Positions 1 to 64,000 of a stretch of 64,000 nt of DNA are shown here, piece after piece. Each line of letters opens with the position of its first letter. Within the stretch, counting starts at the first letter, position 1. Both the position numbers and the translations under genes were made by a program. The stretch lies in assembly GCA_018657065.1 (NCBI GenBank), contig JABHXU010000020.1:1-64000 (forward strand). The letters are read 5' to 3'. Below the pieces are notes generated by a model, which searched no databases, was not told the origin of the DNA, and saw nothing but the letters and a program-made list of their open reading frames with translations. The stretch comes from an archaeon. Its GTDB lineage: Archaea > Nanobdellota > Nanobdellia > Woesearchaeales > GW2011-AR15.

Positions 1-642
1 ACCAAAAACAACACCGCTTAAGGCATTTCTAATTTCCACTTCATCAACTAAGTCATCTATTCTTCTTTCCTTAGCCCTAGTTATTGGAACTGCTCCGCAA
101 GATCTAAATAACCAATTAAAAGGTATTGCATATCTTTTAGCTTCGCTCTCTTGTTGCAATTGAATTTCCAATTCTGTTGGTGTTGTACCTAACCTCTCAT
201 GTTTAGCTTCAAAAGAAGATCTTTGCAAATGCACAAAATAATCTGGAGAAAACATATCTTCTCTTGCAAAAGTTATTGTATTCATGTTATTAGACAAAAA
301 AACATGAGGACCCATCATAAAAGGATCATAAACACTCCCATGATAAGAAACATAAATCAATGGACCTGACCTAGGAATTTTATTATCCTTGTTAACTAAA
401 CCATTTAAAGAATATCTAGGTTGAATATTTGTTACTGAAAAATCATATTTTGTCTTCCAAAAATTTTTCAGTCCATGAGAAACTAATTTTAACCACCATT
501 TTTTTGCTTTAACAGATTCAGCAGCAGCAAATCTTTCACCTTTATCCCCTGCATAAAGTTTTGGAAAGATTTTAGAAATTCTATCTCTAATATGTGTTAG
601 CTCAGGTGTTTTCTCTACATCATATTCAGTTGAGTTTGACAT
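1..642 (-). CDS. PlsC-like glycerolipid acyltransferase (C-terminus cut off by window edge)
   Basis: An open frame runs from an ATG at 642 to the left edge, 214 codons without a stop, so the C-terminus is missing. Around residue 100 the translation reads YVSYHGSVYDPF, which fits the HX4D catalytic motif of PlsC-type 1-acylglycerol-3-phosphate acyltransferases. About 85 residues later, RSCGAVPITR resembles the G-x-I/V-P-x-x-R block of the same superfamily. Such enzymes move an acyl group onto a glycerol (phosphate) backbone at the membrane. This is unusual in an archaeon, whose core lipids are ethers. The substrate cannot be told from sequence; it could be a different acyl acceptor. The gene lies just upstream of the lipoprotein gene on the same strand. 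Confidence 0.7.
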   Translation of the reverse strand, partial: MSNSTEYDVEKTPELTHIRDRISKIFPKLYAGDKGERFAAAESVKAKKWWLKLVSHGLKNFWKTKYDFSVTNIQPRYSLNGLVNKDNKIPRSGPLIYVSYHGSVYDPFMMGPHVFLSNNMNTITFAREDMFSPDYFVHLQRSSFEAKHERLGTTPTELEIQLQQESEAKRYAIPFNWLFRSCGAVPITRAKERRIDDLVDEVEIRNALSGVVFG

Positions 643-675
643 ATTTTAATAAATATAAAAATAAAGAAAAAAAAA

Positions 676-1977
676 TTATTGGCAATCAAAACATGGCCAA
701 TTGTTCATGTTAATTTTAATGTCTTGAGTGACTACATCTTTACCATCACTAACTGTGACTGTAACGACTTTCATTCCACCTTTTTCACCATAAGTAACTG
801 TTTTCTTTGATGATTCCATAAAACCACTATATGTAATTTCTAGATCATCTCCATCTGGATCAGATGCAACTACTTCAATAGATACATCAACTTTATCTCC
901 TGGTTTTTTTAAGACAATTTCTTTTGGCGTCATTGTGATTGATTTAATTACTGGTGGTTCATTCATCTTCATTAACTCAATTAACACTTCATTGACAACT
1001 TCATTTTCTCCATCAGTAGCAACAACTTTGGTTTCATAGACTCCTGCATCTCCTTTACTTGTTTGCCATTCTCCATTTTCATCAAGAGGTTCACCAAACA
1101 TAAAGACTATCTCGTCTCCATCTGGATCCTCAGCCATGACTTCAACTTTGATTAAGTCTCCTTCAATACCTGTAACTTTTGCTCCACTTAAAACTTCAAA
1201 TAGAGGAACTCTATTAAAATCATTAACAACAATTGTTACATCTTTTGAAATGATTTCTTTACCATCATCAGCTCTAATTGTGACAACATAAGTTCCAGCA
1301 TCGTCATAAGTTGTTTGATATGCTCTTCCTGTCATCCATCCTGAATATATGACAACTACTTCATCTTCATCTTCATCATAAATATCTGGATTTAATTTAA
1401 TTAAATCTCCTTCATCAAATTCTAGACTTTCCCCAATATTAATAACAGGAGGTTTGTTTTTAACGTAAACAGTTACAACCATATTTTTAGTAACAAATGA
1501 TTCTTTATTATCTGTTGCTGTGACAATTACAGAGTAATAGCCTGCATCTCCTAAAGATGTTTGCCACATACCATTTTCATCAAATGGTGCTGTGTATCCT
1601 AAAGCAACTTCATCTCCATCTGGATCCATAACATATGGTTTTAAATCAACTAAGTCTCCTTCAAACACTTCAATAATTGGTGTTTCTGGACTTAATTCTA
1701 CTTCTTCAACTTCTTCTACTTCTTCTTCAGACTTCTCCATGTCTTCTTCAACGTCCATGTCCAATTCTTCATCTTCAACGTCTTCAAGAACGTCTCCAAC
1801 TTCATCTATTTCATCTGAATCAGATATTGATTCTGCTACTTCTCCCATATCAACTTCAACATTTTCAACATCTGTAACAACTTCACCTGTTGGTTCAAAA
1901 GGCTCATATTGGTATTCAGTACAAGCTGTTGCTAATATCATTATGACAATAGAAAGCAGTAGTATATTTTTATTCAT
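676..1977 (-). CDS. Lipoprotein with acidic linker and four Ig/cadherin-like repeats
   Basis: 433 aa. The N-terminus is a hydrophobic signal ending in LATAC, a lipobox with the lipidated cysteine at residue 19. Residues ~35-97 form a very acidic, low-complexity linker. Four repeats of about 80 residues follow (roughly 98-173, 176-253, 257-337, 340-425), each with an x-DPDGD-x calcium-binding-like turn and a GDAG-x-Y-x-x-x-V-x-A-x-D strand pattern typical of PKD/cadherin-like surface domains. The C-terminus ends in a short Cys pair (CFDC). It is probably an extracellular, membrane-tethered adhesion or stalk protein. The lgt gene nearby at 4117 could supply the lipid anchor. The specific ligand is unknown. 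Confidence 0.8.
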   Translation of the reverse strand: MNKNILLLSIVIMILATACTEYQYEPFEPTGEVVTDVENVEVDMGEVAESISDSDEIDEVGDVLEDVEDEELDMDVEEDMEKSEEEVEEVEEVELSPETPIIEVFEGDLVDLKPYVMDPDGDEVALGYTAPFDENGMWQTSLGDAGYYSVIVTATDNKESFVTKNMVVTVYVKNKPPVINIGESLEFDEGDLIKLNPDIYDEDEDEVVVIYSGWMTGRAYQTTYDDAGTYVVTIRADDGKEIISKDVTIVVNDFNRVPLFEVLSGAKVTGIEGDLIKVEVMAEDPDGDEIVFMFGEPLDENGEWQTSKGDAGVYETKVVATDGENEVVNEVLIELMKMNEPPVIKSITMTPKEIVLKKPGDKVDVSIEVVASDPDGDDLEITYSGFMESSKKTVTYGEKGGMKVVTVTVSDGKDVVTQDIKINMNNWPCFDCQ

Positions 1978-2094
1978 TCAATCCCCTCCCATTTACTAGT
2001 AACGATTATTTGTTACTATTCTTAAATGTTAAGTAATATAAATAATTTACGGAAAAAGAAAATATTATATAGGATTAAACTTAGAATTTCATAT

Positions 2095-4074
2095 ATGAAA
2101 AAAACCTTTATTTTACTTTTAATTTTAATGTGTTTTAGTGTATATGCAGAGGATTCTATTTTTAATTATAAAAACCTCAATTTAGATTTAACAATATCTT
2201 CACATCTTGAATTAACAGGAGATTCTAGTAGTAGTGTTGACTATCTAAAAACAAAATTATATTTATATCCACAAAATGGTAGAAATCAAGAAGTATTATC
2301 TTTAACTACAACTCCAAGTTTTGCAAATAAAGATGATTATTTAGAATTAATGTGGGCTGAGGATAAACTTGGCACATATAATTATGAATTAAATTCAATA
2401 GTTAAAACAAATAATAATTTTCCTGTTATATCTAAAAAAATTGATTTTCCAATAAAAAATTTAGATTCAAAATATGCTTACTATTTAGAAAATACAAAAA
2501 ATATTGATGTTAATAATGATATTATTGCTAAAGCTTCTGAACTAGCAACAGGAGAAGATGATTTGTATCAAGTTGTTTTTAATTTGGCAGAGTGGACTCT
2601 TAATAATATTGAATATAATTTAACAACATTAACTGCTGAGGCTAGTGAGCCTTCTTCATGGGTTTTGCAAAACAGATATGGTGTTTGTGATGAAATAACC
2701 AATTTATTTATTTCATTTTGTAGATCCTTAGGAATTCCTGCAAGATTTGTATCTGGAATTTCTTATACTAATTCAGATTTATTTGAAAGTGAATGGGGCC
2801 TACATGGTTGGGCAGAGGTTTATTTTCCTGAACATGGTTGGGTTAGTTTTGATCCTACATATGGTCAATTTGGATATACTGATGCCACCCATATAAAACT
2901 TAGAGATTCAATTGATTCTGACAAATCAAGTACTAGATTTGAATGGCAAGCTCATAATGTTGAATTAAATGCAGGTCCAACAAATTTAGATGTAAAAATT
3001 GTTGACTATGGAAACAAATTAAACAAGTTCGTCGAAATAGAAATTATTCCTTTAAGTAGTGAAGTATCATTAGATTCTTTTAATTTAATTGAAGTGAAAG
3101 TTAAAAACCTTAAAAATTATTATATATCAACTGAATTAATTTTAAGTAAAGCTATTGAAGTTAAGTTACATGATTCAAGAGTAAAATATCTTCTTTTAGG
3201 TCCTAAAGAGGAAAAATCTGTTTACTATATAGTTGAAGTTGATGATTTAAAAAAGAATTACATATACACATTCCCAATAGAAGTTTTTGATTCATTTGGT
3301 TATTCTAAAGAAAGTTCTTTTAAATCTAAAGAAAAAGGAGTTACATATACATTTGGTCAAATTTGGCAAATTCTAACTAATATTGAAGAGCAAAAAGTAA
3401 AAAAATATTCTAGAAATATTGATCTTAATTGTATTTATCCCTCTTCAGTATTTTATAATGAAAGTTTTGGCGTCTCTTGTCTTGTTAAAAATAATGGAAA
3501 TGTAATACTTGAAAATCTTAAAGTATGTTTAGAAAAAAATTGTGAAAAAATAAATTTAGGAATTTCTCAAACAAAAAATATTTCATTTACACCCGTAATC
3601 TCCATTATTGGTGAATCTGAGATAATAATTAGTGCTAAAAACTCAGAAGTTACTAAAACAAATCAATTAAGAGTGATTGTTGAAGATAAACCCAAATTAA
3701 ATATTTTAGATGTTGTTTATCCAGATATTTTAGAATTTGGTCCTGAATTTAAAGTTGATTTCCAAGTTTCAAAAACATCTATTGCAAAACCAAAAAATGC
3801 TGTGGTTAGTTTTTATTTTAATGATAGAATTACAAATTGGAATATTGATGAAATTGATGCAACTCAAAGATTTACAATTGAACTCGATAAATCAATGCTC
3901 AATATAGAAAACAATAATTTTGCAATTAAAGTTGTTTATTACGATAATAAAAATAATGAATATATTGAACGTTTTGAAAAAAATCTACCTATAAAAGAAC
4001 CTTCTTTTATACAAAAAATAGTAATGTGGTTTAGTAAATTTGGAAGAGATATGGATAATTTGCTTTCAAAGTGA
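2095..4074 (+). CDS. Secreted transglutaminase-like (papain-fold) protein
   Basis: I place the start at the ATG at 2095, because the next residues (MKKTFILLLILMCFSVYA) form a clean signal peptide; the frame is open further upstream to 2026. The product is 659 aa. A transglutaminase-like core lies at about residues 150-265 with the expected triad: Cys198 in YGVCDE, His237 in LHGWAEVYF and Asp253 in SFDPTYG. The rest is beta-rich, suggesting Ig-like domains after the core. Such archaeal proteins are usually extracellular cysteine peptidases or crosslinking enzymes, but the substrate is unknown. The C-terminus has a short amphipathic helix and no clear membrane anchor. Confidence 0.85.
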   Translation: MKKTFILLLILMCFSVYAEDSIFNYKNLNLDLTISSHLELTGDSSSSVDYLKTKLYLYPQNGRNQEVLSLTTTPSFANKDDYLELMWAEDKLGTYNYELNSIVKTNNNFPVISKKIDFPIKNLDSKYAYYLENTKNIDVNNDIIAKASELATGEDDLYQVVFNLAEWTLNNIEYNLTTLTAEASEPSSWVLQNRYGVCDEITNLFISFCRSLGIPARFVSGISYTNSDLFESEWGLHGWAEVYFPEHGWVSFDPTYGQFGYTDATHIKLRDSIDSDKSSTRFEWQAHNVELNAGPTNLDVKIVDYGNKLNKFVEIEIIPLSSEVSLDSFNLIEVKVKNLKNYYISTELILSKAIEVKLHDSRVKYLLLGPKEEKSVYYIVEVDDLKKNYIYTFPIEVFDSFGYSKESSFKSKEKGVTYTFGQIWQILTNIEEQKVKKYSRNIDLNCIYPSSVFYNESFGVSCLVKNNGNVILENLKVCLEKNCEKINLGISQTKNISFTPVISIIGESEIIISAKNSEVTKTNQLRVIVEDKPKLNILDVVYPDILEFGPEFKVDFQVSKTSIAKPKNAVVSFYFNDRITNWNIDEIDATQRFTIELDKSMLNIENNNFAIKVVYYDNKNNEYIERFEKNLPIKEPSFIQKIVMWFSKFGRDMDNLLSK

Positions 4075-4116
4075 TTATACAAAACTATTAAATATTTGTC
4101 AGCTTTTAACTAAACT

Positions 4117-4878
4117 ATGTTTATTAATAACATTAATCCAGACATTATTACTGTAGGTCCTTTATCTATACGTTTTTATGGTATGGTTTACGCCTTAGGT
4201 TTTTTATTAATTAATCATATTTTAATGCAAGTTTCTAAAAAAAAGAAAATTAAAAATCTCACAAATGATAGAGTCTCAGATCTCGTTGTCTGGAGTATGA
4301 TTCTAGGAATTATTGGTGCTAGAATATTTAATACAATTATTGAATGGGGATATTATTCAAAAAACCCAGCTCAAATTATAGCTATTTGGAACGGTGGATT
4401 AGCCTATCAAGGAGGATTAGCTTTTGCTCTTGTTTATATTTACTATTACTGCAAAAAATATAAAATTAGTGTGATTAAACTTACAGATATTGTAGCAGCT
4501 CCTATGGCCTTAACGATAGCATTTGGTAGAATTGCAAATTTCATAAATTCTGAACATTTAGGTTTTGTAACAAATGTTTCTTGGTGTGTTAAATTTGTTA
4601 GAGTAGATGATTTATGCCGACATCCTGCACAAATATATCAAGCATTTACCCAATTTTTATTATTTGGAATTTTAATACTTCTAGGTAAACATACCAAAAA
4701 AATAGGAATTAGGACTTGGACTTTTATAACTGGATATGGTTTTTTAAGATTTATTACTGATTTTTATAGAACAGACATGTCTAGAATATTATTTGGATTA
4801 ACACTTACCCAAATTGTTAATTTATTAATGTTTTTTATTGGTTTATATTTTATAATCAAAAAGGTGAATGATAAATGA
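4117..4878 (+). CDS. lgt: Prolipoprotein diacylglyceryl transferase (Lgt)
   Basis: 253 aa, about seven membrane segments. Lgt hallmarks are present in order: RFYGMVYALGF (matching E. coli Tyr26 region), GARIFN, IWNGGLAYQGGL, GRIANFINSEHLG (the Lgt signature, Arg138 and Asn141), RHPAQIYQA and YGFLRFITDFYR. The enzyme attaches a diacylglyceryl group to the lipobox cysteine of exported prolipoproteins. The position of the essential E. coli His103 is Gln98 here; this site varies in other Lgt groups, so activity cannot be excluded. The gene overlaps tpiA by 4 bases. Two lipobox proteins in the window (676-1977, 46909-47862) are plausible substrates. In an archaeon the lipid donor would have to be an archaeal or acyl phosphoglycerolipid. 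Confidence 0.92.
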   Translation: MFINNINPDIITVGPLSIRFYGMVYALGFLLINHILMQVSKKKKIKNLTNDRVSDLVVWSMILGIIGARIFNTIIEWGYYSKNPAQIIAIWNGGLAYQGGLAFALVYIYYYCKKYKISVIKLTDIVAAPMALTIAFGRIANFINSEHLGFVTNVSWCVKFVRVDDLCRHPAQIYQAFTQFLLFGILILLGKHTKKIGIRTWTFITGYGFLRFITDFYRTDMSRILFGLTLTQIVNLLMFFIGLYFIIKKVNDK

Positions 4879-5618
4879 ATAACTTTATTGTTGGAAACTG
4901 GAAAATGAACAAAAATAGAGAAGAAGCTATTAATTATATCGAAGATTTAAAATTATTTTCAAAAGATATTAAAGACACCAAAATTGTTTTAGCTGTTCCT
5001 TTTACATTATTAGAATCTGTTTCAAAATCATTAAATGGTTCAAAAATTGATGTTTGTGCTCAAAACATGTTTTATGAGGAGAAAGGAGCATATACTGGTG
5101 AAATTTCACCTGCAATGATCAAAGATTTTGCAAAATATGTTATTATTGGACATTCTGAAAGAAGAAAATATTTTAATGAAACTAATGAAATCATAAATAA
5201 AAAAATTCGTGCAGCTCTTAAGCATGATCTAAAAATAATTTTTTGTATTGGTGAAACACTTGATCAAAGAAACAATAATGAAACCAAATCTACAATTGAA
5301 ACTCAACTTCGTGAAGGTTTAAATGGATTAAATCACGAAAATATAAAAAATGTAATTATTGCTTATGAACCTGTATGGGCCATAGGCACTGGAAATACTG
5401 CAACATCAAAGCAAGCTCAAGAAGTACATGAGTTTATTAGACAATTAATTAATGATTTGTATAATGCTGAAATTGCTTCTAATTTAATAATAATTTATGG
5501 TGGATCTGTTAATCCAAATAATGCAAATGAAATTCTAAGTATGAAAGACATTAACGGATGTTTACCTGGAGGAGCATCATTAGATCCAAGCTCATTTATA
5601 AAAATAATCAAATGTTAG
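4875..5618 (+). CDS. tpiA: Triosephosphate isomerase, bacterial/eukaryal length class
   Basis: 247 aa. It interconverts dihydroxyacetone phosphate and glyceraldehyde 3-phosphate. Visible signatures are GNWKMNK at the N-terminus (catalytic Lys), IIGHSERRKYF (catalytic His), AYEPVWAIGTG (catalytic Glu and flexible loop) and YGGSVNPNN near the phosphate site. Most archaeal TIMs are about 20-30 residues shorter and lack the GNWKMN start, so this is a bacterial-type copy, probably acquired by transfer. The start codon overlaps the stop of lgt in ATGA, suggesting translational coupling. Confidence 0.96.
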   Translation: MNNFIVGNWKMNKNREEAINYIEDLKLFSKDIKDTKIVLAVPFTLLESVSKSLNGSKIDVCAQNMFYEEKGAYTGEISPAMIKDFAKYVIIGHSERRKYFNETNEIINKKIRAALKHDLKIIFCIGETLDQRNNNETKSTIETQLREGLNGLNHENIKNVIIAYEPVWAIGTGNTATSKQAQEVHEFIRQLINDLYNAEIASNLIIIYGGSVNPNNANEILSMKDINGCLPGGASLDPSSFIKIIKC

Positions 5619-5628
5619 AAAAAAATAA

Positions 5629-6192
5629 TTAAGGTACATTGATTGTTATTTGTTGTACTGCACCATATAATGATTTAAATCCTGATGGACAAAATTCAGA
5701 AGATTCATCACCATCATAACAAACAAAAACATTGAAATAATAATCTCCTCTCTTTGTACCTGCTGGAACTGTAAAATCTAAGCTTTCTAAAACATGATCG
5801 TTATTTTCTAAAGTTATTGTTCTTACTTGCTCATGTGTCCAAATTCCTTCAACCTCATCTATTTCCTCAAGATCTTTATCATCTGGAACTCCTAAACTAA
5901 ATTCTACTCTAGGTTTAAAATCTGCTTCTCTACCTAAAATATTATTTATAACAAGACCAAACCCACCATATTTTTTAACTCTGATTTCTTGTCTTTTTTC
6001 TACAACACAAACACTATTTCCTCTGCTAACACATTTTTGTGCTTCCTCTTCATAATGATCTGGCATTATATATTCTAAATCAGTATTAAGAATTTGACCT
6101 AAAAAATAAATACCAAAAGAAAAAAGAGCAATTCCAATGATTAATCCAACTAAAAAATTCATTGAAAGCTCTATAGCTGCTTTTCGTTTCAT
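5629..6192 (-). CDS. Archaellin/pilin-like membrane-anchored protein
   Basis: 187 aa, not assigned to a named family. The N-terminus (KRKAAIELSMNFLVGLIIG) is a short basic stretch followed by one hydrophobic helix, the layout of class III signal peptides and pilin-like proteins widespread in DPANN archaea. The remainder is a predicted extracellular beta domain with several Cys residues (around residues 53, 62, 162 and 168) that could form disulfides. It overlaps the preceding small gene by 4 bases (6189-6192), and with 6425-7030 forms a three-gene operon. It is probably a surface or pseudopilus component; no direct proof of processing. Confidence 0.65.
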   Translation of the reverse strand: MKRKAAIELSMNFLVGLIIGIALFSFGIYFLGQILNTDLEYIMPDHYEEEAQKCVSRGNSVCVVEKRQEIRVKKYGGFGLVINNILGREADFKPRVEFSLGVPDDKDLEEIDEVEGIWTHEQVRTITLENNDHVLESLDFTVPAGTKRGDYYFNVFVCYDGDESSEFCPSGFKSLYGAVQQITINVP

Positions 6193-6419
6193 TTTATGAT
6201 TTCATATTCCTTTAATAACAGAAACATAAATAGCATAAGTACAACAGAACCCCCAAACATAAAGGAAATTCCTCTTACAAATGATGTTGTGTTGCCTGTT
6301 AGCAAAATATAAAAACCATAAGCCATAATACCAAAACCCATCCATAAAAATTTGTCTAAAACTAATTTTAGAATCTCAAATTCTTCTGATTGAGTTAACC
6401 TTTTTTTCATTTTAGCCAT
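6189..6419 (-). CDS. Small two-helix membrane protein
   Basis: 76 aa. It has a basic N-terminus (MAKMKKRLTQSEEFEILK) and two hydrophobic helices (about residues 28-45 and 50-68). No family recognised. It sits between two pilin-like genes, five bases after one and overlapping the next by 4 bases, so it is very likely co-translated with them. It could be a membrane partner in the assembly of those proteins, but that is inferred only from position. Confidence 0.6.
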   Translation of the reverse strand: MAKMKKRLTQSEEFEILKLVLDKFLWMGFGIMAYGFYILLTGNTTSFVRGISFMFGGSVVLMLFMFLLLKEYEIIK

Positions 6420-6424
6420 TTTTC

Positions 6425-7030
6425 TTATCCCTCAGTTATAGTTACTTCAAAGTCAATCCTATCATATTCTTCTCCAGGATCACTTGGGTCTTCAAGTACA
6501 ATTGCACAATCATAAGTTCCTTCCGGTGCTTTTCCATTAACTTTAATAAGCATTTTTCCTACATAACTATCTCCTTCTTTTAAAGATCTTTTTGCAATAG
6601 CTGTAAAATAAATAGGTGATCCTTCTTCATTTTTACCTGTTAAATCTGCTTCAGGATCAAATGCACTATAACAAGTTATTACTGAGTCATCTTCTTTCCA
6701 GTCTCCTGGATTAGTATTCGCATCAATAGTTCCTGAACCATCAACTACATAAGTAAATTTTCCAGACAATTCATTTCTAAGACCTAAATAAGTTTCTCCT
6801 GTCTTACCTTGTTTTATTTCAAACTTAGTTTTATCTAGAGCGAGTCTCTCATTACTATCTTCTAATCCCTGAACCATCCTTTGTTCAGTGTCCTTACTAA
6901 TATCTCCTATTTGTCCTTCTAAATTTGAAAACATGTTTCTTAAAAATCCAAGACCTAAACCGAGTAAGGCTACAGCCATGATTAAAACTACAATTGCATT
7001 AATAGAAAGATTTAATGATCCTTTTTTCAT
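6425..7030 (-). CDS. Archaellin/pilin-like membrane-anchored protein
   Basis: 201 aa. The N-terminus MKKGSLNLSINAIVVLIMAV followed by a single hydrophobic helix is the class III signal peptide layout. A polar heptad-like stretch (residues 30-65) precedes a beta-rich C-terminal domain with two Cys (in VITCYS and YDCAIV). Its start is well supported: AGAGGTGA lies six bases before the ATG on the minus strand. It is the first gene of the three-gene operon 7030-5629 and is transcribed divergently from 7135. Probably a surface filament or pseudopilus subunit. Confidence 0.65.
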   Translation of the reverse strand: MKKGSLNLSINAIVVLIMAVALLGLGLGFLRNMFSNLEGQIGDISKDTEQRMVQGLEDSNERLALDKTKFEIKQGKTGETYLGLRNELSGKFTYVVDGSGTIDANTNPGDWKEDDSVITCYSAFDPEADLTGKNEEGSPIYFTAIAKRSLKEGDSYVGKMLIKVNGKAPEGTYDCAIVLEDPSDPGEEYDRIDFEVTITEG

Positions 7031-7134
7031 AAGTTCACCTCTGTGTAATACTACTTTAACTGGAGTTTTTAAATTTTTCTACTATGTAAAGACACGATAC
7101 CTTTAAAAAAACAGAAATTATTCATATAGTTTTA

Positions 7135-7698
7135 ATGGACTCTAAAAAGAACATTAAAAAATTTTTCAACATCAAATATGTTCTAATTGCTCTTATTTTC
7201 CTCATTGTTTCATTTGCATGGTTTGAATATTTAGCTGGAATTATTTTAATGATTGTTTTTGTTCCTGTCACTTACCTTTCTGTTAGATACAGTAAAATGG
7301 TTCCGCATATATCTCTAGAAACTAATACTGGTATGGCTTGTTTAATTGGTTATCTATATGGTCCTACAATTGGTTTTTTTTATGGACTTATTGTCGGACT
7401 TACTTGCTATCTTATGAACAGTTTTATCAAAGCTACTTATCTTTCAGTTCCAGTTCTAGCTGGCCTATGTGCTGTGCTTGTAGGTGTTTTTAAAACAATT
7501 GGTGTAAGTTTCTCTACAGCTTTTGTTATAACTATTATTCTTAGAACTGTTATTGCTTATTTTTGGTACGGAATACTTGGTGCAGATCCAATAGAAAGAT
7601 TAACTCATCAAGCTTCACAACTTCTAACAAATATTTTACTATATCTTCCACTACTAACTGCAATTCTTAATGCTGTTGCTCCTGTTGTATTTTCTTAG
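7135..7698 (+). CDS. Integral membrane protein, ECF S-component/MreD-like topology
   Basis: 187 aa with five to six hydrophobic helices. The segment GYLYGPTIGFFYGLIVGLTC resembles the glycine-rich helix pairs of ECF transporter S-components and MreD-like proteins, which would suggest vitamin or small-molecule uptake. No substrate-specific motif is visible and no ECF ATPase or T-component is nearby, so the assignment is weak. A T-rich/A-rich TATA-like stretch around 7099-7112 lies about 29 bases before the ATG, consistent with leaderless transcription. The 3' end overlaps the convergent rdgB by 32 bases. Confidence 0.5.
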   Translation: MDSKKNIKKFFNIKYVLIALIFLIVSFAWFEYLAGIILMIVFVPVTYLSVRYSKMVPHISLETNTGMACLIGYLYGPTIGFFYGLIVGLTCYLMNSFIKATYLSVPVLAGLCAVLVGVFKTIGVSFSTAFVITIILRTVIAYFWYGILGADPIERLTHQASQLLTNILLYLPLLTAILNAVAPVVFS

Positions 7699-8224
7699 CT
7701 ATTTCCATAAACGCCTTAGCCCTATGAGAAATTTTATTTTTATCTTCTCGAGAAAATTTTGACAAAGGTCTTCCGTCAACTAAAAAAATTCTTTCATAAG
7801 GTAATACATCAACATCTAAATCATGTATTTTTGTGTCAATCATACAATCCAGTTCTCCTATTGCTGAAAAAAAGGTTTCACCATCATAATAGGTTACTGC
7901 AGTCCTAAATTGAGCTGATCTATCTTCATTTTCAACAAGTTTTAAAAGTCCCTTATATCCAAGCAAATTAAACATTAATTTAGGATGGTTACCTGGAAAC
8001 TCTTTATATGCATTAAAAAATACTCCTGTATCATCAACAATTACAGGTTTATTGTATTTTTCAAAAAAAAACTTTGCGTTAAGCTCAGATATTTCTTGAA
8101 TTGTATTATCTTTAGGTTCTTGTTTTTCGTCATTAATTTGTTCTATTTCAATATTGAACTTTGAAAAAACAGATTTTGCTTCTGCCACTTTATGTTTATT
8201 ACCTGTGATTATATAGAGTTTCAT
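7667..8224 (-). CDS. rdgB: XTP/dITP pyrophosphatase (RdgB/HAM1)
   Basis: 185 aa, full length. It hydrolyses non-canonical purine nucleoside triphosphates (dITP, XTP) to monophosphates, keeping them out of nucleic acids. Family motifs are TGNKHKVAEAK at the N-terminus (substrate-binding), VDDTGVFFNAY (metal/catalytic Asp), FPGNHPKL (normally FPG-x-Y/H-s-a) and ISHRAKAF near the C-terminus (SHR-x-KA base-recognition loop). The last codons overlap convergently with 7135-7698. Confidence 0.94.
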   Translation of the reverse strand: MKLYIITGNKHKVAEAKSVFSKFNIEIEQINDEKQEPKDNTIQEISELNAKFFFEKYNKPVIVDDTGVFFNAYKEFPGNHPKLMFNLLGYKGLLKLVENEDRSAQFRTAVTYYDGETFFSAIGELDCMIDTKIHDLDVDVLPYERIFLVDGRPLSKFSREDKNKISHRAKAFMEIAKKIQQEQQH

Positions 8225-8267
8225 AGTACAGTTAATTTAATTTAATCTATTTAAAAGTTATTTTGCT

Positions 8268-9020
8268 TTAAATAAAGGAATTATATAAAACAACTATACT
8301 TAATATAATTCCAACTGTAATAAACAATCTTCTAACAAATTTGTTTCCTTTTTTGAGTGCGAGTGTTGCACCCACATAAGCTCCAAGTCCCTCACTAATT
8401 AAAAGAACTATACCAACTTCCCAGTTAATAATTTTATGAAATGAAAAAATGAAAACAGATGTTAATGCACTTATTAAATTTGGAATTCTACGAGTTCCTG
8501 CACACTCCAAAAATGTTAAACCAAATAAAGTCGCCAAAATATATGTTTGAAAGATCCCTGTTCCACCTATTGCACCTTTAAATATTGATAATAGAAAAAA
8601 TAATATTACACCTATCAGCAACTTTTTTTTTGAAATTTTCTCTTTTTTCTTTACCCCTAGATTTTTCTTTAGGAGAGTTAAAATAACAACAATAAAGAGT
8701 GCAATTGCTACAACTTTTCCAATAATAGAATCATTAATATTTAATAATATTTTTGCTCCAATAATTGCACCAATAAATTCAAAAATCACAAGTAAAAATC
8801 CAAGCTTAGAATTAATATGTTTAGTTTTGCCATATTTATAAATTCCAACTATATTTTTTAAAATTGCACCTACTTTATTTGAGGCTACAGCAACTTTTGG
8901 TGGCAATCCCAACATTACTAATAAAGGAATTCTAATAAAATCTGAACTTCCTACAGTAATTCCTATGATTGCAGAAAAAAAACCAATAATAAAAATCAAA
9001 AATAAACTCATTAAATCCAT
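8268..9020 (-). CDS. TauE/SafE-family anion permease
   Basis: 250 aa with about eight membrane helices. The N-terminal GFFSAIIGITVGSSDFIRIPLLVMLG and the central KGAIGGTGIFQTYILATLFG are the two internally related, Gly-rich repeats of the TauE/SafE (DUF81) family, which exports or imports small anions such as sulfite, sulfoacetate or organic acids. The normal GGG-x-G core of the first half is altered to VGSSD. No sulfur-metabolism genes are adjacent, so the substrate is open. Confidence 0.88.
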   Translation of the reverse strand: MDLMSLFLIFIIGFFSAIIGITVGSSDFIRIPLLVMLGLPPKVAVASNKVGAILKNIVGIYKYGKTKHINSKLGFLLVIFEFIGAIIGAKILLNINDSIIGKVVAIALFIVVILTLLKKNLGVKKKEKISKKKLLIGVILFFLLSIFKGAIGGTGIFQTYILATLFGLTFLECAGTRRIPNLISALTSVFIFSFHKIINWEVGIVLLISEGLGAYVGATLALKKGNKFVRRLFITVGIILSIVVLYNSFI

Positions 9021-9109
9021 AATGCATTTTAATAAGAATTCGTATATAAATTTTTGTAGTTGGATTTAAGTATATAATTATATAAACCATTCCTTCTTTC
9101 TTTTTTCTT

Positions 9110-10081
9110 ATGAACTTCCAAGACTTAAAAAAAGTTGAAAAGCCTCAATTTTATCTCGATGTTGCATTAAATAAAGCAGCTAAAAAAGCTGATGATAAAA
9201 GAAATACTATTACAGGAAAAAATCGATTTGAAAAATCTAAACAAATTGAGATGATTAGAATAGAAGTTATTGAAAGTGTACTAAATGAACATTTACTACG
9301 AATTGAAAAATCATTTCCAAGTATTGATCAATTGGACCAATTCTATCAAGAATTAATAAAATTAACACTAGATTATAGAGATTTAAAAAAATCACTAGGA
9401 GCTGTTAAATGGGCAACAAAAACAATTAGAATTTTGTTTAAAACATATAGAAGTAAATTAAGTAGATGCTCTGATATGAAGTTCATAAATAAGTTAAGAC
9501 GAGAATATGTTGGAAGAGTATCTAGTGTAGTTAACCAAATCAAAAAAAATCTTTTATATTTAGACGAATGCAGAAAAACTATGAGGTCATATCCTGCAGT
9601 TAAAACAAATATGTTTACTGTATGTATTTTTGGATTTCCTAACGCTGGAAAATCCACTCTTCTTAAAGAGATGACAAATGCAAATCCTGAAGTAAACTCA
9701 TATGCATTTACAACAAAAAAATTAAATTTTGGATATATTAAAACAAATTTTTTCAAAATTCAAGTTATTGACACACCAGGAACTCTAAATAGAAAAGATA
9801 AAATGAATTATATTGAAACTCAAGCACATCTAGCTCTTGAACATCTTGCTAATTTAGTTGTATACGTATTTGATCCAATGTTTGAATATAGTTTAAACGA
9901 ACAAGAAAAATTATTAAGAAGAATTAGTAAAGATAAAGAAGTATTATTATATTTAAGTAAAACTGATATAGCATCAAAAGAAAATATTGAAATGATTTCT
10001 AAAAAATATAAAATATTAAATAAAGAAGAACTTACTGAAAAATTAATTAAAAAAGTTAAAGTTTCTCAACTTGAACTCTAG
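9110..10081 (+). CDS. NOG1-type GTPase (large-subunit ribosome assembly)
   Basis: 323 aa. An alpha-helical N-terminal domain (residues 1-165) is followed by a GTPase domain: G1 at 175-183 (GFPNAGKST), a TT-containing switch I (YAFTTKKLNFGY), G3 DTPG at 221-224 and G4 SKTD at 283-286. This arrangement, with QAHLALEHLANLVVYVFDP between G3 and G4, is characteristic of NOG1/Obg-like GTPases that act in 60S/50S maturation. The C-terminal extension of eukaryal NOG1 is absent, as in archaea. It converges on and overlaps by 26 bases with the ribosomal gene rpl10e. Confidence 0.93.
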   Translation: MNFQDLKKVEKPQFYLDVALNKAAKKADDKRNTITGKNRFEKSKQIEMIRIEVIESVLNEHLLRIEKSFPSIDQLDQFYQELIKLTLDYRDLKKSLGAVKWATKTIRILFKTYRSKLSRCSDMKFINKLRREYVGRVSSVVNQIKKNLLYLDECRKTMRSYPAVKTNMFTVCIFGFPNAGKSTLLKEMTNANPEVNSYAFTTKKLNFGYIKTNFFKIQVIDTPGTLNRKDKMNYIETQAHLALEHLANLVVYVFDPMFEYSLNEQEKLLRRISKDKEVLLYLSKTDIASKENIEMISKKYKILNKEELTEKLIKKVKVSQLEL

Positions 10082-10577
10082 TTTTAAATGGTAATTTATA
10101 ATTAGCTTTTTTTAATGCTTTTCTTGCAAGAGCAACATTTGCTTCATTTACGTAAACTGACATAACTTTTTGATCTTTTTTTAATTGTGCTGCGTTTCCT
10201 GCTGGTTTTCCAAATGAATGAGCCATACCTGAACTAAATCTGTCTGCTCCTGCTCCTGATGCAAGTGCGTGTTCTCTTAGAACGTGATGTGGATAAACTC
10301 TTATTTGTAATCTAAAACCTGATTTTCCTATAGCTTTTTCCATTGTTCTATTTGTAGCTAGTCTTGCTGATTCTAATGCATTATCTCTAACCTGCATTAC
10401 TTCTTTTGTACAAAGATCAACTCTGTATGCAAATTTACCTTGAAGGTTTCCAATCATAAATTTAACAATTCTACAAACAGGGGCACCTCTAACAAAGGAT
10501 TTTTTTCTATATTTTGACTTTCTTGTGTTAGGTCTATCTATTCCCCTATAACAAACAAACTTTCTTAATCTTGCCAT
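10056..10577 (-). CDS. rpl10e: 50S ribosomal protein L10e (uL16)
   Basis: 173 aa, full length. The sequence matches the archaeal/eukaryal uL16 (L10e) family throughout: LRKFVCYR at the start, RIVKFMIGN, NRTMEKAIGKSGFRLQIRVYPHHVLREHALASGAGADRFSSGMAHSFGKP in pieces across the middle, and a basic C-terminus. It binds 23S rRNA near the tRNA-binding centre of the large subunit. A TATA-like element (around 10599-10610 on the minus strand) sits about 29 bases before the ATG, giving a short or absent leader. The 3' end overlaps the convergent NOG1 gene, so two ribosome-related genes share their ends. Confidence 0.98.
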   Translation of the reverse strand: MARLRKFVCYRGIDRPNTRKSKYRKKSFVRGAPVCRIVKFMIGNLQGKFAYRVDLCTKEVMQVRDNALESARLATNRTMEKAIGKSGFRLQIRVYPHHVLREHALASGAGADRFSSGMAHSFGKPAGNAAQLKKDQKVMSVYVNEANVALARKALKKANYKLPFKTRVQVEKL

Positions 10578-10672
10578 ATTCTCTGGAAGAAAAAATAAGC
10601 ATTTAAAAAGATATCGATATGAAATTGGAAAATCTTATATATCAAACGTAAAGTTCTTAATTTTGGGGTGAT

Positions 10673-11386
10673 TTGTTGAATTATAAGACATATTTGGTCT
10701 TTATTACTACGTTACTAATTGTAATTCCTAGTATTATCTCAGACATACCTATGTCTTCAAGTCAATTAATTAACATATATTATGGAGACTATGATGAATC
10801 ACTTTTTGAAAAACATATAGATATTCCTATTGTTGCAGTTGTAAATCAAAACGCTGGCATTGTTGGTAGAGTTAGAATCAATTTATTAAAATCTAATAAT
10901 AATATGGTAGTTCTTGATTCAAGAGTTAAATTTAATGAAACAACTATTAGTTCTATTCTTGATTCAATAATAATATCTAAAGAAGTAACTAAAAAACAAG
11001 GTGATTTTTTTATTTCATATGATTTAAAATCTGAATCAATTTCTGGAAAAAGTACAGGAGCTTCATTAACTTTAGGCATGATTGCTCTTCTAGAAAATTT
11101 AGAATATAATAAAAACTCAATTGTTTCAGGTTTTTTTGATGAATCCAAAGTTTTGCAAAAAACAGGTGGTTTACCAATAAAAATTTTATCTATTTCAAAT
11201 AGTCAATCAGATACAATAATTATTGGACCAAATCAAAGAACTCATACAATTTATGAAAAATATCAAAATAAAATATTAACTAAAAATATTGATTTACAAG
11301 AATATGCAAAAATCAATAATGTAAAATTAGTTGAAACTAGTAATTTAGAAAAAGTGAAAAATATGGTCTTAAACAAAAAGCTTTAA
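10673..11386 (+). CDS. Membrane-anchored Lon-like (S16) serine protease without an ATPase domain
   Basis: 237 aa. The N-terminal hydrophobic stretch (residues 6-23) is a signal or anchor. The rest matches the proteolytic domain of Lon: Ser127 in GKSTGAS and Lys170 in TGGLPIK form the Ser-Lys dyad, 43 residues apart, the same spacing as Ser679/Lys722 in E. coli Lon. There is no AAA+ domain, as in the archaeal secreted COG1750 group, so unfolding would need a partner or unfolded substrates. The start is TTG: GGGGTGAT at 10665-10672 is a strong Shine-Dalgarno, and the second TTG (10676) has better spacing than 10673. A TATA-like element lies near 10631-10644. Confidence 0.85.
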   Translation: MLNYKTYLVFITTLLIVIPSIISDIPMSSSQLINIYYGDYDESLFEKHIDIPIVAVVNQNAGIVGRVRINLLKSNNNMVVLDSRVKFNETTISSILDSIIISKEVTKKQGDFFISYDLKSESISGKSTGASLTLGMIALLENLEYNKNSIVSGFFDESKVLQKTGGLPIKILSISNSQSDTIIIGPNQRTHTIYEKYQNKILTKNIDLQEYAKINNVKLVETSNLEKVKNMVLNKKL

Positions 11387-11436
11387 ATTAGATAACCATA
11401 TTCTTATTTCATTTTATGTGGGAGGGGAAATAAATA

Positions 11437-12003
11437 ATGGCTTGGAAAAAAATTGCAGAGTCCAATGATTTAATAGTTTTAGAAAAACAGTTTAAAAAAC
11501 ATAAACTTAAAATTGAAGCTAGAAAAAACAGTTACGGTTGGGAAGTCTTTAGAACTAAAGTAAATGGTGCATCATCAAGTTTAATTTCTGAACATATTCT
11601 AGATACTAAAAAAGAAGCTATCCAACTTATTGACAAATTAAAAAAAGAAACTAAAATCAAAGTTAAAGAAATTCAAAAAACAGCAGAGATTTCTTTAATG
11701 AGAGTCTATAAAGAAGAATTTGTTGAAAAGTGGTATTTTATAGTTAATGATGGAAAAATTAAAAATTTCCTAGTTGTTAAATATGACAATAACATTAAAG
11801 TTGACATTGTCATGCATGAACTATATAGATTATATGAAGATGAAATAATCTCTCAAATTGAAAAAAGCTTAGGATTAAAAGAACTAGGCGAATCAAGTGT
11901 CTTTGAAATCTATTACTTTAAAAGAGCAATTAAAAATAGAGAAAATGCTCCACAAAAAAGCTTAATAGATATTGAATTTGGATTTGATGAAGATTATTAT
12001 TAA
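11437..12003 (+). CDS. Conserved-looking hypothetical cytoplasmic protein
   Basis: 188 aa, not recognised. It has no signal peptide or membrane segment. The N-terminal third looks alpha/beta with a Lys-rich helical middle (residues 60-90), and the C-terminus is acidic (EFGFDEDYY). The start is well supported by GGGAGGGG, ten bases before the ATG, which is unusually strong for this window. It follows the Lon-like protease by 50 bases on the same strand, but whether they are co-transcribed is uncertain. Confidence 0.6.
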   Translation: MAWKKIAESNDLIVLEKQFKKHKLKIEARKNSYGWEVFRTKVNGASSSLISEHILDTKKEAIQLIDKLKKETKIKVKEIQKTAEISLMRVYKEEFVEKWYFIVNDGKIKNFLVVKYDNNIKVDIVMHELYRLYEDEIISQIEKSLGLKELGESSVFEIYYFKRAIKNRENAPQKSLIDIEFGFDEDYY

Positions 12004-12017
12004 TTAATTTTTTTTAT

Positions 12018-12497
12018 TTAAATTGAAACAAGTACTTCTGTTTCATTTATTCTCATTATATCAATTAAACCTTTTATTTTTAATCTGTCAACATACCTAT
12101 AAAACGTAGCTTTTGAACAAAGACCTTCTGAATCTACAACAATATCTTTTATTTCTGGAATTGTTAAATTCTTTTGAGAAGCAAGATTTCTTATTCTTGC
12201 AACTAAAATACTTTTTCTTTTTTTATTGATCTTTTTTACAAAAGAATTTTTGTTTGGTGTTTGTTTAAGAGTTTCCTTTACAATTTGAGAAATAATCATA
12301 GGATCAAGGTTATTTCCTTTTGTATTGTTAGATAATTGATTAGATACTACTTCTTGTTTAAGTTTCAAATTCTCCTGTAAAAGACGCTTTTGTTCTTGTT
12401 TCATCTCGTACATTTCTTCATTTAATTTTAACATATCATTCTTAATCTTAGAAAAAGCTTCTGAAATAGCAATTTTATCAATGTCACCCCCCGGCAT
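12018..12497 (-). CDS. Coiled-coil winged-helix regulator, probable owner of the TGAGAC array
   Basis: 159 aa from the ATG at 12497. The frame stays open to 12686, but that extension translates repeated TGAGAC boxes and reads as an artefact; a TATA-like element (around 12519-12530 on the minus strand) lies about 28 bases before 12497, as expected for leaderless transcription. Residues ~20-50 form a coiled coil (KLNEEMYEMKQEQKRLLQEN) that would mediate dimerisation. Residues ~95-159 look like a winged helix, with ATFYRYVDRLKIKGLI as recognition helix and wing. It is probably autoregulated through the boxes at 12534-12674 and may also act on the divergent gene at 12748. The effector is unknown. 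Confidence 0.7.
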   Translation of the reverse strand: MPGGDIDKIAISEAFSKIKNDMLKLNEEMYEMKQEQKRLLQENLKLKQEVVSNQLSNNTKGNNLDPMIISQIVKETLKQTPNKNSFVKKINKKRKSILVARIRNLASQKNLTIPEIKDIVVDSEGLCSKATFYRYVDRLKIKGLIDIMRINETEVLVSI

Positions 12498-12533
12498 AAA
12501 AATATCTAAAACATAACTGATATTTAAATTTTT

Positions 12534-12674
12534 TGAGACAAAAGTGAAACAATATTTTTCATTTATGAGACTAAAATGAGACAAATAGTTCCATAGGAAA
12601 TAAAGGGGTGTCTCAAATACAATTCTGAGACGAGAAAAATACAAACTGAGACAAAAAAAGATAGTTTTTGAGAC
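12534..12674. promoter_or_regulatory. Helically phased TGAGAC operator-like array (seven boxes)
   Basis: TGAGAC occurs on the plus strand at 12534, 12566, 12577, 12626, 12647 and 12669, and inverted (GTCTCA) at 12610. Most copies extend to TGAGACAAA. Start-to-start distances are 32, 11, 33, 16, 21 and 22; apart from the one step of 16 beside the inverted box, they are near multiples of the DNA helical repeat, so the direct boxes would lie on one face. The array fills the space between divergent genes 12018-12497 and 12748-13233, directly upstream of the regulator's TATA element. It is best read as the binding region of that regulator. Confidence 0.7.
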
Positions 12675-12703
12675 AAAATTATGCATTTAGAAAAACTAGT
12701 AAA

Positions 12704-12715
12704 AAAGCTTAAATA
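12704..12715 (+). promoter_or_regulatory. BRE/TATA promoter of the adenosine-specific kinase gene
   Basis: AAAGCTTAAATA at 12704-12715 matches the archaeal purine-rich BRE followed by a TATA box. Its centre lies about 26 bases before 12738, where the Shine-Dalgarno AGGTGAT (12738-12744) begins, predicting a very short leader before the ATG at 12748. The last TGAGAC box ends 30 bases upstream of this element. Confidence 0.55.
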
Positions 12716-12747
12716 GATTAATATTAATTATTATGTTAGGTGATTAT

Positions 12748-13233
12748 ATGGTTGATATAAAAACTATTGATATTGATAAACCAGATGAAATGAATTTCAT
12801 ACTTGGTCAGTCGCATTTTATTAAGACTGTTGAAGATTTACATGAAGTTATGATTAATAGTGTTCCTGAATCAAAATTTGGACTTGCTTTTTGTGAAGCC
12901 TCAGGTCCCGCTTTAATTCGGTATAGTGGAACAGATGACGAATTAATTGAATTAGCTAAAAAAAATGCAGAAAACCTATCCTGCGGACATTCATTTATCA
13001 TATTTATGAAAGATTCATTTCCATTAAATTATCTCAATGCGATAAAAAACACAAATGTTGTAGTGAGAATCTTTTGTGCAACTGCTAATCCTACATCAGT
13101 AATTATTGCTGAAAATGAGCAAGGAAAAGGCATTTTAGGAGTTATTGATGGATTTAAGTCTAAGGGTATTGAATCAACAGAAGATCAAATAAAACGTAAA
13201 GAATTCCTTCGAATGATTGGATACAAACAATAA
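12748..13233 (+). CDS. Adenosine-specific kinase family protein (PF04008)
   Basis: 161 aa from the ATG at 12748. I prefer this start to the in-frame ATG at 12733 because AGGTGAT (12738-12744) lies just before it. The family signatures ILGQSHFIKTVEDLHE, FCEASGPALIRYSGTDDELIELAKKNA and FCATANPTSVIIAE are all present. PF04008 proteins form a small archaeal/bacterial family structurally described as adenosine-specific kinases. The physiological role is poorly defined, probably adenosine salvage. The gene is divergent from the TGAGAC-linked regulator. Confidence 0.9.
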   Translation: MVDIKTIDIDKPDEMNFILGQSHFIKTVEDLHEVMINSVPESKFGLAFCEASGPALIRYSGTDDELIELAKKNAENLSCGHSFIIFMKDSFPLNYLNAIKNTNVVVRIFCATANPTSVIIAENEQGKGILGVIDGFKSKGIESTEDQIKRKEFLRMIGYKQ

Positions 13234-13248
13234 TTCCGAATCATTAGA

Positions 13249-13260
13249 TTTATAAAATAT
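13249..13260 (+). promoter_or_regulatory. TATA promoter of tRNA-Met
   Basis: TTTATAAAATAT at 13249-13260 is a strong archaeal TATA box. A start 25-27 bases downstream would give a leader of a few nucleotides before the tRNA 5' end at 13288, consistent with RNase P trimming. Confidence 0.6.
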
Positions 13261-13287
13261 TTAGAATTCTTTTCTTTTTATACTAAT

Positions 13288-13411
13288 GCGGGTGTAGCTT
13301 AGCTTGGTTATAGCGCTAGACTCATATGTTGTGAGTGATGAGCCGAAAGGCGATGACCATTACCTTAACCAAGAAATCTAGAGGTCGCGGATTCAAATCC
13401 CGCCACCCGCA
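13288..13411 (+). tRNA. Elongator tRNA-Met (CAU) with a 49-nt intron at 37/38
   Basis: Acceptor GCGGGTG (13288-13294) pairs with CACCCGC (13404-13410), discriminator A at 13411, CCA not encoded. The D-stem is GCT/AGC, the anticodon stem CTAGA (13316-13320) pairs with TCTAG (13377-13381), and the T-arm is at 13387-13403. The anticodon loop is CTCATAA with anticodon CAT; the loop and the GAGGTCGCGG context fit elongator Met rather than Ile2 or initiator. The intron is 13327-13375, in the canonical 37/38 position (shift of one base possible). I cannot draw a perfect bulge-helix-bulge. T-stem pair 53-61 is A13391/C13399, a mismatch. A run of T from 13414 probably ends transcription. Confidence 0.9.
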
Positions 13412-13472
13412 CCTTTTTTATTTATCAATAGGTAAAATTTTAAATATTACTTCTCACTCCAGAGTAAAGAAT

Positions 13473-14426
13473 ATGGCAGACCTAGTTCCAAAAGTTACAC
13501 CAATTATTATTTTTGATCCTCAAGAAAAATCAATTAGAAGTAAAATTTAGGCGGTTAAAGGTACTTTTGATAGAACTATCCATTTTGAAAAAGATGATTT
13601 AGAAATAACAATTAATGACAATACTTATGACGATTTAGCGAGTCAATTAGACGTTGCTGTCTGGGGATTAGCTGATGGGCAACGTAATTATGTCGATATT
13701 GTTGGTAGAGAACTTTCCATAGACTATTTAACTGGTGGAAGAGTTGAAGGTGCAAGTAATAATTCAAATAATATTGTAAGAAAAATTAGTCCATTGCCTG
13801 AAGAAGTTCAAGCATACACTCAAGAAAGGATTGAAGCATTTAGATTACTTGACTCATTAAGAAATCTAGCTCCAAAGTATAATGAAAAAACAAATATCTC
13901 TTTAAGAAAAGATCCTAAAATGCGAGTAGAGGCTGCTGTAAATGCTATGTACTTGACCAATACTGATTCTCCAGATATTGAAAATATTGCTAATGCTGCG
14001 ATTTTATATCACGATGATCTTAGTACAGAAAACATTGATCATGCTGTTACTCAGTATAGTTTATCAAAAGGACAATTTGAAGACATTAGACAATTTTTTG
14101 ATGATTTAGATTTTGATGAAACTTATATGGGTGTTGTTGATAATGCCATAGAAAAATTAAATTTCATTGATGAATATATCAAACCTTTGATTGATGCTGC
14201 TCAAAAAGCTTCACATAAAAGAATAAATCAAATTTCTGCAGATCAATTAAAAGATGTTGAATTTGAATATCATGTATCAATCGCTGGAAGACCAAAAACT
14301 AGAGCATTAAAGTTACATTATGAGGGACTTATGGCAGTATTACCTAGAACTATTGAAATTCCAGATAAAATAAAACCATCACTAGATTTAGACAATACAC
14401 TTTCTATTCTAGGTTATAAAAATTAA
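13473..14426 (+). pseudogene. Unknown gene interrupted by an in-frame amber codon at codon 26
   Basis: From the ATG at 13473 (MADLVPKVTPIII) one frame runs to the TAA at 14426 with a single TAG at 13548-13550. The segment after the TAG (13551-13793) reads like real protein and joins seamlessly with the longer open part, and it contains no good start before a TTG at 13794. Ignoring the TAG, the product would be about 317 aa, acidic and soluble, beta-rich then helical; no family recognised. TAG ends other genes here (for example tpiA), so it is a normal stop. The gene may be a recent pseudogene, a sequencing error, or use readthrough. It overlaps the convergent 14423-14731 by 4 bases. Confidence 0.6.
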
Positions 14427-14731
14427 ATTAATGTTCTCTCATAAGCAATTTCAGCTTCCATGATTCTATCAAAAAATATCCTAGCTTCAACAGAATTTTG
14501 TCTCAAATAAGTTACTGCAGAATCAATTGACGCAAATACAGATTCTGGAGACGGAAAAAAATTACCAGATTTACAAATCATTGCACTACCAAGCATTTTA
14601 ACAACTGCAAAATGTGAACCGTGTTTAGCTGTTCTATAAACTAAAGATTCTTCTTTAGATAATTCAGTCCCACTTTTTCCTAAATTATTTTCAACTAGAA
14701 CAAGTTCATCTATATGATAATTATCTTGCAT
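14423..14731 (-). CDS. Small hypothetical protein
   Basis: 102 aa, not recognised. No signal peptide or membrane helix; mixed alpha/beta, with a helical C-terminal half (SIDSAVTYLRQNSVEARIFF). It converges on the amber-interrupted gene with a 4-base overlap and is divergent from the e-MtaB-like gene. Its coding status rests on composition and fit with neighbours only. Confidence 0.5.
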   Translation of the reverse strand: MQDNYHIDELVLVENNLGKSGTELSKEESLVYRTAKHGSHFAVVKMLGSAMICKSGNFFPSPESVFASIDSAVTYLRQNSVEARIFFDRIMEAEIAYERTLI

Positions 14732-14817
14732 AAATCATTAGCAAAATATCTTATATTTAAACATAAAGGATTTAATAAGCACATAATTTAAAAAACATTT
14801 ATTCTTTCTTTGATTTA

Positions 14818-16095
14818 ATGAAAATATTCATAAAAACATATGGATGCAGTTTTAATAGTTCGGATAGTGAAATAATGGCTGGACTCATAAACGAAAGTAA
14901 AGAACATTCTATTGTTAATTCCATTGATGAAGCAGATTTAATAATTGTAAATTCCTGTACTGTTAAAGAAAAAGCTGAAAATAAACTTTGGAGAGATATT
15001 CGAGAAATAAATAAACCAATTATTGTTGCAGGATGTGTACCTCAAGCTGAACAAGATAAAACAAAATTCAAAGAAATGCCTGTTGTAGGAACATATAATG
15101 TTGATAAAATTGTTGAAGTTATTGATAATTATTCTAAAGGAGATGTTGTTCAATTATTCAATAAAAAAGAGCTTGTTCGAGTTAATATTCCAAAAAAAAG
15201 AATTAACCCAATTGTTGAAATTGTTCCTATTAATGAAGGTTGTTTAGGTAAATGTGATTATTGTAAAACAAAATTTGCTAGAGGATATTTAAAATCATAT
15301 CCAATAAAAGACATTGTTAAACACATTAGAGATTCTTTAAATAATGGTGCAAAAGAAATTTGGTTAACTAGTCAAGACACAGCTTGCTTTGGATACGATA
15401 TTAACACAAATATTGTTAATCTCCTTAAAGAAATTCTAAGAATTAATAGAGAGTTTAAAATCAGACTTGGAATGGGAAATCCCGATTTTTTACCTGATTA
15501 TTTAGATGAGTTAATTGAAGTATTTAAAGATCCTAGAATATACAAATTTTTACATATTCCTATTCAATCAGGTTCAAACAATGTACTAAAAGCTATGAAA
15601 CGAAATTATACTGTAGAATCATTTAAAAAAATTATTTTGGAATTTAAAAAAGTTCATCCTATGGTTACTATTGCTTCAGACATAATTGTAGGATATCCTA
15701 ATGAAACGAACTCAGATTTTGAAAAAACAATTGAATTATTAAACAAAATAAAACCTGATGTTTTAAACATTTCAAGATTTTGGTATAGACCTGGAACTCT
15801 TGCTATGAAAAAGAAAAAACTTCCTACATTAACTGTTAAAAATAGAGGAATTAAAATAACAAAAGTATTTCATAAACTAGCTTTAGAAGTAAATAAAAAA
15901 TGGTTAAAATGGGAAGGAGATGTTCTCATCACTGAAAAAGGAATCAAAAATACTTGGATAGGACGAAACTATGCTTATAGACCTGTTATTCTCAAAGGAG
16001 ATTTCAAACTAGGAAATCTTATCAATGTAAAAATCACAAAAACCACAAATATTGATTTGAGAGGGATCAGGAGGGGCGCGAGGAACGGCGCCTAA
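14818..16095 (+). CDS. tRNA t6A37 methylthiotransferase (e-MtaB/CDKAL1-like radical SAM)
   Basis: 425 aa with the full MiaB-family layout: an N-terminal UPF0004 domain with three cluster cysteines (TYGCSFNSSDSE, VNSCTV, VAGCVPQ), a radical SAM core with GCLGKCDYC (CX3CX2C), and a C-terminal TRAM-like RNA-binding domain (WIGRNYAYRPVIL to KITKTT). The archaeal/eukaryal group converts t6A to ms2t6A at tRNA position 37. The last seven codons lie in an abrupt GC-rich patch forming a hairpin (see 16074-16093), so the extreme C-terminus is odd. Transcribed alone, with a short AT-rich upstream region. Confidence 0.94.
   Translation: MKIFIKTYGCSFNSSDSEIMAGLINESKEHSIVNSIDEADLIIVNSCTVKEKAENKLWRDIREINKPIIVAGCVPQAEQDKTKFKEMPVVGTYNVDKIVEVIDNYSKGDVVQLFNKKELVRVNIPKKRINPIVEIVPINEGCLGKCDYCKTKFARGYLKSYPIKDIVKHIRDSLNNGAKEIWLTSQDTACFGYDINTNIVNLLKEILRINREFKIRLGMGNPDFLPDYLDELIEVFKDPRIYKFLHIPIQSGSNNVLKAMKRNYTVESFKKIILEFKKVHPMVTIASDIIVGYPNETNSDFEKTIELLNKIKPDVLNISRFWYRPGTLAMKKKKLPTLTVKNRGIKITKVFHKLALEVNKKWLKWEGDVLITEKGIKNTWIGRNYAYRPVILKGDFKLGNLINVKITKTTNIDLRGIRRGARNGA
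16074..16093 (+). other. GC-rich hairpin overlapping the e-MtaB stop codon
   Basis: GGCGC (16075-16079) is complementary to GCGCC (16088-16092), with an eight-base loop and a G-T closing pair outside. The hairpin sits over the final codons and the TAA. The surrounding patch is far richer in G and C than the rest of the window. There is no following T-tract, so a standard archaeal terminator is doubtful; it may be a processing or stability element. Confidence 0.45.
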
Positions 16096-16143
16096 AATAT
16101 ATTTCAAAAAATAATATAAACTTCAATTACTTATTCTCTAATT

Positions 16144-16743
16144 ATGAAAAATCTTTCCTCAATAATGTACAATGTTCTTGATAAACATTCTATTTTAGAA
16201 GAAAAAGAATTAAGATCATTGTCAAACAATCTTGAATTCAAATTATTATTCTCCATTGATTTTTCTAAACCATTTAAAGATGCTAAAAAAGATTTTATTA
16301 AAAATTACTTAAATGACCTTTTAGTTTTAAATTTAGGAAATGTATCAGCAGCAGCTAAAAGAGCAAAACTTAATAGACGTCATTTTCATAGAATGATAAA
16401 TGAATTATCTTTAGATCCTGACACTCATAGAAGAGACTTAATTAAACCCTCAGTATATTTAAAAGATAATGTTCAAAATTTACTCGATGAAACTCTTGTA
16501 GACATACAAGAAAAAGAAAAAGTTGCAAATGTATATTCTAGTATAAATGATATTTCTCAAGTAATTGTTGAAACATTTCAAGATATTCCATATGAAGAAG
16601 CTATTGAATTATTTGAAAAAGAATTCATAACAAAAACTCTTCAAAAATTTGAATATGATTTAAAAAAATCTGCGAAATTCTTAGAAATTAGTGAACGAAC
16701 ATTATATAGAAAACTTGAAAAGTTAGGAATAGTATTGACATAA
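16144..16743 (+). CDS. DNA-binding protein with two Fis/NtrC-type HTH domains
   Basis: 199 aa. Residues ~45-88 (IKNYLNDLLVLNLGNVSAAA followed by KRAKLNRRHFHRMINEL) and ~150-199 (FEKEFITKTLQKFEYDLKKS, then AKFLEISERTLYRKLEKLGI) are two copies of the Fis-type HTH_8 domain that ends bacterial sigma-54 activators. There is no AAA+ or receiver domain, and archaea have no sigma-54, so this must act differently: as a repressor, an architectural protein or a TFB-dependent regulator. The two copies differ enough to suggest an old duplication. Probably acquired from bacteria. No target site is obvious upstream. Confidence 0.8.
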   Translation: MKNLSSIMYNVLDKHSILEEKELRSLSNNLEFKLLFSIDFSKPFKDAKKDFIKNYLNDLLVLNLGNVSAAAKRAKLNRRHFHRMINELSLDPDTHRRDLIKPSVYLKDNVQNLLDETLVDIQEKEKVANVYSSINDISQVIVETFQDIPYEEAIELFEKEFITKTLQKFEYDLKKSAKFLEISERTLYRKLEKLGIVLT

Positions 16744-16836
16744 ATGTCCCACTAATGATCTTTATAGTACAATTTTATTTATAAATTGTTTGAAGTTAAC
16801 CATCCATATTATAGTTAAAACTCTAAAGGTGAAAAA

Positions 16837-18753
16837 ATGGAAAAAAAACAAGAAAAAAGTCCAAAATTAAATAAAAATCAAGGAGATATGTTAAAAAATT
16901 TAGATGTCAGTAAAGTTCCTAATATTTCTAAAGATGCTAAAGATAAACTTGAAAAAATCAAAAAAGAACTTGAACTTTTTAAAAAACAAGTTCTTGCAAA
17001 ATTTGATAAATATATCATGGGTATAACTTTACTTCCTCCTCAAAAACAATTCCCTGGACCTCAAGGTCAACCTTTTCCAACTATGCCAGGAGTTCCAGCA
17101 AGAGGAATGCCTACTATGCAGCAACCGGCTCCAAATAAAGATGCTGTTTCTATTTTAATTTTAGTTGATGATTCAGATAGTAAAAAAATGTCTAAATTTG
17201 AATTAAAAACTAAACTAGGCCAAATCATATACAAAATGGCTCAAGACATAGATAAAACAATTGTTCCTGAAACAATTATTTTAAGTGAACTTTGGCAAAA
17301 TTGTTATGATGCCAAATATGATTATTTAGTAAGAATTGCTTCAGGTGCTCCTGTTTATGATACAGGAATGCTTGCAGCTATCAAAATTTCTGAAATCCAT
17401 AAACAAATGGTTCTAAAAAAGTTTGAAAAATATATTGTAACCTATGTTCTCGCTGGATCTTTAGTTCAAGGAAAAGCTAGACCTGACAGTGATATTGATG
17501 TTTTTGTCGTTATTGATGACACTGATGTCAAAAAAATGACTAGAGTTGAACTTAAAGATAAACTTAGAGCAATAATTATTGGAATGGGTATGGAAGCTGG
17601 TGAAATGACTGGTATTCGAAATAAAATTAATATCCAAGTTTATATATTAACTGACTTCTGGGATAATATTAAAGAAGCTAATCCCATCATATTTACATTC
17701 TTAAGAGACGGTATTCCCTTTTACGATAGAGGAATATTCATGCCTTGGAAACAACTGCTTAAAATGGGTAAAGTTAAACCAAGTCAAGAAGCAATTGATA
17801 TTTTTATGAGTTCAGGAGATCAGTTATTAAATAGAGTTAAATTTAAGCTAAATGCCATAGGAATGGAAGATACATTTTATGCTATCTTAACCCCTTCCCA
17901 AGCAGCTTTAATGCTCTATGGAGTATCACCTCCAACTCCAAAAGAAACTCCAGAGGTTCTTAGAGAAATTTTTGTTAAAAAAGAAAAACTTCTTGAAGAT
18001 GAGTATGTGAAAATTCTTGAACATAATATTAAGGTTAGAAAAGAACTTGAACATCAATCAAAAAAATCTCTATCTGGAAAAGAAGTCGACAGATTAGTTG
18101 ATGATGCAAATAGATACTTAGTTAGAATAAAAAAACTCTTTAAACAAATTGATAAAATTAAAGAAGAAGATTCCTTAGTCCATACATACGACACAACAAT
18201 TACAATTCTTAGAGACATACTAAGATTTGAAGGAATTGATACCATTAAAGAGGAAAATATCTTAAAAACTGTTGAGAAAGAGATGTTTGATTCTGGAAAG
18301 ATGGCTCATAAATTCTTAAAAGACATCAAATTAGTTATTAAAGCTAAAAAGGATTATGACGCTAAAAAACTAACAAAAACAGATATTTCCAATGTTAAAA
18401 AAGTGAGCAGAGACTTGCATAAGTATTTAGTTGAGCACATTCAAAGACAACGAGGCAGAGAAATACAAAAAGCAAAAATTAGAGTCAAATATGGAAACAA
18501 ATTTGGTGAAGTATTATTACTTGGAAAAACTGCTTTCATTATTCATGACCTAGATTCTGATGAAAAAGCAATAAGTAAAGCTGATGTTGACAATAATGGA
18601 AGTTTACAAAAAATTAGAGAAAGTAATAATGAAGAACTAGAACATGCTCTTGTAAACGACGCTATTCCAAGCAGAGTATTCATCAAAGAACCAATCTTTG
18701 AAAACCTAAAAGAAATATTTGGAAAAGATGTTGAAGTTATGCTTCATCATTAA
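16837..18753 (+). CDS. Double nucleotidyltransferase-fold protein with possible HEPN-like helical domain
   Basis: 638 aa. Residues 195-300 are an MNT-type nucleotidyltransferase domain with the G-S pair at 207-208 and the metal-binding DSDID at 217-221 (Asp219, Asp221). Residues ~50-180 repeat the same fold (FDKYIMG/FEKYIVT, VDDSDSKKM/IDDTDVKKM) but lack both Gly-Ser and the Asp pair; a Pro/Gln/Met-rich loop (63-100) replaces them, so this copy should be inactive. The helical region after 345 contains RKELEH (401-406), which fits the RX4H motif of HEPN nucleases, though this is weak. The start follows AAAGGTGA. It could be a toxin-antitoxin-like or RNA-modifying enzyme. Confidence 0.7.
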   Translation: MEKKQEKSPKLNKNQGDMLKNLDVSKVPNISKDAKDKLEKIKKELELFKKQVLAKFDKYIMGITLLPPQKQFPGPQGQPFPTMPGVPARGMPTMQQPAPNKDAVSILILVDDSDSKKMSKFELKTKLGQIIYKMAQDIDKTIVPETIILSELWQNCYDAKYDYLVRIASGAPVYDTGMLAAIKISEIHKQMVLKKFEKYIVTYVLAGSLVQGKARPDSDIDVFVVIDDTDVKKMTRVELKDKLRAIIIGMGMEAGEMTGIRNKINIQVYILTDFWDNIKEANPIIFTFLRDGIPFYDRGIFMPWKQLLKMGKVKPSQEAIDIFMSSGDQLLNRVKFKLNAIGMEDTFYAILTPSQAALMLYGVSPPTPKETPEVLREIFVKKEKLLEDEYVKILEHNIKVRKELEHQSKKSLSGKEVDRLVDDANRYLVRIKKLFKQIDKIKEEDSLVHTYDTTITILRDILRFEGIDTIKEENILKTVEKEMFDSGKMAHKFLKDIKLVIKAKKDYDAKKLTKTDISNVKKVSRDLHKYLVEHIQRQRGREIQKAKIRVKYGNKFGEVLLLGKTAFIIHDLDSDEKAISKADVDNNGSLQKIRESNNEELEHALVNDAIPSRVFIKEPIFENLKEIFGKDVEVMLHH

Positions 18754-18810
18754 ATTCAGAAACATTTTAAAATTTCTGAATTGTTAAAAATCCAAATTTC
18801 AGGATTTTTA
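18753..18810 (+). terminator. Two tandem perfect hairpins after the nucleotidyltransferase gene
   Basis: AATTCAGAAA (18753-18762) pairs with TTTCTGAATT (18773-18782). Two bases later TAAAAATCC (18785-18793) pairs with GGATTTTTA (18802-18810). Both stems are perfect (10 and 9 bp). They follow the stop codon and precede a T-rich stretch, so they probably mark the 3' end of the transcript or protect it. Confidence 0.45.
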
Positions 18811-18839
18811 TTAAACATTTATTTCTTTTTTTCATATTT

Positions 18840-19454
18840 ATGAATCGATCAATTATTAAATTAAAAGCACGAATTTTTGGGTTTGATTTTGTAGATAAAC
18901 CTATTTTATCTAATTCTAATGAAAATCAGATTTTAGAAGAAATACTTGAATCTTTATCTTTAAAAAAATACCAAGAAAATTTTGTTATCTTTAACCCACT
19001 AGAAAAAATTATTGAATCTAAAAAAGAATTTGATAATCAAGAAATTTTAATCAATGATAATAAAATATCTAGTAAAGCAAAAATACTACTATACGAATTT
19101 GAACAAGGAATGTATTATGTATATACTAAAAAAGAAAGCAATATTAATCCTTACTTAGATTTAAATCCAAAAATTCATAATCCTAAAAGTGAATTTGAAA
19201 TGCCTTTTGGTTTGTTTGTTCCTTCAGGAGTTATAATTCGACGTGTTTCTCAAAATATCCTTGGAACTGGTGTTTTAGGTAGAGCTTTTTTAGGTATGAA
19301 TTATATTGAGATTCTTGACTCACTATTTGGAAATGCATATCAAGAAGTGCTTACTCATGAAGTTATGCACATTATGTATCCTCAAAAAAAAGAAATGGAA
19401 ATTAGACACATAACAAGAAATTATGTTGGACCAAAAAATACAATCTATCATTAA
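18840..19454 (+). CDS. Putative zinc metalloprotease (HExxH)
   Basis: 204 aa. HEVMH at residues 173-177 is an HExxH zincin motif; a Glu about eight to ten residues on (Glu185/Glu187) could be the third zinc ligand. The N-terminal 120 residues are not recognised and contain no signal peptide. The closest pattern is the small archaeal predicted metallopeptidases. The last eight codons (GPKNTIYH) are repeated as a stand-alone fragment 116 bases downstream (19542-19570), suggesting that a second copy once followed it. Confidence 0.6.
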   Translation: MNRSIIKLKARIFGFDFVDKPILSNSNENQILEEILESLSLKKYQENFVIFNPLEKIIESKKEFDNQEILINDNKISSKAKILLYEFEQGMYYVYTKKESNINPYLDLNPKIHNPKSEFEMPFGLFVPSGVIIRRVSQNILGTGVLGRAFLGMNYIEILDSLFGNAYQEVLTHEVMHIMYPQKKEMEIRHITRNYVGPKNTIYH

Positions 19455-19466
19455 ATTTTTTTCTTC

Positions 19467-19570
19467 GGATTGTTTTGATGTTTTATTCAAAACAGTCCTT
19501 AATAAATTTGAATTCTAAGCTTTTCTAAAGCTTTGATGACATTGGACCAAAAAATACTATTTATCATTAA
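19467..19570 (+). repeat. Relic of a second copy of the metalloprotease 3' end, with two hairpins
   Basis: Bases 19542-19570 repeat 19426-19454 with 27 of 29 identical. The two differences are synonymous (ACA/ACT and ATC/ATT) in the frame encoding GPKNTIYH plus stop, so the fragment looks like the end of a lost paralogous gene. Between the copies lie two inverted repeats: 19467-19478 with 19487-19498 (12 bp with one G-T pair) and AAGCTTT 19517-19523 with AAAGCTT 19527-19533. The first is a plausible terminator for the upstream gene. Confidence 0.5.
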
Positions 19571-19572
19571 AA

Positions 19573-19788
19573 TTATAATCCAAATGTTTTTAATGCATGA
19601 AATACAATAATAGCTGGCCAAACAAGTGCTTTAAAAAAACCTACAACACCCATCCAAAAACTTGTAGCTGTACTAATATAATATACTAACGCGCCTATAA
19701 ATCCAGCACAATAAATTGCTCCATCTTTACATGATCCTGGAACATTTGTTGTACAACATTTTGATTCTTGTTTTTTTGATTTTACCAT
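19573..19788 (-). CDS. Small conserved-looking membrane protein with N-terminal cysteines
   Basis: 71 aa from the ATG at 19788; TTAGGTGG lies just before it, which decides against the in-frame GTG at 19797. The N-terminus is polar and contains Cys residues (CCTTNVPGSC), followed by two hydrophobic helices (GFIGALVYYISTATSFWMGV and FFKALVWPAIIVFHALK). Small proteins with this GFIGALVYY-x-x-x-ATSFW layout are common in CPR bacteria and DPANN archaea, and their function is unknown. It is divergent from the four-gene paralogue cluster. Confidence 0.7.
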   Translation of the reverse strand: MVKSKKQESKCCTTNVPGSCKDGAIYCAGFIGALVYYISTATSFWMGVVGFFKALVWPAIIVFHALKTFGL

Positions 19789-19905
19789 ATTTACCACCTA
19801 ATAATCTTTGCATTTAATTCCATATATAAATATTGTCAAATTTGAAAAAAGAAAACTTAATAAACTAGTATACATATTTATATACTGATTAAAATGGACG
19901 CCAGT

Positions 19906-20409
19906 ATGGCAGATTATAGTAAATATGGATTTCACAGAATTATTAAGTATAGAGGTATCTTTGATTTTGACGGTCTTTACAAATTTATAACAAAATGGAT
20001 TAAAGACAATGATTTTGATTTTCAAGAAAGTAAATTGGTTGATAAACCTCCTTATCAAATCTATAAATTTGTTGGTAGAAAAAAAGCTAATTACTATGCT
20101 ATGTTTCTTATTACTCCAGAAATATGGCTTTGGGAAGCTAAATCTGTAGAAATTATTAAAGACGGAAAGAAAAAAACATTGACTGAAGCTAGAATGAAAA
20201 TAATCATCAATGGAGGATATATTCTTGATTATGATGGTGACTTTGAAGGAAATGCTGGTTTAAAAAATATGGAATCTCTTTTTGTTAACAAAATTATGTA
20301 TCACGAATTTTTACTAAAATATTTTGATTATTTTGATTATTATTTATTTGATTTTATGACTGAAGTTAAAAAGTTCCTTGAAATGGAAACTGCTACAAAC
20401 GCATATTAA
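19906..20409 (+). CDS. Member 1 of a cluster of ~170-aa proteins of unknown function
   Basis: 167 aa from the ATG at 19906. I prefer this to the ATG at 19894, because the TATA element ATATTTATATAC (19874-19885) is centred about 26 bases before 19906, the leaderless spacing. It shares with the next three proteins a GxFxFxxLYxxI opening, a central IWLWEAK-type beta strand, a GY-containing strand and a C-terminal aromatic helix (FDYFDYYLFDFMTEVKKFLE). It is the most divergent member together with 20923. No signal peptide, no known catalytic motif. Function unknown; the cluster spacing implies one operon. Confidence 0.65.
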   Translation: MADYSKYGFHRIIKYRGIFDFDGLYKFITKWIKDNDFDFQESKLVDKPPYQIYKFVGRKKANYYAMFLITPEIWLWEAKSVEIIKDGKKKTLTEARMKIIINGGYILDYDGDFEGNAGLKNMESLFVNKIMYHEFLLKYFDYFDYYLFDFMTEVKKFLEMETATNAY

Positions 20410-20410
20410 A

Positions 20411-20926
20411 ATGGTAGAATTACATCATGCAGTATTTGGTGAAACACTTGAATTTGAAGGTTTATTTACTGTAAAAGATCTTTTCAAAACTATAGATCAG
20501 TATTTTAGATTTAAAAGATTTGATAAAAAAATTGTTTTTGATGAAGAATTTGACACTGAAGAAGGAAAATATTTTCATTTGAAAACTCAATATTACAAAA
20601 AAGTTGATGCATATGTTAGACTTGAAACTAGATTTTGGATTTATGTTTATAATTACAAAATTATTGAAAAAGAAGTAGAAGGTGAAAAAGTAAGAATTGG
20701 TCAAGGTAAAGCAAGTATCAAATTTGATGCGTTTTTGCAAACAGGCTATATAAACACAATGCCTGATAACAAACCATTTTATTTTTTATTTAGAATTTTA
20801 TATGAACAATATTTTGCTAAACCTTATATTGATTACTGGAAGAATGTTGCAATACATGTAACAAATGAAGCTAAAACTGAAATTTCATCATACTTAAATT
20901 TAAACAAATTCCTATATGAAAAATGA
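20411..20926 (+). CDS. Member 2 of the ~170-aa cluster
   Basis: 171 aa, starting at the ATG one base after the previous stop. It opens with HHAVFGETLEFEGLFTVKDL and is about 70% identical by eye to member 4 (21455), sharing FRILYEQYFAKPYIDYWKNV exactly near the C-terminus. It is predicted soluble and alpha/beta, rich in Lys, Tyr and Phe, with no recognised family. It overlaps member 3 by 4 bases (20923-20926). Confidence 0.7.
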   Translation: MVELHHAVFGETLEFEGLFTVKDLFKTIDQYFRFKRFDKKIVFDEEFDTEEGKYFHLKTQYYKKVDAYVRLETRFWIYVYNYKIIEKEVEGEKVRIGQGKASIKFDAFLQTGYINTMPDNKPFYFLFRILYEQYFAKPYIDYWKNVAIHVTNEAKTEISSYLNLNKFLYEK

Positions 20927-21432
20927 TAAGAGAAGAAGTAAACACTGTAATTAAAGGAAAATCCTTTGAATATGAAGGCTATTTTAGTTACTCAGATTTA
21001 ATTATTTTAGTTGATTCATTCTTTAAAAAAAATGGATATACTAAAACTATTTTAAACCATTCTGAACTTGTAAAAGAAAATGGAAAAGAAATAAAACTTA
21101 GAATGAGACCTTCTAAAAACAAAAAAGGTTCAAAACTTGAAGTTCAAGTATGGTTAACAATTAAAAAGATGGTCAATGTTGTTAAAAAAGTAGATGGTCT
21201 AAATATTAATATAAATAAGGGTAAAATTAGTATTGTCGTTGATGCTTATTTTATTTCAGATGTTAGAGGGAAATGGGAAGCTAAACCTGAATATACATTT
21301 ATTAAAACTATTTTTGAAAAATTTTTGTTTTCTGGAAAATCAAAAGATTATGCAGGTTGGGTAACAAAAGATGCTAATGATTTTATAGACGAAATTAGAA
21401 GCCATTTAAATTTGCATAAGTATGTATTTTAA
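20923..21432 (+). CDS. Member 3 of the ~170-aa cluster
   Basis: 169 aa. It keeps the outline of the group (KSFEYEGYFSYSDLIILVDS at the N-terminus, LEVQVWLTIKKMV in the middle, an IDEIRSHLNLHKYVF end resembling the SSYLNLNKFLYE end of members 2 and 4), but the sequence is much more divergent and more basic. The ATG overlaps the stop of member 2, so it is translationally coupled. Function unknown. Confidence 0.65.
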   Translation: MIREEVNTVIKGKSFEYEGYFSYSDLIILVDSFFKKNGYTKTILNHSELVKENGKEIKLRMRPSKNKKGSKLEVQVWLTIKKMVNVVKKVDGLNININKGKISIVVDAYFISDVRGKWEAKPEYTFIKTIFEKFLFSGKSKDYAGWVTKDANDFIDEIRSHLNLHKYVF

Positions 21433-21454
21433 TATATTTGGAGATAAATAGGCC

Positions 21455-21976
21455 ATGACTCATATTCACCACGCAGTATATGGAGAAACATTAGAACATG
21501 AAGGCCTATTTACTGTAAAAGAGTTCTATAAATCAATTGACCAATATTTTCAATTTAAGGGATTTGATAAAAAAATTCAATTTGACGAACAATTTGATAC
21601 TGAAAATGGAAAATATTTTCATTTGAAATTTCAGTATTATAAGAGAGTTGATGCAAATATTAGGCTTCAAATTAGATTTTGGATTTATGTTTATGATTAC
21701 AATTTAAGGGAAATAGAAATAGAAGGAGAAAAAAAGAAAATTGGTCAAGGAAGAGTAAGCATAAAAATTGATGCTTTTGTTCAAACAGGCTACAATAATA
21801 ATGTATTTCCAGATACAAAACCTTTTTATTTTTTATTTAGGATTTTATATGAACAATATTTTGCTAAACCCTATATCGATTATTGGAAAAATGTTGACAA
21901 ACATATTGTAAATGAGATTAAAACAGAATTATCCTCATATTTTAATCTAAATAAATTTTTATATGAAAGATCTTAA
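21455..21976 (+). CDS. Member 4 of the ~170-aa cluster
   Basis: 173 aa, the closest relative of member 2: HHAVYGETLEHEGLFTVKEF, FWIYVYDYN and FRILYEQYFAKPYIDYWKNV recur. It is preceded by TTGGAGATAAAT, a Shine-Dalgarno-like stretch, and lies 22 bases after member 3. The pair 2/4 appears to be a recent duplication with the diverged member 3 between them. Function unknown; a multi-subunit complex or an effector family is possible. Confidence 0.7.
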   Translation: MTHIHHAVYGETLEHEGLFTVKEFYKSIDQYFQFKGFDKKIQFDEQFDTENGKYFHLKFQYYKRVDANIRLQIRFWIYVYDYNLREIEIEGEKKKIGQGRVSIKIDAFVQTGYNNNVFPDTKPFYFLFRILYEQYFAKPYIDYWKNVDKHIVNEIKTELSSYFNLNKFLYERS

Positions 21977-22029
21977 TTTAATAAATTTAATAAATCACAA
22001 AAATAATCTTAAAAATTAGGTGATAGCAT

Positions 22030-23016
22030 ATGACAATAGATTCGCAAGATATGATTTCCATTTTAAAACAATTCCCCGACATGGTTAAGCAAGCTTCTAA
22101 TATGGGTGATGACATCACTGTTCCCAAAAATCTAATTGATAATATTATTGTTATTGGAATGGGAGGATCGGGATATAATGGTGATTTACTTAAATGCTAT
22201 CTTAAAGATTTAAAGATTCCTATCCATGTTATAAAAGACTACAATCTTCCTAAATATGCAAACAAAAAAAGTTTAATTTTCACTGTTTCTTACTCAGGAA
22301 ATACTGAAGAAACTATTGAAGCTTATAGATCAGCCATTAGAAAGGGAATTAATATTGTTAGTTTATCTTCTGGAGGAAAACTTGAAGAATTAGCAAAAAT
22401 GAATAAAAATCCTCATATTTCGGTTCCTAAAGGAATTCAACCTAGATTATCAACTGCTTATCAATTTATTTCAATGTTAAATGTACTACAGCATTCAGGA
22501 ATTATTTCTAATCAAGAAAAAGAAATTAAGACTGTTATTAAAAACCTTAAAGCTTCAAATTTAAAAATAGAAACAACAGGTAAAGAACTTGCAAAAAAAA
22601 TAAAAAATAAAATTCCAATCATATATTCAAGTGCTGAAATGTTTTGTGTTGCTGAAAAGTGGAAAACAGACATAAATGAAAATGCAAAAGCTCATGCATT
22701 TTACAATACTTTTTCAGAATTTAATCATAATGAACTTTGTGCCTATGAACACACGCCTGATAATTTTTATATAATTATTATAACAGATGAAAAAGATCAT
22801 CCTAGAATTAAAAAAAGAATTAATATTTTTAAAAAATTAGCTAGATCTTTTGATATTTCTATTACGGAAATCTCTATTACAGGTGATCATTTTTTGACTA
22901 GATTATTATCAAGTATTTGGATGGGTTTTTTTGTAGCTTATTATTTAGCTATAGAATATGAAAGAGACCCGACCCCAGTTTTATTTATTGAAAATTTAAA
23001 GAAAGACTTAAAATGA
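22030..23016 (+). CDS. Bifunctional phosphoglucose/phosphomannose isomerase (SIS family)
   Basis: 328 aa. Two SIS subdomains are visible: VIGMGGSGYNGDLL and FTVSYSGNTEETIEAY form the sugar-phosphate binding site, and the NTFSEFNHNELCAYEH segment carries the catalytic Glu/His typical of the archaeal bifunctional PGI/PMI group. It interconverts fructose 6-phosphate with glucose 6-phosphate and mannose 6-phosphate, supplying hexose precursors for the glycan genes that follow. The ATG is preceded by TTAGGTGATAGC. A tiny membrane gene overlaps its stop by 4 bases. Confidence 0.92.
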   Translation: MTIDSQDMISILKQFPDMVKQASNMGDDITVPKNLIDNIIVIGMGGSGYNGDLLKCYLKDLKIPIHVIKDYNLPKYANKKSLIFTVSYSGNTEETIEAYRSAIRKGINIVSLSSGGKLEELAKMNKNPHISVPKGIQPRLSTAYQFISMLNVLQHSGIISNQEKEIKTVIKNLKASNLKIETTGKELAKKIKNKIPIIYSSAEMFCVAEKWKTDINENAKAHAFYNTFSEFNHNELCAYEHTPDNFYIIIITDEKDHPRIKKRINIFKKLARSFDISITEISITGDHFLTRLLSSIWMGFFVAYYLAIEYERDPTPVLFIENLKKDLK

Positions 23017-23150
23017 AACTTGAAGAACTCAAAATTAAAATTTTATTTTTTTTTGTAGTAATCCCTATAATGATTATTTGTTGGCCAATATTTTTAATTT
23101 GGGAAATTATTAATAATGCCTTAAGAGGACTCTTGTTTGATTTAAATTGA
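23013..23150 (+). CDS. Very small single-helix membrane protein (45 aa)
   Basis: The ATG overlaps the stop of the isomerase gene (ATGA, 23013-23016), suggesting coupled translation. The product is 45 aa: a polar start (MKLEELKIKI), one long hydrophobic helix containing Pro and Trp, then a short tail ending in RGLLFDLN. No family recognised. The tight overlap and clear amphipathic design argue that it is real. Confidence 0.5.
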   Translation: MKLEELKIKILFFFVVIPIMIICWPIFLIWEIINNALRGLLFDLN

Positions 23151-23205
23151 ATTTCTTGTTTTTTATTTAGTTAATATTTTATATTGGTCTTTCATTCTAT
23201 GCAAT

Positions 23206-24306
23206 ATGGGAGTAGATTATTCATTTGTTCTTCCATGCAGAAATGAAGAACAATCGATTGGCCATTGTATAAATCAAATTAAATCAGTTATTAAAAATAA
23301 CAAATTAAATGCTGAAATTATTGTTTCTGATTCTTCAACTGATAACTCCAAAATTATTTCTAAAAAACTAAATATTAAAGTTATTGATCACGAAGATGTT
23401 GGTTATGGCATAGCATTAATTCATGGACTAAAAAAAGCTAAAGGAAAATATATTGTTATTGGAGACGCAGATGGATCATATAATTTTTTAGAAACACCAA
23501 ATTTAATTAAAAAAATAACTCAAGGCTATGATTTTGTAATTGGAAGTAGATTAAAAGGTAGAATCAACAAAGGATCAATGCCTTGGCATCATAGATATAT
23601 AGGAAATCCACTTCTTTCAAAAATTTTAAATTTGTTTTTTAAAACTAATGTAAGTGACACTCATTCAGGTTTTAGAATTATAAAAAAATCAGTTTTAAAA
23701 AAATTAGAGCTTAAAACAAAAGGAATGGAATTCGCTTCAGAAATGATAATAAAAGCTGCAAAAAATAATATCGCTATTGGAGAAGTTCCAATATCATATC
23801 TAAAAAGAACTGGTAAATCCAAATTAAATAGCTTTGGTGACGGATGGCGACATTTAAGGTTCATGTTAATGTTTAGCCCTACATACTTATTTTTTATTCC
23901 AGGTTTCACTCTATTTATCTTTGGAATCATGCTTAACTTTATGTTACTTTATGGAAATTTTTACTTAAAAGAAACTGATATAACTTTATTCTTATCTGTT
24001 TTTAGTTCTTTTTTATCAATTCTAGGATTTCAACTAGTTAATTTAGGCCTATACTCTAGAATTTATGCTCTTCATTCTGGATTTGAAAAACAAGATAAGT
24101 TAATTGACCATATTGCTAAAATGTTTCCTTTTGAAAGAGGAATATTAATTGGAGTTATTCTCCTTTTTATTTCAATAATTAATGTTTTACTATTCCAAAG
24201 AATTCAAAATTATTTGATATCCTTGACTATAATCGTTCTAGGAATACAAACTATTTTTTCAGTATTTTTTATTAGTATGATGTTGGTTGAAAAAAATGAA
24301 AAATAA
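23206..24306 (+). CDS. GT2 glycosyltransferase with C-terminal membrane helices (dolichyl-phosphate sugar synthase-like)
   Basis: 366 aa. Residues 1-230 are a GT-A fold of the DPM1 type: VLPCRNEEQSIGHC, SDSSTDNS, GDADGSY (DxD, metal and nucleotide-sugar binding), SGFRIIKKS and FASEMIIKAAKNN. Four hydrophobic helices follow (about 230-365). Such enzymes charge a polyprenyl phosphate with glucose or mannose on the cytoplasmic face, giving the donor for GT-C enzymes such as those downstream. It begins a run of five same-strand glycan genes and overlaps the next by 11 bases. Confidence 0.9.
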   Translation: MGVDYSFVLPCRNEEQSIGHCINQIKSVIKNNKLNAEIIVSDSSTDNSKIISKKLNIKVIDHEDVGYGIALIHGLKKAKGKYIVIGDADGSYNFLETPNLIKKITQGYDFVIGSRLKGRINKGSMPWHHRYIGNPLLSKILNLFFKTNVSDTHSGFRIIKKSVLKKLELKTKGMEFASEMIIKAAKNNIAIGEVPISYLKRTGKSKLNSFGDGWRHLRFMLMFSPTYLFFIPGFTLFIFGIMLNFMLLYGNFYLKETDITLFLSVFSSFLSILGFQLVNLGLYSRIYALHSGFEKQDKLIDHIAKMFPFERGILIGVILLFISIINVLLFQRIQNYLISLTIIVLGIQTIFSVFFISMMLVEKNEK

Positions 24307-26014
24307 ATCTATAGTTCTCTTGTTTCTAGTAACATGTTTCTTTATTTTTAAACCTCTCCTTTTACTCTTTATTCCAGGATTACTAATACTATTTTATGAA
24401 AGAAAAGTTGAAAAAATAATTCTTAAATCTATTCCAATCTCACTTAGTTTTTGGATTGTTAGTTTTTGGTTTTTAAGATTTATAAGAATACCATTGGATC
24501 TATTTTTCTATATTATTCTCATACTTTCTATTCTCGTCATATTGGTTAGTAAATCTCAGAAAATTATATTCAAAAATCCTTGGATTCTTCTAGGATTTTT
24601 TATAGTTATAGTTATTAGATTACTCCCCTTTTTTTTAGTTGATTTTCCATCAGGAGCTGATATGAGTTATCACACGTTGAACACAAAAATTATTGAAACA
24701 CAAAACAAATTTCCTTTAACTTATAATCCTGTTATGCCAATATCTTTTGGTGCATATCCAATTGGATTTCACACAATTTCCGCTTATATCTCAATCCTTT
24801 CAAACTTAGTTGTCTATAAAAGTACCTGGCTTTTAGCTACATTTACATACGCGTTATTGACAATTTCTCTTTATTTATTTTTAAGAAATTACTTTGATAA
24901 AAAAATCTCGTTTTTAACATCTCTTATATTAAGCTTTGTTCCTAATAATCCTCAATTATTTATTTCCTGGGGAGGTAATCCTTTTATCTTATCGGTAGCA
25001 CTATTGTTTTTTTCAATAGGTATAATCGAAAAATTTCCTAAGTTAACAATATTTGATCAAATTAGTTCAATGCTATTATTAGTTGCTTCAATATTTACTC
25101 ATACTATCCCAGCATATGGATTTTTTTACATTTACCTTCCTTATTTTATATTCAAAAATTCAAATACAAAAATTAAAAAAATTATTAAAAAAGCTTTTCC
25201 TTTAGCAATTATTCTCATTTTATTAATGATTCCATATATTTTAAGCTTCAACACAAAAGTTTCAAATAAAGAAATTTCCTGGAGTAAAAATAGACAAGAA
25301 ACAAAATTTTTCTCTTGGAAAGGAAATTATTTAAATTTTTTAATAACTATACCTATATTTTTAAAACTAGTTTTTGGAATTAACATCTTGTTAATTATTT
25401 TGTTTGCATTTGTAGTAAACTTTAATGAAACATTAGTAAAAAGATCTTTTATCATGTATTTAACTACAAATATTGTAATTTTAAGCTCTAAGTATTGGTT
25501 TTTACCTTTTTCATTTTTATTATTCTCTGAAAGAATAGCAATTTTACTTTTAATTCCATTTTCTTTGATTATTGCAACAATGTTTAAAAAATTCTTTGAA
25601 AATAAACAATTAATTCTTACTTCTTTAATTTTAATCTTTTTTATACTTATTAGTTTTATAAATGTTCAAAATACAATAAAAAGTTCAAAAACATTTAGTA
25701 TGGTAACAAAAAATGATTTACTTGGAATGGACTTTATTTTGAAAAACACAGATCCAAATTCTATGTTTATAACAAACTATGGCGACGCTGGTGCATGGAT
25801 TCCAGCTTTAACACTTAGAAAAGCTTCAAATATTCATATCTCTTCGGCCTATTTTGATGAATTTGACGAATATATTTCAACTCAAACTCCTAAATATGTA
25901 TTTATTGGTGAAAAACCCACATACATAATATCCTTAAATCTCAATGATTATTTAAACAGTAATTACGAACAAATTTTTAATTCAGGTGAAACATATATTT
26001 TCAAAATAAAATGA
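24296..26014 (+). CDS. Polytopic GT-C-like membrane protein
   Basis: 572 aa from the ATG at 24296 (a TTG at 24287 is also in frame). About 12 hydrophobic helices span the protein, with a large first extracytoplasmic loop (DFPSGADMSYHTLNTKI) holding an acidic residue where GT-C enzymes have their catalytic Asp. The C-terminal soluble domain begins near DLLGMDFILKNTDPNSMFI and includes TNYGDAGAWIP. This is the layout of archaeal oligosaccharyl- or polyprenyl-phosphate-dependent glycosyltransferases. The specific activity is unknown. It overlaps both neighbours by a few bases. Confidence 0.75.
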   Translation: MKNKSIVLLFLVTCFFIFKPLLLLFIPGLLILFYERKVEKIILKSIPISLSFWIVSFWFLRFIRIPLDLFFYIILILSILVILVSKSQKIIFKNPWILLGFFIVIVIRLLPFFLVDFPSGADMSYHTLNTKIIETQNKFPLTYNPVMPISFGAYPIGFHTISAYISILSNLVVYKSTWLLATFTYALLTISLYLFLRNYFDKKISFLTSLILSFVPNNPQLFISWGGNPFILSVALLFFSIGIIEKFPKLTIFDQISSMLLLVASIFTHTIPAYGFFYIYLPYFIFKNSNTKIKKIIKKAFPLAIILILLMIPYILSFNTKVSNKEISWSKNRQETKFFSWKGNYLNFLITIPIFLKLVFGINILLIILFAFVVNFNETLVKRSFIMYLTTNIVILSSKYWFLPFSFLLFSERIAILLLIPFSLIIATMFKKFFENKQLILTSLILIFFILISFINVQNTIKSSKTFSMVTKNDLLGMDFILKNTDPNSMFITNYGDAGAWIPALTLRKASNIHISSAYFDEFDEYISTQTPKYVFIGEKPTYIISLNLNDYLNSNYEQIFNSGETYIFKIK

Positions 26015-26694
26015 AAAAAGTAATAATTTTGATTCCTTGTTACAATGAGGAAAAAACAATTAAATCTGTCTTAATAAATATTAAAAATTTAAAATCAAAA
26101 AATTACGAATATTACAGTTTAGTTATTGATGACTGTTCTACAGACAATAGTTTTAAAATTTCATCTAAATATGCTAATTATGTTTATAAATTAAAAAATA
26201 AAGTTAATTTAGCTAAAGTTGTGAGTTTTGGTCTTAAAAAAGTAATTGAGAAAAACCCAGATATAATTGTCCATATTGATGCTGACATGCAATATGATTC
26301 TAAAGATATTCCTAAATTATTAAATCTACTTGCAAAAAAAAAATCTGGACTTGTCATTGGTGTTAGAAAAAAAAATATTGGTTTAGTTAAGAAAATTGGA
26401 AATTTTATATTTACTACCTTAACATCATTGATAATTAAAAAAAAGCTTAAGGATTCTCAATCAGGTTTTCGGGCATTAAACATTGAATTAGCAAAAAAAA
26501 TTCATATCACCTCAAAATATACTTACACTCAAGAACAAATAATAAGAACAAATTGGTTAGGTTACAGTATTTATGAAGTGCCAATTAAGTTTAAAAAAAG
26601 AAAACATGGTAAAAGTAGACTAATTAGTAATATTTTTGTCTACGGATTTAATGCATTTTATGATATAATTAAACTAATAATTCATTCTAAATAA
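26011..26694 (+). CDS. GT2 glycosyltransferase
   Basis: 227 aa, GT-A fold only, no membrane helices. Motifs: LIPCYNEEKTIKSVL, VIDDCSTDNSFKI, HIDADMQYDSKDI (DxD) and SQSGFRAL. It resembles the short dolichyl-phosphate mannose synthase class. The start overlaps the previous stop by 4 bases (ATGA). It probably transfers a sugar from a nucleotide donor to a polyprenyl phosphate or lipid-linked glycan. Confidence 0.9.
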   Translation: MKKVIILIPCYNEEKTIKSVLINIKNLKSKNYEYYSLVIDDCSTDNSFKISSKYANYVYKLKNKVNLAKVVSFGLKKVIEKNPDIIVHIDADMQYDSKDIPKLLNLLAKKKSGLVIGVRKKNIGLVKKIGNFIFTTLTSLIIKKKLKDSQSGFRALNIELAKKIHITSKYTYTQEQIIRTNWLGYSIYEVPIKFKKRKHGKSRLISNIFVYGFNAFYDIIKLIIHSK

Positions 26695-26743
26695 GGTTCT
26701 TTCTTTAATAAGTATTAAAAATACAGATTCATTTTTCATTATT

Positions 26744-27868
26744 ATGAAGATAGCAATTGTTTATGATATGATTTATCCTTATTCTATTGGTGGTGCTGAA
26801 TATCGAAATTTTTCACTCGCTAAAGAATTAGTGCTAAAAGGGCATGAAGTGCATCTATTTGGACAAAAGATGTGGAGTGGTGATAAAACTAAAAGAATCA
26901 CAAATGGTTTTTTTATTCATGGATTAACTCATGCTAAAAAAAAATATAATTTTAAGGGACAAAGAAAAATATTTGATCCTATTATTTACTCCTTTGTGCT
27001 ATTTTTTGAGCTAATGAAACACAATTTTGATATTATTGATTGTTCTGCATTTCCTTATTTCCCTTCAATTTCCTGTAAACTATATTCTGTTTTGAAAAAA
27101 AAGCCATTCATCATTACTTGGCATGAAGTATGGTATGATTATTGGTCAAAATACAGGAAAAATATTGCAATATTTGGAAAATTAACTGAAAAATTTGTTT
27201 CAAAACTTTCAAAAAACAACATTGCAGTTTCTATTCACACAAAAAAAAGACTAAATAAACTTACTTCAAAAAAGATAAAATTAATTGAAAATTGGATTGA
27301 AACTAGTGAGATAAAAAAAGCAAAACCCTATGAAAAAAAATATGACATTATTTCTGTAGGAAGACACCTCATACATAAAAATTTTCATCTACTATTAAAA
27401 ATTGCTTCAGTTCTTAATTTAAAAGTCTTAATTATTGGTCAAGGTCCTGAAACACCCCATTTACTTAAAATCCGCAAAGAATTAGATTTAAAAAATGTTG
27501 ACATATTAAGTTTTTCAAAAGAAAAAAATCAATTATACAGATATTTAAAATCCGCAAAAATATTTGTATTATTATCTGAATTAGAAGGATTTAGTATAGT
27601 TGCTTTTGAAGCAATGGCTGCTGGACTTCCAATAATTACATTGAATTCAAAAAGAAATGCATTAAAAGAATATATAAAAGACAATGGTTTTGTCTGCAAT
27701 AAAAATCAAATTGAGATTTCAGACAAAATAAATATGATACTAAAAAACAAAGCATTACAAAAAAAAATGAGCAAAAAATCATTAGAAATTGCAAAAAAGT
27801 TTGATTCAAAAATAAAAACTAAACAAATAATAAAATACTACAATGAAATTAAGCATAATTATTCCTAA
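26744..27868 (+). CDS. GT4 glycosyltransferase (GT-B fold)
   Basis: 374 aa. The N-terminal half starts with IVYDMIYPYSIGGAEYR, the GG-containing acceptor loop of GT4 enzymes, and the C-terminal half has SVGRHLIHKNF, ELEGFSIVAFEAMAAGLPII (EX7E motif that binds the donor sugar nucleotide) and a closing helix. It is a retaining transferase adding a sugar to a growing glycan at the cytoplasmic face. It overlaps the next glycosyltransferase gene by 26 bases. Confidence 0.9.
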   Translation: MKIAIVYDMIYPYSIGGAEYRNFSLAKELVLKGHEVHLFGQKMWSGDKTKRITNGFFIHGLTHAKKKYNFKGQRKIFDPIIYSFVLFFELMKHNFDIIDCSAFPYFPSISCKLYSVLKKKPFIITWHEVWYDYWSKYRKNIAIFGKLTEKFVSKLSKNNIAVSIHTKKRLNKLTSKKIKLIENWIETSEIKKAKPYEKKYDIISVGRHLIHKNFHLLLKIASVLNLKVLIIGQGPETPHLLKIRKELDLKNVDILSFSKEKNQLYRYLKSAKIFVLLSELEGFSIVAFEAMAAGLPIITLNSKRNALKEYIKDNGFVCNKNQIEISDKINMILKNKALQKKMSKKSLEIAKKFDSKIKTKQIIKYYNEIKHNYS

Positions 27869-28757
27869 TTTTAATAGTGAAAATACTATTTTAAAAACAC
27901 TTGATAGTATTTACTCTCAAAATTTAAAGGATTTTGAAGTTATTGTAATTGATAATGCTTCAACTGACAATTCTTTAGATTTAATATCTAAATATCCTTT
28001 AAAAATAATTAAATTAAAAAAAAATTATGGAGCTTCTAAAGCTAGAAATAAAGGTATTAGTAATGCCTCAGGAAAATATCTAGTATTTATTGATTCTGAT
28101 GCTTGGTTTTCAAAAAACAGTTTAAAAAAACTAGTACAAAAATTAAAAAAAGTAGATATTGTTTTTCCTAAAATCATTTTTGAAAATAAAGATATCTTTT
28201 ATCCAAACAATTCAATTGAAAAAAAGTATCCACACATTAGTGCTTGCTTTGGAGTTAAAAAAAATTCATTAGAAAAACTAGATGAATTATTTGATGAATT
28301 TTATGAAACATATTTAGAAGATTATGATTTTTTTATGAGATGTAATTTAGTTAAACTTAAAGCCAAATATATTAAAAGTTCAATAATTATACACAAGAAT
28401 AAAACTTCAGTTGCAGATTATTCAAATAGATATTATTTAGAAGTTAGAAACACTCTTTATGGTATTAAAAAACTAGGTAATCTACCAAAAAAAACTATTC
28501 TCTACAATCCCTTCAAATATAGTGATTTAACAAAGATAGTGTTATATGGATTTTTTAACTTTGCTTGGTTTAATTGGCAAAATAACAATAGATTAAACTT
28601 TTACAAAAAAATTAAAACAATTCTCTTTAAAAAAAATACAATTTCAAAAAATTCTTTTTTTTTAAAACAAACAAAAGCAGCATTTCTTAATATAAAAAAC
28701 AACAAAATTAAAATTAATTTAAAAAAAAAGAAAATTATATTTTTTTATTCTCAATAA
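27843..28757 (+). CDS. GT2 glycosyltransferase (rhamnosyltransferase-like)
   Basis: 304 aa. GT-A motifs: SIIIPNFNSENTILKTLDSI, IDNASTDNSLDLI, GASKARNKGI and FIDSDAWFSK (DxD). A likely catalytic DYDFF motif sits at about residue 160 (EDYDFFMRC). The Lys-rich C-terminal 60 residues are unusually basic and may contact the membrane. It overlaps the GT4 gene upstream and converges on the asparagine synthetase-type gene with a 23-base overlap. Confidence 0.88.
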   Translation: MKLSIIIPNFNSENTILKTLDSIYSQNLKDFEVIVIDNASTDNSLDLISKYPLKIIKLKKNYGASKARNKGISNASGKYLVFIDSDAWFSKNSLKKLVQKLKKVDIVFPKIIFENKDIFYPNNSIEKKYPHISACFGVKKNSLEKLDELFDEFYETYLEDYDFFMRCNLVKLKAKYIKSSIIIHKNKTSVADYSNRYYLEVRNTLYGIKKLGNLPKKTILYNPFKYSDLTKIVLYGFFNFAWFNWQNNNRLNFYKKIKTILFKKNTISKNSFFLKQTKAAFLNIKNNKIKINLKKKKIIFFYSQ

Positions 28758-30615
28758 AAGTATTATGCCATATTAAAAAATTAGTAACTGTCCATATTTG
28801 TCTTGAATAATATAATCTAGTTAAAGGATTAATACTTAATATTCTTTGAGAGAAAGGTTTTTTATCTTGATATAATTTTTTTAAATATGATTTATCAAAA
28901 AAATTGGAAATTACTTTTTGGTTATCATCTAAAACCTGATTTGCATAATCTCCAAAATCTCTTTTTAGCCAATTATCTGTAGGAACTAAAAATCTCTGTT
29001 TTTTCTTCTTAATAATTGATCTAGGCAGTGTTCCAACCATTGCCTTTCTAATTATATACTTCTCATTAAATCCTTTTAATTTATAATTAACTGGAATTGT
29101 TGCTGAAAATTCTACTAATCTATGATCACAAAATGGAACTCTTCCTTCTACTGATTTTGCCATAGTAATTTTGTCATATTTTAATAGCATATTATTTGGT
29201 AAATAGGTATTAATATCACTATAAAGAAGTTTATTAACAAAATTATTTTTAATTGATAAATATTGTTTCAAAGGATTTTCTTGCCTTGTTAAGCTTTTCT
29301 TAAAATTATTAGAAAAAAGTTTTTGTTTTTCCTCTTCACCAAAAACTGAAGTTAGTTCTAAAAAAGATTTAGGTAAATAATCTTTTCTTGTAGTTAAAAA
29401 ACTCTTTAATTTAATAAAAAAAGGTTCTTTGGTTAATGGAGTAATTGCACCATTCACTGTTTTTCTTAAAATTAAAGGGAGTTTATTGTACTGTCTTAAG
29501 ATTTTATAAAGTTTATATTGCTCATATCCTGCAAATACCTCATCCGCTCCATCACCGTTTAATAATACTTTCACTTTTTTTGAAGCATTTTTTGCTAAAA
29601 CATAATTTGGAATTGCAGTAGGATCTGCAACAGGTTCATCCAAATGCCATACTAATTTAGGAAGATATTTAATATAACTAGAATCAATAATATATTCTTC
29701 ATGTTCAGTTCCAAACTTGTCAGATACAAGTTTAGCTGCTTTGAACTCATTATTAAATCCTTCATCAAAACCCATTGTAAATGTTTTAATATTTGAATCT
29801 GAATTTTTACTCATCATAGCAACAATTGAACTAGAATCAATTCCTCCTGAAAGAAGAGCACCAATCGGAACGTCTGCAATCATTCGTTTTTTTACTGAAT
29901 CTTCAAATAATTTTTGGAATTTATTTGTAAAATATGCTAAACTCTTTGATTGTTCAGAAAACTCCAAATTCCAATATTTTCTCGTTACTAGTTTATTATC
30001 TTTAAAAACTAGATAATGAGCAGGTAATAATTTTTTTATTCCTTTAATAAATGTACTTTCTCCGGGACAATATCTAAATGTAAAGTAATTGTTTATTGAA
30101 TTATGGTTAAGTTCTTTTTTTAAATCTTCAAACAAAAAAATTGCTTTCATTTCAGAAGAAAATAAAAATCTATTGTCATCAAAAGAATAATAAAGTGGCT
30201 TAATTCCTAGTCTATCACGTGCAATAAAAATTTCTTTTTTTTCTAAATCATATATTATTAAAGCAAACATACCATTAAAATAATTAAGACATTTTTTTCC
30301 ATATTCTTCATAACTATGAATAACTATTTCTGTATCTGAATTAGTTTTAAACTTATATCCTTTTTTCTCTAATCTCGTTCTTAGCTCTTTATAATTGTAG
30401 ATTTCACCATTAAAAAAAACTAATTTTGTTTTTTTAGCATTATAAATTGGTTGATTTCCCTTATCTAAATCAATTATTGATAATCTAGTATAACCTATGG
30501 TAAATAATTCATCTTCGTAAATACTATTATCATCAGGTCCTCTATGATTTAATATTTTAACAATAGATTTAGCTAGTTTTTTGTCAGAAAAATTAAATCC
30601 AAAAATACCACACAT
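28735..30615 (-). CDS. asnB: Asparagine synthetase (glutamine-hydrolysing) family amidotransferase
   Basis: 626 aa, full length. The N-terminal Ntn glutaminase domain starts CGIFGF (nucleophile Cys2) with RLSIIDLDKGNQP and FNGEIYNY; the C-terminal ATP pyrophosphatase domain has ALLSGGIDSSSIVAM (PP-loop) and EFSATIPVNYKLK-like downstream segments. It transfers ammonia from glutamine to an activated carboxylate. Inside a glycan locus, AsnB homologues often amidate uronic acids rather than aspartate, and a UDP-sugar dehydrogenase lies at 45649. It is the only minus-strand gene in the 22-39.9 kb run. Confidence 0.92.
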   Translation of the reverse strand: MCGIFGFNFSDKKLAKSIVKILNHRGPDDNSIYEDELFTIGYTRLSIIDLDKGNQPIYNAKKTKLVFFNGEIYNYKELRTRLEKKGYKFKTNSDTEIVIHSYEEYGKKCLNYFNGMFALIIYDLEKKEIFIARDRLGIKPLYYSFDDNRFLFSSEMKAIFLFEDLKKELNHNSINNYFTFRYCPGESTFIKGIKKLLPAHYLVFKDNKLVTRKYWNLEFSEQSKSLAYFTNKFQKLFEDSVKKRMIADVPIGALLSGGIDSSSIVAMMSKNSDSNIKTFTMGFDEGFNNEFKAAKLVSDKFGTEHEEYIIDSSYIKYLPKLVWHLDEPVADPTAIPNYVLAKNASKKVKVLLNGDGADEVFAGYEQYKLYKILRQYNKLPLILRKTVNGAITPLTKEPFFIKLKSFLTTRKDYLPKSFLELTSVFGEEEKQKLFSNNFKKSLTRQENPLKQYLSIKNNFVNKLLYSDINTYLPNNMLLKYDKITMAKSVEGRVPFCDHRLVEFSATIPVNYKLKGFNEKYIIRKAMVGTLPRSIIKKKKQRFLVPTDNWLKRDFGDYANQVLDDNQKVISNFFDKSYLKKLYQDKKPFSQRILSINPLTRLYYSRQIWTVTNFLIWHNTFIENKKI

Positions 30616-30769
30616 AGATTAAATTATATTATTCTTTTGTTTAAAAAATTATGTGTATAGCTTAAATATATAATAATTCACAAATGATTGAATATGATTA
30701 AACTAACTATAATCATTAAATAAGTTATTGATAGAAAAGCTTTTAACTATTTTTGATATATAATTTTAA

Positions 30770-32170
30770 ATGAAAGTTTTGTTTGTTATATCACCTGATA
30801 TTATTCCAAAAAAAAAATTCATTAAACCTAAAAAAAAAGTTGGCCTTTATATTCCTTTGTCAATAGCTCAAATTAGTGCTGTTCTTGAAGAACAAGGCCA
30901 TGATATAAAAGTTTTAGATTTAAGATTATCAAATAATATTTTTCATGATTTATTTAATAGCATAAAAAATTCAACCCCTGATTTAGTAGGTTTTACTGAT
31001 TCGTTTTTTTCTGCAAAAATCACCCAAGATCTTACAAAAGAGTTAAGAAAAAAATTCAAGGGTTTAATTGTTTTAGGAGGTTCTTATGCAACTGTTTTTG
31101 CTAAAAACATTTTAAAAATAAATAAAGCAATAGATATAATTGTACTAGATGAAGCAGATTACACCATTGGAGAGATTTTAAGCTCAAAAAATACTAGTAC
31201 AAAGTTAAACAAAATTAATGGAATAATGTTTAGAAAAGGCAAAAAAATAATTGAAACAAAATCTAGACCTGTTATTCAAAATCTTGATATTTTACCAACT
31301 CCAGCTTTTCACTTGTTTGATTTTAACAAATATATTCCTAATCCAAAACACTGTAAAAGAACTCCAATAGCACCTATGATAACATCTAGAGGATGTGTAT
31401 ATGGAAAATGTTCTTTTTGTTATCAACCTAGAAAGTATGGCAAAAGACAATCACCAAAAAAAGTTGTATCTCAAATTGTTGAGCTTCATAAAAAATATGG
31501 AATTAAAGAAGTCCGTTTTTGGGATGATGTTTTTCTGTACAACAATAAATGGATTAATGAATTTTGTGAATTACTTGAAAAAGAAAATTTAGATATTATT
31601 TGGGCATGTCATGCTAGAGTTGACACAGTAAGTAAAGAAATGCTTTTAAGAGTTAAAAAAGCAGGTTGCTGGCAAGTTTTATACGGATTAGAATCTGCAA
31701 ATTTTAATTTATTAAAAAATATTAATAAAGGAACAACAAAAAAACAAGCAAGAAATGCAGTAAAATGGACCAAAGAAGTTGGTATTGAAGTTCGCGTTTC
31801 TTGTATTTTAGGTCTCCCAGGTGAAACTCCTGAGTTAACTGATGAAACTATTAATTTTGCATATCAACTTGATCCTGATATTTTACAATTTAGTTTAATT
31901 ACACCTTATCCTGGATCTAAAATGTATGAACAATACAAAAATTCAAAACAGCTTGATCCTAATATTAAGAAATATTGTGAAATTAAACCTGTTTTTCTTC
32001 CAAAGGGTTATAAAAATTTAAAACAACTTGAAAAAAAATATAAACAAGCGTATAGCAATTTTTATTTTAAACCAAAATATCTGCTTGGAAGAATTTTAAA
32101 AATTCGCACTTTTGATGACATAAAAAGATATTACAATGGAATTTTAATGGCTATTAATATGAGTAAATAA
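30770..32170 (+). CDS. Cobalamin-binding-type radical SAM protein, CX4CX2C variant
   Basis: 466 aa. Residues ~1-150 form a Rossmann-like B12-binding domain (IPLSIAQISAVLEEQGHDIKVLD; GLIVLGGSYAT), and the radical SAM core begins SRGCVYGKCSFC (Cys209, Cys214, Cys217), one residue longer between the first two cysteines than the usual CX3CX2C, as in some B12-radical SAM subgroups. The core continues with GLESANFNLLKNINKGTT and GLPGETPELT. Members methylate or rearrange carbons, often in lipids and sugars. The C-terminal helical tail (FYFKPKYLLGRILKI) recurs in the proteins at 41782 and 43236. A TATA-like element lies about 25 bases before the ATG. Confidence 0.88.
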   Translation: MKVLFVISPDIIPKKKFIKPKKKVGLYIPLSIAQISAVLEEQGHDIKVLDLRLSNNIFHDLFNSIKNSTPDLVGFTDSFFSAKITQDLTKELRKKFKGLIVLGGSYATVFAKNILKINKAIDIIVLDEADYTIGEILSSKNTSTKLNKINGIMFRKGKKIIETKSRPVIQNLDILPTPAFHLFDFNKYIPNPKHCKRTPIAPMITSRGCVYGKCSFCYQPRKYGKRQSPKKVVSQIVELHKKYGIKEVRFWDDVFLYNNKWINEFCELLEKENLDIIWACHARVDTVSKEMLLRVKKAGCWQVLYGLESANFNLLKNINKGTTKKQARNAVKWTKEVGIEVRVSCILGLPGETPELTDETINFAYQLDPDILQFSLITPYPGSKMYEQYKNSKQLDPNIKKYCEIKPVFLPKGYKNLKQLEKKYKQAYSNFYFKPKYLLGRILKIRTFDDIKRYYNGILMAINMSK

Positions 32171-32207
32171 AGCAAATTATATATAATAATTAAAATCTAA
32201 TAAACTC

Positions 32208-33899
32208 GTGAAACAAAGAAAAATATCTAAGAAAAAATACTTTTTAATTTTTCTTAGTCTGATTTTTTGTATTTCTAATATTTTTTGGATACTAAATGAT
32301 ACTAGACCTTACTCTTACGAAGACCTTGTTCTAGTGTCAAAAGTTGATACTCTTATATATAATACCAATACAATCAATGAAAAGATTAACTATCTCTGGT
32401 CATCTGATTATCCTCCATTTATTCCTTCATTATTATTTTTTTTAGCATCTGTTATAGGTACAAATGGAAAAACTCTTTTATTAGCCAATATCCTTTTTTT
32501 CCCCTTTCTTATTCTTGGGATATATAAATTATCTAAAGAATTAATACATAAAAATGCTGGTATAAAAACAACTCTTTTTTTTCTTAGTTTTGCTACAATA
32601 AATTATTTATCAAGAACTATGTATGATCAATTTATTCTTATGACCTTTCTAGTTTGGAATATTTATTTTCTTCTTAAATCCAAATTCTTTCAGATAAGAT
32701 CCTTTTCAATTTGGTATGCAATTTTATTTTCTGTAGGCATGTTATCAAGATACTCAATATTGCCATTCTTAATTGCTCCGCTAGTATATTTTATTTTAAT
32801 TATAATATTTAGAATTATAAAAAACAAAAAAGCACAAAAAACAAAATTTTCTAATAAAGATAAAACTCAGTTTTTAAATTGTATTCTATCATTAAGTTTA
32901 ATTTTTTTAATAATTGCGCCGTGGTATATTCCCAATCTACACAATATCTTTAGTAGATATTCACTTGCTCAAAATCTTCAAACAAAAAACTGCTATTGGT
33001 ATTTTTTCTTCTTTAATTTAATTGGTTTTTTGAATCTTATAATTTGTATAACATTAATATTTTCAAATTTTTTTAATAAAGTCAAAAAAATTAGGCTAAA
33101 CAAACATTTTTCTATAAATATTTTTCTAATAATAATAAGCTTACTATTTTTTATTAGTTTTCCAAAAAAAAATAACCAAAGCTTAATTCCTCTGTTAATT
33201 CCCATTTCTATGATTTTAGGATCTTTATATTTTAAATCAAAGAACAAAATAATTAATTATTTTATATTTATTATTTTAATTCTACAGTGTTTTGTTCTAA
33301 CTTCACCCATTAAAGCAAATTCAAAGCTTGACCAATTTATTTATCAAAGTAAGATTGTGAATCCAAAACTTGAACAAAAAAATTGTTTTTTCTTTATAGG
33401 TCAAAGTTCTTGGATAAATGGGAATTTAAATATTGGCCATTCTTCAAATTTACTCGTTTTAGATAAAAAAAAGTATCCAATAAATACATTATTTAATCAA
33501 ATAGCACAAAAAAATGTTTCAGCTAAAATTTATTTATTTGTACATGAATCTTATCTTCATGAAAGTCATTTAATGCATTTTTCAAATATATTTAATAAAT
33601 CAAATATTGTTGGTAGTAGTATTACTGGATTAAGCTCTCCTGAAGAAGTTTTGTTCAATAAAGTCTCTCCTTCTTCTTCATTTAAATGGATAGATGATTT
33701 CAACTTTTTAGTTTTCCCTATAGATCTGATGTATTTTAATGAAACGTTAATATTAGATGAAATTAATCTAAATAAACTTAAGATTATCTCTCAATACCTG
33801 ACTAATAATAATAGTCAACATAAATTAATCGACTCATTTAATCTTACTAATGAAATTTCAAAAAATAAGTATGAAATTGGAATTTTTTACAAGAATTAA
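32208..33899 (+). CDS. GT-C-like polytopic membrane protein (family A, copy 1)
   Basis: 563 aa starting at GTG. About ten hydrophobic helices are followed by a soluble C-terminal part (from ~residue 370). The first extracytoplasmic loop, DTRPYSYEDLVLV and DYPPFIPSLLFF, places acidic residues as in PMT/ArnT (GT39/GT83)-like enzymes, which use polyprenyl-phosphate sugars. It has a clear paralogue at 39911-41776 (NIFWI-x-x-DTRP-x-S-x-EDL shared). It follows the radical SAM gene by 37 bases. Confidence 0.72.
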   Translation: MKQRKISKKKYFLIFLSLIFCISNIFWILNDTRPYSYEDLVLVSKVDTLIYNTNTINEKINYLWSSDYPPFIPSLLFFLASVIGTNGKTLLLANILFFPFLILGIYKLSKELIHKNAGIKTTLFFLSFATINYLSRTMYDQFILMTFLVWNIYFLLKSKFFQIRSFSIWYAILFSVGMLSRYSILPFLIAPLVYFILIIIFRIIKNKKAQKTKFSNKDKTQFLNCILSLSLIFLIIAPWYIPNLHNIFSRYSLAQNLQTKNCYWYFFFFNLIGFLNLIICITLIFSNFFNKVKKIRLNKHFSINIFLIIISLLFFISFPKKNNQSLIPLLIPISMILGSLYFKSKNKIINYFIFIILILQCFVLTSPIKANSKLDQFIYQSKIVNPKLEQKNCFFFIGQSSWINGNLNIGHSSNLLVLDKKKYPINTLFNQIAQKNVSAKIYLFVHESYLHESHLMHFSNIFNKSNIVGSSITGLSSPEEVLFNKVSPSSSFKWIDDFNFLVFPIDLMYFNETLILDEINLNKLKIISQYLTNNNSQHKLIDSFNLTNEISKNKYEIGIFYKN

Positions 33900-33953
33900 T
33901 TTTTTATCTAAAAATATAATATTTATAAAGATTAATCTATATTAAAAAAACAT

Positions 33954-35069
33954 ATGACATTATTCAAAAAAAGAATTGAAAGAGTACTTAATGTTAATAC
34001 ACTTTATCCTAAACTAATAACTCCTTCATTTATATTAAAAAATTCAATTTTGTTTCCTTTTCATTATTTAGTTAAAAACAATGGATCTGCTCCTCCTATT
34101 TTAGGAATGGATCTTAAGTTAACAAGAAGATGCAATGGAAAGTGTGAATTTTGTCTTACTGAAACAAATAATTGTTTTAATAAAAATGAGATCACTACAA
34201 AAAATATTACTGATTTTATTTATTCTTTTAAAAAACAAAAAATTGCATTTTTTATTACTGGTGGAGAACCGTTTTTAAGAAAAGATCTAAATAAAATTAT
34301 AAAGGCAATACGGTTACAAGGATCTTATTCAGGAATTGTTAGTAATGGTATTTTAATAACTAAAAAAAGAGCTGATGATATAATTCAAGCTGGAATTGAT
34401 ACTGTTTTAATTTCAGTCCATGGTTTAGAAAAATCTCATAATTCAATTTTAAAAATAAAAAATGCATATCAAAAATCTCTAAAATCTATTTCATATTTTA
34501 AGAGAAAAAATGGGCCATATTTAATGATTAATGCAGTTTTAAATAAACATTTATTAAATGAATATAAAGAATTTATAGATACTGCTATTGTCTCAGGAGT
34601 TGATTGGTTAAGGTTTTCAATTCCTTCATTTATTTATCCTAATGAGTATCTTGCAGATAAAAAAGCTACAAAAAAAATTTTTGGAAAATCAATAAAAAAT
34701 GTACAGTGTGTAACAAATGAAAACCCTTTAGGTCAAAATTCTATTCCTAAACTCTTAGCTTTAAAAAAATATATTTCTAAAATTAAAAGTTTAAAAATTT
34801 CTTTTTATCCAAATTTAACTACCAAAGAAATTAAAGACAGAAATAAAATACCATTTACTACAAAAAGAAAATGTATTATTCCTTTTACATCTACATTTAT
34901 TAGCGAAGAAGGTGAAGTATACCCTTGCCAATTTTATTGTCAAAGTATGGGAAATGTAAATACTACAAATTTTAATATAATTTGGAATTCAGCTAAATAT
35001 AAAAAATTTAGAAAAGTAATTAAAAAAAAACTTCTCCCTGGCTGTGCTAGGTGTATTAAGCCTATTTGA
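33954..35069 (+). CDS. Radical SAM protein with C-terminal auxiliary-cluster (SPASM-like) cysteines
   Basis: 371 aa. Residues 1-50 are a basic amphipathic leader. The core starts RRCNGKCEFC (Cys60, Cys64, Cys67), with ITGGEPFLRKDL for SAM binding and SNGILITKKRADD downstream. The C-terminus holds KRCIIPF... EVYPCQFYC... PGCARC, matching a SPASM/twitch cluster set. Such enzymes modify peptides, sugars or nucleotides by H-abstraction. It is placed between two groups of GT-C-like membrane proteins, suggesting action on a lipid-linked glycan. The substrate is unknown. Confidence 0.85.
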   Translation: MTLFKKRIERVLNVNTLYPKLITPSFILKNSILFPFHYLVKNNGSAPPILGMDLKLTRRCNGKCEFCLTETNNCFNKNEITTKNITDFIYSFKKQKIAFFITGGEPFLRKDLNKIIKAIRLQGSYSGIVSNGILITKKRADDIIQAGIDTVLISVHGLEKSHNSILKIKNAYQKSLKSISYFKRKNGPYLMINAVLNKHLLNEYKEFIDTAIVSGVDWLRFSIPSFIYPNEYLADKKATKKIFGKSIKNVQCVTNENPLGQNSIPKLLALKKYISKIKSLKISFYPNLTTKEIKDRNKIPFTTKRKCIIPFTSTFISEEGEVYPCQFYCQSMGNVNTTNFNIIWNSAKYKKFRKVIKKKLLPGCARCIKPI

Positions 35070-35109
35070 ATAAGAAATAATAAAAACTTCATAAATATTT
35101 TAATTTTAA

Positions 35110-36699
35110 ATGAAGAATAAGATTAATAAATTTATTGATGTTCCTCCTAGATTTGATGATTTATCATTCAATAAACAAAGATTCTTAAAACACTGGAAAA
35201 AAATCCAGAAATATCTTGTTATCCTACTTATAATTTTATTATTTATTTCAGTCTACTATTATTTTTTTATTAAAAGTAATAAGTTATATGATTATCACCA
35301 TTATGAATCCTATGCAAACACATTATTAATTAAAAGAACTTTTCAAGAAGGAAATTTTAATGAGCTTGCGTTCTATATCAAATATTCTTTAGCCCATAAA
35401 CTCATTTATTTTCAAAGTCTACCATTTATGTTTTTATTTGGAGAATCACAATTTATCCATACTTATTCAAGATTCTTATTCAATATAACATTGTATATTT
35501 TTCTCTTTTATTCCCTTACAAAACTAATGAAAGCTAAAAAGGCGCTTATCTTAACTTTATTCCTATTTTCTTCTTATTTTTCAATTGAGAGTCTCGCTTC
35601 CCCTTATGTTGATTTAACATTTTTTTTAAGTAATTCATTACTATTTATATACACAAATTTATTCATTAAAAATTATAAAAAACATGGCTTTGGTTTATTT
35701 ATTTCACTAATCTTGGTATTTTTTTCAAAAAGTTCTGCATTATCTTTTATTCCAATTTATTCTTTCTTTATTTTGATTTACATATTTATAAAAAGAAAAA
35801 ACGTGTTTTTTTCCTCAACTAAATTTATTTGTCTTATAATATTAAGTTTTATAATTCTCTTTGGGATTGGATATTTATTTAGTCCAAAATCCTTAAGCTT
35901 TGATATATCTAGAATAACTGCTCGAACTATTGAAGGTCAAAAAGGTATGAACTTACTAAATACTATAATAAATTCTTTTGTGATCATGGCAAATAAAGGT
36001 ATAAAAATAAATCTATTTTTTTTGAATAAATTTAGATTTATGTGGTATTCCATTATTGCTTATTTATCTCAATTTTATTTTATTAAGAAAAAAAAATGGT
36101 TTTGGTTATACTTATTTATGATCTCAGAATTATATTTGATTTTTTTGTTTAATATTTTGGGAGTTGGTGGAGAATTTAGATATGCACTTCAATTTTATTT
36201 TATTTATTTATTTGCTTTTTTTGAAATTATTTTTGACTCCTTATCTAAATTAAAGGTTTCTTTTTCATTTATGGTTATTTTATGTTTGGTTTTGATGTCA
36301 ATTAATTTGGCTTCATTAAATAATACATATTTTAATCCATCATTTAGTGTAAACACCAAGCTTACTGAAGAAATTAATTCTCAAATACTTAATCAACTCC
36401 CTGAAAATTCAACAATCTTTATGTGTGATTATTATGCAGGTCTTTGTGAGAAACAAGGACTTAGTAGATTTTATTATGGATTTAGTGAAATAAGTGATGG
36501 AAATAATTTCAATCAAAATCTATCTCTTAAAGATGCAGATTCTCGTTTTCGTGTTCGAATTCACGCCAATTTAAATGAATCTGATTATGTTGTATGCACT
36601 GAAGATTGTCAAAATATTTCATTGAATAAGTTTAAATTAATTCAAAATACATCAATTAGATATCAAACTGTTTATGTTTTCAAAAGAATTTTACATTAA
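35110..36699 (+). CDS. GT-C-like polytopic membrane protein (family B, copy 1)
   Basis: 529 aa, with one early helix (residues ~37-57), a first loop with acidic and aromatic residues (NKLYDYHHYESYANTLLIKR), about nine further helices and a C-terminal soluble domain ending VYVFKR. It is the first of three tandem paralogues; copies 1 and 2 are the closest (shared YDYHHYE-x-YANTLLI, LFGESQ, TYSRFLFN). The layout fits polyprenyl-phosphate-sugar glycosyltransferases, but no signature proves it. Confidence 0.68.
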   Translation: MKNKINKFIDVPPRFDDLSFNKQRFLKHWKKIQKYLVILLIILLFISVYYYFFIKSNKLYDYHHYESYANTLLIKRTFQEGNFNELAFYIKYSLAHKLIYFQSLPFMFLFGESQFIHTYSRFLFNITLYIFLFYSLTKLMKAKKALILTLFLFSSYFSIESLASPYVDLTFFLSNSLLFIYTNLFIKNYKKHGFGLFISLILVFFSKSSALSFIPIYSFFILIYIFIKRKNVFFSSTKFICLIILSFIILFGIGYLFSPKSLSFDISRITARTIEGQKGMNLLNTIINSFVIMANKGIKINLFFLNKFRFMWYSIIAYLSQFYFIKKKKWFWLYLFMISELYLIFLFNILGVGGEFRYALQFYFIYLFAFFEIIFDSLSKLKVSFSFMVILCLVLMSINLASLNNTYFNPSFSVNTKLTEEINSQILNQLPENSTIFMCDYYAGLCEKQGLSRFYYGFSEISDGNNFNQNLSLKDADSRFRVRIHANLNESDYVVCTEDCQNISLNKFKLIQNTSIRYQTVYVFKRILH

Positions 36700-36784
36700 A
36701 TTAATTCTAAATTTATTACTCACTGCAAATACCTAATTCCTCCAATGCAAAATAATAAAAACTCTACAATTATTGAGTATTCTA

Positions 36785-38380
36785 ATGAATAGTTCAAAAA
36801 GTGTTTTGTCCGAATCACCTCCATCATATGATTTAATCAATCAAAAAAAGAGGATTAGAAAAAAAGAATGGATTGTATTAAAAAAGTATTTTCTACTTCT
36901 TTTTATCATATTTATGTTTTTATCAATATTCTATTTTATTTTCATGAGTAATAATAAATTATATGATTACCATCATTATGAACAATATGCAAATACTCTA
37001 TTAATACTAAAAGCTTTAAAACAAATGAAATTTGAAAAATTTGTTTTATTTATTAAATTTTCATTATCAAATAAAATTATGTTTCTTCAAAGTATTCCAT
37101 TTATGTTAATTTTTGGAGAATCTCAACTTAGTTATACATATTCCAGATTTTTATTTAACTTATTCTTATACGGAATTCTTTTTTATTCATTAACTAAAAT
37201 AATGAAACGAAAAAAAGCATTTATTCTTACTTTATTTTTATGTTTTAGTTATTTTTCAATTGAAACCTTGGCATCATCATATATTGACCTAACTTTTTTT
37301 TTGAGTAGTTCTATTTTTTTTATTTACACTTATTTATTTTCCAAAAATTACAAAACTTATAATTTGGAACTTTTTATATCTACAGTGTTGGTTTTCTTTT
37401 CAAAAAGTACTGCAATTGCATTTATTCCTTTCTTTACTTTTTTTATGATACTTTATTTTATTCAAAGAAGAGAAACACCTATTAAATTTTCAGTGAGGTT
37501 TATATGTATTATAGTTCTAAGTTTCTTTGTTTTATTTGCAGTGGGATATTTTTTTAGCATTGACGGACTTAGTCATGATATAGCTAGTACAACTCAATGG
37601 ACACTCAAAACAAATAATAAAAAAGGAATAATTAACTTAGTTTCAAACTCAATATTAGTGATGATATCTAAAGATATCAAACCAAATATTTTTTTCATTG
37701 AAAAATTCAGATTTGGATGGTTAGTGTTTATAACTTATATTTCACAAATATACTTTATTAAAAAAAGAAAATTTTTTTGGATTTATTTGTTCATTATATC
37801 TGAATTTTTTTTAATATTATTATATAACTTTTTAGGAATGAAATTGTCGTATAGATTTCCAATGCAATTTTATTTGATTTATTTATTACCAATTTTTGAA
37901 ATTTTATACTCTTTAATAAAAAAAATTAAAATTCCATTTTCAATAACTGTTCTTTTTTGTTTAATGCTTCTTTTTTCAAATTTATCTTCATTAAAAATAA
38001 ACTCAAGATATCCACATTATAGTATAGATACTGAATTTACTGAAAAAATTCATAATGAGATATTCATTAATTTTCCCTCTGAATCAAAAGTTTTTATTTG
38101 TAACTACTACAATCAGGAATGTGGAAATATAGGGATTGGAAGAAGATATGCTGGATTTAGTGAAATAAGTGACGGTATATTTTATGATAAAAGCTTAAAA
38201 TTAAATGAATCAGACAACAGATTTAAACTTAGAGTACACTCAAAACTAAATGAATCAGATTTTGTAATTTGTAGCTATAATTGTAACGATTATGAATTGT
38301 CTGACTTTAAATATATAAACACAAAAAAAATTGTTGATGAGGAAGTTCATATTTATAAAAGAGAATCTCATTTAATTTAA
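36785..38380 (+). CDS. GT-C-like polytopic membrane protein (family B, copy 2)
   Basis: 531 aa from the ATG at 36785 (a TTG at 36773 is also in frame). Same architecture and many identical segments as copy 1: YDYHHYEQYANTLLI, FLFGES/IFGESQ, TYSRFLFN, and a closing ESDFVICS block matching ESDYVVCT. Copy 3 begins one base after its stop. It is a duplicated enzyme with probably a different sugar or acceptor preference. Confidence 0.68.
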   Translation: MNSSKSVLSESPPSYDLINQKKRIRKKEWIVLKKYFLLLFIIFMFLSIFYFIFMSNNKLYDYHHYEQYANTLLILKALKQMKFEKFVLFIKFSLSNKIMFLQSIPFMLIFGESQLSYTYSRFLFNLFLYGILFYSLTKIMKRKKAFILTLFLCFSYFSIETLASSYIDLTFFLSSSIFFIYTYLFSKNYKTYNLELFISTVLVFFSKSTAIAFIPFFTFFMILYFIQRRETPIKFSVRFICIIVLSFFVLFAVGYFFSIDGLSHDIASTTQWTLKTNNKKGIINLVSNSILVMISKDIKPNIFFIEKFRFGWLVFITYISQIYFIKKRKFFWIYLFIISEFFLILLYNFLGMKLSYRFPMQFYLIYLLPIFEILYSLIKKIKIPFSITVLFCLMLLFSNLSSLKINSRYPHYSIDTEFTEKIHNEIFINFPSESKVFICNYYNQECGNIGIGRRYAGFSEISDGIFYDKSLKLNESDNRFKLRVHSKLNESDFVICSYNCNDYELSDFKYINTKKIVDEEVHIYKRESHLI

Positions 38381-38381
38381 A

Positions 38382-39914
38382 ATGTCAAAAAGTAAACATA
38401 AAGATTTTACAACATATCTAATCTTACTAATTTTAATTTTAAGTTTAGTTGCCCTAGTTTATTTTTTTTTAATTGATGATGTTAGACTTCATAACATGTC
38501 TCAATATGATTATTATGGACGAACAGTTATGCTTACAAAAACACTCAAAGAAGGAAATATGAATCTTTTTTTACCTATATTTCGAGATTACATAGGCAAT
38601 GAAATAATTTTTTTTAGATCCTTTCCTTTAATGCTTTTTTTTGGAAATTCATACTTTGTTTATAGTTTTTCAAACATTATTTTTAATCTTGGATTAATGC
38701 TATTTTTGTATATAGTGTTAAACAAAATAATGTTACCTCAAAGAGCTTTTTTTATAACCCTTGTTCTACTATTTAGTCACTTTTTTTTAGAATTATTATT
38801 TTCACCTTATGCTGATTTAAACTTCTTTATTCTTAGTTCAATTTTCTTTGTTTATTTATCACATCTTCATAAAAAACCAAAAGAAAAACATTTTACTCTG
38901 ATTTTTATTGTTTTTTTAATGTTTTTATCTAGAAATATTTCTTATTTGTTAATTCCATTAATTAGCTTTTTTTATATAATGTTTACTTTTATTTCTAATT
39001 TTAAAAAAAGAAAATATCTCTTGAAATATATTTTTCTTATTTGTTTAGGTTTTTTAATTTTTTTTGGACTAATTTTTTCTTTTAATCCAAATTATCTAGC
39101 TAAAGATCTTTCAATTCAAACCGATCAAATTCTTAAAACCGGTTTATTTTCAAAATTAGTAAAAGTAGTTTCAACATCAGTAAGCGCAATTAAAAATAAT
39201 GGAATACTAATTAATAATTTTATTTTTGCAAAATTTTATTTTCCTGAATCATTTAATAGTACCATGATTTTTTTAGGTTGTATTTATTTATCTCAGTTTT
39301 ATTTTTTATTTAAAAAAAAACGTAGGTTTTGGTTTATTTTATTTATTGCAACTGAACTAATCTCTCTTATATATTACAACATAATTAATTTAGGATTAGA
39401 TATTAGATTCCATCTACCATTCTATTTTATTTATTTATTCCCAATAATTGATATGATATATGACTTAATATCTAAACATAAAAAACATGTTTTATTTCTT
39501 TTTATTTTTCTAATACTTTTACTTTCAACAAATATAGTTCGTCTTTCAAAAAATCTTCCTTATAACCCTGTATTTAGTCAAATCGAGTCACATTATACTG
39601 AAGTAATAAATGATAAATTTTTTTCAATATTACCAATTGGATCTAATGTATATATTAAAGAATTATACAGAAAAGAAAATGATTTTGAAAAAAATATAAA
39701 ATATGGAGGTAGAATATATTTTTTTGATAAAAAGTTCTTTGACATTATAGATATTTCAAAAGTTCATCCAAGATTTAGAGTAAATCTTATTGAAAATATT
39801 TCTAATGCAGATTATATTGTTTGTTCTAGATGTTCTATGATAAAAAATAAAGAAGAAAATTTAATATTAAGAGATAAAATTAATGATTACAATGTATATT
39901 TGTATATGACTTAG
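38382..39914 (+). CDS. GT-C-like polytopic membrane protein (family B, copy 3)
   Basis: 510 aa, more divergent from copies 1 and 2. It keeps the helix pattern and the first loop (HNMSQYDYYGRTVMLTKTLK, LFFGNSYFVYSF, NIIFNLGL). The C-terminal block HPRFRVNLIENISNADYIVC corresponds to the NRFKLRVHSKLNESDFVIC block of copy 2. It starts one base after copy 2 and overlaps the convergent gene at 39911 by 4 bases. Confidence 0.66.
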   Translation: MSKSKHKDFTTYLILLILILSLVALVYFFLIDDVRLHNMSQYDYYGRTVMLTKTLKEGNMNLFLPIFRDYIGNEIIFFRSFPLMLFFGNSYFVYSFSNIIFNLGLMLFLYIVLNKIMLPQRAFFITLVLLFSHFFLELLFSPYADLNFFILSSIFFVYLSHLHKKPKEKHFTLIFIVFLMFLSRNISYLLIPLISFFYIMFTFISNFKKRKYLLKYIFLICLGFLIFFGLIFSFNPNYLAKDLSIQTDQILKTGLFSKLVKVVSTSVSAIKNNGILINNFIFAKFYFPESFNSTMIFLGCIYLSQFYFLFKKKRRFWFILFIATELISLIYYNIINLGLDIRFHLPFYFIYLFPIIDMIYDLISKHKKHVLFLFIFLILLLSTNIVRLSKNLPYNPVFSQIESHYTEVINDKFFSILPIGSNVYIKELYRKENDFEKNIKYGGRIYFFDKKFFDIIDISKVHPRFRVNLIENISNADYIVCSRCSMIKNKEENLILRDKINDYNVYLYMT

Positions 39915-41776
39915 TTTTTTGCATAAACTGCTATTTTAGTCTTATAACACTCTTCTTGACAAAAAAATGGATTTTCAAAATCAAATATTTTACTAAATTG
40001 TGAATCTTCTTTTTTTATTAATTGATCTAATAAAAGAAAATTATCATAGTAATTTTTATTCACCTTCCAATAAATTGTTTCATATTTCCCAATTGGTAAC
40101 AAAATAATATCAAAGTTTAATAAATATTCTGTACCATTAATTCCTATTTTATTTGATTCATTCAATACTAACAAAAAATTAAATTTCTGAGGTTCGTATA
40201 AAGTTTGTATATCCCAAGTTAAATTATTTAAAAGTGCATAATGATCTAAATTAATTTTGTTCATATAATCATCAAAAAGTAAAACTAAAATTTTTGTTGT
40301 TGAATTTTTTTGTGTTAATTCTTTTAGTTTTTCAAACCCAGATATAATTGTATTTGAATTTGAATATAAAGTCAATAAATTTGAGTCATGATGAAAATTA
40401 TCTTTAGGAAGTAATGTTATCTTTTCAGGTACAAAAAAACAAGGTGCCAAGCTTGGTTTTAATTTAATTAAAGAATCCTCATAAATTATTTTGCTCATCA
40501 ATGAATCATTTGATATTGGAATTACCAAAAAAAATGCATGAATAATTAAAAATACGAGTACTATTTTTTGAAGTTTTAAATCAATATTTTCTGTTAATCT
40601 TGCAAATAATATAGCTAGAGGTATTAAAACTAAAATATTAAACCATGAACCTTGCATTGGTAAAAGAGCATAAGAAATAAATCCAAAAAAAAATATAAAC
40701 AAAATAAATATACTGCTTCGAATAATTTTTCTTTTTTTCTTAAACAAAATAACATTAATCACAATGAGTGATAAAATTAGTAAAGATAAAATAAATCCAA
40801 TTTGATTAAGAACTAAATTTTTTAAATAACAAGTTATATTAGGTCCAATAATATCATTTAATGCCTGTGGTCCAAAATAGTTTGCAAAAAAACCTTTAAT
40901 TTTAAAAAAATACCAAGGACCTGATATTGCCATTATAATAGAAACAAAAGAGAAAAAATTTGAAAACTTTGAGTCATTGGGTTTTAATACTATATATGAT
41001 AGTCCCATATAAAGCCAAATTAAAATTAATATTTCAAATAAAACACTTGAAGTAATCACCGTTTTAATATCTCTATAAATTAATTTAAAAACTGTTAATA
41101 TCAATAAAATTAAGACTAATTTAAAAATAGTGTTTTTTGAATATAATTCTTTAATACTAAAAAATAAATGCTTAAAATTTATAATCAAAAAATAAATTAT
41201 TGGAGCAATTAAAAAAAGTATTGATGTATACCTAGTAAGTATTGATAAACTAAATACAATCCCATAAAATATACTAAATTTATGATCTGAAAAATTTTTT
41301 GATTTAATAAAAAAATATAATCCTAAACTAAATAATGATAATGAAATAAAACTATCAAACATTGTTCGAGAAAAAACAATGATTTGAGGAAAGGACACTA
41401 AAAATAATGAAGCAACAAATCCTATTTTTGAATCATATAATTCTTTACAAATATAAAATAAACTTAAAATTAATACAGGAATAAATAATACATTGATTAA
41501 TAATGGAACATTATCATTTACTCCAAATAAAATATAAGAAACATATGTTAAATAAGGAATAAAAGGAGGATAATGTAACTCTTTTGTTACACTAAAAATA
41601 TTATTTTTGTAATTATGTAAATTATGATATAAAAAATCTCCTCCATATACTGAATTTAAATCTTCATGTGATAGAGGTCTAGTATCTTTGATTATCCAAA
41701 ATATGTTAAAAATTGAAAAAACAAGAATAATTACTAATATTCCATATAAATATTTTTTCTCATTATGTTTTTTCAT
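39911..41776 (-). CDS. GT-C-like polytopic membrane protein (family A, copy 2)
   Basis: 621 aa, paralogue of 32208-33899: both share NIFWI-x-x-DTRP-x-S-x-EDL, HYPPFIP-type loops, SRTM-x-D and an SRY/TRY-S-x-L-x-FLIAP segment. About eleven helices precede a soluble C-terminal part with ITLLPKDNFHHDSN. It lies on the opposite strand to its paralogue, downstream of a B12-type radical SAM gene exactly as copy 1 is, so the pair of genes is duplicated in mirror image. Confidence 0.72.
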   Translation of the reverse strand: MKKHNEKKYLYGILVIILVFSIFNIFWIIKDTRPLSHEDLNSVYGGDFLYHNLHNYKNNIFSVTKELHYPPFIPYLTYVSYILFGVNDNVPLLINVLFIPVLILSLFYICKELYDSKIGFVASLFLVSFPQIIVFSRTMFDSFISLSLFSLGLYFFIKSKNFSDHKFSIFYGIVFSLSILTRYTSILFLIAPIIYFLIINFKHLFFSIKELYSKNTIFKLVLILLILTVFKLIYRDIKTVITSSVLFEILILIWLYMGLSYIVLKPNDSKFSNFFSFVSIIMAISGPWYFFKIKGFFANYFGPQALNDIIGPNITCYLKNLVLNQIGFILSLLILSLIVINVILFKKKRKIIRSSIFILFIFFFGFISYALLPMQGSWFNILVLIPLAILFARLTENIDLKLQKIVLVFLIIHAFFLVIPISNDSLMSKIIYEDSLIKLKPSLAPCFFVPEKITLLPKDNFHHDSNLLTLYSNSNTIISGFEKLKELTQKNSTTKILVLLFDDYMNKINLDHYALLNNLTWDIQTLYEPQKFNFLLVLNESNKIGINGTEYLLNFDIILLPIGKYETIYWKVNKNYYDNFLLLDQLIKKEDSQFSKIFDFENPFFCQEECYKTKIAVYAKN

Positions 41777-41781
41777 CTTTT

Positions 41782-43188
41782 TTAATTTATAATCATACTA
41801 ATTCCAGCTTTTACATATCTTACAAATTCTTTGATTGAATTAATTGATTTAATAATTCTAAAAACTTGAATTGGTCTAAAATAAAACTTCATATATGCTT
41901 TTTTAATATATTTATTTAATATTTCATCACTTAAATTACAATCAAATCTAGGAAGTGCTCTTTCAAATTTTTTGTCTTTTACATATTTTTTCCAATAATC
42001 TTCTCCAAGAGTATTTTTTAAATTTTCATATAATACTGTTCCTGGAAGTGTTGACACTCTATTGTACTGAGCATAATCTAATGGTAAACTTAATGAAAGA
42101 TTTATAGTATTTTCTATTGTGCTTTTAGTTTCTCCTGGATTTCCAAACATAAAGTATCCAAATGCTAAAATTTTATGTTTTTTTGTTAGATGAATTGCTT
42201 TTTTTATTTGAGATATTTTTGTAAATTTTTTAATTTTTTTCAAGATTATTTCATCTCCAGACTCAATTCCAAAATAAATTCTATAACAACCTGCTTTTTT
42301 CATTTCAACCAACATTTCTTCATCTATTGTATCAACTCTAGATCTACAAGACCAAGCAATATTAATATTCCTTTTTTGAATTTCTTTACATATCTCAATT
42401 ACTCTTTTTTTATTTATTGTAAATAAAGGATCAAAGATATCTATCTCCTTTACATGATATTTATTATAGCATTCTTCAATTTCATCAACAACGTTTTTTT
42501 TGCTTCTATACCTAATATCACCTGTTCTTTGTTCACAAAAAATACATTGAAATGTACATCCCCTACTAGACATTAAGATCGTATAATTTTTAAATTTAGA
42601 AATAAATGAATAATATCTTTCCATTGGGAGTAAATTTCTTGCTGGAAAAGCAATAGTATCTAAATCTTTAATTTTATCTCGTTTTTTTGTAATTATAATT
42701 TTTTTATTTTTTCTATAGCAAATACCTTTAATTTCAATTAAAGGTTTTTTATTTTCAATTGAATCAATTAATTCAACAACTGCTTCCTCTGCTTCACCAA
42801 TAATACCAAAATCTATACACTTTTGTGTTAATGTTTCCTTAGGAAATATTCCTAAATGAGCTCCACCAACTATTATGATTACATTTTTACATCTTTCTTT
42901 AAAATATTTTATTATTTCAATTGACTGATGAAACAAATAGGTTGTTATACTAAACATTAAAATTTCTGCTTTAAAGCTCTGAACTTTGGTTACTAAATCA
43001 TTTAAAGATAATTTTGATGCCATTGCATCTAAAAAAATTAAATCATGCCCTGCCTTTTGTAATGCTCCTGCAACGTAAGATAAACTCATATTAGGATAAA
43101 TACCATAATTATCTGCAACTGCCTTAATATTTGGTTGGTTTACCACAGAAACAACACCCATTGCAGGATAAATTAACGCAATTTTCAT
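41782..43188 (-). CDS. Cobalamin-binding-type radical SAM protein
   Basis: 468 aa. B12-binding-like domain at residues ~1-150 (YVAGALQKAGHDLIFLDAM; VIIIVGGAHLGIFP), radical SAM core with SSRGCTFQCIFC (Cys211, Cys215, Cys218) and GIESGDEIILKKIKK plus GNPGETKST. The C-terminal tail (YMKFYFRPIQVFRIIKSINS) matches that of 30770-32170. It precedes GT-C-like 39911 by five bases in the same orientation. Predicted to be a class B radical SAM methylase or rearrangement enzyme acting on a glycan or lipid. Confidence 0.88.
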   Translation of the reverse strand: MKIALIYPAMGVVSVVNQPNIKAVADNYGIYPNMSLSYVAGALQKAGHDLIFLDAMASKLSLNDLVTKVQSFKAEILMFSITTYLFHQSIEIIKYFKERCKNVIIIVGGAHLGIFPKETLTQKCIDFGIIGEAEEAVVELIDSIENKKPLIEIKGICYRKNKKIIITKKRDKIKDLDTIAFPARNLLPMERYYSFISKFKNYTILMSSRGCTFQCIFCEQRTGDIRYRSKKNVVDEIEECYNKYHVKEIDIFDPLFTINKKRVIEICKEIQKRNINIAWSCRSRVDTIDEEMLVEMKKAGCYRIYFGIESGDEIILKKIKKFTKISQIKKAIHLTKKHKILAFGYFMFGNPGETKSTIENTINLSLSLPLDYAQYNRVSTLPGTVLYENLKNTLGEDYWKKYVKDKKFERALPRFDCNLSDEILNKYIKKAYMKFYFRPIQVFRIIKSINSIKEFVRYVKAGISMIIN

Positions 43189-43235
43189 ATATTATACTAA
43201 TCTCTTTTATGTTTAAATTAATTTGGTTTCTAAAT

Positions 43236-44561
43236 TTACAAATTACCAGTAACTAAAGCGTATTTTCCTAAGTCAATAAAATCCTTAAAATTAAGTATTT
43301 TTGATAAATGAATTATTTTCCTAGGCTTCATCATTGTTTCCCAGTATGCTTTTTTAAGAAGATACTTGAATTTTTTCTCAGAAATACGTGGATGTTCATA
43401 CTTTAAACCACCAAAATTTAACCCTTTATCTTCTAATGAATAATTTATTTTCTTAAGTGAATTCCATAGAGGTGTTCCTGGAAAAGGTATAGCTCTACAA
43501 AAATGATTAATATCTGCATCTAATTTTTTTGCAAAATTTATTGTTTGAATAATACTCTTTTCATCTTCCCATGGAAAACCTAAAATAAAATTTGACATAA
43601 CTGTTATTTCTAATTTTTTGCATATTTTTCTAGCAATTAATGCATCATTAAGAGAAAATCCTTTATTTATTTTTTTTAAAGAATCATTATTTCCAGTTTC
43701 TGGAGAAATTGATAGCATCCAACATCCTGCTTTTTTAAGTTTTTTTAAAATTCTTAAATCAAGTCTATCTGCTCTAACACCATTAGCCATTGAAAAACTA
43801 ATATCTAAATTTTTTTGAATAATTAAATCACAAATATCTTCAACTCTTTTCATATCCATAGTAAAATTATCATCGGCAATCCAAAACTCTTTTACTCCTA
43901 AATTTAAGTTTTTTTGTATCTCACTTATAACATTTTCTGGACTTCTTGCTCTAAATTTAAATCCTAATGAATGATCACAAAAAATACAATTATATGGACA
44001 ACCTCTTGAAGTTACAATACTTGCAACAGGTTTTTTTTTCTTTAAAACAATATTATATTTTTTAAAAGGAATTTTAGTTAAATCTGGAAAGGGTAATGAA
44101 TCTAAGTTTTGTACTGGTCTAGATTTTCCTGTAAACATAATTTTATTGTTTTTTTTAATCCAAAGACCGGGTATTTTCTCAAGATTATTTTTTGTTAATA
44201 ATTGATAAAATGTTTCCTCAGCTTCACCTTGAACTAACGCATAAATATTGTTTTTTAAAAGTTTTTTAGGGACCAGTTTAACTAGTGGACCTCCTAGTAC
44301 AATTTTAGTATTAGGACTTTTTTTTTTGACTCTATCAATAGAACTTAATGTATTCTCAATGTTTGCAGTATTAATTGAATAACCAATCAAATCATATTTT
44401 TTAGGATCAAATGATTTATTTTCAACATTATAATCTATTACTTCTGTTTCAATTCCTTTTGAATCAAGATAGGAAGCAATATAAAGAACACCAAGTGGTT
44501 GAAGCTTTGTTAAGTATAAATACTGTTTTTTTGGTTGCTCTAAAACAAAGAGAACTCTCAT
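43236..44561 (-). CDS. Cobalamin-binding-type radical SAM protein
   Basis: 441 aa. B12-binding-like domain (PLGVLYIASYLDSKGIETEV; KIVLGGPLVKLVP) and radical SAM core with TSRGCPYNCIFC (Cys188, Cys192, Cys195) followed by ADDNFTMDMKRVEDI and GFPWEDEKSIIQT. The C-terminus has the same type of helical tail (KPRKIIHLSKIL) as the two related proteins. It is 47 bases upstream of 41782-43188 on the same strand, and divergent from the epimerase gene; promoters for both directions must lie in 44562-44651. Confidence 0.88.
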   Translation of the reverse strand: MRVLFVLEQPKKQYLYLTKLQPLGVLYIASYLDSKGIETEVIDYNVENKSFDPKKYDLIGYSINTANIENTLSSIDRVKKKSPNTKIVLGGPLVKLVPKKLLKNNIYALVQGEAEETFYQLLTKNNLEKIPGLWIKKNNKIMFTGKSRPVQNLDSLPFPDLTKIPFKKYNIVLKKKKPVASIVTSRGCPYNCIFCDHSLGFKFRARSPENVISEIQKNLNLGVKEFWIADDNFTMDMKRVEDICDLIIQKNLDISFSMANGVRADRLDLRILKKLKKAGCWMLSISPETGNNDSLKKINKGFSLNDALIARKICKKLEITVMSNFILGFPWEDEKSIIQTINFAKKLDADINHFCRAIPFPGTPLWNSLKKINYSLEDKGLNFGGLKYEHPRISEKKFKYLLKKAYWETMMKPRKIIHLSKILNFKDFIDLGKYALVTGNL

Positions 44562-44651
44562 ATATTCTAAATTAATTCAAAAATATATAAATATATTGAA
44601 CAATAACAATACCTAAATTAATTTAAACAAATCTCTATTTTAATTCTTAAA

Positions 44652-45605
44652 ATGAAAACAAAAGTTCTTGTAACTGGCGGTGCAGGTTTTATTGGCAAAT
44701 ATTTAGTTGAGGAGATCAAAGATAAATATGATGTTACTATTGCTGATAACTTAAGCAAAAAAGAAAGCTCTGTTCCTAAAGGTGTTAAATTCATTCAAGT
44801 TGATTTAACAAATCCGATTAAAACTAATGAAGTGTTTAAAGATGTTGATATTTGTCTAAATTTAGCTTCAAAGATTGGAGGAATTGGATATTTTCATAAA
44901 CATCCTGGCTGGATTCTAAGTGAAAACAATAAAATTTTTTCATCTACATTTGAAGCTGCTGTTAAAAATAATGTCAAAAGAATGGTTTATTTATCAAGTT
45001 CAATGGCTTATGAATCATCAAAAATATTTCCACACAAAGAATTAGATATAGATAATATCCCTCCACCTATAACTGGATATGGCTTTTCAAAACTTGTTGG
45101 AGAATATTACTGCAAAACCTTCCAACGTGAATTTGACTTAGATTTCACCATTATTAGACCATTTAATGTTTATGGTATTAATGAATTTCCTGGTGCTTAT
45201 ATCGGATACTCTCATGTTATTCCTGATTTAGTTAAAAAAATTCTACAAGGACAATACCCTCTTGAACTCCTTGGTGACGGAAATCAAACAAGATGTTTCA
45301 CACATGTTAAAGATTTAGTTAGAGGAATTGTTATGGCAATGGAATCACCTAGAGCTATTAATCAAGATTTTAATTTAGGTACAAGTAATGAAACAAGAAT
45401 GATTGATTTAGCAAAAATCATTTGGGAATTATGTGAAACAAAAAAAGAGTTCAAAGTTACACATTTACCTGCATTTAAACATGATGTTAGAAAAAGAATA
45501 CCTGATGTTTCAAAAGCTAAAGAAATTTTAGGCTGGGAACCTAAAATTAGTTTTGAAAAAGGTCTTAAAGAAGTTGTGGATTGGTTAAGAACAGAGCTAC
45601 GCTAA
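44652..45605 (+). CDS. NAD-dependent nucleotide-sugar epimerase/dehydratase (SDR)
   Basis: 317 aa, extended SDR family. TGGAGFIGKYL near the start binds NAD(P), the catalytic YXXXK is Tyr143/Lys147 (GYGFSKLVGE), and RPFNVYG and GDGNQTRCFTHVKDLVRG are the substrate-side motifs of UDP-galactose-4-epimerase-like enzymes. It most likely supplies an epimerised UDP-sugar for the glycan. The exact sugar is not decided by sequence. Confidence 0.9.
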   Translation: MKTKVLVTGGAGFIGKYLVEEIKDKYDVTIADNLSKKESSVPKGVKFIQVDLTNPIKTNEVFKDVDICLNLASKIGGIGYFHKHPGWILSENNKIFSSTFEAAVKNNVKRMVYLSSSMAYESSKIFPHKELDIDNIPPPITGYGFSKLVGEYYCKTFQREFDLDFTIIRPFNVYGINEFPGAYIGYSHVIPDLVKKILQGQYPLELLGDGNQTRCFTHVKDLVRGIVMAMESPRAINQDFNLGTSNETRMIDLAKIIWELCETKKEFKVTHLPAFKHDVRKRIPDVSKAKEILGWEPKISFEKGLKEVVDWLRTELR

Positions 45606-45648
45606 TCTTTTTATATAAATTTCATTTCTTTACTTTTGAGGGGGAAAA

Positions 45649-46866
45649 TTGAATAAAATATGTGTTATAGGTCTAGGAAGAGTAGGTTTACCTTTATCAC
45701 TTTCTTTTGCTAACAAAGGGTTTGAGGTTCATGGAATTGATATAAATGAAAATTTAATCTCAGATTTAAACAAAGGAAAAATGCCTTTTATTGAAAAAAA
45801 CGCAGATCCACTATTGAAAAAAACATTAAATGAAAAATTTTTTCCATCATCGAATTTTTCTGTATTAAAAAAAGTCGACACTATTATATTAACTCTTGGA
45901 ACGCCTGTTGATGCACATTTAAACCCGAGTTATGATCAAATTGATAGTGTTTTTCCTCATATAATCGAATGTATTAAAAAAAATCAATTAATCATTCTTA
46001 GAAGTACTGTAGCTCCTGGAACTACTAACTTATTAAAAGATAGAATTGAAAGAAAAAGTGGTTTAAAATGTGGAAAAGATTTTTTCATGGCTTTTTGTCC
46101 AGAAAGAATTGCTGAAGGAAACGCTATAGCTGAAATAAAAGAGGTTCCTCAAATAATTGGTGGAATTGATAAAATTAGTTCAGACAAAGCAAAAGAAATA
46201 TTTTCAAATATTACTGATAGTTGCATAACTTCAGATGCTAAAAGCGTTGAATTGGCAAAAATTTTAACAAATATGTATCGCTATATTAATTTTGCAATTG
46301 CTAATGAATTTGCAATTTTAGCTATGGAAAATAATCGAAATATATATGAAATTTTAAACTTAATAAATAAAGATTACAAAAGAGGAGGTGTACCTCAACC
46401 GGGATTTACTGCTGGACCTTGTTTATATAAAGATGGATTTTTTTTACTAAACAATATTCCTTTTAATGAATTAATTTCTGTTAGTTGGAGAATAAACGAA
46501 AACCTTCCACTCTATTTATTAGAAAAAATCAAAAAAATCACATCTCTAAAAGGAAAAAAAGTAACAATTTTAGGCATGACATTTAAAAAAAATATTGATG
46601 ATACTAGAAACTCTCTTTCATTTAAACTTAAAAAAGCATTTTTAAGAGAGCAAAGTATTGTTTTTACTCATGATCCCTATCTAGATGAACATAAGTTCCA
46701 TCTTGATAAAAAACTAAAAAATGCAGATGTTGTTGTTATTGCGATGAATCATGATGTCTACAAAAAACTCGATAAAAAATCTCTCAAAAAATATGTTGCA
46801 AAAAAGTGTATTATTTGTGATGTTTGGAATTTAGCAAATAATGGAAGAATTATATATAAAATATAG
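45649..46866 (+). CDS. UDP-sugar 6-dehydrogenase (WecC/UDP-ManNAcA dehydrogenase-like)
   Basis: 405 aa. The start is a TTG at 45649, supported by GAGGGGG ten bases earlier. N-terminal NAD-binding VIGLGRVGLPLS, the central RSTVAPGTT, FCPERIAEGNAI and the catalytic cysteine Cys258 in TAGPCLYKD, then TFKKNIDDTRNS in the UDP-binding domain. The GPCLxKD form is typical of the UDP-N-acetylmannosamine/ hexosamine dehydrogenase branch, which oxidises C6 to a carboxylate. Its product could be the uronic acid amidated by the AsnB-type enzyme at 28735. Confidence 0.9.
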   Translation: MNKICVIGLGRVGLPLSLSFANKGFEVHGIDINENLISDLNKGKMPFIEKNADPLLKKTLNEKFFPSSNFSVLKKVDTIILTLGTPVDAHLNPSYDQIDSVFPHIIECIKKNQLIILRSTVAPGTTNLLKDRIERKSGLKCGKDFFMAFCPERIAEGNAIAEIKEVPQIIGGIDKISSDKAKEIFSNITDSCITSDAKSVELAKILTNMYRYINFAIANEFAILAMENNRNIYEILNLINKDYKRGGVPQPGFTAGPCLYKDGFFLLNNIPFNELISVSWRINENLPLYLLEKIKKITSLKGKKVTILGMTFKKNIDDTRNSLSFKLKKAFLREQSIVFTHDPYLDEHKFHLDKKLKNADVVVIAMNHDVYKKLDKKSLKKYVAKKCIICDVWNLANNGRIIYKI

Positions 46867-46908
46867 TTTTAAATAAATTATTTATAGTCATACTTATGTT
46901 TAAAAATT

Positions 46909-47862
46909 ATGAAGCTAAAAAAACTCGTTATTATTATTATGTTTTTATTTATTATTTCATGCTCCAATGAGAAACTAAATAATGAAGACAAAATAAAACT
47001 CTCAAAAGAAAATTATTATAATCCTTATGAAGATATTTTTTGTTCAGATATATCTGTAAAAAGAGACATTTTTCTTGATTATAATAACCATTTAAATAAA
47101 AACCGAATTATAAATAATATTCAAAATGAAAGTCTAAATGAAATACTAAGTTTAGAGTTAGGCCTCTCAAATCTGTTTAAAAATGTATCTGACTATCAAA
47201 TTATTGTTCAAAATCAAAAAAGAGACAAAGATTTTATTCAAGAAACAATAAGTTTTCAACATTCTATAGTTGGAAATTTTACTGCTATAATTCTAAAACC
47301 ATATTCAAAAAATAATGCAACCATTATTGGTTTACATGGTCATGGAGATAATGCTTCAGTTTTCAAAGAAAAGTATATGGGATCATCTCTAGCTAAACAG
47401 GGCTATATTGTAGCAATGCCAAATTTTAGACAAATGAATATTGATGATAGTGAATTATATACAACCATTAAAGTTTATGAAAATGGATGCACTCTTTTAG
47501 GATTTAGAATTTTTGAATCTTTAATTGTAATTGATTATTTAAAAAATCTAAATTTTAGAAATATTGGATTACTTAGTCATTCTGGAGGCAGTTCCACTGC
47601 AAATTTATTATTATATTTAACTTCAGATATTGATTCTTTTGTAAGTGACCATAAAAGCACTTACAATGATCTTCACCCTTATGAAAATGAAGACGAAGAA
47701 TTATCTGTTGGTTGTGAAACAATTCCCAAAATCTATAAATATCATAAACTAATAAATGATTTTAATAATACTAATACTCCATATCTAAAGTTACCATATG
47801 GTTTTAAAGATGATCATAATGAAATTATAGACTTTTTCAAAAAAACCTTACTAGAAAACTAA
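46909..47862 (+). CDS. Lipoprotein alpha/beta-hydrolase
   Basis: 317 aa. Hydrophobic signal with a lipobox ending at Cys18 (FIISC). The mature part has an alpha/beta-hydrolase core: GLHGHGDN (residues 141-148) as oxyanion region, Ser225 in LLSHSGGSS as likely nucleophile, and a possible catalytic His in KDDHNE near the C-terminus. It would act outside the membrane, perhaps deacylating or deacetylating the surface glycan. It overlaps the convergent glycosyltransferase by 4 bases. The GxSxG consensus is modified to SHSGG, so the assignment is not certain. Confidence 0.72.
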   Translation: MKLKKLVIIIMFLFIISCSNEKLNNEDKIKLSKENYYNPYEDIFCSDISVKRDIFLDYNNHLNKNRIINNIQNESLNEILSLELGLSNLFKNVSDYQIIVQNQKRDKDFIQETISFQHSIVGNFTAIILKPYSKNNATIIGLHGHGDNASVFKEKYMGSSLAKQGYIVAMPNFRQMNIDDSELYTTIKVYENGCTLLGFRIFESLIVIDYLKNLNFRNIGLLSHSGGSSTANLLLYLTSDIDSFVSDHKSTYNDLHPYENEDEELSVGCETIPKIYKYHKLINDFNNTNTPYLKLPYGFKDDHNEIIDFFKKTLLEN

Positions 47863-49007
47863 AAATAAACATCTAATATATTCTTTGCTGTTATATCCCA
47901 ATTAAATTTTTTTATTGCATGAATTCTAGCATTTTTTTCAAATTGTTTTCTAAGTATTTCATCATCGAGTAAATGCATAACTTTTTTGGTTATTTCTTCA
48001 ACATTTCCTGGCTCAACAACAAATCCTGAATCTCCAACCATTCTTTTTACTTCTCCTACATCACTAGCAACAATTGCTTTGCCACTTCCTAGGTATTCTA
48101 CAATTTTTAAAGGAGATTTACATTCTGTGATTTTATTTTTTTCAAAACTAGCAACAGCTACATCAGCTGCAGCTATGCACTTAGGAACTTCATCATCATG
48201 AACAAATCCTGTAAATACAACATCTTTTTCTAATTCTTGACTCTTTGTAAAATCTTTTAGGTCTTGAAGATTTGATCCTCCACCTACTATCAAAAGCGAA
48301 ACATCTTTTCTTTTTATCAATATTTGTTTATATGATTTAATCACTAGTTGTGCATATTGTGCTCCATTTAATTGACCTAGATATAATACAACTTTTTTTC
48401 TTAATTTGTATTTTTTTCTAATTTCTTTACCTGATTTTTTTGGATTAAATCTGTTTAAATTTACTCCAACATGAGCCATTGCAATTTTTTTTTCAGGAAA
48501 TTTTAATTCCATAGCCAATTCTTTTAATTTATAACTAGCAACAGACATTGAATCAACTAATTTTGGCATTGTTTTTTCCATTGTGCCTAAATAATTTCCA
48601 AATAGTTTTGAAGGTGCAGAAAAATTGTAAATCTCATATTCATTATCATCCCAATCATAATGAAGATGTTTTTTATGTATTAAAGAACCAATTAGTGCAG
48701 GAAATACTGCATTAGGAAAACATTTTTGGACATGAATTACATCTGACCATCTTGCTAATTTTTGTATTCTAAAAATATTGTTAAAAATATGATAACTTCT
48801 TCTACTAAATGGTATTGTTTCAAATTCTATTATTTTTTCAGATTTTAATTTACCTCTTTCTTTTTTTGGTAAAGGAAAATAAATTAATTTCACATTATGG
48901 CCTATTTTTTTATATATTCTAGCAATCTCAATTATTCTAATTGTCCAAGGTTCTTTTGCAGAATAAATATCATGAGGGTGAATCATTAAAATATTAAGTT
49001 TTTTCAT
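47859..49007 (-). CDS. GT4 glycosyltransferase (GT-B fold)
   Basis: 382 aa. The C-terminal domain has YLGQLNGAQYAQL, LLIVGGGSN, TGFVHDDEVP and KSPLKIVEYLGSGKAIVASD, the donor-binding EX7E-like block of GT4 enzymes. The N-terminal half has HPHDIYSAKEPWTIR and HYDWDDNEYE. It is cytoplasmic and retaining, adding a sugar to the surface glycan. The ATG is one base after the stop of a tiny membrane gene, so the two are probably co-translated. Confidence 0.88.
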   Translation of the reverse strand: MKKLNILMIHPHDIYSAKEPWTIRIIEIARIYKKIGHNVKLIYFPLPKKERGKLKSEKIIEFETIPFSRRSYHIFNNIFRIQKLARWSDVIHVQKCFPNAVFPALIGSLIHKKHLHYDWDDNEYEIYNFSAPSKLFGNYLGTMEKTMPKLVDSMSVASYKLKELAMELKFPEKKIAMAHVGVNLNRFNPKKSGKEIRKKYKLRKKVVLYLGQLNGAQYAQLVIKSYKQILIKRKDVSLLIVGGGSNLQDLKDFTKSQELEKDVVFTGFVHDDEVPKCIAAADVAVASFEKNKITECKSPLKIVEYLGSGKAIVASDVGEVKRMVGDSGFVVEPGNVEEITKKVMHLLDDEILRKQFEKNARIHAIKKFNWDITAKNILDVYF

Positions 49008-49008
49008 T

Positions 49009-49131
49009 TTAATTTCCAGGAAGCAAACTATATCCTTTTACTTTTGACCAAAAATACAAAAAGATGTCAATAACTAAAGTATAGACAAATAAATATAAGG
49101 TTAAAAAAATATTTTTTATTGTTCTTTTCAT
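49009..49131 (-). CDS. Very small membrane protein (40 aa)
   Basis: From the ATG at 49131, a clean 40-aa frame: basic start MKRTIKNIF, one hydrophobic helix of about 20 residues, then FWSKVKGYSLLPGN. It is placed one base before the GT4 gene and 33 bases after the SGNH-like gene upstream in the same direction. No family recognised. Its composition and operon position make it credible, comparable to the small proteins at 23013 and 54819. Confidence 0.5.
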   Translation of the reverse strand: MKRTIKNIFLTLYLFVYTLVIDIFLYFWSKVKGYSLLPGN

Positions 49132-49164
49132 GCAATAGAAGAAAAATAATTAATTTATATGCCT

Positions 49165-50460
49165 TTAGTTATTCTCTTTAAGAATTATATCAGCAACATT
49201 TCTAGCTATTAAATAATCGCCATATTTTGTTGTGTGTCCAAAATCACCATTAAATAAAGGTATTACAAAATTTCCCAAGTGATCTGTAAATAAATCATTA
49301 TATCTTTTTTCTTTAAGCGCATGTTCAAAATTTTCTTTGTTACTAATTAAAACAACATCATTTGTGTCATTAAACAATAATTCGATTCTACTTATGTTTA
49401 ATGTTGGATATTGCATTGCATAATACTTTATTTTTTTGTTTTGCAACTCATTATATAAATAATTATAATTAAATATTATTGAATCAATATAATCATCATC
49501 ATTATTTCTAGAAACATAATAGTCAAATCTAGATAGGAAGCCAGGTTTATTATAATTTACATGAAAGAAGAAATCAAGTCTCATTAAAATAACAAGATTA
49601 TTTGGTTCAATCTTTAAGGCTTCTTTATACAGGCAAAAAGCAGTTTCATAATCTTTATCACCATTAAAAAATCTTGCCAATGATAAATAAGGCCAAATTA
49701 CTGAAGAATTTTTAATAATTGATTTTGTGTAAAAATACTTTGCAGAATTAATTTCATCTAGAAATTCATATTGCTCTCCATAAATCCAGTCCCAATCTTC
49801 ACCTTTAGATACTTTTGGAGAAATTTTATCTTGAAACTCTAATTTTGCTTTATTTTCTATTGAGTCAGAATTCTGAAAATTATTCTTTAACTCAAAAATT
49901 ATCTTTGAACAATCAACTTCATTTAAATAAGAATTTTTTACAAATTTTTGCATCATAATAACTGATTTTGGTTCTTTTGAAATATTATCTTTAAACCACT
50001 TGATAAATGAAATAATTTTAATTTTTTTAATAAAAGAAATCTTATAATCCGGATTATACTTATTATTTTCAGCATCATTAATACCCATCATGGTAATTAC
50101 AATATCTGGTTCATAATAATCAAGGTTTTTCTCAAGGTTTGATAAAATAACAGATGTATCTACTCCAGGAATTCCCTCATTAAAAACTTTGTATTTCTTT
50201 GTTTTACTTTCATTATTTAAAATAATTTCAAGTTGTCTAGGCCAGCTATGTTGTGAGATATCCGCTGTTGTTGATTCTCCTAATGTTAAAATTTTTATTA
50301 CACTATCATCCATAGGAATATTATTTTTTGATTTTTGAGATGTTATTAAAACTTCGCCATATATTCTTAAAAAACATTCAAAAAAAACTAATGAAACTAA
50401 AATTCCAATAACTAACAAAATGATATTTTGAAATAGTTTCTTTTGTTTTTTTTCTTTCAT
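49165..50460 (-). CDS. Membrane-anchored SGNH-hydrolase-like protein with helical-repeat insert
   Basis: 431 aa. One N-terminal membrane helix (~10-30) is followed by an extracytoplasmic SGNH fold: block I LTLGESTTAD (Ser nucleophile, GES in place of GDS), block III TMMGINDAEN (GxND) and block V NGDFGHTTK with Asp and His three apart. Between III and V lies an inserted helical segment with TPR-like helices (residues ~200-310). Such proteins in glycan loci are often acyl- or acetyl-transferases/esterases. It shares architecture with the next gene, 50466-51929, five bases upstream. Confidence 0.75.
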   Translation of the reverse strand: MKEKKQKKLFQNIILLVIGILVSLVFFECFLRIYGEVLITSQKSKNNIPMDDSVIKILTLGESTTADISQHSWPRQLEIILNNESKTKKYKVFNEGIPGVDTSVILSNLEKNLDYYEPDIVITMMGINDAENNKYNPDYKISFIKKIKIISFIKWFKDNISKEPKSVIMMQKFVKNSYLNEVDCSKIIFELKNNFQNSDSIENKAKLEFQDKISPKVSKGEDWDWIYGEQYEFLDEINSAKYFYTKSIIKNSSVIWPYLSLARFFNGDKDYETAFCLYKEALKIEPNNLVILMRLDFFFHVNYNKPGFLSRFDYYVSRNNDDDYIDSIIFNYNYLYNELQNKKIKYYAMQYPTLNISRIELLFNDTNDVVLISNKENFEHALKEKRYNDLFTDHLGNFVIPLFNGDFGHTTKYGDYLIARNVADIILKENN

Positions 50461-50465
50461 CTTAT

Positions 50466-51929
50466 TTATTTTTTTTCAAAATTTTTTAATATCGTAGTTG
50501 CAACATTGTTTGCTATCAAATCTTTTGATTTTTCTGTAAAATGACCAAATGTCCCTCCAACTGAATCTAAAAACAGTTGATCATAATTGCCTTTACTTAA
50601 CTCCTGCTCAAATTCATCTTGATTTGAAACAAAAATAATGTTTGATTTATCTAAAAAAAATATTTCCAAATCTTCAATATTCAGTGTTGGGTATTGGATT
50701 GCAATATGTTTAATATTATTCTTTTTTAAAATTGAATTTAATAAATTATAATGATATTTTGTTGTCTGTAAAACTGTGTTATTTGATTTTATAAACCCTG
50801 AATTATGAATAAATTTTTTTGATTTATTTGTTAATCCAATTTCTGATTCTATTGAAAAAAGTCTATTGTAAGCTAAATGGTTCTCAGTATCTAATTCAAG
50901 AGATTTTATAAAAAATTCTTCAGATTTTTTGTAATCTTTATTATTATAATGGATTTTTCCTATTTCTAAATAAAGTCCTGAATCACCTCTGCTATATTCT
51001 AATGCTTTAGAATACATTTCAAGAGATTTATTAGTATTATTTTGAATAGAATATAATTTACCTAAACCCTGATAACCGGGCCCTAATTGGGGATTTATTA
51101 AAATTGATTCAGAAAAGAACTCCCTAGCTTTACTTAATTCATTTTTAACTAGATATAATTTACCTAGACCTAAATAAATCCAATCCTGTTTATTTATTTC
51201 TAATGCTGACAAATAGATTTCTTCATAATTTTCCAATTCAACTTTATTTAGGTAAATCATTCCAAGTTGTTCATATGCTCTAAAATCTTCATTGTTAATT
51301 GATATTGCTTGTAAATACTTTTTTTCTGCTTCATTATAATTATTTTTTTTAAAATGATAATTTGCAAGTTCTAAGGTAGTTTCATACATAACTTTTTTAT
51401 CAAAATCTCCGTTTGCAATTTTCTTATTTTTTTGCTCATAAATTTTGAAATTTATAACTTCATTAATGAATTGAATTAGTTTTCTAATTCTCAAATTTTG
51501 AAAAGATAAAGAAATTTTCTTAAAAATTGTTTCCTCGTATCTAATGAGCATATCTATGTCATCATTTGCACCCATTAACGTTATAACCATTGAAGGGTTA
51601 TATTTCTCAAGGTTAAATCTAAGATTTTTTAAGATAAAGGCAGTGTTTGTTCCAGGAATTGCTTTATTTACAACCAAAAACTCCTTGCCTTTTGAATTAT
51701 TATTTAAAATTAATTCTAGTTTTTGAGGCCAACTTAATTCGCCATCCAACATATTTGCTGACATTGACTCTCCTAAAACTAAAATTACATATTTATTCTT
51801 TGAGTTTATTGGAAGTTCTGGTGTATAAACAAAACCTGCAAAACGTAATGTTATTTCAATTATAATTAAAGCCATAAAAAAACCAAAAATCATTAATACA
51901 GCTTTTTTGCTGAGAGATAATTTCTTCAT
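50466..51929 (-). CDS. Membrane-anchored SGNH-like protein with TPR repeats
   Basis: 487 aa from the ATG at 51929 (an in-frame ATG at 51947 is also possible). One N-terminal helix, SGNH block I VLGESMSAN, block III LMGANDDID and block V GGTFGHFTE. Compared with 49165-50460 the Asp three residues before the final His is Thr here, so the catalytic triad may be broken. About six TPR-like repeats (residues ~180-370, for example NNYNEAEKKYLQAISIN and KDYKKSEEFFIKSLELD) form the large insert. It may act as a scaffold or partner of its neighbour rather than an enzyme. Confidence 0.75.
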   Translation of the reverse strand: MKKLSLSKKAVLMIFGFFMALIIIEITLRFAGFVYTPELPINSKNKYVILVLGESMSANMLDGELSWPQKLELILNNNSKGKEFLVVNKAIPGTNTAFILKNLRFNLEKYNPSMVITLMGANDDIDMLIRYEETIFKKISLSFQNLRIRKLIQFINEVINFKIYEQKNKKIANGDFDKKVMYETTLELANYHFKKNNYNEAEKKYLQAISINNEDFRAYEQLGMIYLNKVELENYEEIYLSALEINKQDWIYLGLGKLYLVKNELSKAREFFSESILINPQLGPGYQGLGKLYSIQNNTNKSLEMYSKALEYSRGDSGLYLEIGKIHYNNKDYKKSEEFFIKSLELDTENHLAYNRLFSIESEIGLTNKSKKFIHNSGFIKSNNTVLQTTKYHYNLLNSILKKNNIKHIAIQYPTLNIEDLEIFFLDKSNIIFVSNQDEFEQELSKGNYDQLFLDSVGGTFGHFTEKSKDLIANNVATTILKNFEKK

Positions 51930-52030
51930 TTTTTTGTATTTGAACATAACTACGATAAATATTTAAATTAATCTCTTTTATATCATTATTCGTTACTAGT
52001 CTTGAGTAGATACCAAAAATCACATTCAAA

Positions 52031-52795
52031 ATGAATCTAAAAAAAAATCTCAATATTATTGTTCAATTAGCTCTTAAAGATATTAAAATTAAATACAATA
52101 ATTCAACATTTGGGTATCTTTGGATGGTTATTAATCCACTATTAATACTTGTTTCACTTTATGTAATTTTTTCAATAATTATCAAATTAGAAGTTGACCA
52201 TTATCAAATATTTTTATTACTTGGAATAATTGTTTGGAATTTTTTTTCTGAAGCTACACTCGGAAGTATTAATTCAATTGTATCAAGCATGCCACTATTA
52301 AAAAAAGTAAATGTATCTCTATTCAATATTATTTTAGGTGCAAATCTATCTTCTTTGATTAGTTTTATAATAAATGTATTCCTGTTACTATGCATGATGT
52401 ATTTTTTCAAAATTCCAATATTTCAACCTATCAGACTTATCGGCTTATTTTATTTTCTATTATTAATCTTAATTATTATTAGTGTTTCAAGTATTATTTG
52501 TGTTATCTATCTTTATTTCAAAGATATAACTCATATTTGGACTTTTGCACTTTTTATTGGATTTTGGATTACTCCAATATTTTATTCAGAAACTTCTGTT
52601 CCTAAACAATTTTTGAGTTTTTATATGTTAAATCCCTTAGCTAGGATTATTAGTCATATTAGAAATACTGTTCTTTATAATTACATAGATTCCCCATATC
52701 AGATAATGACAACAATTATAATTTGTTCATCTATTTTCTTTGTTAGCTTATTTATTTATCATAGATATTCAAAAAAAATTTATGAAGTTTTGTAA
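52031..52795 (+). CDS. ABC-2 polysaccharide exporter permease (Wzm/TagG-like)
   Basis: 254 aa, six membrane helices. YNNSTFGYLWMVINPLLIL near the start and TPIFYSETSVPK, then YMLNPLARIISHIRN near the end, are the typical ABC-2 permease segments for O-antigen or teichoic-acid export. It forms a transporter with the ATPase that starts one base later at 52797. It moves a finished lipid-linked glycan across the membrane. Confidence 0.94.
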   Translation: MNLKKNLNIIVQLALKDIKIKYNNSTFGYLWMVINPLLILVSLYVIFSIIIKLEVDHYQIFLLLGIIVWNFFSEATLGSINSIVSSMPLLKKVNVSLFNIILGANLSSLISFIINVFLLLCMMYFFKIPIFQPIRLIGLFYFLLLILIIISVSSIICVIYLYFKDITHIWTFALFIGFWITPIFYSETSVPKQFLSFYMLNPLARIISHIRNTVLYNYIDSPYQIMTTIIICSSIFFVSLFIYHRYSKKIYEVL

Positions 52796-52796
52796 A

Positions 52797-54827
52797 ATGA
52801 AAAGTATTAATCTTAAAAAGATATCAAAAAAATATACACTTAAAAAAAGAAAAAACCTCTTTTTTGATTTAAGTAGTTCTAAAAAACATGAATTTTTTGC
52901 ATTAAAAAACATAAATCTTTCCATAAATCAAGGTGAGTGTATCGCACTAATTGGTGCAAATGGATCTGGTAAAACAACGTTATTAAAAATCCTTAGTGGA
53001 ATTGTTAAACCTACTTCTGGAAATATTAAAACTAAAGGTAGAATTCTAAGTTTTTTAGAAATTGGTGCAGGTTTTCAAGAAGAATTAACTGGACGTGAAA
53101 ATATTTATTTATATGGAAGCATGCTTGGTTTTTCTAAAAAAGAAGTAGATTTGAATTTTAATGAAATTGTTTCTTTTTCATCTTTAAATGATTTCATTGA
53201 TATAAAACTTAAAAATTATTCTTCAGGAATGAAAGTAAGATTAGCATTTGCTGTTGCAATGTCCCATAATCCTGATATAATTTTAATTGATGAAATTATG
53301 GCAGTAGGAGATGAGGAATTTCAAAAAAGAAGTTTAAACAAAATCAATGAAATGAAAAAATTTGGAAAAACTATTGTATTTGTAACTCATGATTTAAATT
53401 TAATTAAGGATATTGCAAACAAAGTTATTTATTTAAAAAATGGAGAAATTAAACGTGCAGGAGTACCTAGTATTGTTATTCATTCATATTTAAGTGATGT
53501 TATTGAATTACATGAATCTAAATTTTCTCTTAATAATATAAAAAATAAAGATAAAATCATTAAACAAGAGGGATTACTTGAGCAATTTAATCAAAAAAGA
53601 AATCTATTAATGATTCAATTAGATTCTCTTGAGAAAACTGTGTATGGAAATCAAAAAAAATATTCTACTATTATTGTCAACATAATTGATAGTATACTCG
53701 ACTTAAATAAAAAGGAATGTGATTTAGTTAATATAAATAATAGAAAAATTGAATTAATAGAAATGAATACTTATCTTATCCATAAAAAAATACCATATAT
53801 GTCTAAAAATAAAATTTTTGCACATGGACAAAAAGCTAAAAGTTATTTAGATCTAATTCAGATATATAATAATCCAAAAAAAAGAGCTGCTAAAATAATT
53901 GATTTTATTGGAGTTGTTCAAATGATTCCAAATCTAAATTTAACTAAAAAAAAGCAAAATATTAAAGATTTTTTAATGGCAACAAACAAGTCAACAATTA
54001 GTGAGTATTACTATGAACTATGCTTGGAATTTACTCTATTTAATGAAAAAGAAAAAAATAGAAATTTATTTGAAAATTTTAAAGACAATATCGTTCAAAA
54101 GTTTAGTAAACCTCAGATTATAAATTTCATATTTAATGAAGTTAAAGATCTTAGATTAAAAGATTTTGATCCTAAATTGGAAGCATATATTATCTCTATA
54201 TTTTGTGAAATTATATTTGAAATTAAATTTGAATTAAATAATTCTCAAATTAAACAACTTGATAAAGCAATATGGGATATGTTAAACCAAATTATTAAAA
54301 AAATTCTAATTTTAAAACAAAATTATATTCTTTCAAATTCAAAAATACAATTAGATGAAATTGAAGAAATTATTGATGTTAAAAAACAAATTATTAATCT
54401 AAGAAAAAAAATCAATAAATCTAATTTCATTAAACTTAACAATGAACATAGTATAATAAAAAATATAAAATATTATAATAAAAATAATGTAGCAAAATCT
54501 GAGTTTTTAAATAATGAAAATATTATTATTGAAATAGAATTTTTCAAAATTCCTAAAGAAAACGAAAACTTAAATCTATCTATTTATTCTGAAGAAAATT
54601 ATTTAATATCTGAATTATTAATTCCAATTAAAGATCATATTTTAAATAATAAAATTAAAGTTGAAATTATAGAAAATCCTTTTTCAAATGCAAACTATTT
54701 TGTAAATACATCAATTAGTTCAAAAAATAATAAAGTCTTAGATAGTAAATTATTTTTAAGTTATTTTTCTATAACAAATAATTCAAAAAACTTAGGCTCT
54801 GTAAAAATTAAATATAATTTAAAATAA
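52797..54827 (+). CDS. ABC exporter ATPase (Wzt-like) with a ~300-residue extra helical domain
   Basis: 676 aa from the ATG at 52797, right after the permease stop; the open frame back to 52740 overlaps the permease and is rejected. Residues 1-240 are the ATPase: Walker A GANGSGKTT (53-61), signature YSSGM (141-145), Walker B ILIDE (162-166) and a H-loop. Normal Wzt has only a further ~150-residue carbohydrate-binding domain. Here a Lys/Asn-rich all-helical domain (~250-540) lies in front of a beta domain (~545-676) that resembles the Wzt glycan-binding Ig domain. The helical part is unrecognised. The 3' end overlaps the convergent small gene by 9 bases. Confidence 0.88.
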   Translation: MKSINLKKISKKYTLKKRKNLFFDLSSSKKHEFFALKNINLSINQGECIALIGANGSGKTTLLKILSGIVKPTSGNIKTKGRILSFLEIGAGFQEELTGRENIYLYGSMLGFSKKEVDLNFNEIVSFSSLNDFIDIKLKNYSSGMKVRLAFAVAMSHNPDIILIDEIMAVGDEEFQKRSLNKINEMKKFGKTIVFVTHDLNLIKDIANKVIYLKNGEIKRAGVPSIVIHSYLSDVIELHESKFSLNNIKNKDKIIKQEGLLEQFNQKRNLLMIQLDSLEKTVYGNQKKYSTIIVNIIDSILDLNKKECDLVNINNRKIELIEMNTYLIHKKIPYMSKNKIFAHGQKAKSYLDLIQIYNNPKKRAAKIIDFIGVVQMIPNLNLTKKKQNIKDFLMATNKSTISEYYYELCLEFTLFNEKEKNRNLFENFKDNIVQKFSKPQIINFIFNEVKDLRLKDFDPKLEAYIISIFCEIIFEIKFELNNSQIKQLDKAIWDMLNQIIKKILILKQNYILSNSKIQLDEIEEIIDVKKQIINLRKKINKSNFIKLNNEHSIIKNIKYYNKNNVAKSEFLNNENIIIEIEFFKIPKENENLNLSIYSEENYLISELLIPIKDHILNNKIKVEIIENPFSNANYFVNTSISSKNNKVLDSKLFLSYFSITNNSKNLGSVKIKYNLK

Positions 54828-54971
54828 AGCATAATAAAAAGGCATTTGTGAATTCTTAGAAAACATTATCGAAAGTACAATTAATATTAAAAAAACAATA
54901 ATTACAATTATCATAGGAGTTAACCACCATTTTTTGTAATCCTTTAAAAATTTGAATGTTTTTTTAATCAT
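54819..54971 (-). CDS. DUF5989-like small membrane protein
   Basis: 50 aa from the ATG at 54971. A basic N-terminus with KFLKDYKKWWLTPMIIV leads into one hydrophobic helix, then a polar stretch and PFYYALF at the end. This is the layout of DUF5989 proteins (KKWW...P-F-I/Y-Y-x-L-F), tiny membrane proteins usually found beside SGNH-type or carbamoyltransferase genes in glycan loci. It lies one base after the SGNH-like gene 54973-55914, as expected, and converges on the ABC ATPase gene. Function unknown. Confidence 0.72.
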   Translation of the reverse strand: MIKKTFKFLKDYKKWWLTPMIIVIIVFLILIVLSIMFSKNSQMPFYYALF

Positions 54972-54972
54972 T

Positions 54973-55914
54973 TTATTCTAAATGTATTTTTTCATATATA
55001 AATTTTGCAATAATTTTATGTCCTTTTGCATTTGGATGATAATCTTCATTTGAAATCCTTAAAGATTTAGGATCTACATTTTCAAAAGCTTCTAACAAAT
55101 CAATATACTGAATATCATTTTCTTTTGATAAAAATTCCAAATAATTGTTTATTTCATAAAATTCGTACTCTTCAAATTTATGAAATTCTGGAAAATTAGC
55201 CAAAACCAAGGGAATATTTTTTTCTTTTGCATAGACTGAAATTTTATGTAAAGAATCTTCAACTATTTTTTGATTATTTGAATTTTCAAAGTTTTTCTTA
55301 TAAAAATCAACATAATGTCCTCGAGGAATACTTGATAATTTGTCAAAGAAAAACGAATATATATATGAATTCTTTATAAAAAAATAAGAAATTTTTGATG
55401 GATACTTAATTTGTTCAAAATCATTTAAATAAAATCCTACGATTATTAAATCAGGATTTAAATAACTATATTTCTTTAATGAAAAATATTCACAATAGGT
55501 ATTATAATTCCCAACACCTGCATTAATTACTTCATAATTTTCTCCTAAATAATTTTCAAGCACTTTTGAAAAAGTCTCATTATTTTGTACTCCCCATCCG
55601 AGTGTAATTGAATCACCTAACAAGATTACTCTTTTTTTTGTCTTTTCAATTGAATAATTGTATTCTGACCTTAATCCTTGAGAATTAATTGTAATTTTAG
55701 CACCATATAAGTTCATTGAAGTTTCAGGTAAATGAGAATGACAAGAATCACCATAAGAAATTTGTTTCATCTTTGAAGCATATTTCCACATTTCAGTGTT
55801 ATAATTTGCATATAATGGATAAGTTAATCTCAATACAATTTCAAAAAAAAGCAAACATAAAATAAAAGCTGCTACACTTACAATTAAACCATAAATTTTC
55901 TTTTTTTTATGCAT
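54973..55914 (-). CDS. Membrane-anchored SGNH/GDSL hydrolase
   Basis: 313 aa. One N-terminal helix, then block I VILLGDSITLGWGV (catalytic Ser in GDSIT), block II/III NAGVGNYNT and FYLNDFEQ, and block V NEDYHPNAKGH (catalytic His). It would act outside the membrane on an ester or acyl group of the surface glycan or lipid. Its single-residue spacing to the DUF5989-like gene shows a two-gene operon. It is divergent from the radical SAM array, sharing an 87-base intergenic region. Confidence 0.85.
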   Translation of the reverse strand: MHKKKKIYGLIVSVAAFILCLLFFEIVLRLTYPLYANYNTEMWKYASKMKQISYGDSCHSHLPETSMNLYGAKITINSQGLRSEYNYSIEKTKKRVILLGDSITLGWGVQNNETFSKVLENYLGENYEVINAGVGNYNTYCEYFSLKKYSYLNPDLIIVGFYLNDFEQIKYPSKISYFFIKNSYIYSFFFDKLSSIPRGHYVDFYKKNFENSNNQKIVEDSLHKISVYAKEKNIPLVLANFPEFHKFEEYEFYEINNYLEFLSKENDIQYIDLLEAFENVDPKSLRISNEDYHPNAKGHKIIAKFIYEKIHLE

Positions 55915-56001
55915 TATTGTATTTCTACAGATTTTTAGTCCTTATAAATATAATTAATAATTAGAGAAATTTATATAAAAAAACTTTATTATCTAATAGA
56001 G

Positions 56002-57510
56002 ATGAAGATTCTCTTAGTTAATCCTCCTTGGAAACAAGACGATAGAACTGGCGTTCGAGCTGGAAGTAGATGGCCTCATCTAAAGATTCCTGAAGAAGAA
56101 AGATATATGCCATTTCCATTTTATTTAGCATATGCAACTGCTTTATTAAAAAAAAACAACATTAATGCTAAAGCTATTGATGCAATTTCAGAAAACCTTA
56201 GTTACAATGAATTTGAAAAAAAAGTTAAAAAATTTTCTCCAGATTTACTTTTTAGTGAAGTTTCAACACCTTCGCTTATTCATGATTTAAAATTATTAAA
56301 AAAATTAAAAGAGAACAATAAATGTCTGCTAGCAATTTCTGGCCCTGATATTAATATTAGATCAAAATTATTTTTAGAAAAACATGAATTTATTGATTTT
56401 GTTTTTGTTGGAGAGTATGAGCATATAATTTTAGAAGTAGCTAAAAAGTTAAAATTAAAAGAGTTTAATGAAATTAAAGGTATTATATTTAGAAATAAAA
56501 ATGAAATAATCATAAATGAAAAAAGACCTCTTTTAAAAGAATTAGATTCTCTCCCTTGGCCAGATAGAAATGATTTTCCAATGTTTAATTATCATGATTG
56601 TCCTGGAGGAATTCCTGAACCTAGCGCTCAAATGTGGGCTAGTAGAGGATGTCCTTATCAATGTACTTTTTGTGCATGGCCCCAGTTAATGTATGAAGGA
56701 AGTAATTATAGAACAAGAAATGTAGATAATGTAGTGAATGAAATTGAATTTTTAGTTAAAAAAAAAGGATTTAGATCTATTTACTTTGATGATGATACAT
56801 TTAATATTGGTAAAAAAAGAATGATTGACTTTGGAAATAAACTAAAAAAAAAGAATCTAAGAATACCTTGGGCATTTATGGGACGAGCAGATTTATCTGA
56901 TAAAGAAACATTAAGTGTTTTAAGAAATTCAGGCCTTCATGCGGTAAAATATGGAATGGAATCAGGTGTTCAAAGATTAGTTGATAATGCAAATAAAAAC
57001 CTTAATTTAAAAAAAGCAATCAAAAATATTCTTGCAACAAAAGAATTAGGAATTAAAATTCATCTTACATTTACATTTGGACTACCTGGTGAAACTAAAC
57101 AGACAATTAGACAAACAATTAATTTAGTTAAATTTCTAAACCCTGATTCTGTTCAATTTTCCATAACAACACCTTTTCCAGGGACTAAATTTTATGAAAA
57201 AATGAAAAAAGAAGGGAAAATTATTAGCAATGATTGGAACGAATACGATGGAAATACAAAAAGTGTTATTAAAACTAATGATTTGTCTGCTATTGAACTT
57301 AAAGCTGCTCAAGACTTTGCTTATAAAGAATGGTATAATTTTAAGCATTTAACACAAAGATATTCAAAACTTTCCCCATTTAATCTATTTATTATGTGCT
57401 TAAAAGAAAATGGACCGAAATTTACTGTTATAAAAACTTTCAAATATATAAAAAATAAACATTATAATTATTTTTTAAAAAACTATAAAAAAGAAAAAAT
57501 ACAAATTTAA
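56002..57510 (+). CDS. Cobalamin-binding-type radical SAM protein heading the array
   Basis: 502 aa. B12-binding-like domain (YLAYATALLKKNNINAKAIDA; FVGEYEHIILEVAKK), radical SAM core with SRGCPYQCTFC (Cys217, Cys221, Cys224), FDDDTFNIGKKRMIDF and GLPGETKQTIRQT. It has more aromatic/basic substitutions in the N-terminal 40 residues than the three relatives at 30770-44561. It is separated by three bases from the first SPASM-type gene, so the class B enzyme and the array are one operon. Confidence 0.88.
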   Translation: MKILLVNPPWKQDDRTGVRAGSRWPHLKIPEEERYMPFPFYLAYATALLKKNNINAKAIDAISENLSYNEFEKKVKKFSPDLLFSEVSTPSLIHDLKLLKKLKENNKCLLAISGPDINIRSKLFLEKHEFIDFVFVGEYEHIILEVAKKLKLKEFNEIKGIIFRNKNEIIINEKRPLLKELDSLPWPDRNDFPMFNYHDCPGGIPEPSAQMWASRGCPYQCTFCAWPQLMYEGSNYRTRNVDNVVNEIEFLVKKKGFRSIYFDDDTFNIGKKRMIDFGNKLKKKNLRIPWAFMGRADLSDKETLSVLRNSGLHAVKYGMESGVQRLVDNANKNLNLKKAIKNILATKELGIKIHLTFTFGLPGETKQTIRQTINLVKFLNPDSVQFSITTPFPGTKFYEKMKKEGKIISNDWNEYDGNTKSVIKTNDLSAIELKAAQDFAYKEWYNFKHLTQRYSKLSPFNLFIMCLKENGPKFTVIKTFKYIKNKHYNYFLKNYKKEKIQI

Positions 57511-57513
57511 AGA

Positions 57514-58542
57514 ATGTTAGGTGGGGTGAAAAATAAAACGCGTAAAGTATTTTCTAGATTAATCAATGTTCTCCCATTCCAAAAAAATTCAATTTCTCCA
57601 AATTATTGTGAGTTAATTGTAACTGAAAAATGCTTTTTTAGATGTAAAATGTGCAATATGTGGAAAAGAACACACGAAAATCAACCAACCTTAATTCAAT
57701 GGAAAAAGTTTCTTGATTCATTTAAAAAAACAATTGAGTTGCCCTATAAAATTAGCATCTGTGGAGGTGAAACATTGACGTATCCTCACCTTAGTTCTTT
57801 AATTAAATATGCAAAAAATCTTGGGTTTGATATATCAATCACAACAAATGCTTTTTTACTTAATAAAAAACTTGCAGACAAATTATACAAAGCTGGATTA
57901 CGAGAATATGTTATTTCATTAGATAGTTTAGATGAAACCACTCATGACTCAATTAGAGGAAAAAAAGGAAGTTATAAAAAAATCATGGAGGCTATTGAAA
58001 TTCTTTCAAAATATCGTGAAACTAGTATAAATCTAATTAGTGTGATAATGAGCTTAAATGTTAAAGAACTAGTTAAATTAATTGACTGGACAAATAATAA
58101 TACAAATATCAATAGTATAAATTTTAATGCAATAACTGAACCATTATGTTCTAATTCTGGAGAGAAATGGTTCAAAGATTCAAGTTACGCATATTTATGG
58201 CCTGAATCTAGTAAAACAAAAGAATCAATTGAAAAAATTATAAAATTAAAAGAAAAAGAAAATAAAATTGGTAATAGTATTGCTCAGCTTAGAACTTTTA
58301 TAGATTATTATAATCAACCATTAAAATTTGTTAAGGATGGAAAATGCCATATGGGAAATTCAGTAAGTATAAATTCTGAAGGATTTATTTTTTTATGTCA
58401 TTATTTTGGAGCAATTGGAAATATTAAAAAAGATCAATTTGAAGAAATTTGGAGATCAAAAAAATCTCAAATTATTAGGAAAAAAATCTTGGAATGTAAA
58501 AAAAATTGTAAAATGTTAATAAATTGTAATTTTGAGGAATAA
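57514..58542 (+). CDS. Radical SAM/SPASM-type protein, array copy 1
   Basis: 342 aa. The core motif is EKCFFRCKMC (Cys40, Cys44, Cys47), with ICGGETLTYPHLSSL for SAM binding, SLDSLDETTHDSIRG and a conserved W-pattern. The C-terminus keeps Cys residues in GKCHMG, FIFLCHYFG, KKNCKMLINC, consistent with an auxiliary Fe-S cluster. The shared final segment LINC-(N/F)F is common to the array. It lies three bases after the B12-type gene, and the next gene begins one base after its stop. Substrate unknown, presumably the cell-surface glycan or a linked lipid. Confidence 0.85.
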   Translation: MLGGVKNKTRKVFSRLINVLPFQKNSISPNYCELIVTEKCFFRCKMCNMWKRTHENQPTLIQWKKFLDSFKKTIELPYKISICGGETLTYPHLSSLIKYAKNLGFDISITTNAFLLNKKLADKLYKAGLREYVISLDSLDETTHDSIRGKKGSYKKIMEAIEILSKYRETSINLISVIMSLNVKELVKLIDWTNNNTNINSINFNAITEPLCSNSGEKWFKDSSYAYLWPESSKTKESIEKIIKLKEKENKIGNSIAQLRTFIDYYNQPLKFVKDGKCHMGNSVSINSEGFIFLCHYFGAIGNIKKDQFEEIWRSKKSQIIRKKILECKKNCKMLINCNFEE

Positions 58543-58543
58543 A

Positions 58544-59551
58544 ATGCTACACAAAAAAATCATTGGATCAGCAAGTAAACTTATGTTAAATAAACCTAAA
58601 AAATGTGTTTTTAGCATAACAAATACTTGTTCAATGAGATGTAAAATGTGTTATAATTGGAGGATGAAAGATAGTTTACTAACCCTCTCAAAAAAACATT
58701 GGATAAAAACAGTTAAAGATCTTTCTAAGTTAAAAGAAAGTGAAATATTATTAAACATTATAGGTGGTGAACCTCTAGAAATACCATATGTTTTTGATAT
58801 TATAAATATCGCATCTAAAAATAATATAAAAACTTCATTAACAACTAATGCATATAATATTGATAAAAATTTAGTAGATAAAATTCGTTTATCTGGCCTT
58901 GATACTTTATGTATCTCTCTTGATAGTCTAGATCCAAATATTCATGATTATTATAGAGGTAAAAAAGGTGTTTTCAAAAAGGTTATGAGTACAATTGATA
59001 TGTTCTCAAAAATTAAAGGTCCTGAGATTATCATTCAAACAATTATTATGGACAAAAATCTAAATGATTTACCAAAAATTGTAAAGTGGGCTAATAATCA
59101 TAAAACAATTAATGGGGTTTTCTTTATGGCTGTAATGAAACCTCACTTTACTAATCTTGATGATAATTGGTACAAAAAAGATAAACTAAAATTATGGCCT
59201 ACTATTACTCAAAAAGTATCAAAAAGCATCAAAGAATTAATTGACATGAAAAAAAACAAAAGTAAAATAGTCAACAGTATTGACCATCTAAAAGTATTTG
59301 AAAAATATTACAAAAATCCAGAGAATTTCATAAAATCAAAGTACTGTGATGTTATTGATTTTGGAATTTACATTGATTCTATTGGAGATGTTTTTATTTG
59401 CAATGAACTTGGAAAAATTGGAAACGTTAAAACTCAAAATTTAGAAAATATTTGGTTTTCATATGAAACTTTAAAAGTTAAAAAAAATATGAAAAAATGT
59501 TCTAAAAATTGTGAGTTCTTAATCAATTGTTTTTATAGAGATGAAAATTAA
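58544..59551 (+). CDS. Radical SAM/SPASM-type protein, array copy 2
   Basis: 335 aa from the ATG at 58544; the open frame reaches TTG 58532, but that would overlap copy 1. Core motif NTCSMRCKMC (Cys29, Cys33, Cys36), IIGGEPLEIPYVFDI, SLDSLDPNIHDYYRG and C-terminal Cys set SKYCDVID, FICNELG, SKNCEFLINC. All expected cluster ligands are kept. It starts one base after copy 1. Confidence 0.84.
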   Translation: MLHKKIIGSASKLMLNKPKKCVFSITNTCSMRCKMCYNWRMKDSLLTLSKKHWIKTVKDLSKLKESEILLNIIGGEPLEIPYVFDIINIASKNNIKTSLTTNAYNIDKNLVDKIRLSGLDTLCISLDSLDPNIHDYYRGKKGVFKKVMSTIDMFSKIKGPEIIIQTIIMDKNLNDLPKIVKWANNHKTINGVFFMAVMKPHFTNLDDNWYKKDKLKLWPTITQKVSKSIKELIDMKKNKSKIVNSIDHLKVFEKYYKNPENFIKSKYCDVIDFGIYIDSIGDVFICNELGKIGNVKTQNLENIWFSYETLKVKKNMKKCSKNCEFLINCFYRDEN

Positions 59552-60598
59552 ATGAAATTAATTAAAAATCTGTTTTATAAAAAAAAGAAAAAAATTCAAA
59601 AAAGAAGAGACCTAAGAGTAAATATTATTCCAAGCTTTAAATGTAATTTCAAATGCAATATGTGTAATAATTGGCAAGTTAAAGACAATCCATCTCTATC
59701 TGCTAAGGAATGGACTAATATTATGTCAAATTTAAATTCTTATTCTAAAAATTTTAAATCTACGTTTATCTCAATTGGAGGAGGAGAACCATATCTACAT
59801 AAAAGTGTTTTTTTACTTATGAAAAAGTCAAAAGAATATGGTTTTATTCCTGATATTTCAACAAATGGATTTTTATTTTCAGATTCTATAGTTAAAAAGA
59901 GTGTTGAAAGTGGTCTTCATGGTGTTTGTATTTCACTAGACTCGCATATTGAAGAAACTCATGATAAAATCAGAGGTGTAAAAGGATCATATGCTAAAAT
60001 CTTGGACTCTATTGAGAAATTCAAGACAACTGATGTTGTAATTAATCTAAACACTGTTATGATGAAACAAAATCTATCTGATATTGTTCCAGTAGCATCC
60101 TATGCAATTGAAAATTCTATTTTTTTTAATTTACAAGCTATTGTTGTTCCCTTCCAAGAAGATTTTAAAGATAACTGGTTTAAAGATACAAAATATTCAT
60201 ATTTGTGGCCTAATGATTTAAACGAAGTAGATTATGTTATTGATGAACTAATTAAACTAAAAAAAGGAAAATTAGGCGAGAAAATTGTAAACTCGACTAA
60301 TCAGTTAGAGCTATTTCGCAAATACTTTTATAATTCCACAGATATTTATGAACATAAGGGGTGTCATTTATCAAATTTAAATTACTTAACTGTTAACCCA
60401 GATGGATCACTATTTATTTGTCCATTTGATAAACCTGTAGGTAATCTCAAAAATCAAAAAATTAACTACATTTTACGATCAGATAATTGTAAAAAAGCTG
60501 TTGATAAAATAAAAATATGTACTAAAAAATGTCATTTTTTAATTAATTGCTTTTATGATGAAAAAGAGCAAAACCAAAAATTATCCACTCAAAAATGA
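59552..60598 (+). CDS. Radical SAM/SPASM-type protein, array copy 3
   Basis: 348 aa. Core motif FKCNFKCNMC (Cys31, Cys35, Cys38), SIGGGEPYLHKSVFLL, SLDSHIEETHDKIRG and C-terminal Cys in HKGCHLSN, FICPFD, TKKCHFLINC. The basic first 20 residues form a short leader (KKKKKIQKRR). The stop of copy 2 and the ATG are directly adjacent, and it overlaps copy 4 by 4 bases. Confidence 0.84.
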   Translation: MKLIKNLFYKKKKKIQKRRDLRVNIIPSFKCNFKCNMCNNWQVKDNPSLSAKEWTNIMSNLNSYSKNFKSTFISIGGGEPYLHKSVFLLMKKSKEYGFIPDISTNGFLFSDSIVKKSVESGLHGVCISLDSHIEETHDKIRGVKGSYAKILDSIEKFKTTDVVINLNTVMMKQNLSDIVPVASYAIENSIFFNLQAIVVPFQEDFKDNWFKDTKYSYLWPNDLNEVDYVIDELIKLKKGKLGEKIVNSTNQLELFRKYFYNSTDIYEHKGCHLSNLNYLTVNPDGSLFICPFDKPVGNLKNQKINYILRSDNCKKAVDKIKICTKKCHFLINCFYDEKEQNQKLSTQK

Positions 60599-61596
60599 AA
60601 ATAAAGAAATTTAGAAGATTTGAACAACCTTTTTTTGGGGTTATACAAATTTTACATAGATGTATGTATAAATGCAAAATGTGTAACATGTGGCTTGGAA
60701 AAGAAACTCCCGAAGAAATAACAATTGAGCAAGCTATGGATTTTTCAACAAAATTAGGTGAAATCGCAAGAAAAGATTTTGAGTTTAATATTCTTGGTGG
60801 AGAAACACTAATGAAAAAAGATCTTGAAAAACTAATTCCACATGTAAATTCTTTAGGTATGAGACCCATTGTTTCAACAAATGGATATTTAATCAGTAAA
60901 GAAAAATCTCAATCACTATATGATTCAGGTTTAGTTCACTTCACTATGTCACTTGATAGTTTAAGACCTAAAATTCATGATTTTTATAGAGGATTTAAAG
61001 GATCTTTTGATCATGTTAGAAAAGCTCTTACAAATCTTCATTCAGTTTATCAAGGTAAACAATTTGTTTGTATAGTTGCAATAATTATGAAACACAATTA
61101 CAAAGAATTACTTGAACTAGCTAATTGGGTTAAAAACGATCCTAGAGTTTGTTCTATCTCATTTTTAGCGTTAACAAATCCTTGTTGGACTTTTGATAAA
61201 AATTGGCATGAACATAAAAGTAGTAAAGAATTATGGCCAAATAAATCAGATTATCCAAAATTATCAAAAATGATTGATGAATTAATTAAATTTAAACAAA
61301 AAAATGATCACTTAATTGTTAATTCCATTGAACAATTTGAAGCTTTTAAAGAATATTACAAAAATGGTCCACAAAACCCTATCACTTATAATTATAATAA
61401 ATTTAAAGGCTATGTTATGGTTAAATCTGACGGAGTTTTATCCATGGCTGCAGAAAAACTTGGAAACATAAAAAAAGATGATATTAGAGACTTATGGTTT
61501 AGCAAAACAGCTGAAGAAGCTAGAAAAAAAATTGAATCAAAAAATACAAGCGTAGAAATTATAATTAATTGTAAACATGGATTTGAGGCATATTAA
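60595..61596 (+). CDS. Radical SAM protein, array copy 4, without the C-terminal auxiliary-cluster cysteines
   Basis: 333 aa. The SAM cluster motif HRCMYKCKMC (Cys23, Cys27, Cys30), ILGGETLMKKDLEKL and SLDSLRPKIHDFYRG are intact. At the C-terminus the positions held by Cys in its neighbours are changed: YNYNKFK in place of the first, LSMAAEKLG in place of F-x-C-H, and SKNTSVEI in place of K-K-N-C; only IINC remains. So it keeps the radical chemistry but probably lacks the second cluster. It overlaps copy 3 by 4 bases. Confidence 0.83.
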   Translation: MKIKKFRRFEQPFFGVIQILHRCMYKCKMCNMWLGKETPEEITIEQAMDFSTKLGEIARKDFEFNILGGETLMKKDLEKLIPHVNSLGMRPIVSTNGYLISKEKSQSLYDSGLVHFTMSLDSLRPKIHDFYRGFKGSFDHVRKALTNLHSVYQGKQFVCIVAIIMKHNYKELLELANWVKNDPRVCSISFLALTNPCWTFDKNWHEHKSSKELWPNKSDYPKLSKMIDELIKFKQKNDHLIVNSIEQFEAFKEYYKNGPQNPITYNYNKFKGYVMVKSDGVLSMAAEKLGNIKKDDIRDLWFSKTAEEARKKIESKNTSVEIIINCKHGFEAY

Positions 61597-61597
61597 T

Positions 61598-61954
61598 ATG
61601 ACTAAAAAGAATAAAACAAAAAATCAAACTAAAAAAACAAAACTTGAGGAACTAAAAGAAGAATTAGATTCTAAAAAAGGACATATAAAAATGCTAGCTG
61701 ATTCAATTAAAGATAAAGATAATGAAATTATGATTTTAAAAGCAAAATTAAACAGTGAAAATCTAACAACTATGAAAGAAAGCTTGATGAGTCAAGCTAA
61801 AAACAACCATCTAAACCTACTAAAATTAGAACTTATTAAAAAAAACGACCAACTAAACAAGTTTAGAGGTTCAATTATATATCCATTTTATAAAATAACT
61901 CATAAATTTGGAAAAACAAAAATTGGGGGAATAATTGCCAAATTACTTAAATGA
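61598..61954 (+). CDS. Coiled-coil protein inserted within the radical SAM array
   Basis: 118 aa from the ATG at 61598 (an in-frame ATG at 61577 would overlap copy 4). Lys-rich start, then a long heptad coiled coil (~residues 15-95) and a C-terminal segment RGSIIYPFYKITHKFGKTKI followed by GGIIAKLLK. This segment resembles the membrane-near tails of glycosyltransferases. No signal peptide. Its position between copies 4 and 5 with one-base and overlapping junctions suggests a structural partner for the array proteins. Confidence 0.6.
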   Translation: MTKKNKTKNQTKKTKLEELKEELDSKKGHIKMLADSIKDKDNEIMILKAKLNSENLTTMKESLMSQAKNNHLNLLKLELIKKNDQLNKFRGSIIYPFYKITHKFGKTKIGGIIAKLLK

Positions 61955-63108
61955 TTAAAATGAAAAAATCAAGTACCTTTTTAGACATAAGCACACTTAA
62001 GTCAATTTTTGTTCCTAGTAAAGTCCCACTTCCAGGATTTTGTTGTATAGGTATTACTGATTCGTGTTTTTTTAAATGTAAAATGTGTGACAAATGGAAA
62101 GAAGATATTTCTGTTGATAAAAAATTTTCTAAAGAACCTACACTCAATATGTGGAAACGTTTTATTTTCCAGTTGAGTAAAGTTGTTCCTAAAGTTAAAT
62201 TAAGAGGAAAAATGGATCAAAGATTTGAAATAAATTTTGCAGGTGGTGAATCATTAACACATCCATTAACTCTTCCAGTTGTAAAGTATGCAAATTCACT
62301 TGGATTTAGGACTGTAATTCCTTCAAACGCATATTTAATAAATGATGCTATGGCAAAAAAATTACATGATTCAGGATTATCTGCAATTAATCTTTCATTA
62401 GATAGTCTTGACCCAAAAATACATGATAAATTTAGAGGGTTTGATGGTGCACACGAAGGTGTTATGAAAGCTATAAAAGCTTTAAAAAAGTATAATTATC
62501 CAAAAGCTGGAATTATTTCAATAATTCATAATTCCACCTATGCTGAAATTAAAGATATAATTGAGTGGGTAGATAAACATGAAAAACTCGATTGGATTTT
62601 AACAATGGCAATAATGCAACCAAATAACACTGTTTTTGAATCTGGTTGGTATGAAAAAAAAGATTTTGAAGAATTATGGCCAAAAGATAAATCCAAAATG
62701 ATAAAAGTTATTGAAGATATAATTGAAATTAAAAAAGATCAAATTAGACAAAGAAAAAGTGGTTTAATTTCAAACGAGAAACTTGTTAATACACTTCATC
62801 AGCTATATGCATTTAAAAAATACTTTAATGATCCAGAAATTTTTGTAAAAAATAATCAGCCATGTAATTTTGATACTGCACTTCAAGTAAGTGCTGTTGG
62901 CGACATCTACATGTGTTATCATTATCATAAATTAGGAAATATTCATAATGATGATTTTAGGAAAGTATGGAAATCAAACAATGCTAAGTTAATTAGAAAA
63001 AATATTCTAAAATGTAAAACTAATTGTCATGAATTAATCAATTGTTATTACAAAGATGAATATCCCTTTAGTGTGAAAAATGAAACAAAAACTCAAAAAA
63101 TTATTTAA
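61951..63108 (+). CDS. Radical SAM/SPASM-type protein, array copy 5
   Basis: 385 aa, the longest copy. Core motif DSCFFKCKMC (Cys39, Cys43, Cys46), FAGGESLTHPLTLPV, SLDSLDPKIHDKFRGFDGAH and C-terminal Cys in QPCNFD, YMCYHYH, KTNCHELINC. A longer insert separates the motif and the GG-E block (KLRGKMDQRFEI). It overlaps the coiled-coil gene by 4 bases and copy 6 by 29 bases. Confidence 0.84.
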   Translation: MIKMKKSSTFLDISTLKSIFVPSKVPLPGFCCIGITDSCFFKCKMCDKWKEDISVDKKFSKEPTLNMWKRFIFQLSKVVPKVKLRGKMDQRFEINFAGGESLTHPLTLPVVKYANSLGFRTVIPSNAYLINDAMAKKLHDSGLSAINLSLDSLDPKIHDKFRGFDGAHEGVMKAIKALKKYNYPKAGIISIIHNSTYAEIKDIIEWVDKHEKLDWILTMAIMQPNNTVFESGWYEKKDFEELWPKDKSKMIKVIEDIIEIKKDQIRQRKSGLISNEKLVNTLHQLYAFKKYFNDPEIFVKNNQPCNFDTALQVSAVGDIYMCYHYHKLGNIHNDDFRKVWKSNNAKLIRKNILKCKTNCHELINCYYKDEYPFSVKNETKTQKII

Positions 63109-64000
63109 AATAATAAATCCATTACAAAAAAGGGATAATTTACTAGTGGATAGAATAATGATTAATGTTGCTTCTTCATGTTTCTTTAAATGTAAAACTT
63201 GTAATATTTGGAAAAATAAAGAAGAATGTTCAATAGACTTTGAAAAATTTAAAGAAATAATCGATGACCTAAAAAAAATTGGGCACAATAAAACTGAGGT
63301 TCTATTTGTTGGTGGAGAACCACTTATTAATAAAAAACTTTCTGATATGATAAAATATACTAAACAAAAAGAACTTGATCCACATATTGTTACAAATGGT
63401 TGGCTTTTAAACAAAGAAATGGTTGTCAAATTAGTTAAATCTGATTTAAGTGTTATTGGAATTTCTCTGGATGAAACAAAAGAAATTCATGACAATATTA
63501 GAGGAATGCCTGGAAGTTATAATAGAGTATTAAAAGGATTTGAACTTGTAAAAAATATTTCAAAAGTATATAATTCTTCAATTGGATCCAGTGCAATTAT
63601 AACTTTATCTGGAATGAATATTGATAATATTCCTTGTCTCGTAAAAGAAATTCTAAAAAATAAAAATATAGATTGTTTTTGGATCCAAGCAATATCACCC
63701 CCTTTTGCAGATACTAGAATTGATCCATTTGGGAAAATGATGTATAATAATTCAAAAATAAATTGGTTTGAACATCCCGATTTAAAATCACTTTGGCCAT
63801 CAAATAATTTGAAGATAGAAAAAGTATACAAATATTTAATTAAATTAAGTAAACAAAATCAAAAAATCCATAATTGGGAAAATAATTTAAAACTACAAAA
63901 ACAATATTTCTTAAATAACGAAAATGCGTCAAACAATATTCATTGTACTCATTATAAAACTCTTCTAATTATGCCAAATGGTGATATTATGCAATGTACT
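63080..64000 (+). CDS. Radical SAM/SPASM-type protein, array copy 6 (cut off by window edge)
   Basis: An open frame from the ATG at 63080 runs to the right edge, 307 codons without a stop. SAM cluster motif SSCFFKCKTC (Cys34, Cys38, Cys41), FVGGEPLINKKLSDM, SLDETKEIHDNIRGMPGSYN, and near the edge IHCTHYKTLLIMPNGDIMQCT, which holds the first C-terminal Cys ligands. So the domain continues beyond the window. It overlaps the previous gene by 29 bases in another frame. More array copies may lie further right. Confidence 0.82.
   Translation, partial: MKQKLKKLFKIINPLQKRDNLLVDRIMINVASSCFFKCKTCNIWKNKEECSIDFEKFKEIIDDLKKIGHNKTEVLFVGGEPLINKKLSDMIKYTKQKELDPHIVTNGWLLNKEMVVKLVKSDLSVIGISLDETKEIHDNIRGMPGSYNRVLKGFELVKNISKVYNSSIGSSAIITLSGMNIDNIPCLVKEILKNKNIDCFWIQAISPPFADTRIDPFGKMMYNNSKINWFEHPDLKSLWPSNNLKIEKVYKYLIKLSKQNQKIHNWENNLKLQKQYFLNNENASNNIHCTHYKTLLIMPNGDIMQCT

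Follow-up and report, generated by a model that had tools for sequence, protein, structure and literature searches.

What does a tight array of short repeats, built around a single predicted initiator site, do beside the gene of a small winged-helix protein in an archaeal chromosome? The locus lies in a 64-kb stretch of DNA (the window, by which we mean the whole stretch that was analysed). A sequence-only reading had taken the array for the operator of the adjacent regulator.

The array, its ORB and the adjacent gene

A hexamer search recovered seven exact TGAGAC/GTCTCA copies at 12534-12674, six direct and one inverted, just as that reading had described. They are set out here with the features around them.

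12018-12497, minus strand: gene of the array-linked protein, 159 aa (MPGGDIDK...EVLVSI), start placed by alignment of 16 homologues
12512-12530, minus strand: AAAAAATTTAAATATC on this strand, probably the regulator gene's TATA region, between array and ATG, from reading the sequence
12534-12539, plus strand: TGAGAC box 1 (hexamer search)
12545-12550, plus strand: degenerate box TGAAAC, 11 bp from box 1, from reading the sequence
12566-12571, plus strand: TGAGAC box 2 (hexamer search)
12577-12582, plus strand: TGAGAC box 3 (hexamer search)
12588-12609, plus strand: predicted Orc1/Cdc6 site, an origin recognition box (ORB), GTTCCATAGGAAATAAAGGGGT, 0 mismatches to the pattern TTCCANNGGAAANNAAGGGG
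12610-12615, minus strand: inverted TGAGAC box abutting the ORB (GGGGT-GTCTCA; hexamer search)
12626-12631, plus strand: TGAGAC box 5 (hexamer search)
12647-12652, plus strand: TGAGAC box 6 (hexamer search)
12669-12674, plus strand: TGAGAC box 7 (hexamer search)
12733-13233, plus strand: divergent PF04008 (Adenosine_kin) gene, E=3.8e-72, a neighbour that the conserved unit does not include

The rest of the window holds 8 further copies, all scattered, and the overall count of TGAGAC equals its expected frequency. GTCTCA shows the strongest clustering among the window's hexamers, and 200 Markov simulations never placed more than 2 copies in 141 bp, against the 7 observed. Searches of the genome with an extended box and with box pairs, a check that the earlier reading had proposed, found no comparable second array. 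The same reading had called the gap otherwise AT-rich, but at 77% AT against 75% for the window it is not specially so. The direct boxes are spaced by 32, 11, 49, 21 and 22 bp; phasing judged from the window alone is modest (p ~0.04), and the 49-bp middle step is not a whole number of helical turns.

ORBs are the binding sites of Orc1/Cdc6, and known ORB origins usually carry several of them. The window contains the sequence by which ORB origins are recognized, TTCCAnnGGAAA..AGGGGT, with 0 mismatches to the search pattern, and its ORB is identical to ORB2 of Methanomassiliicoccus luminyensis at 20 of 22 bases (PMC4153887). It is a single copy, and the window thus lacks several ORBs flanking an unwinding element; two or three are found in a minority of homologous loci. 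The inverted box starts at the base right after the ORB ends, and this GGGGT-GTCTCA junction recurs in several genomes of the same family. Neither the ORB nor the array's conservation across the order had been noticed in the sequence-only reading.

The 159-aa protein combines a long N-terminal helix (coiled coil) with a C-terminal winged helix whose recognition-helix motif is CSKATFYRY; an AlphaFold2 model (mean pLDDT 82) places the helix at residues 6-56 and the winged helix at 83-158. Its open frame extends through the array to 12686, with conservation only from 12497 on. Pfam and NCBIfam scans of the protein returned no family above cut-off, a Cdt1-like family included. Neither WhiP nor Cdt1 was among its top fold matches, all of them generic winged helices with E values no lower than 0.001; the plasmid segregation protein TubR, itself a winged helix, is among these weak matches. 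AT-rich, TATA-like stretches occupy the same place in homologues of the 5' type. The first codons of the gene also hold a conserved G run (ATG..GGGGG..), which may act as a protein, translation or DNA signal, seen in the window at 12480-12497 (minus strand) and in L010, L011, L014, L017, L024 and L025.

Conservation and co-variation across the order

In a search of 279 genomes of the phylum, 74 of 75 matches to the 159-aa protein fell in one order, and the remaining match is weak and from the same class. Where records are named, the homologues belong to Candidatus Woesearchaeota or Nanoarchaeota, among them the complete genome GW2011_AR15 (AR15, CP010425). The comparison covered 39 distinct loci with a CSKA[TS]FYRY helix in the protein, and three or more boxes within 250 bp were counted as an array. 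The array is present in 37 of these and has an ORB inside it in 32. Absence of the array from relatives that keep the regulator had been named as grounds for abandoning the sequence-only reading; the array is instead kept almost throughout. Nor are such arrays uncommon in DPANN genomes, as had been supposed, in that the unit of TGAGAC array, ORB and coiled-coil/winged-helix gene is found across many families of this order. Several draft contigs (G005 C184, G007 C72, G000 C24, G003 C12 and G012 C48) stop within ~0.5 kb of an array or of the ORB cluster at orc1, and draft assemblies may therefore miss arrays that fall at a break.

In ORB searches of 60 whole genomes of relatives, many of the matches fell either near orc1/cdc6 or at the array locus. 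Matches away from the array were mostly near orc1/cdc6, and genomes drawn later mostly showed the same linkage. AR15 has 3 matches to the ORB pattern in 1.15 Mb of genome. The orc1/cdc6 locus, with several ORBs, is the other origin candidate; in the window's genome orc1/cdc6 lies on a different contig (C24) and is not adjacent to the array.

The proposed helix phasing, modest in the window, is very strong over 30 homologous loci, which contain 51 adjacent direct box pairs exactly 11 bp apart and have a phasing vector strength of 0.46, where the null reached at most 0.17. In the family to which the window belongs, one flank of the ORB carries boxes near -66, -55, -44, -34 and -23 and, in most loci, the inverted box at -7; the other flank carries them near +36, +47, +68 and +79. 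This layout around the ORB is shared between genera, with 11-bp shifts.

Box sequence and recognition helix change together. Proteins with CSKA[TS]FYRY accompany TGAGAC boxes, those with CSKSSFYR[IL] mainly TGGGAC/TGGGAA (GTCCCA/TTCCCA) boxes, and those with CGRTxF repeats of GGTTC-, CCGAAC- or CCGGAC-like type. The pattern is imperfect, with L019 having no boxes and L028 and L031 deviating. Because direct binding predicts such co-variation, we infer that the TGAGAC boxes are probably bound by the adjacent winged-helix protein. Linkage to an ORB was observed in the TGAGAC group alone; in SKSS-type relatives the array is 5' of the gene and has no linked ORB. Sister subfamilies (L023, L030, L032, L252, L256, L026-L038) likewise have arrays of their own, TGGGAC/TGGGAA or GGTTC/CCGGAC-like and without an ORB, some of which apparently extend into coding sequence.

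The position of the array relative to the gene varies. Of the 32 ORB-bearing loci, 25 have the array immediately 5' of the gene, and the other seven have array and ORB together 3' of it; at L163 they occupy a stretch between two same-strand genes. The 3' arrays indicate a unit that is independent of the gene's promoter. Of the operator reading, the boxes, their phasing and the probable binding by the winged-helix protein hold up; that the array is simply an operator is not supported.

A probable ORB-containing origin and its alternatives

Related units occur on mobile elements. L277 (IMG/VR) is a complete circular element of 3511 bp, as judged from a 127-bp terminal repeat, and its winged-helix gene contains 11 boxes, most of them inside the coding sequence. 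It also encodes a NikA-like protein, a serine resolvase and a 377-aa putative NTPase, in which a Walker-A-like stretch was read by eye. No family scored above cut-off for this last protein, a PDB sequence search was empty, and its single-sequence fold (pLDDT 37) was too poor for use. On a second viral contig, L278, a DnaB helicase is encoded close to the winged-helix gene and its boxes. No ORB was found in L277 or L278. Among viral contigs we found no further relatives, and none of 120 GTCTCA-triplet stretches among the matches listed encodes the protein motif; plasmid records gave no match.

GC skew gives a mixed picture. In the complete AR15 genome (99% of sequence covered), the detrended cumulative skew reaches its minimum at 873,172; the array and gene, at 870.3-871.0 kb, are ~2 kb away. 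For skew inversion at 20-150 kb the array is among the highest-ranking 0.2-1.4% of sites, whereas nothing stands out at the orc1 ORB site; the skew range is only weakly above that of block-shuffled controls (p 0.02-0.39). Elsewhere, the inversion across the array is positive in 5 of 13 genomes, and no skew minimum was seen there in G116, of which 40% was sampled. The same test is positive at 5 of 8 orc1 ORB loci in other genomes, which speaks to its low power, and clear peaked skew has been found in only 18 of 224 archaeal genomes (PMC7111523). Local skew was therefore dropped as a general proof of an origin, and the case for one draws on ORB linkage, the mobility of the unit, the mobile elements and the skew of a single genome.

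Helix-phased boxes built around an ORB beside the gene of a DNA-binding protein probably mark a previously undescribed kind of chromosomal origin. In our preferred reading, to which we give a probability of roughly 0.6, the array is where the coiled-coil/winged-helix protein binds at a second replication origin, one that contains an ORB and is additional to that at orc1/cdc6. The protein would sit as dimers on the 11-bp-phased TGAGAC boxes along one face of the helix, on both sides of the ORB, and Orc1/Cdc6 would bind the central ORB; the two proteins may then form a joint initiation complex, and the site would fire as an origin. Where the promoter adjoins the array, the protein would probably also repress its own gene. 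Against an origin stand the mixed skew, the other candidate at orc1/cdc6, the single ORB of most array loci and the lack of any linked ORB in the SKSS-type arrays and of any ORB in L277 and L278.

It is conceivable, though in our view unlikely, that the locus serves cell-cycle-coupled autoregulation, with the protein repressing its own gene through the boxes, Orc1/Cdc6 co-regulating from the ORB, and no start of replication. That most ORB-bearing loci have the array just 5' of the gene, preceding a TATA-like stretch, would suit such a role, as would the 5' arrays of SKSS-type relatives that have no linked ORB. The seven loci with array and ORB 3' of the gene, the arrangement at L163 and the placement of most L277 boxes within coding sequence all fit it poorly, and it does not predict the AR15 skew minimum. 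Simple autoregulation as the whole story is set back by the 3' arrays that keep their ORB.

Less likely still is a centromere-like or nucleoid-anchoring site, where a partition or tethering complex would assemble on the array beside an Orc1/Cdc6 site and initiate nothing. The single array site found in the genome, a phased array and a coiled coil suited to a higher-order complex, and the appearance of TubR among the weak fold matches are all in keeping with this idea; yet no partner ATPase or filament gene was found beside the arrays inspected, the fold matches are to generic winged helices above E=0.001, and a centromere role alone leaves the ORB unexplained. A chance or low-complexity repeat, which a window of 75% AT with TGAGAC at its expected overall frequency might have allowed, is effectively ruled out by the simulations and by the array's retention in 37 of 39 loci.

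A broader proposal, to which we give about even odds, is a two-initiator origin of Woesearchaeota, with an ORB for Orc1/Cdc6 set in a phased array for a lineage-specific initiator, captured from mobile elements, and with helix and boxes diversifying together.

Known systems and neighbouring genes

The closest comparison in logic may be Sulfolobus oriC3 and WhiP, a chromosomal site that likewise lies beside a winged-helix gene other than Orc1/Cdc6 and for which capture from an extrachromosomal element has been proposed (PMC4010727, PMC5333045); here, related winged-helix proteins occur on a circular element. The proteins look unrelated, in that WhiP is a distant Cdt1 homologue and family scans and fold matches found none such for the present family. 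Furthermore, oriC3 reportedly has neither ORB nor mini-ORB (PMC4010727), whereas the array described here has an ORB inside it. With ORB-type origins beside orc1/cdc6 the array shares an ORB nearly identical to the archaeal consensus (PMC4153887). It differs from them in usually having one ORB, set among a second family of boxes, and in lying 402 kb from orc1/cdc6 in AR15 and on another contig in the window's genome. The Sulfolobus protein UBP and the ucm origin motif add a protein and a motif to archaeal origins besides Orc1, as the winged-helix protein and its boxes would here, but UBP has hundreds of genomic binding sites (PMC12141716), and the present array occupies one locus next to the gene of its own protein.

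The repeats also recall iteron replicons. In these, plasmid Rep proteins with winged helices act on direct repeats, and there, as here, repeats spaced by helical turns lie beside or inside the gene of the probable binding protein. However, we found no sequence relation to Rep families, and the array is mostly chromosomal and combined with an ORB.

No described replication origin for Woesearchaeota was found in the literature searched, and the signature of phased TGAGAC array, ORB and CSKA[TS]FYRY gene offers a recognizable locus for origin tests in this group. The array-linked protein is a candidate for an additional initiator family, and the joint change of helix and boxes across subfamilies amounts to a protein-DNA recognition code. 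If correct, the origin reading would extend the idea that archaeal origins can be captured from mobile elements.

On the far side of the array, the place taken by the PF04008 gene in the window is occupied by other genes in relatives. The array had been seen as a boundary between the regulator and this gene, a view that is not supported, as the divergent gene differs among relatives; regulation of the PF04008 gene by the array was rejected because the neighbouring genes are not conserved. Further along the plus strand lies a tRNA with a probable intron (13288-13411; Rfam RF00005, 55 bits), which ARAGORN missed in bacterial mode. It is followed by a 317-codon frame (13473-14426, plus strand) with one in-frame TAG at codon 26, which could reflect a pseudogene, a sequencing error or read-through.
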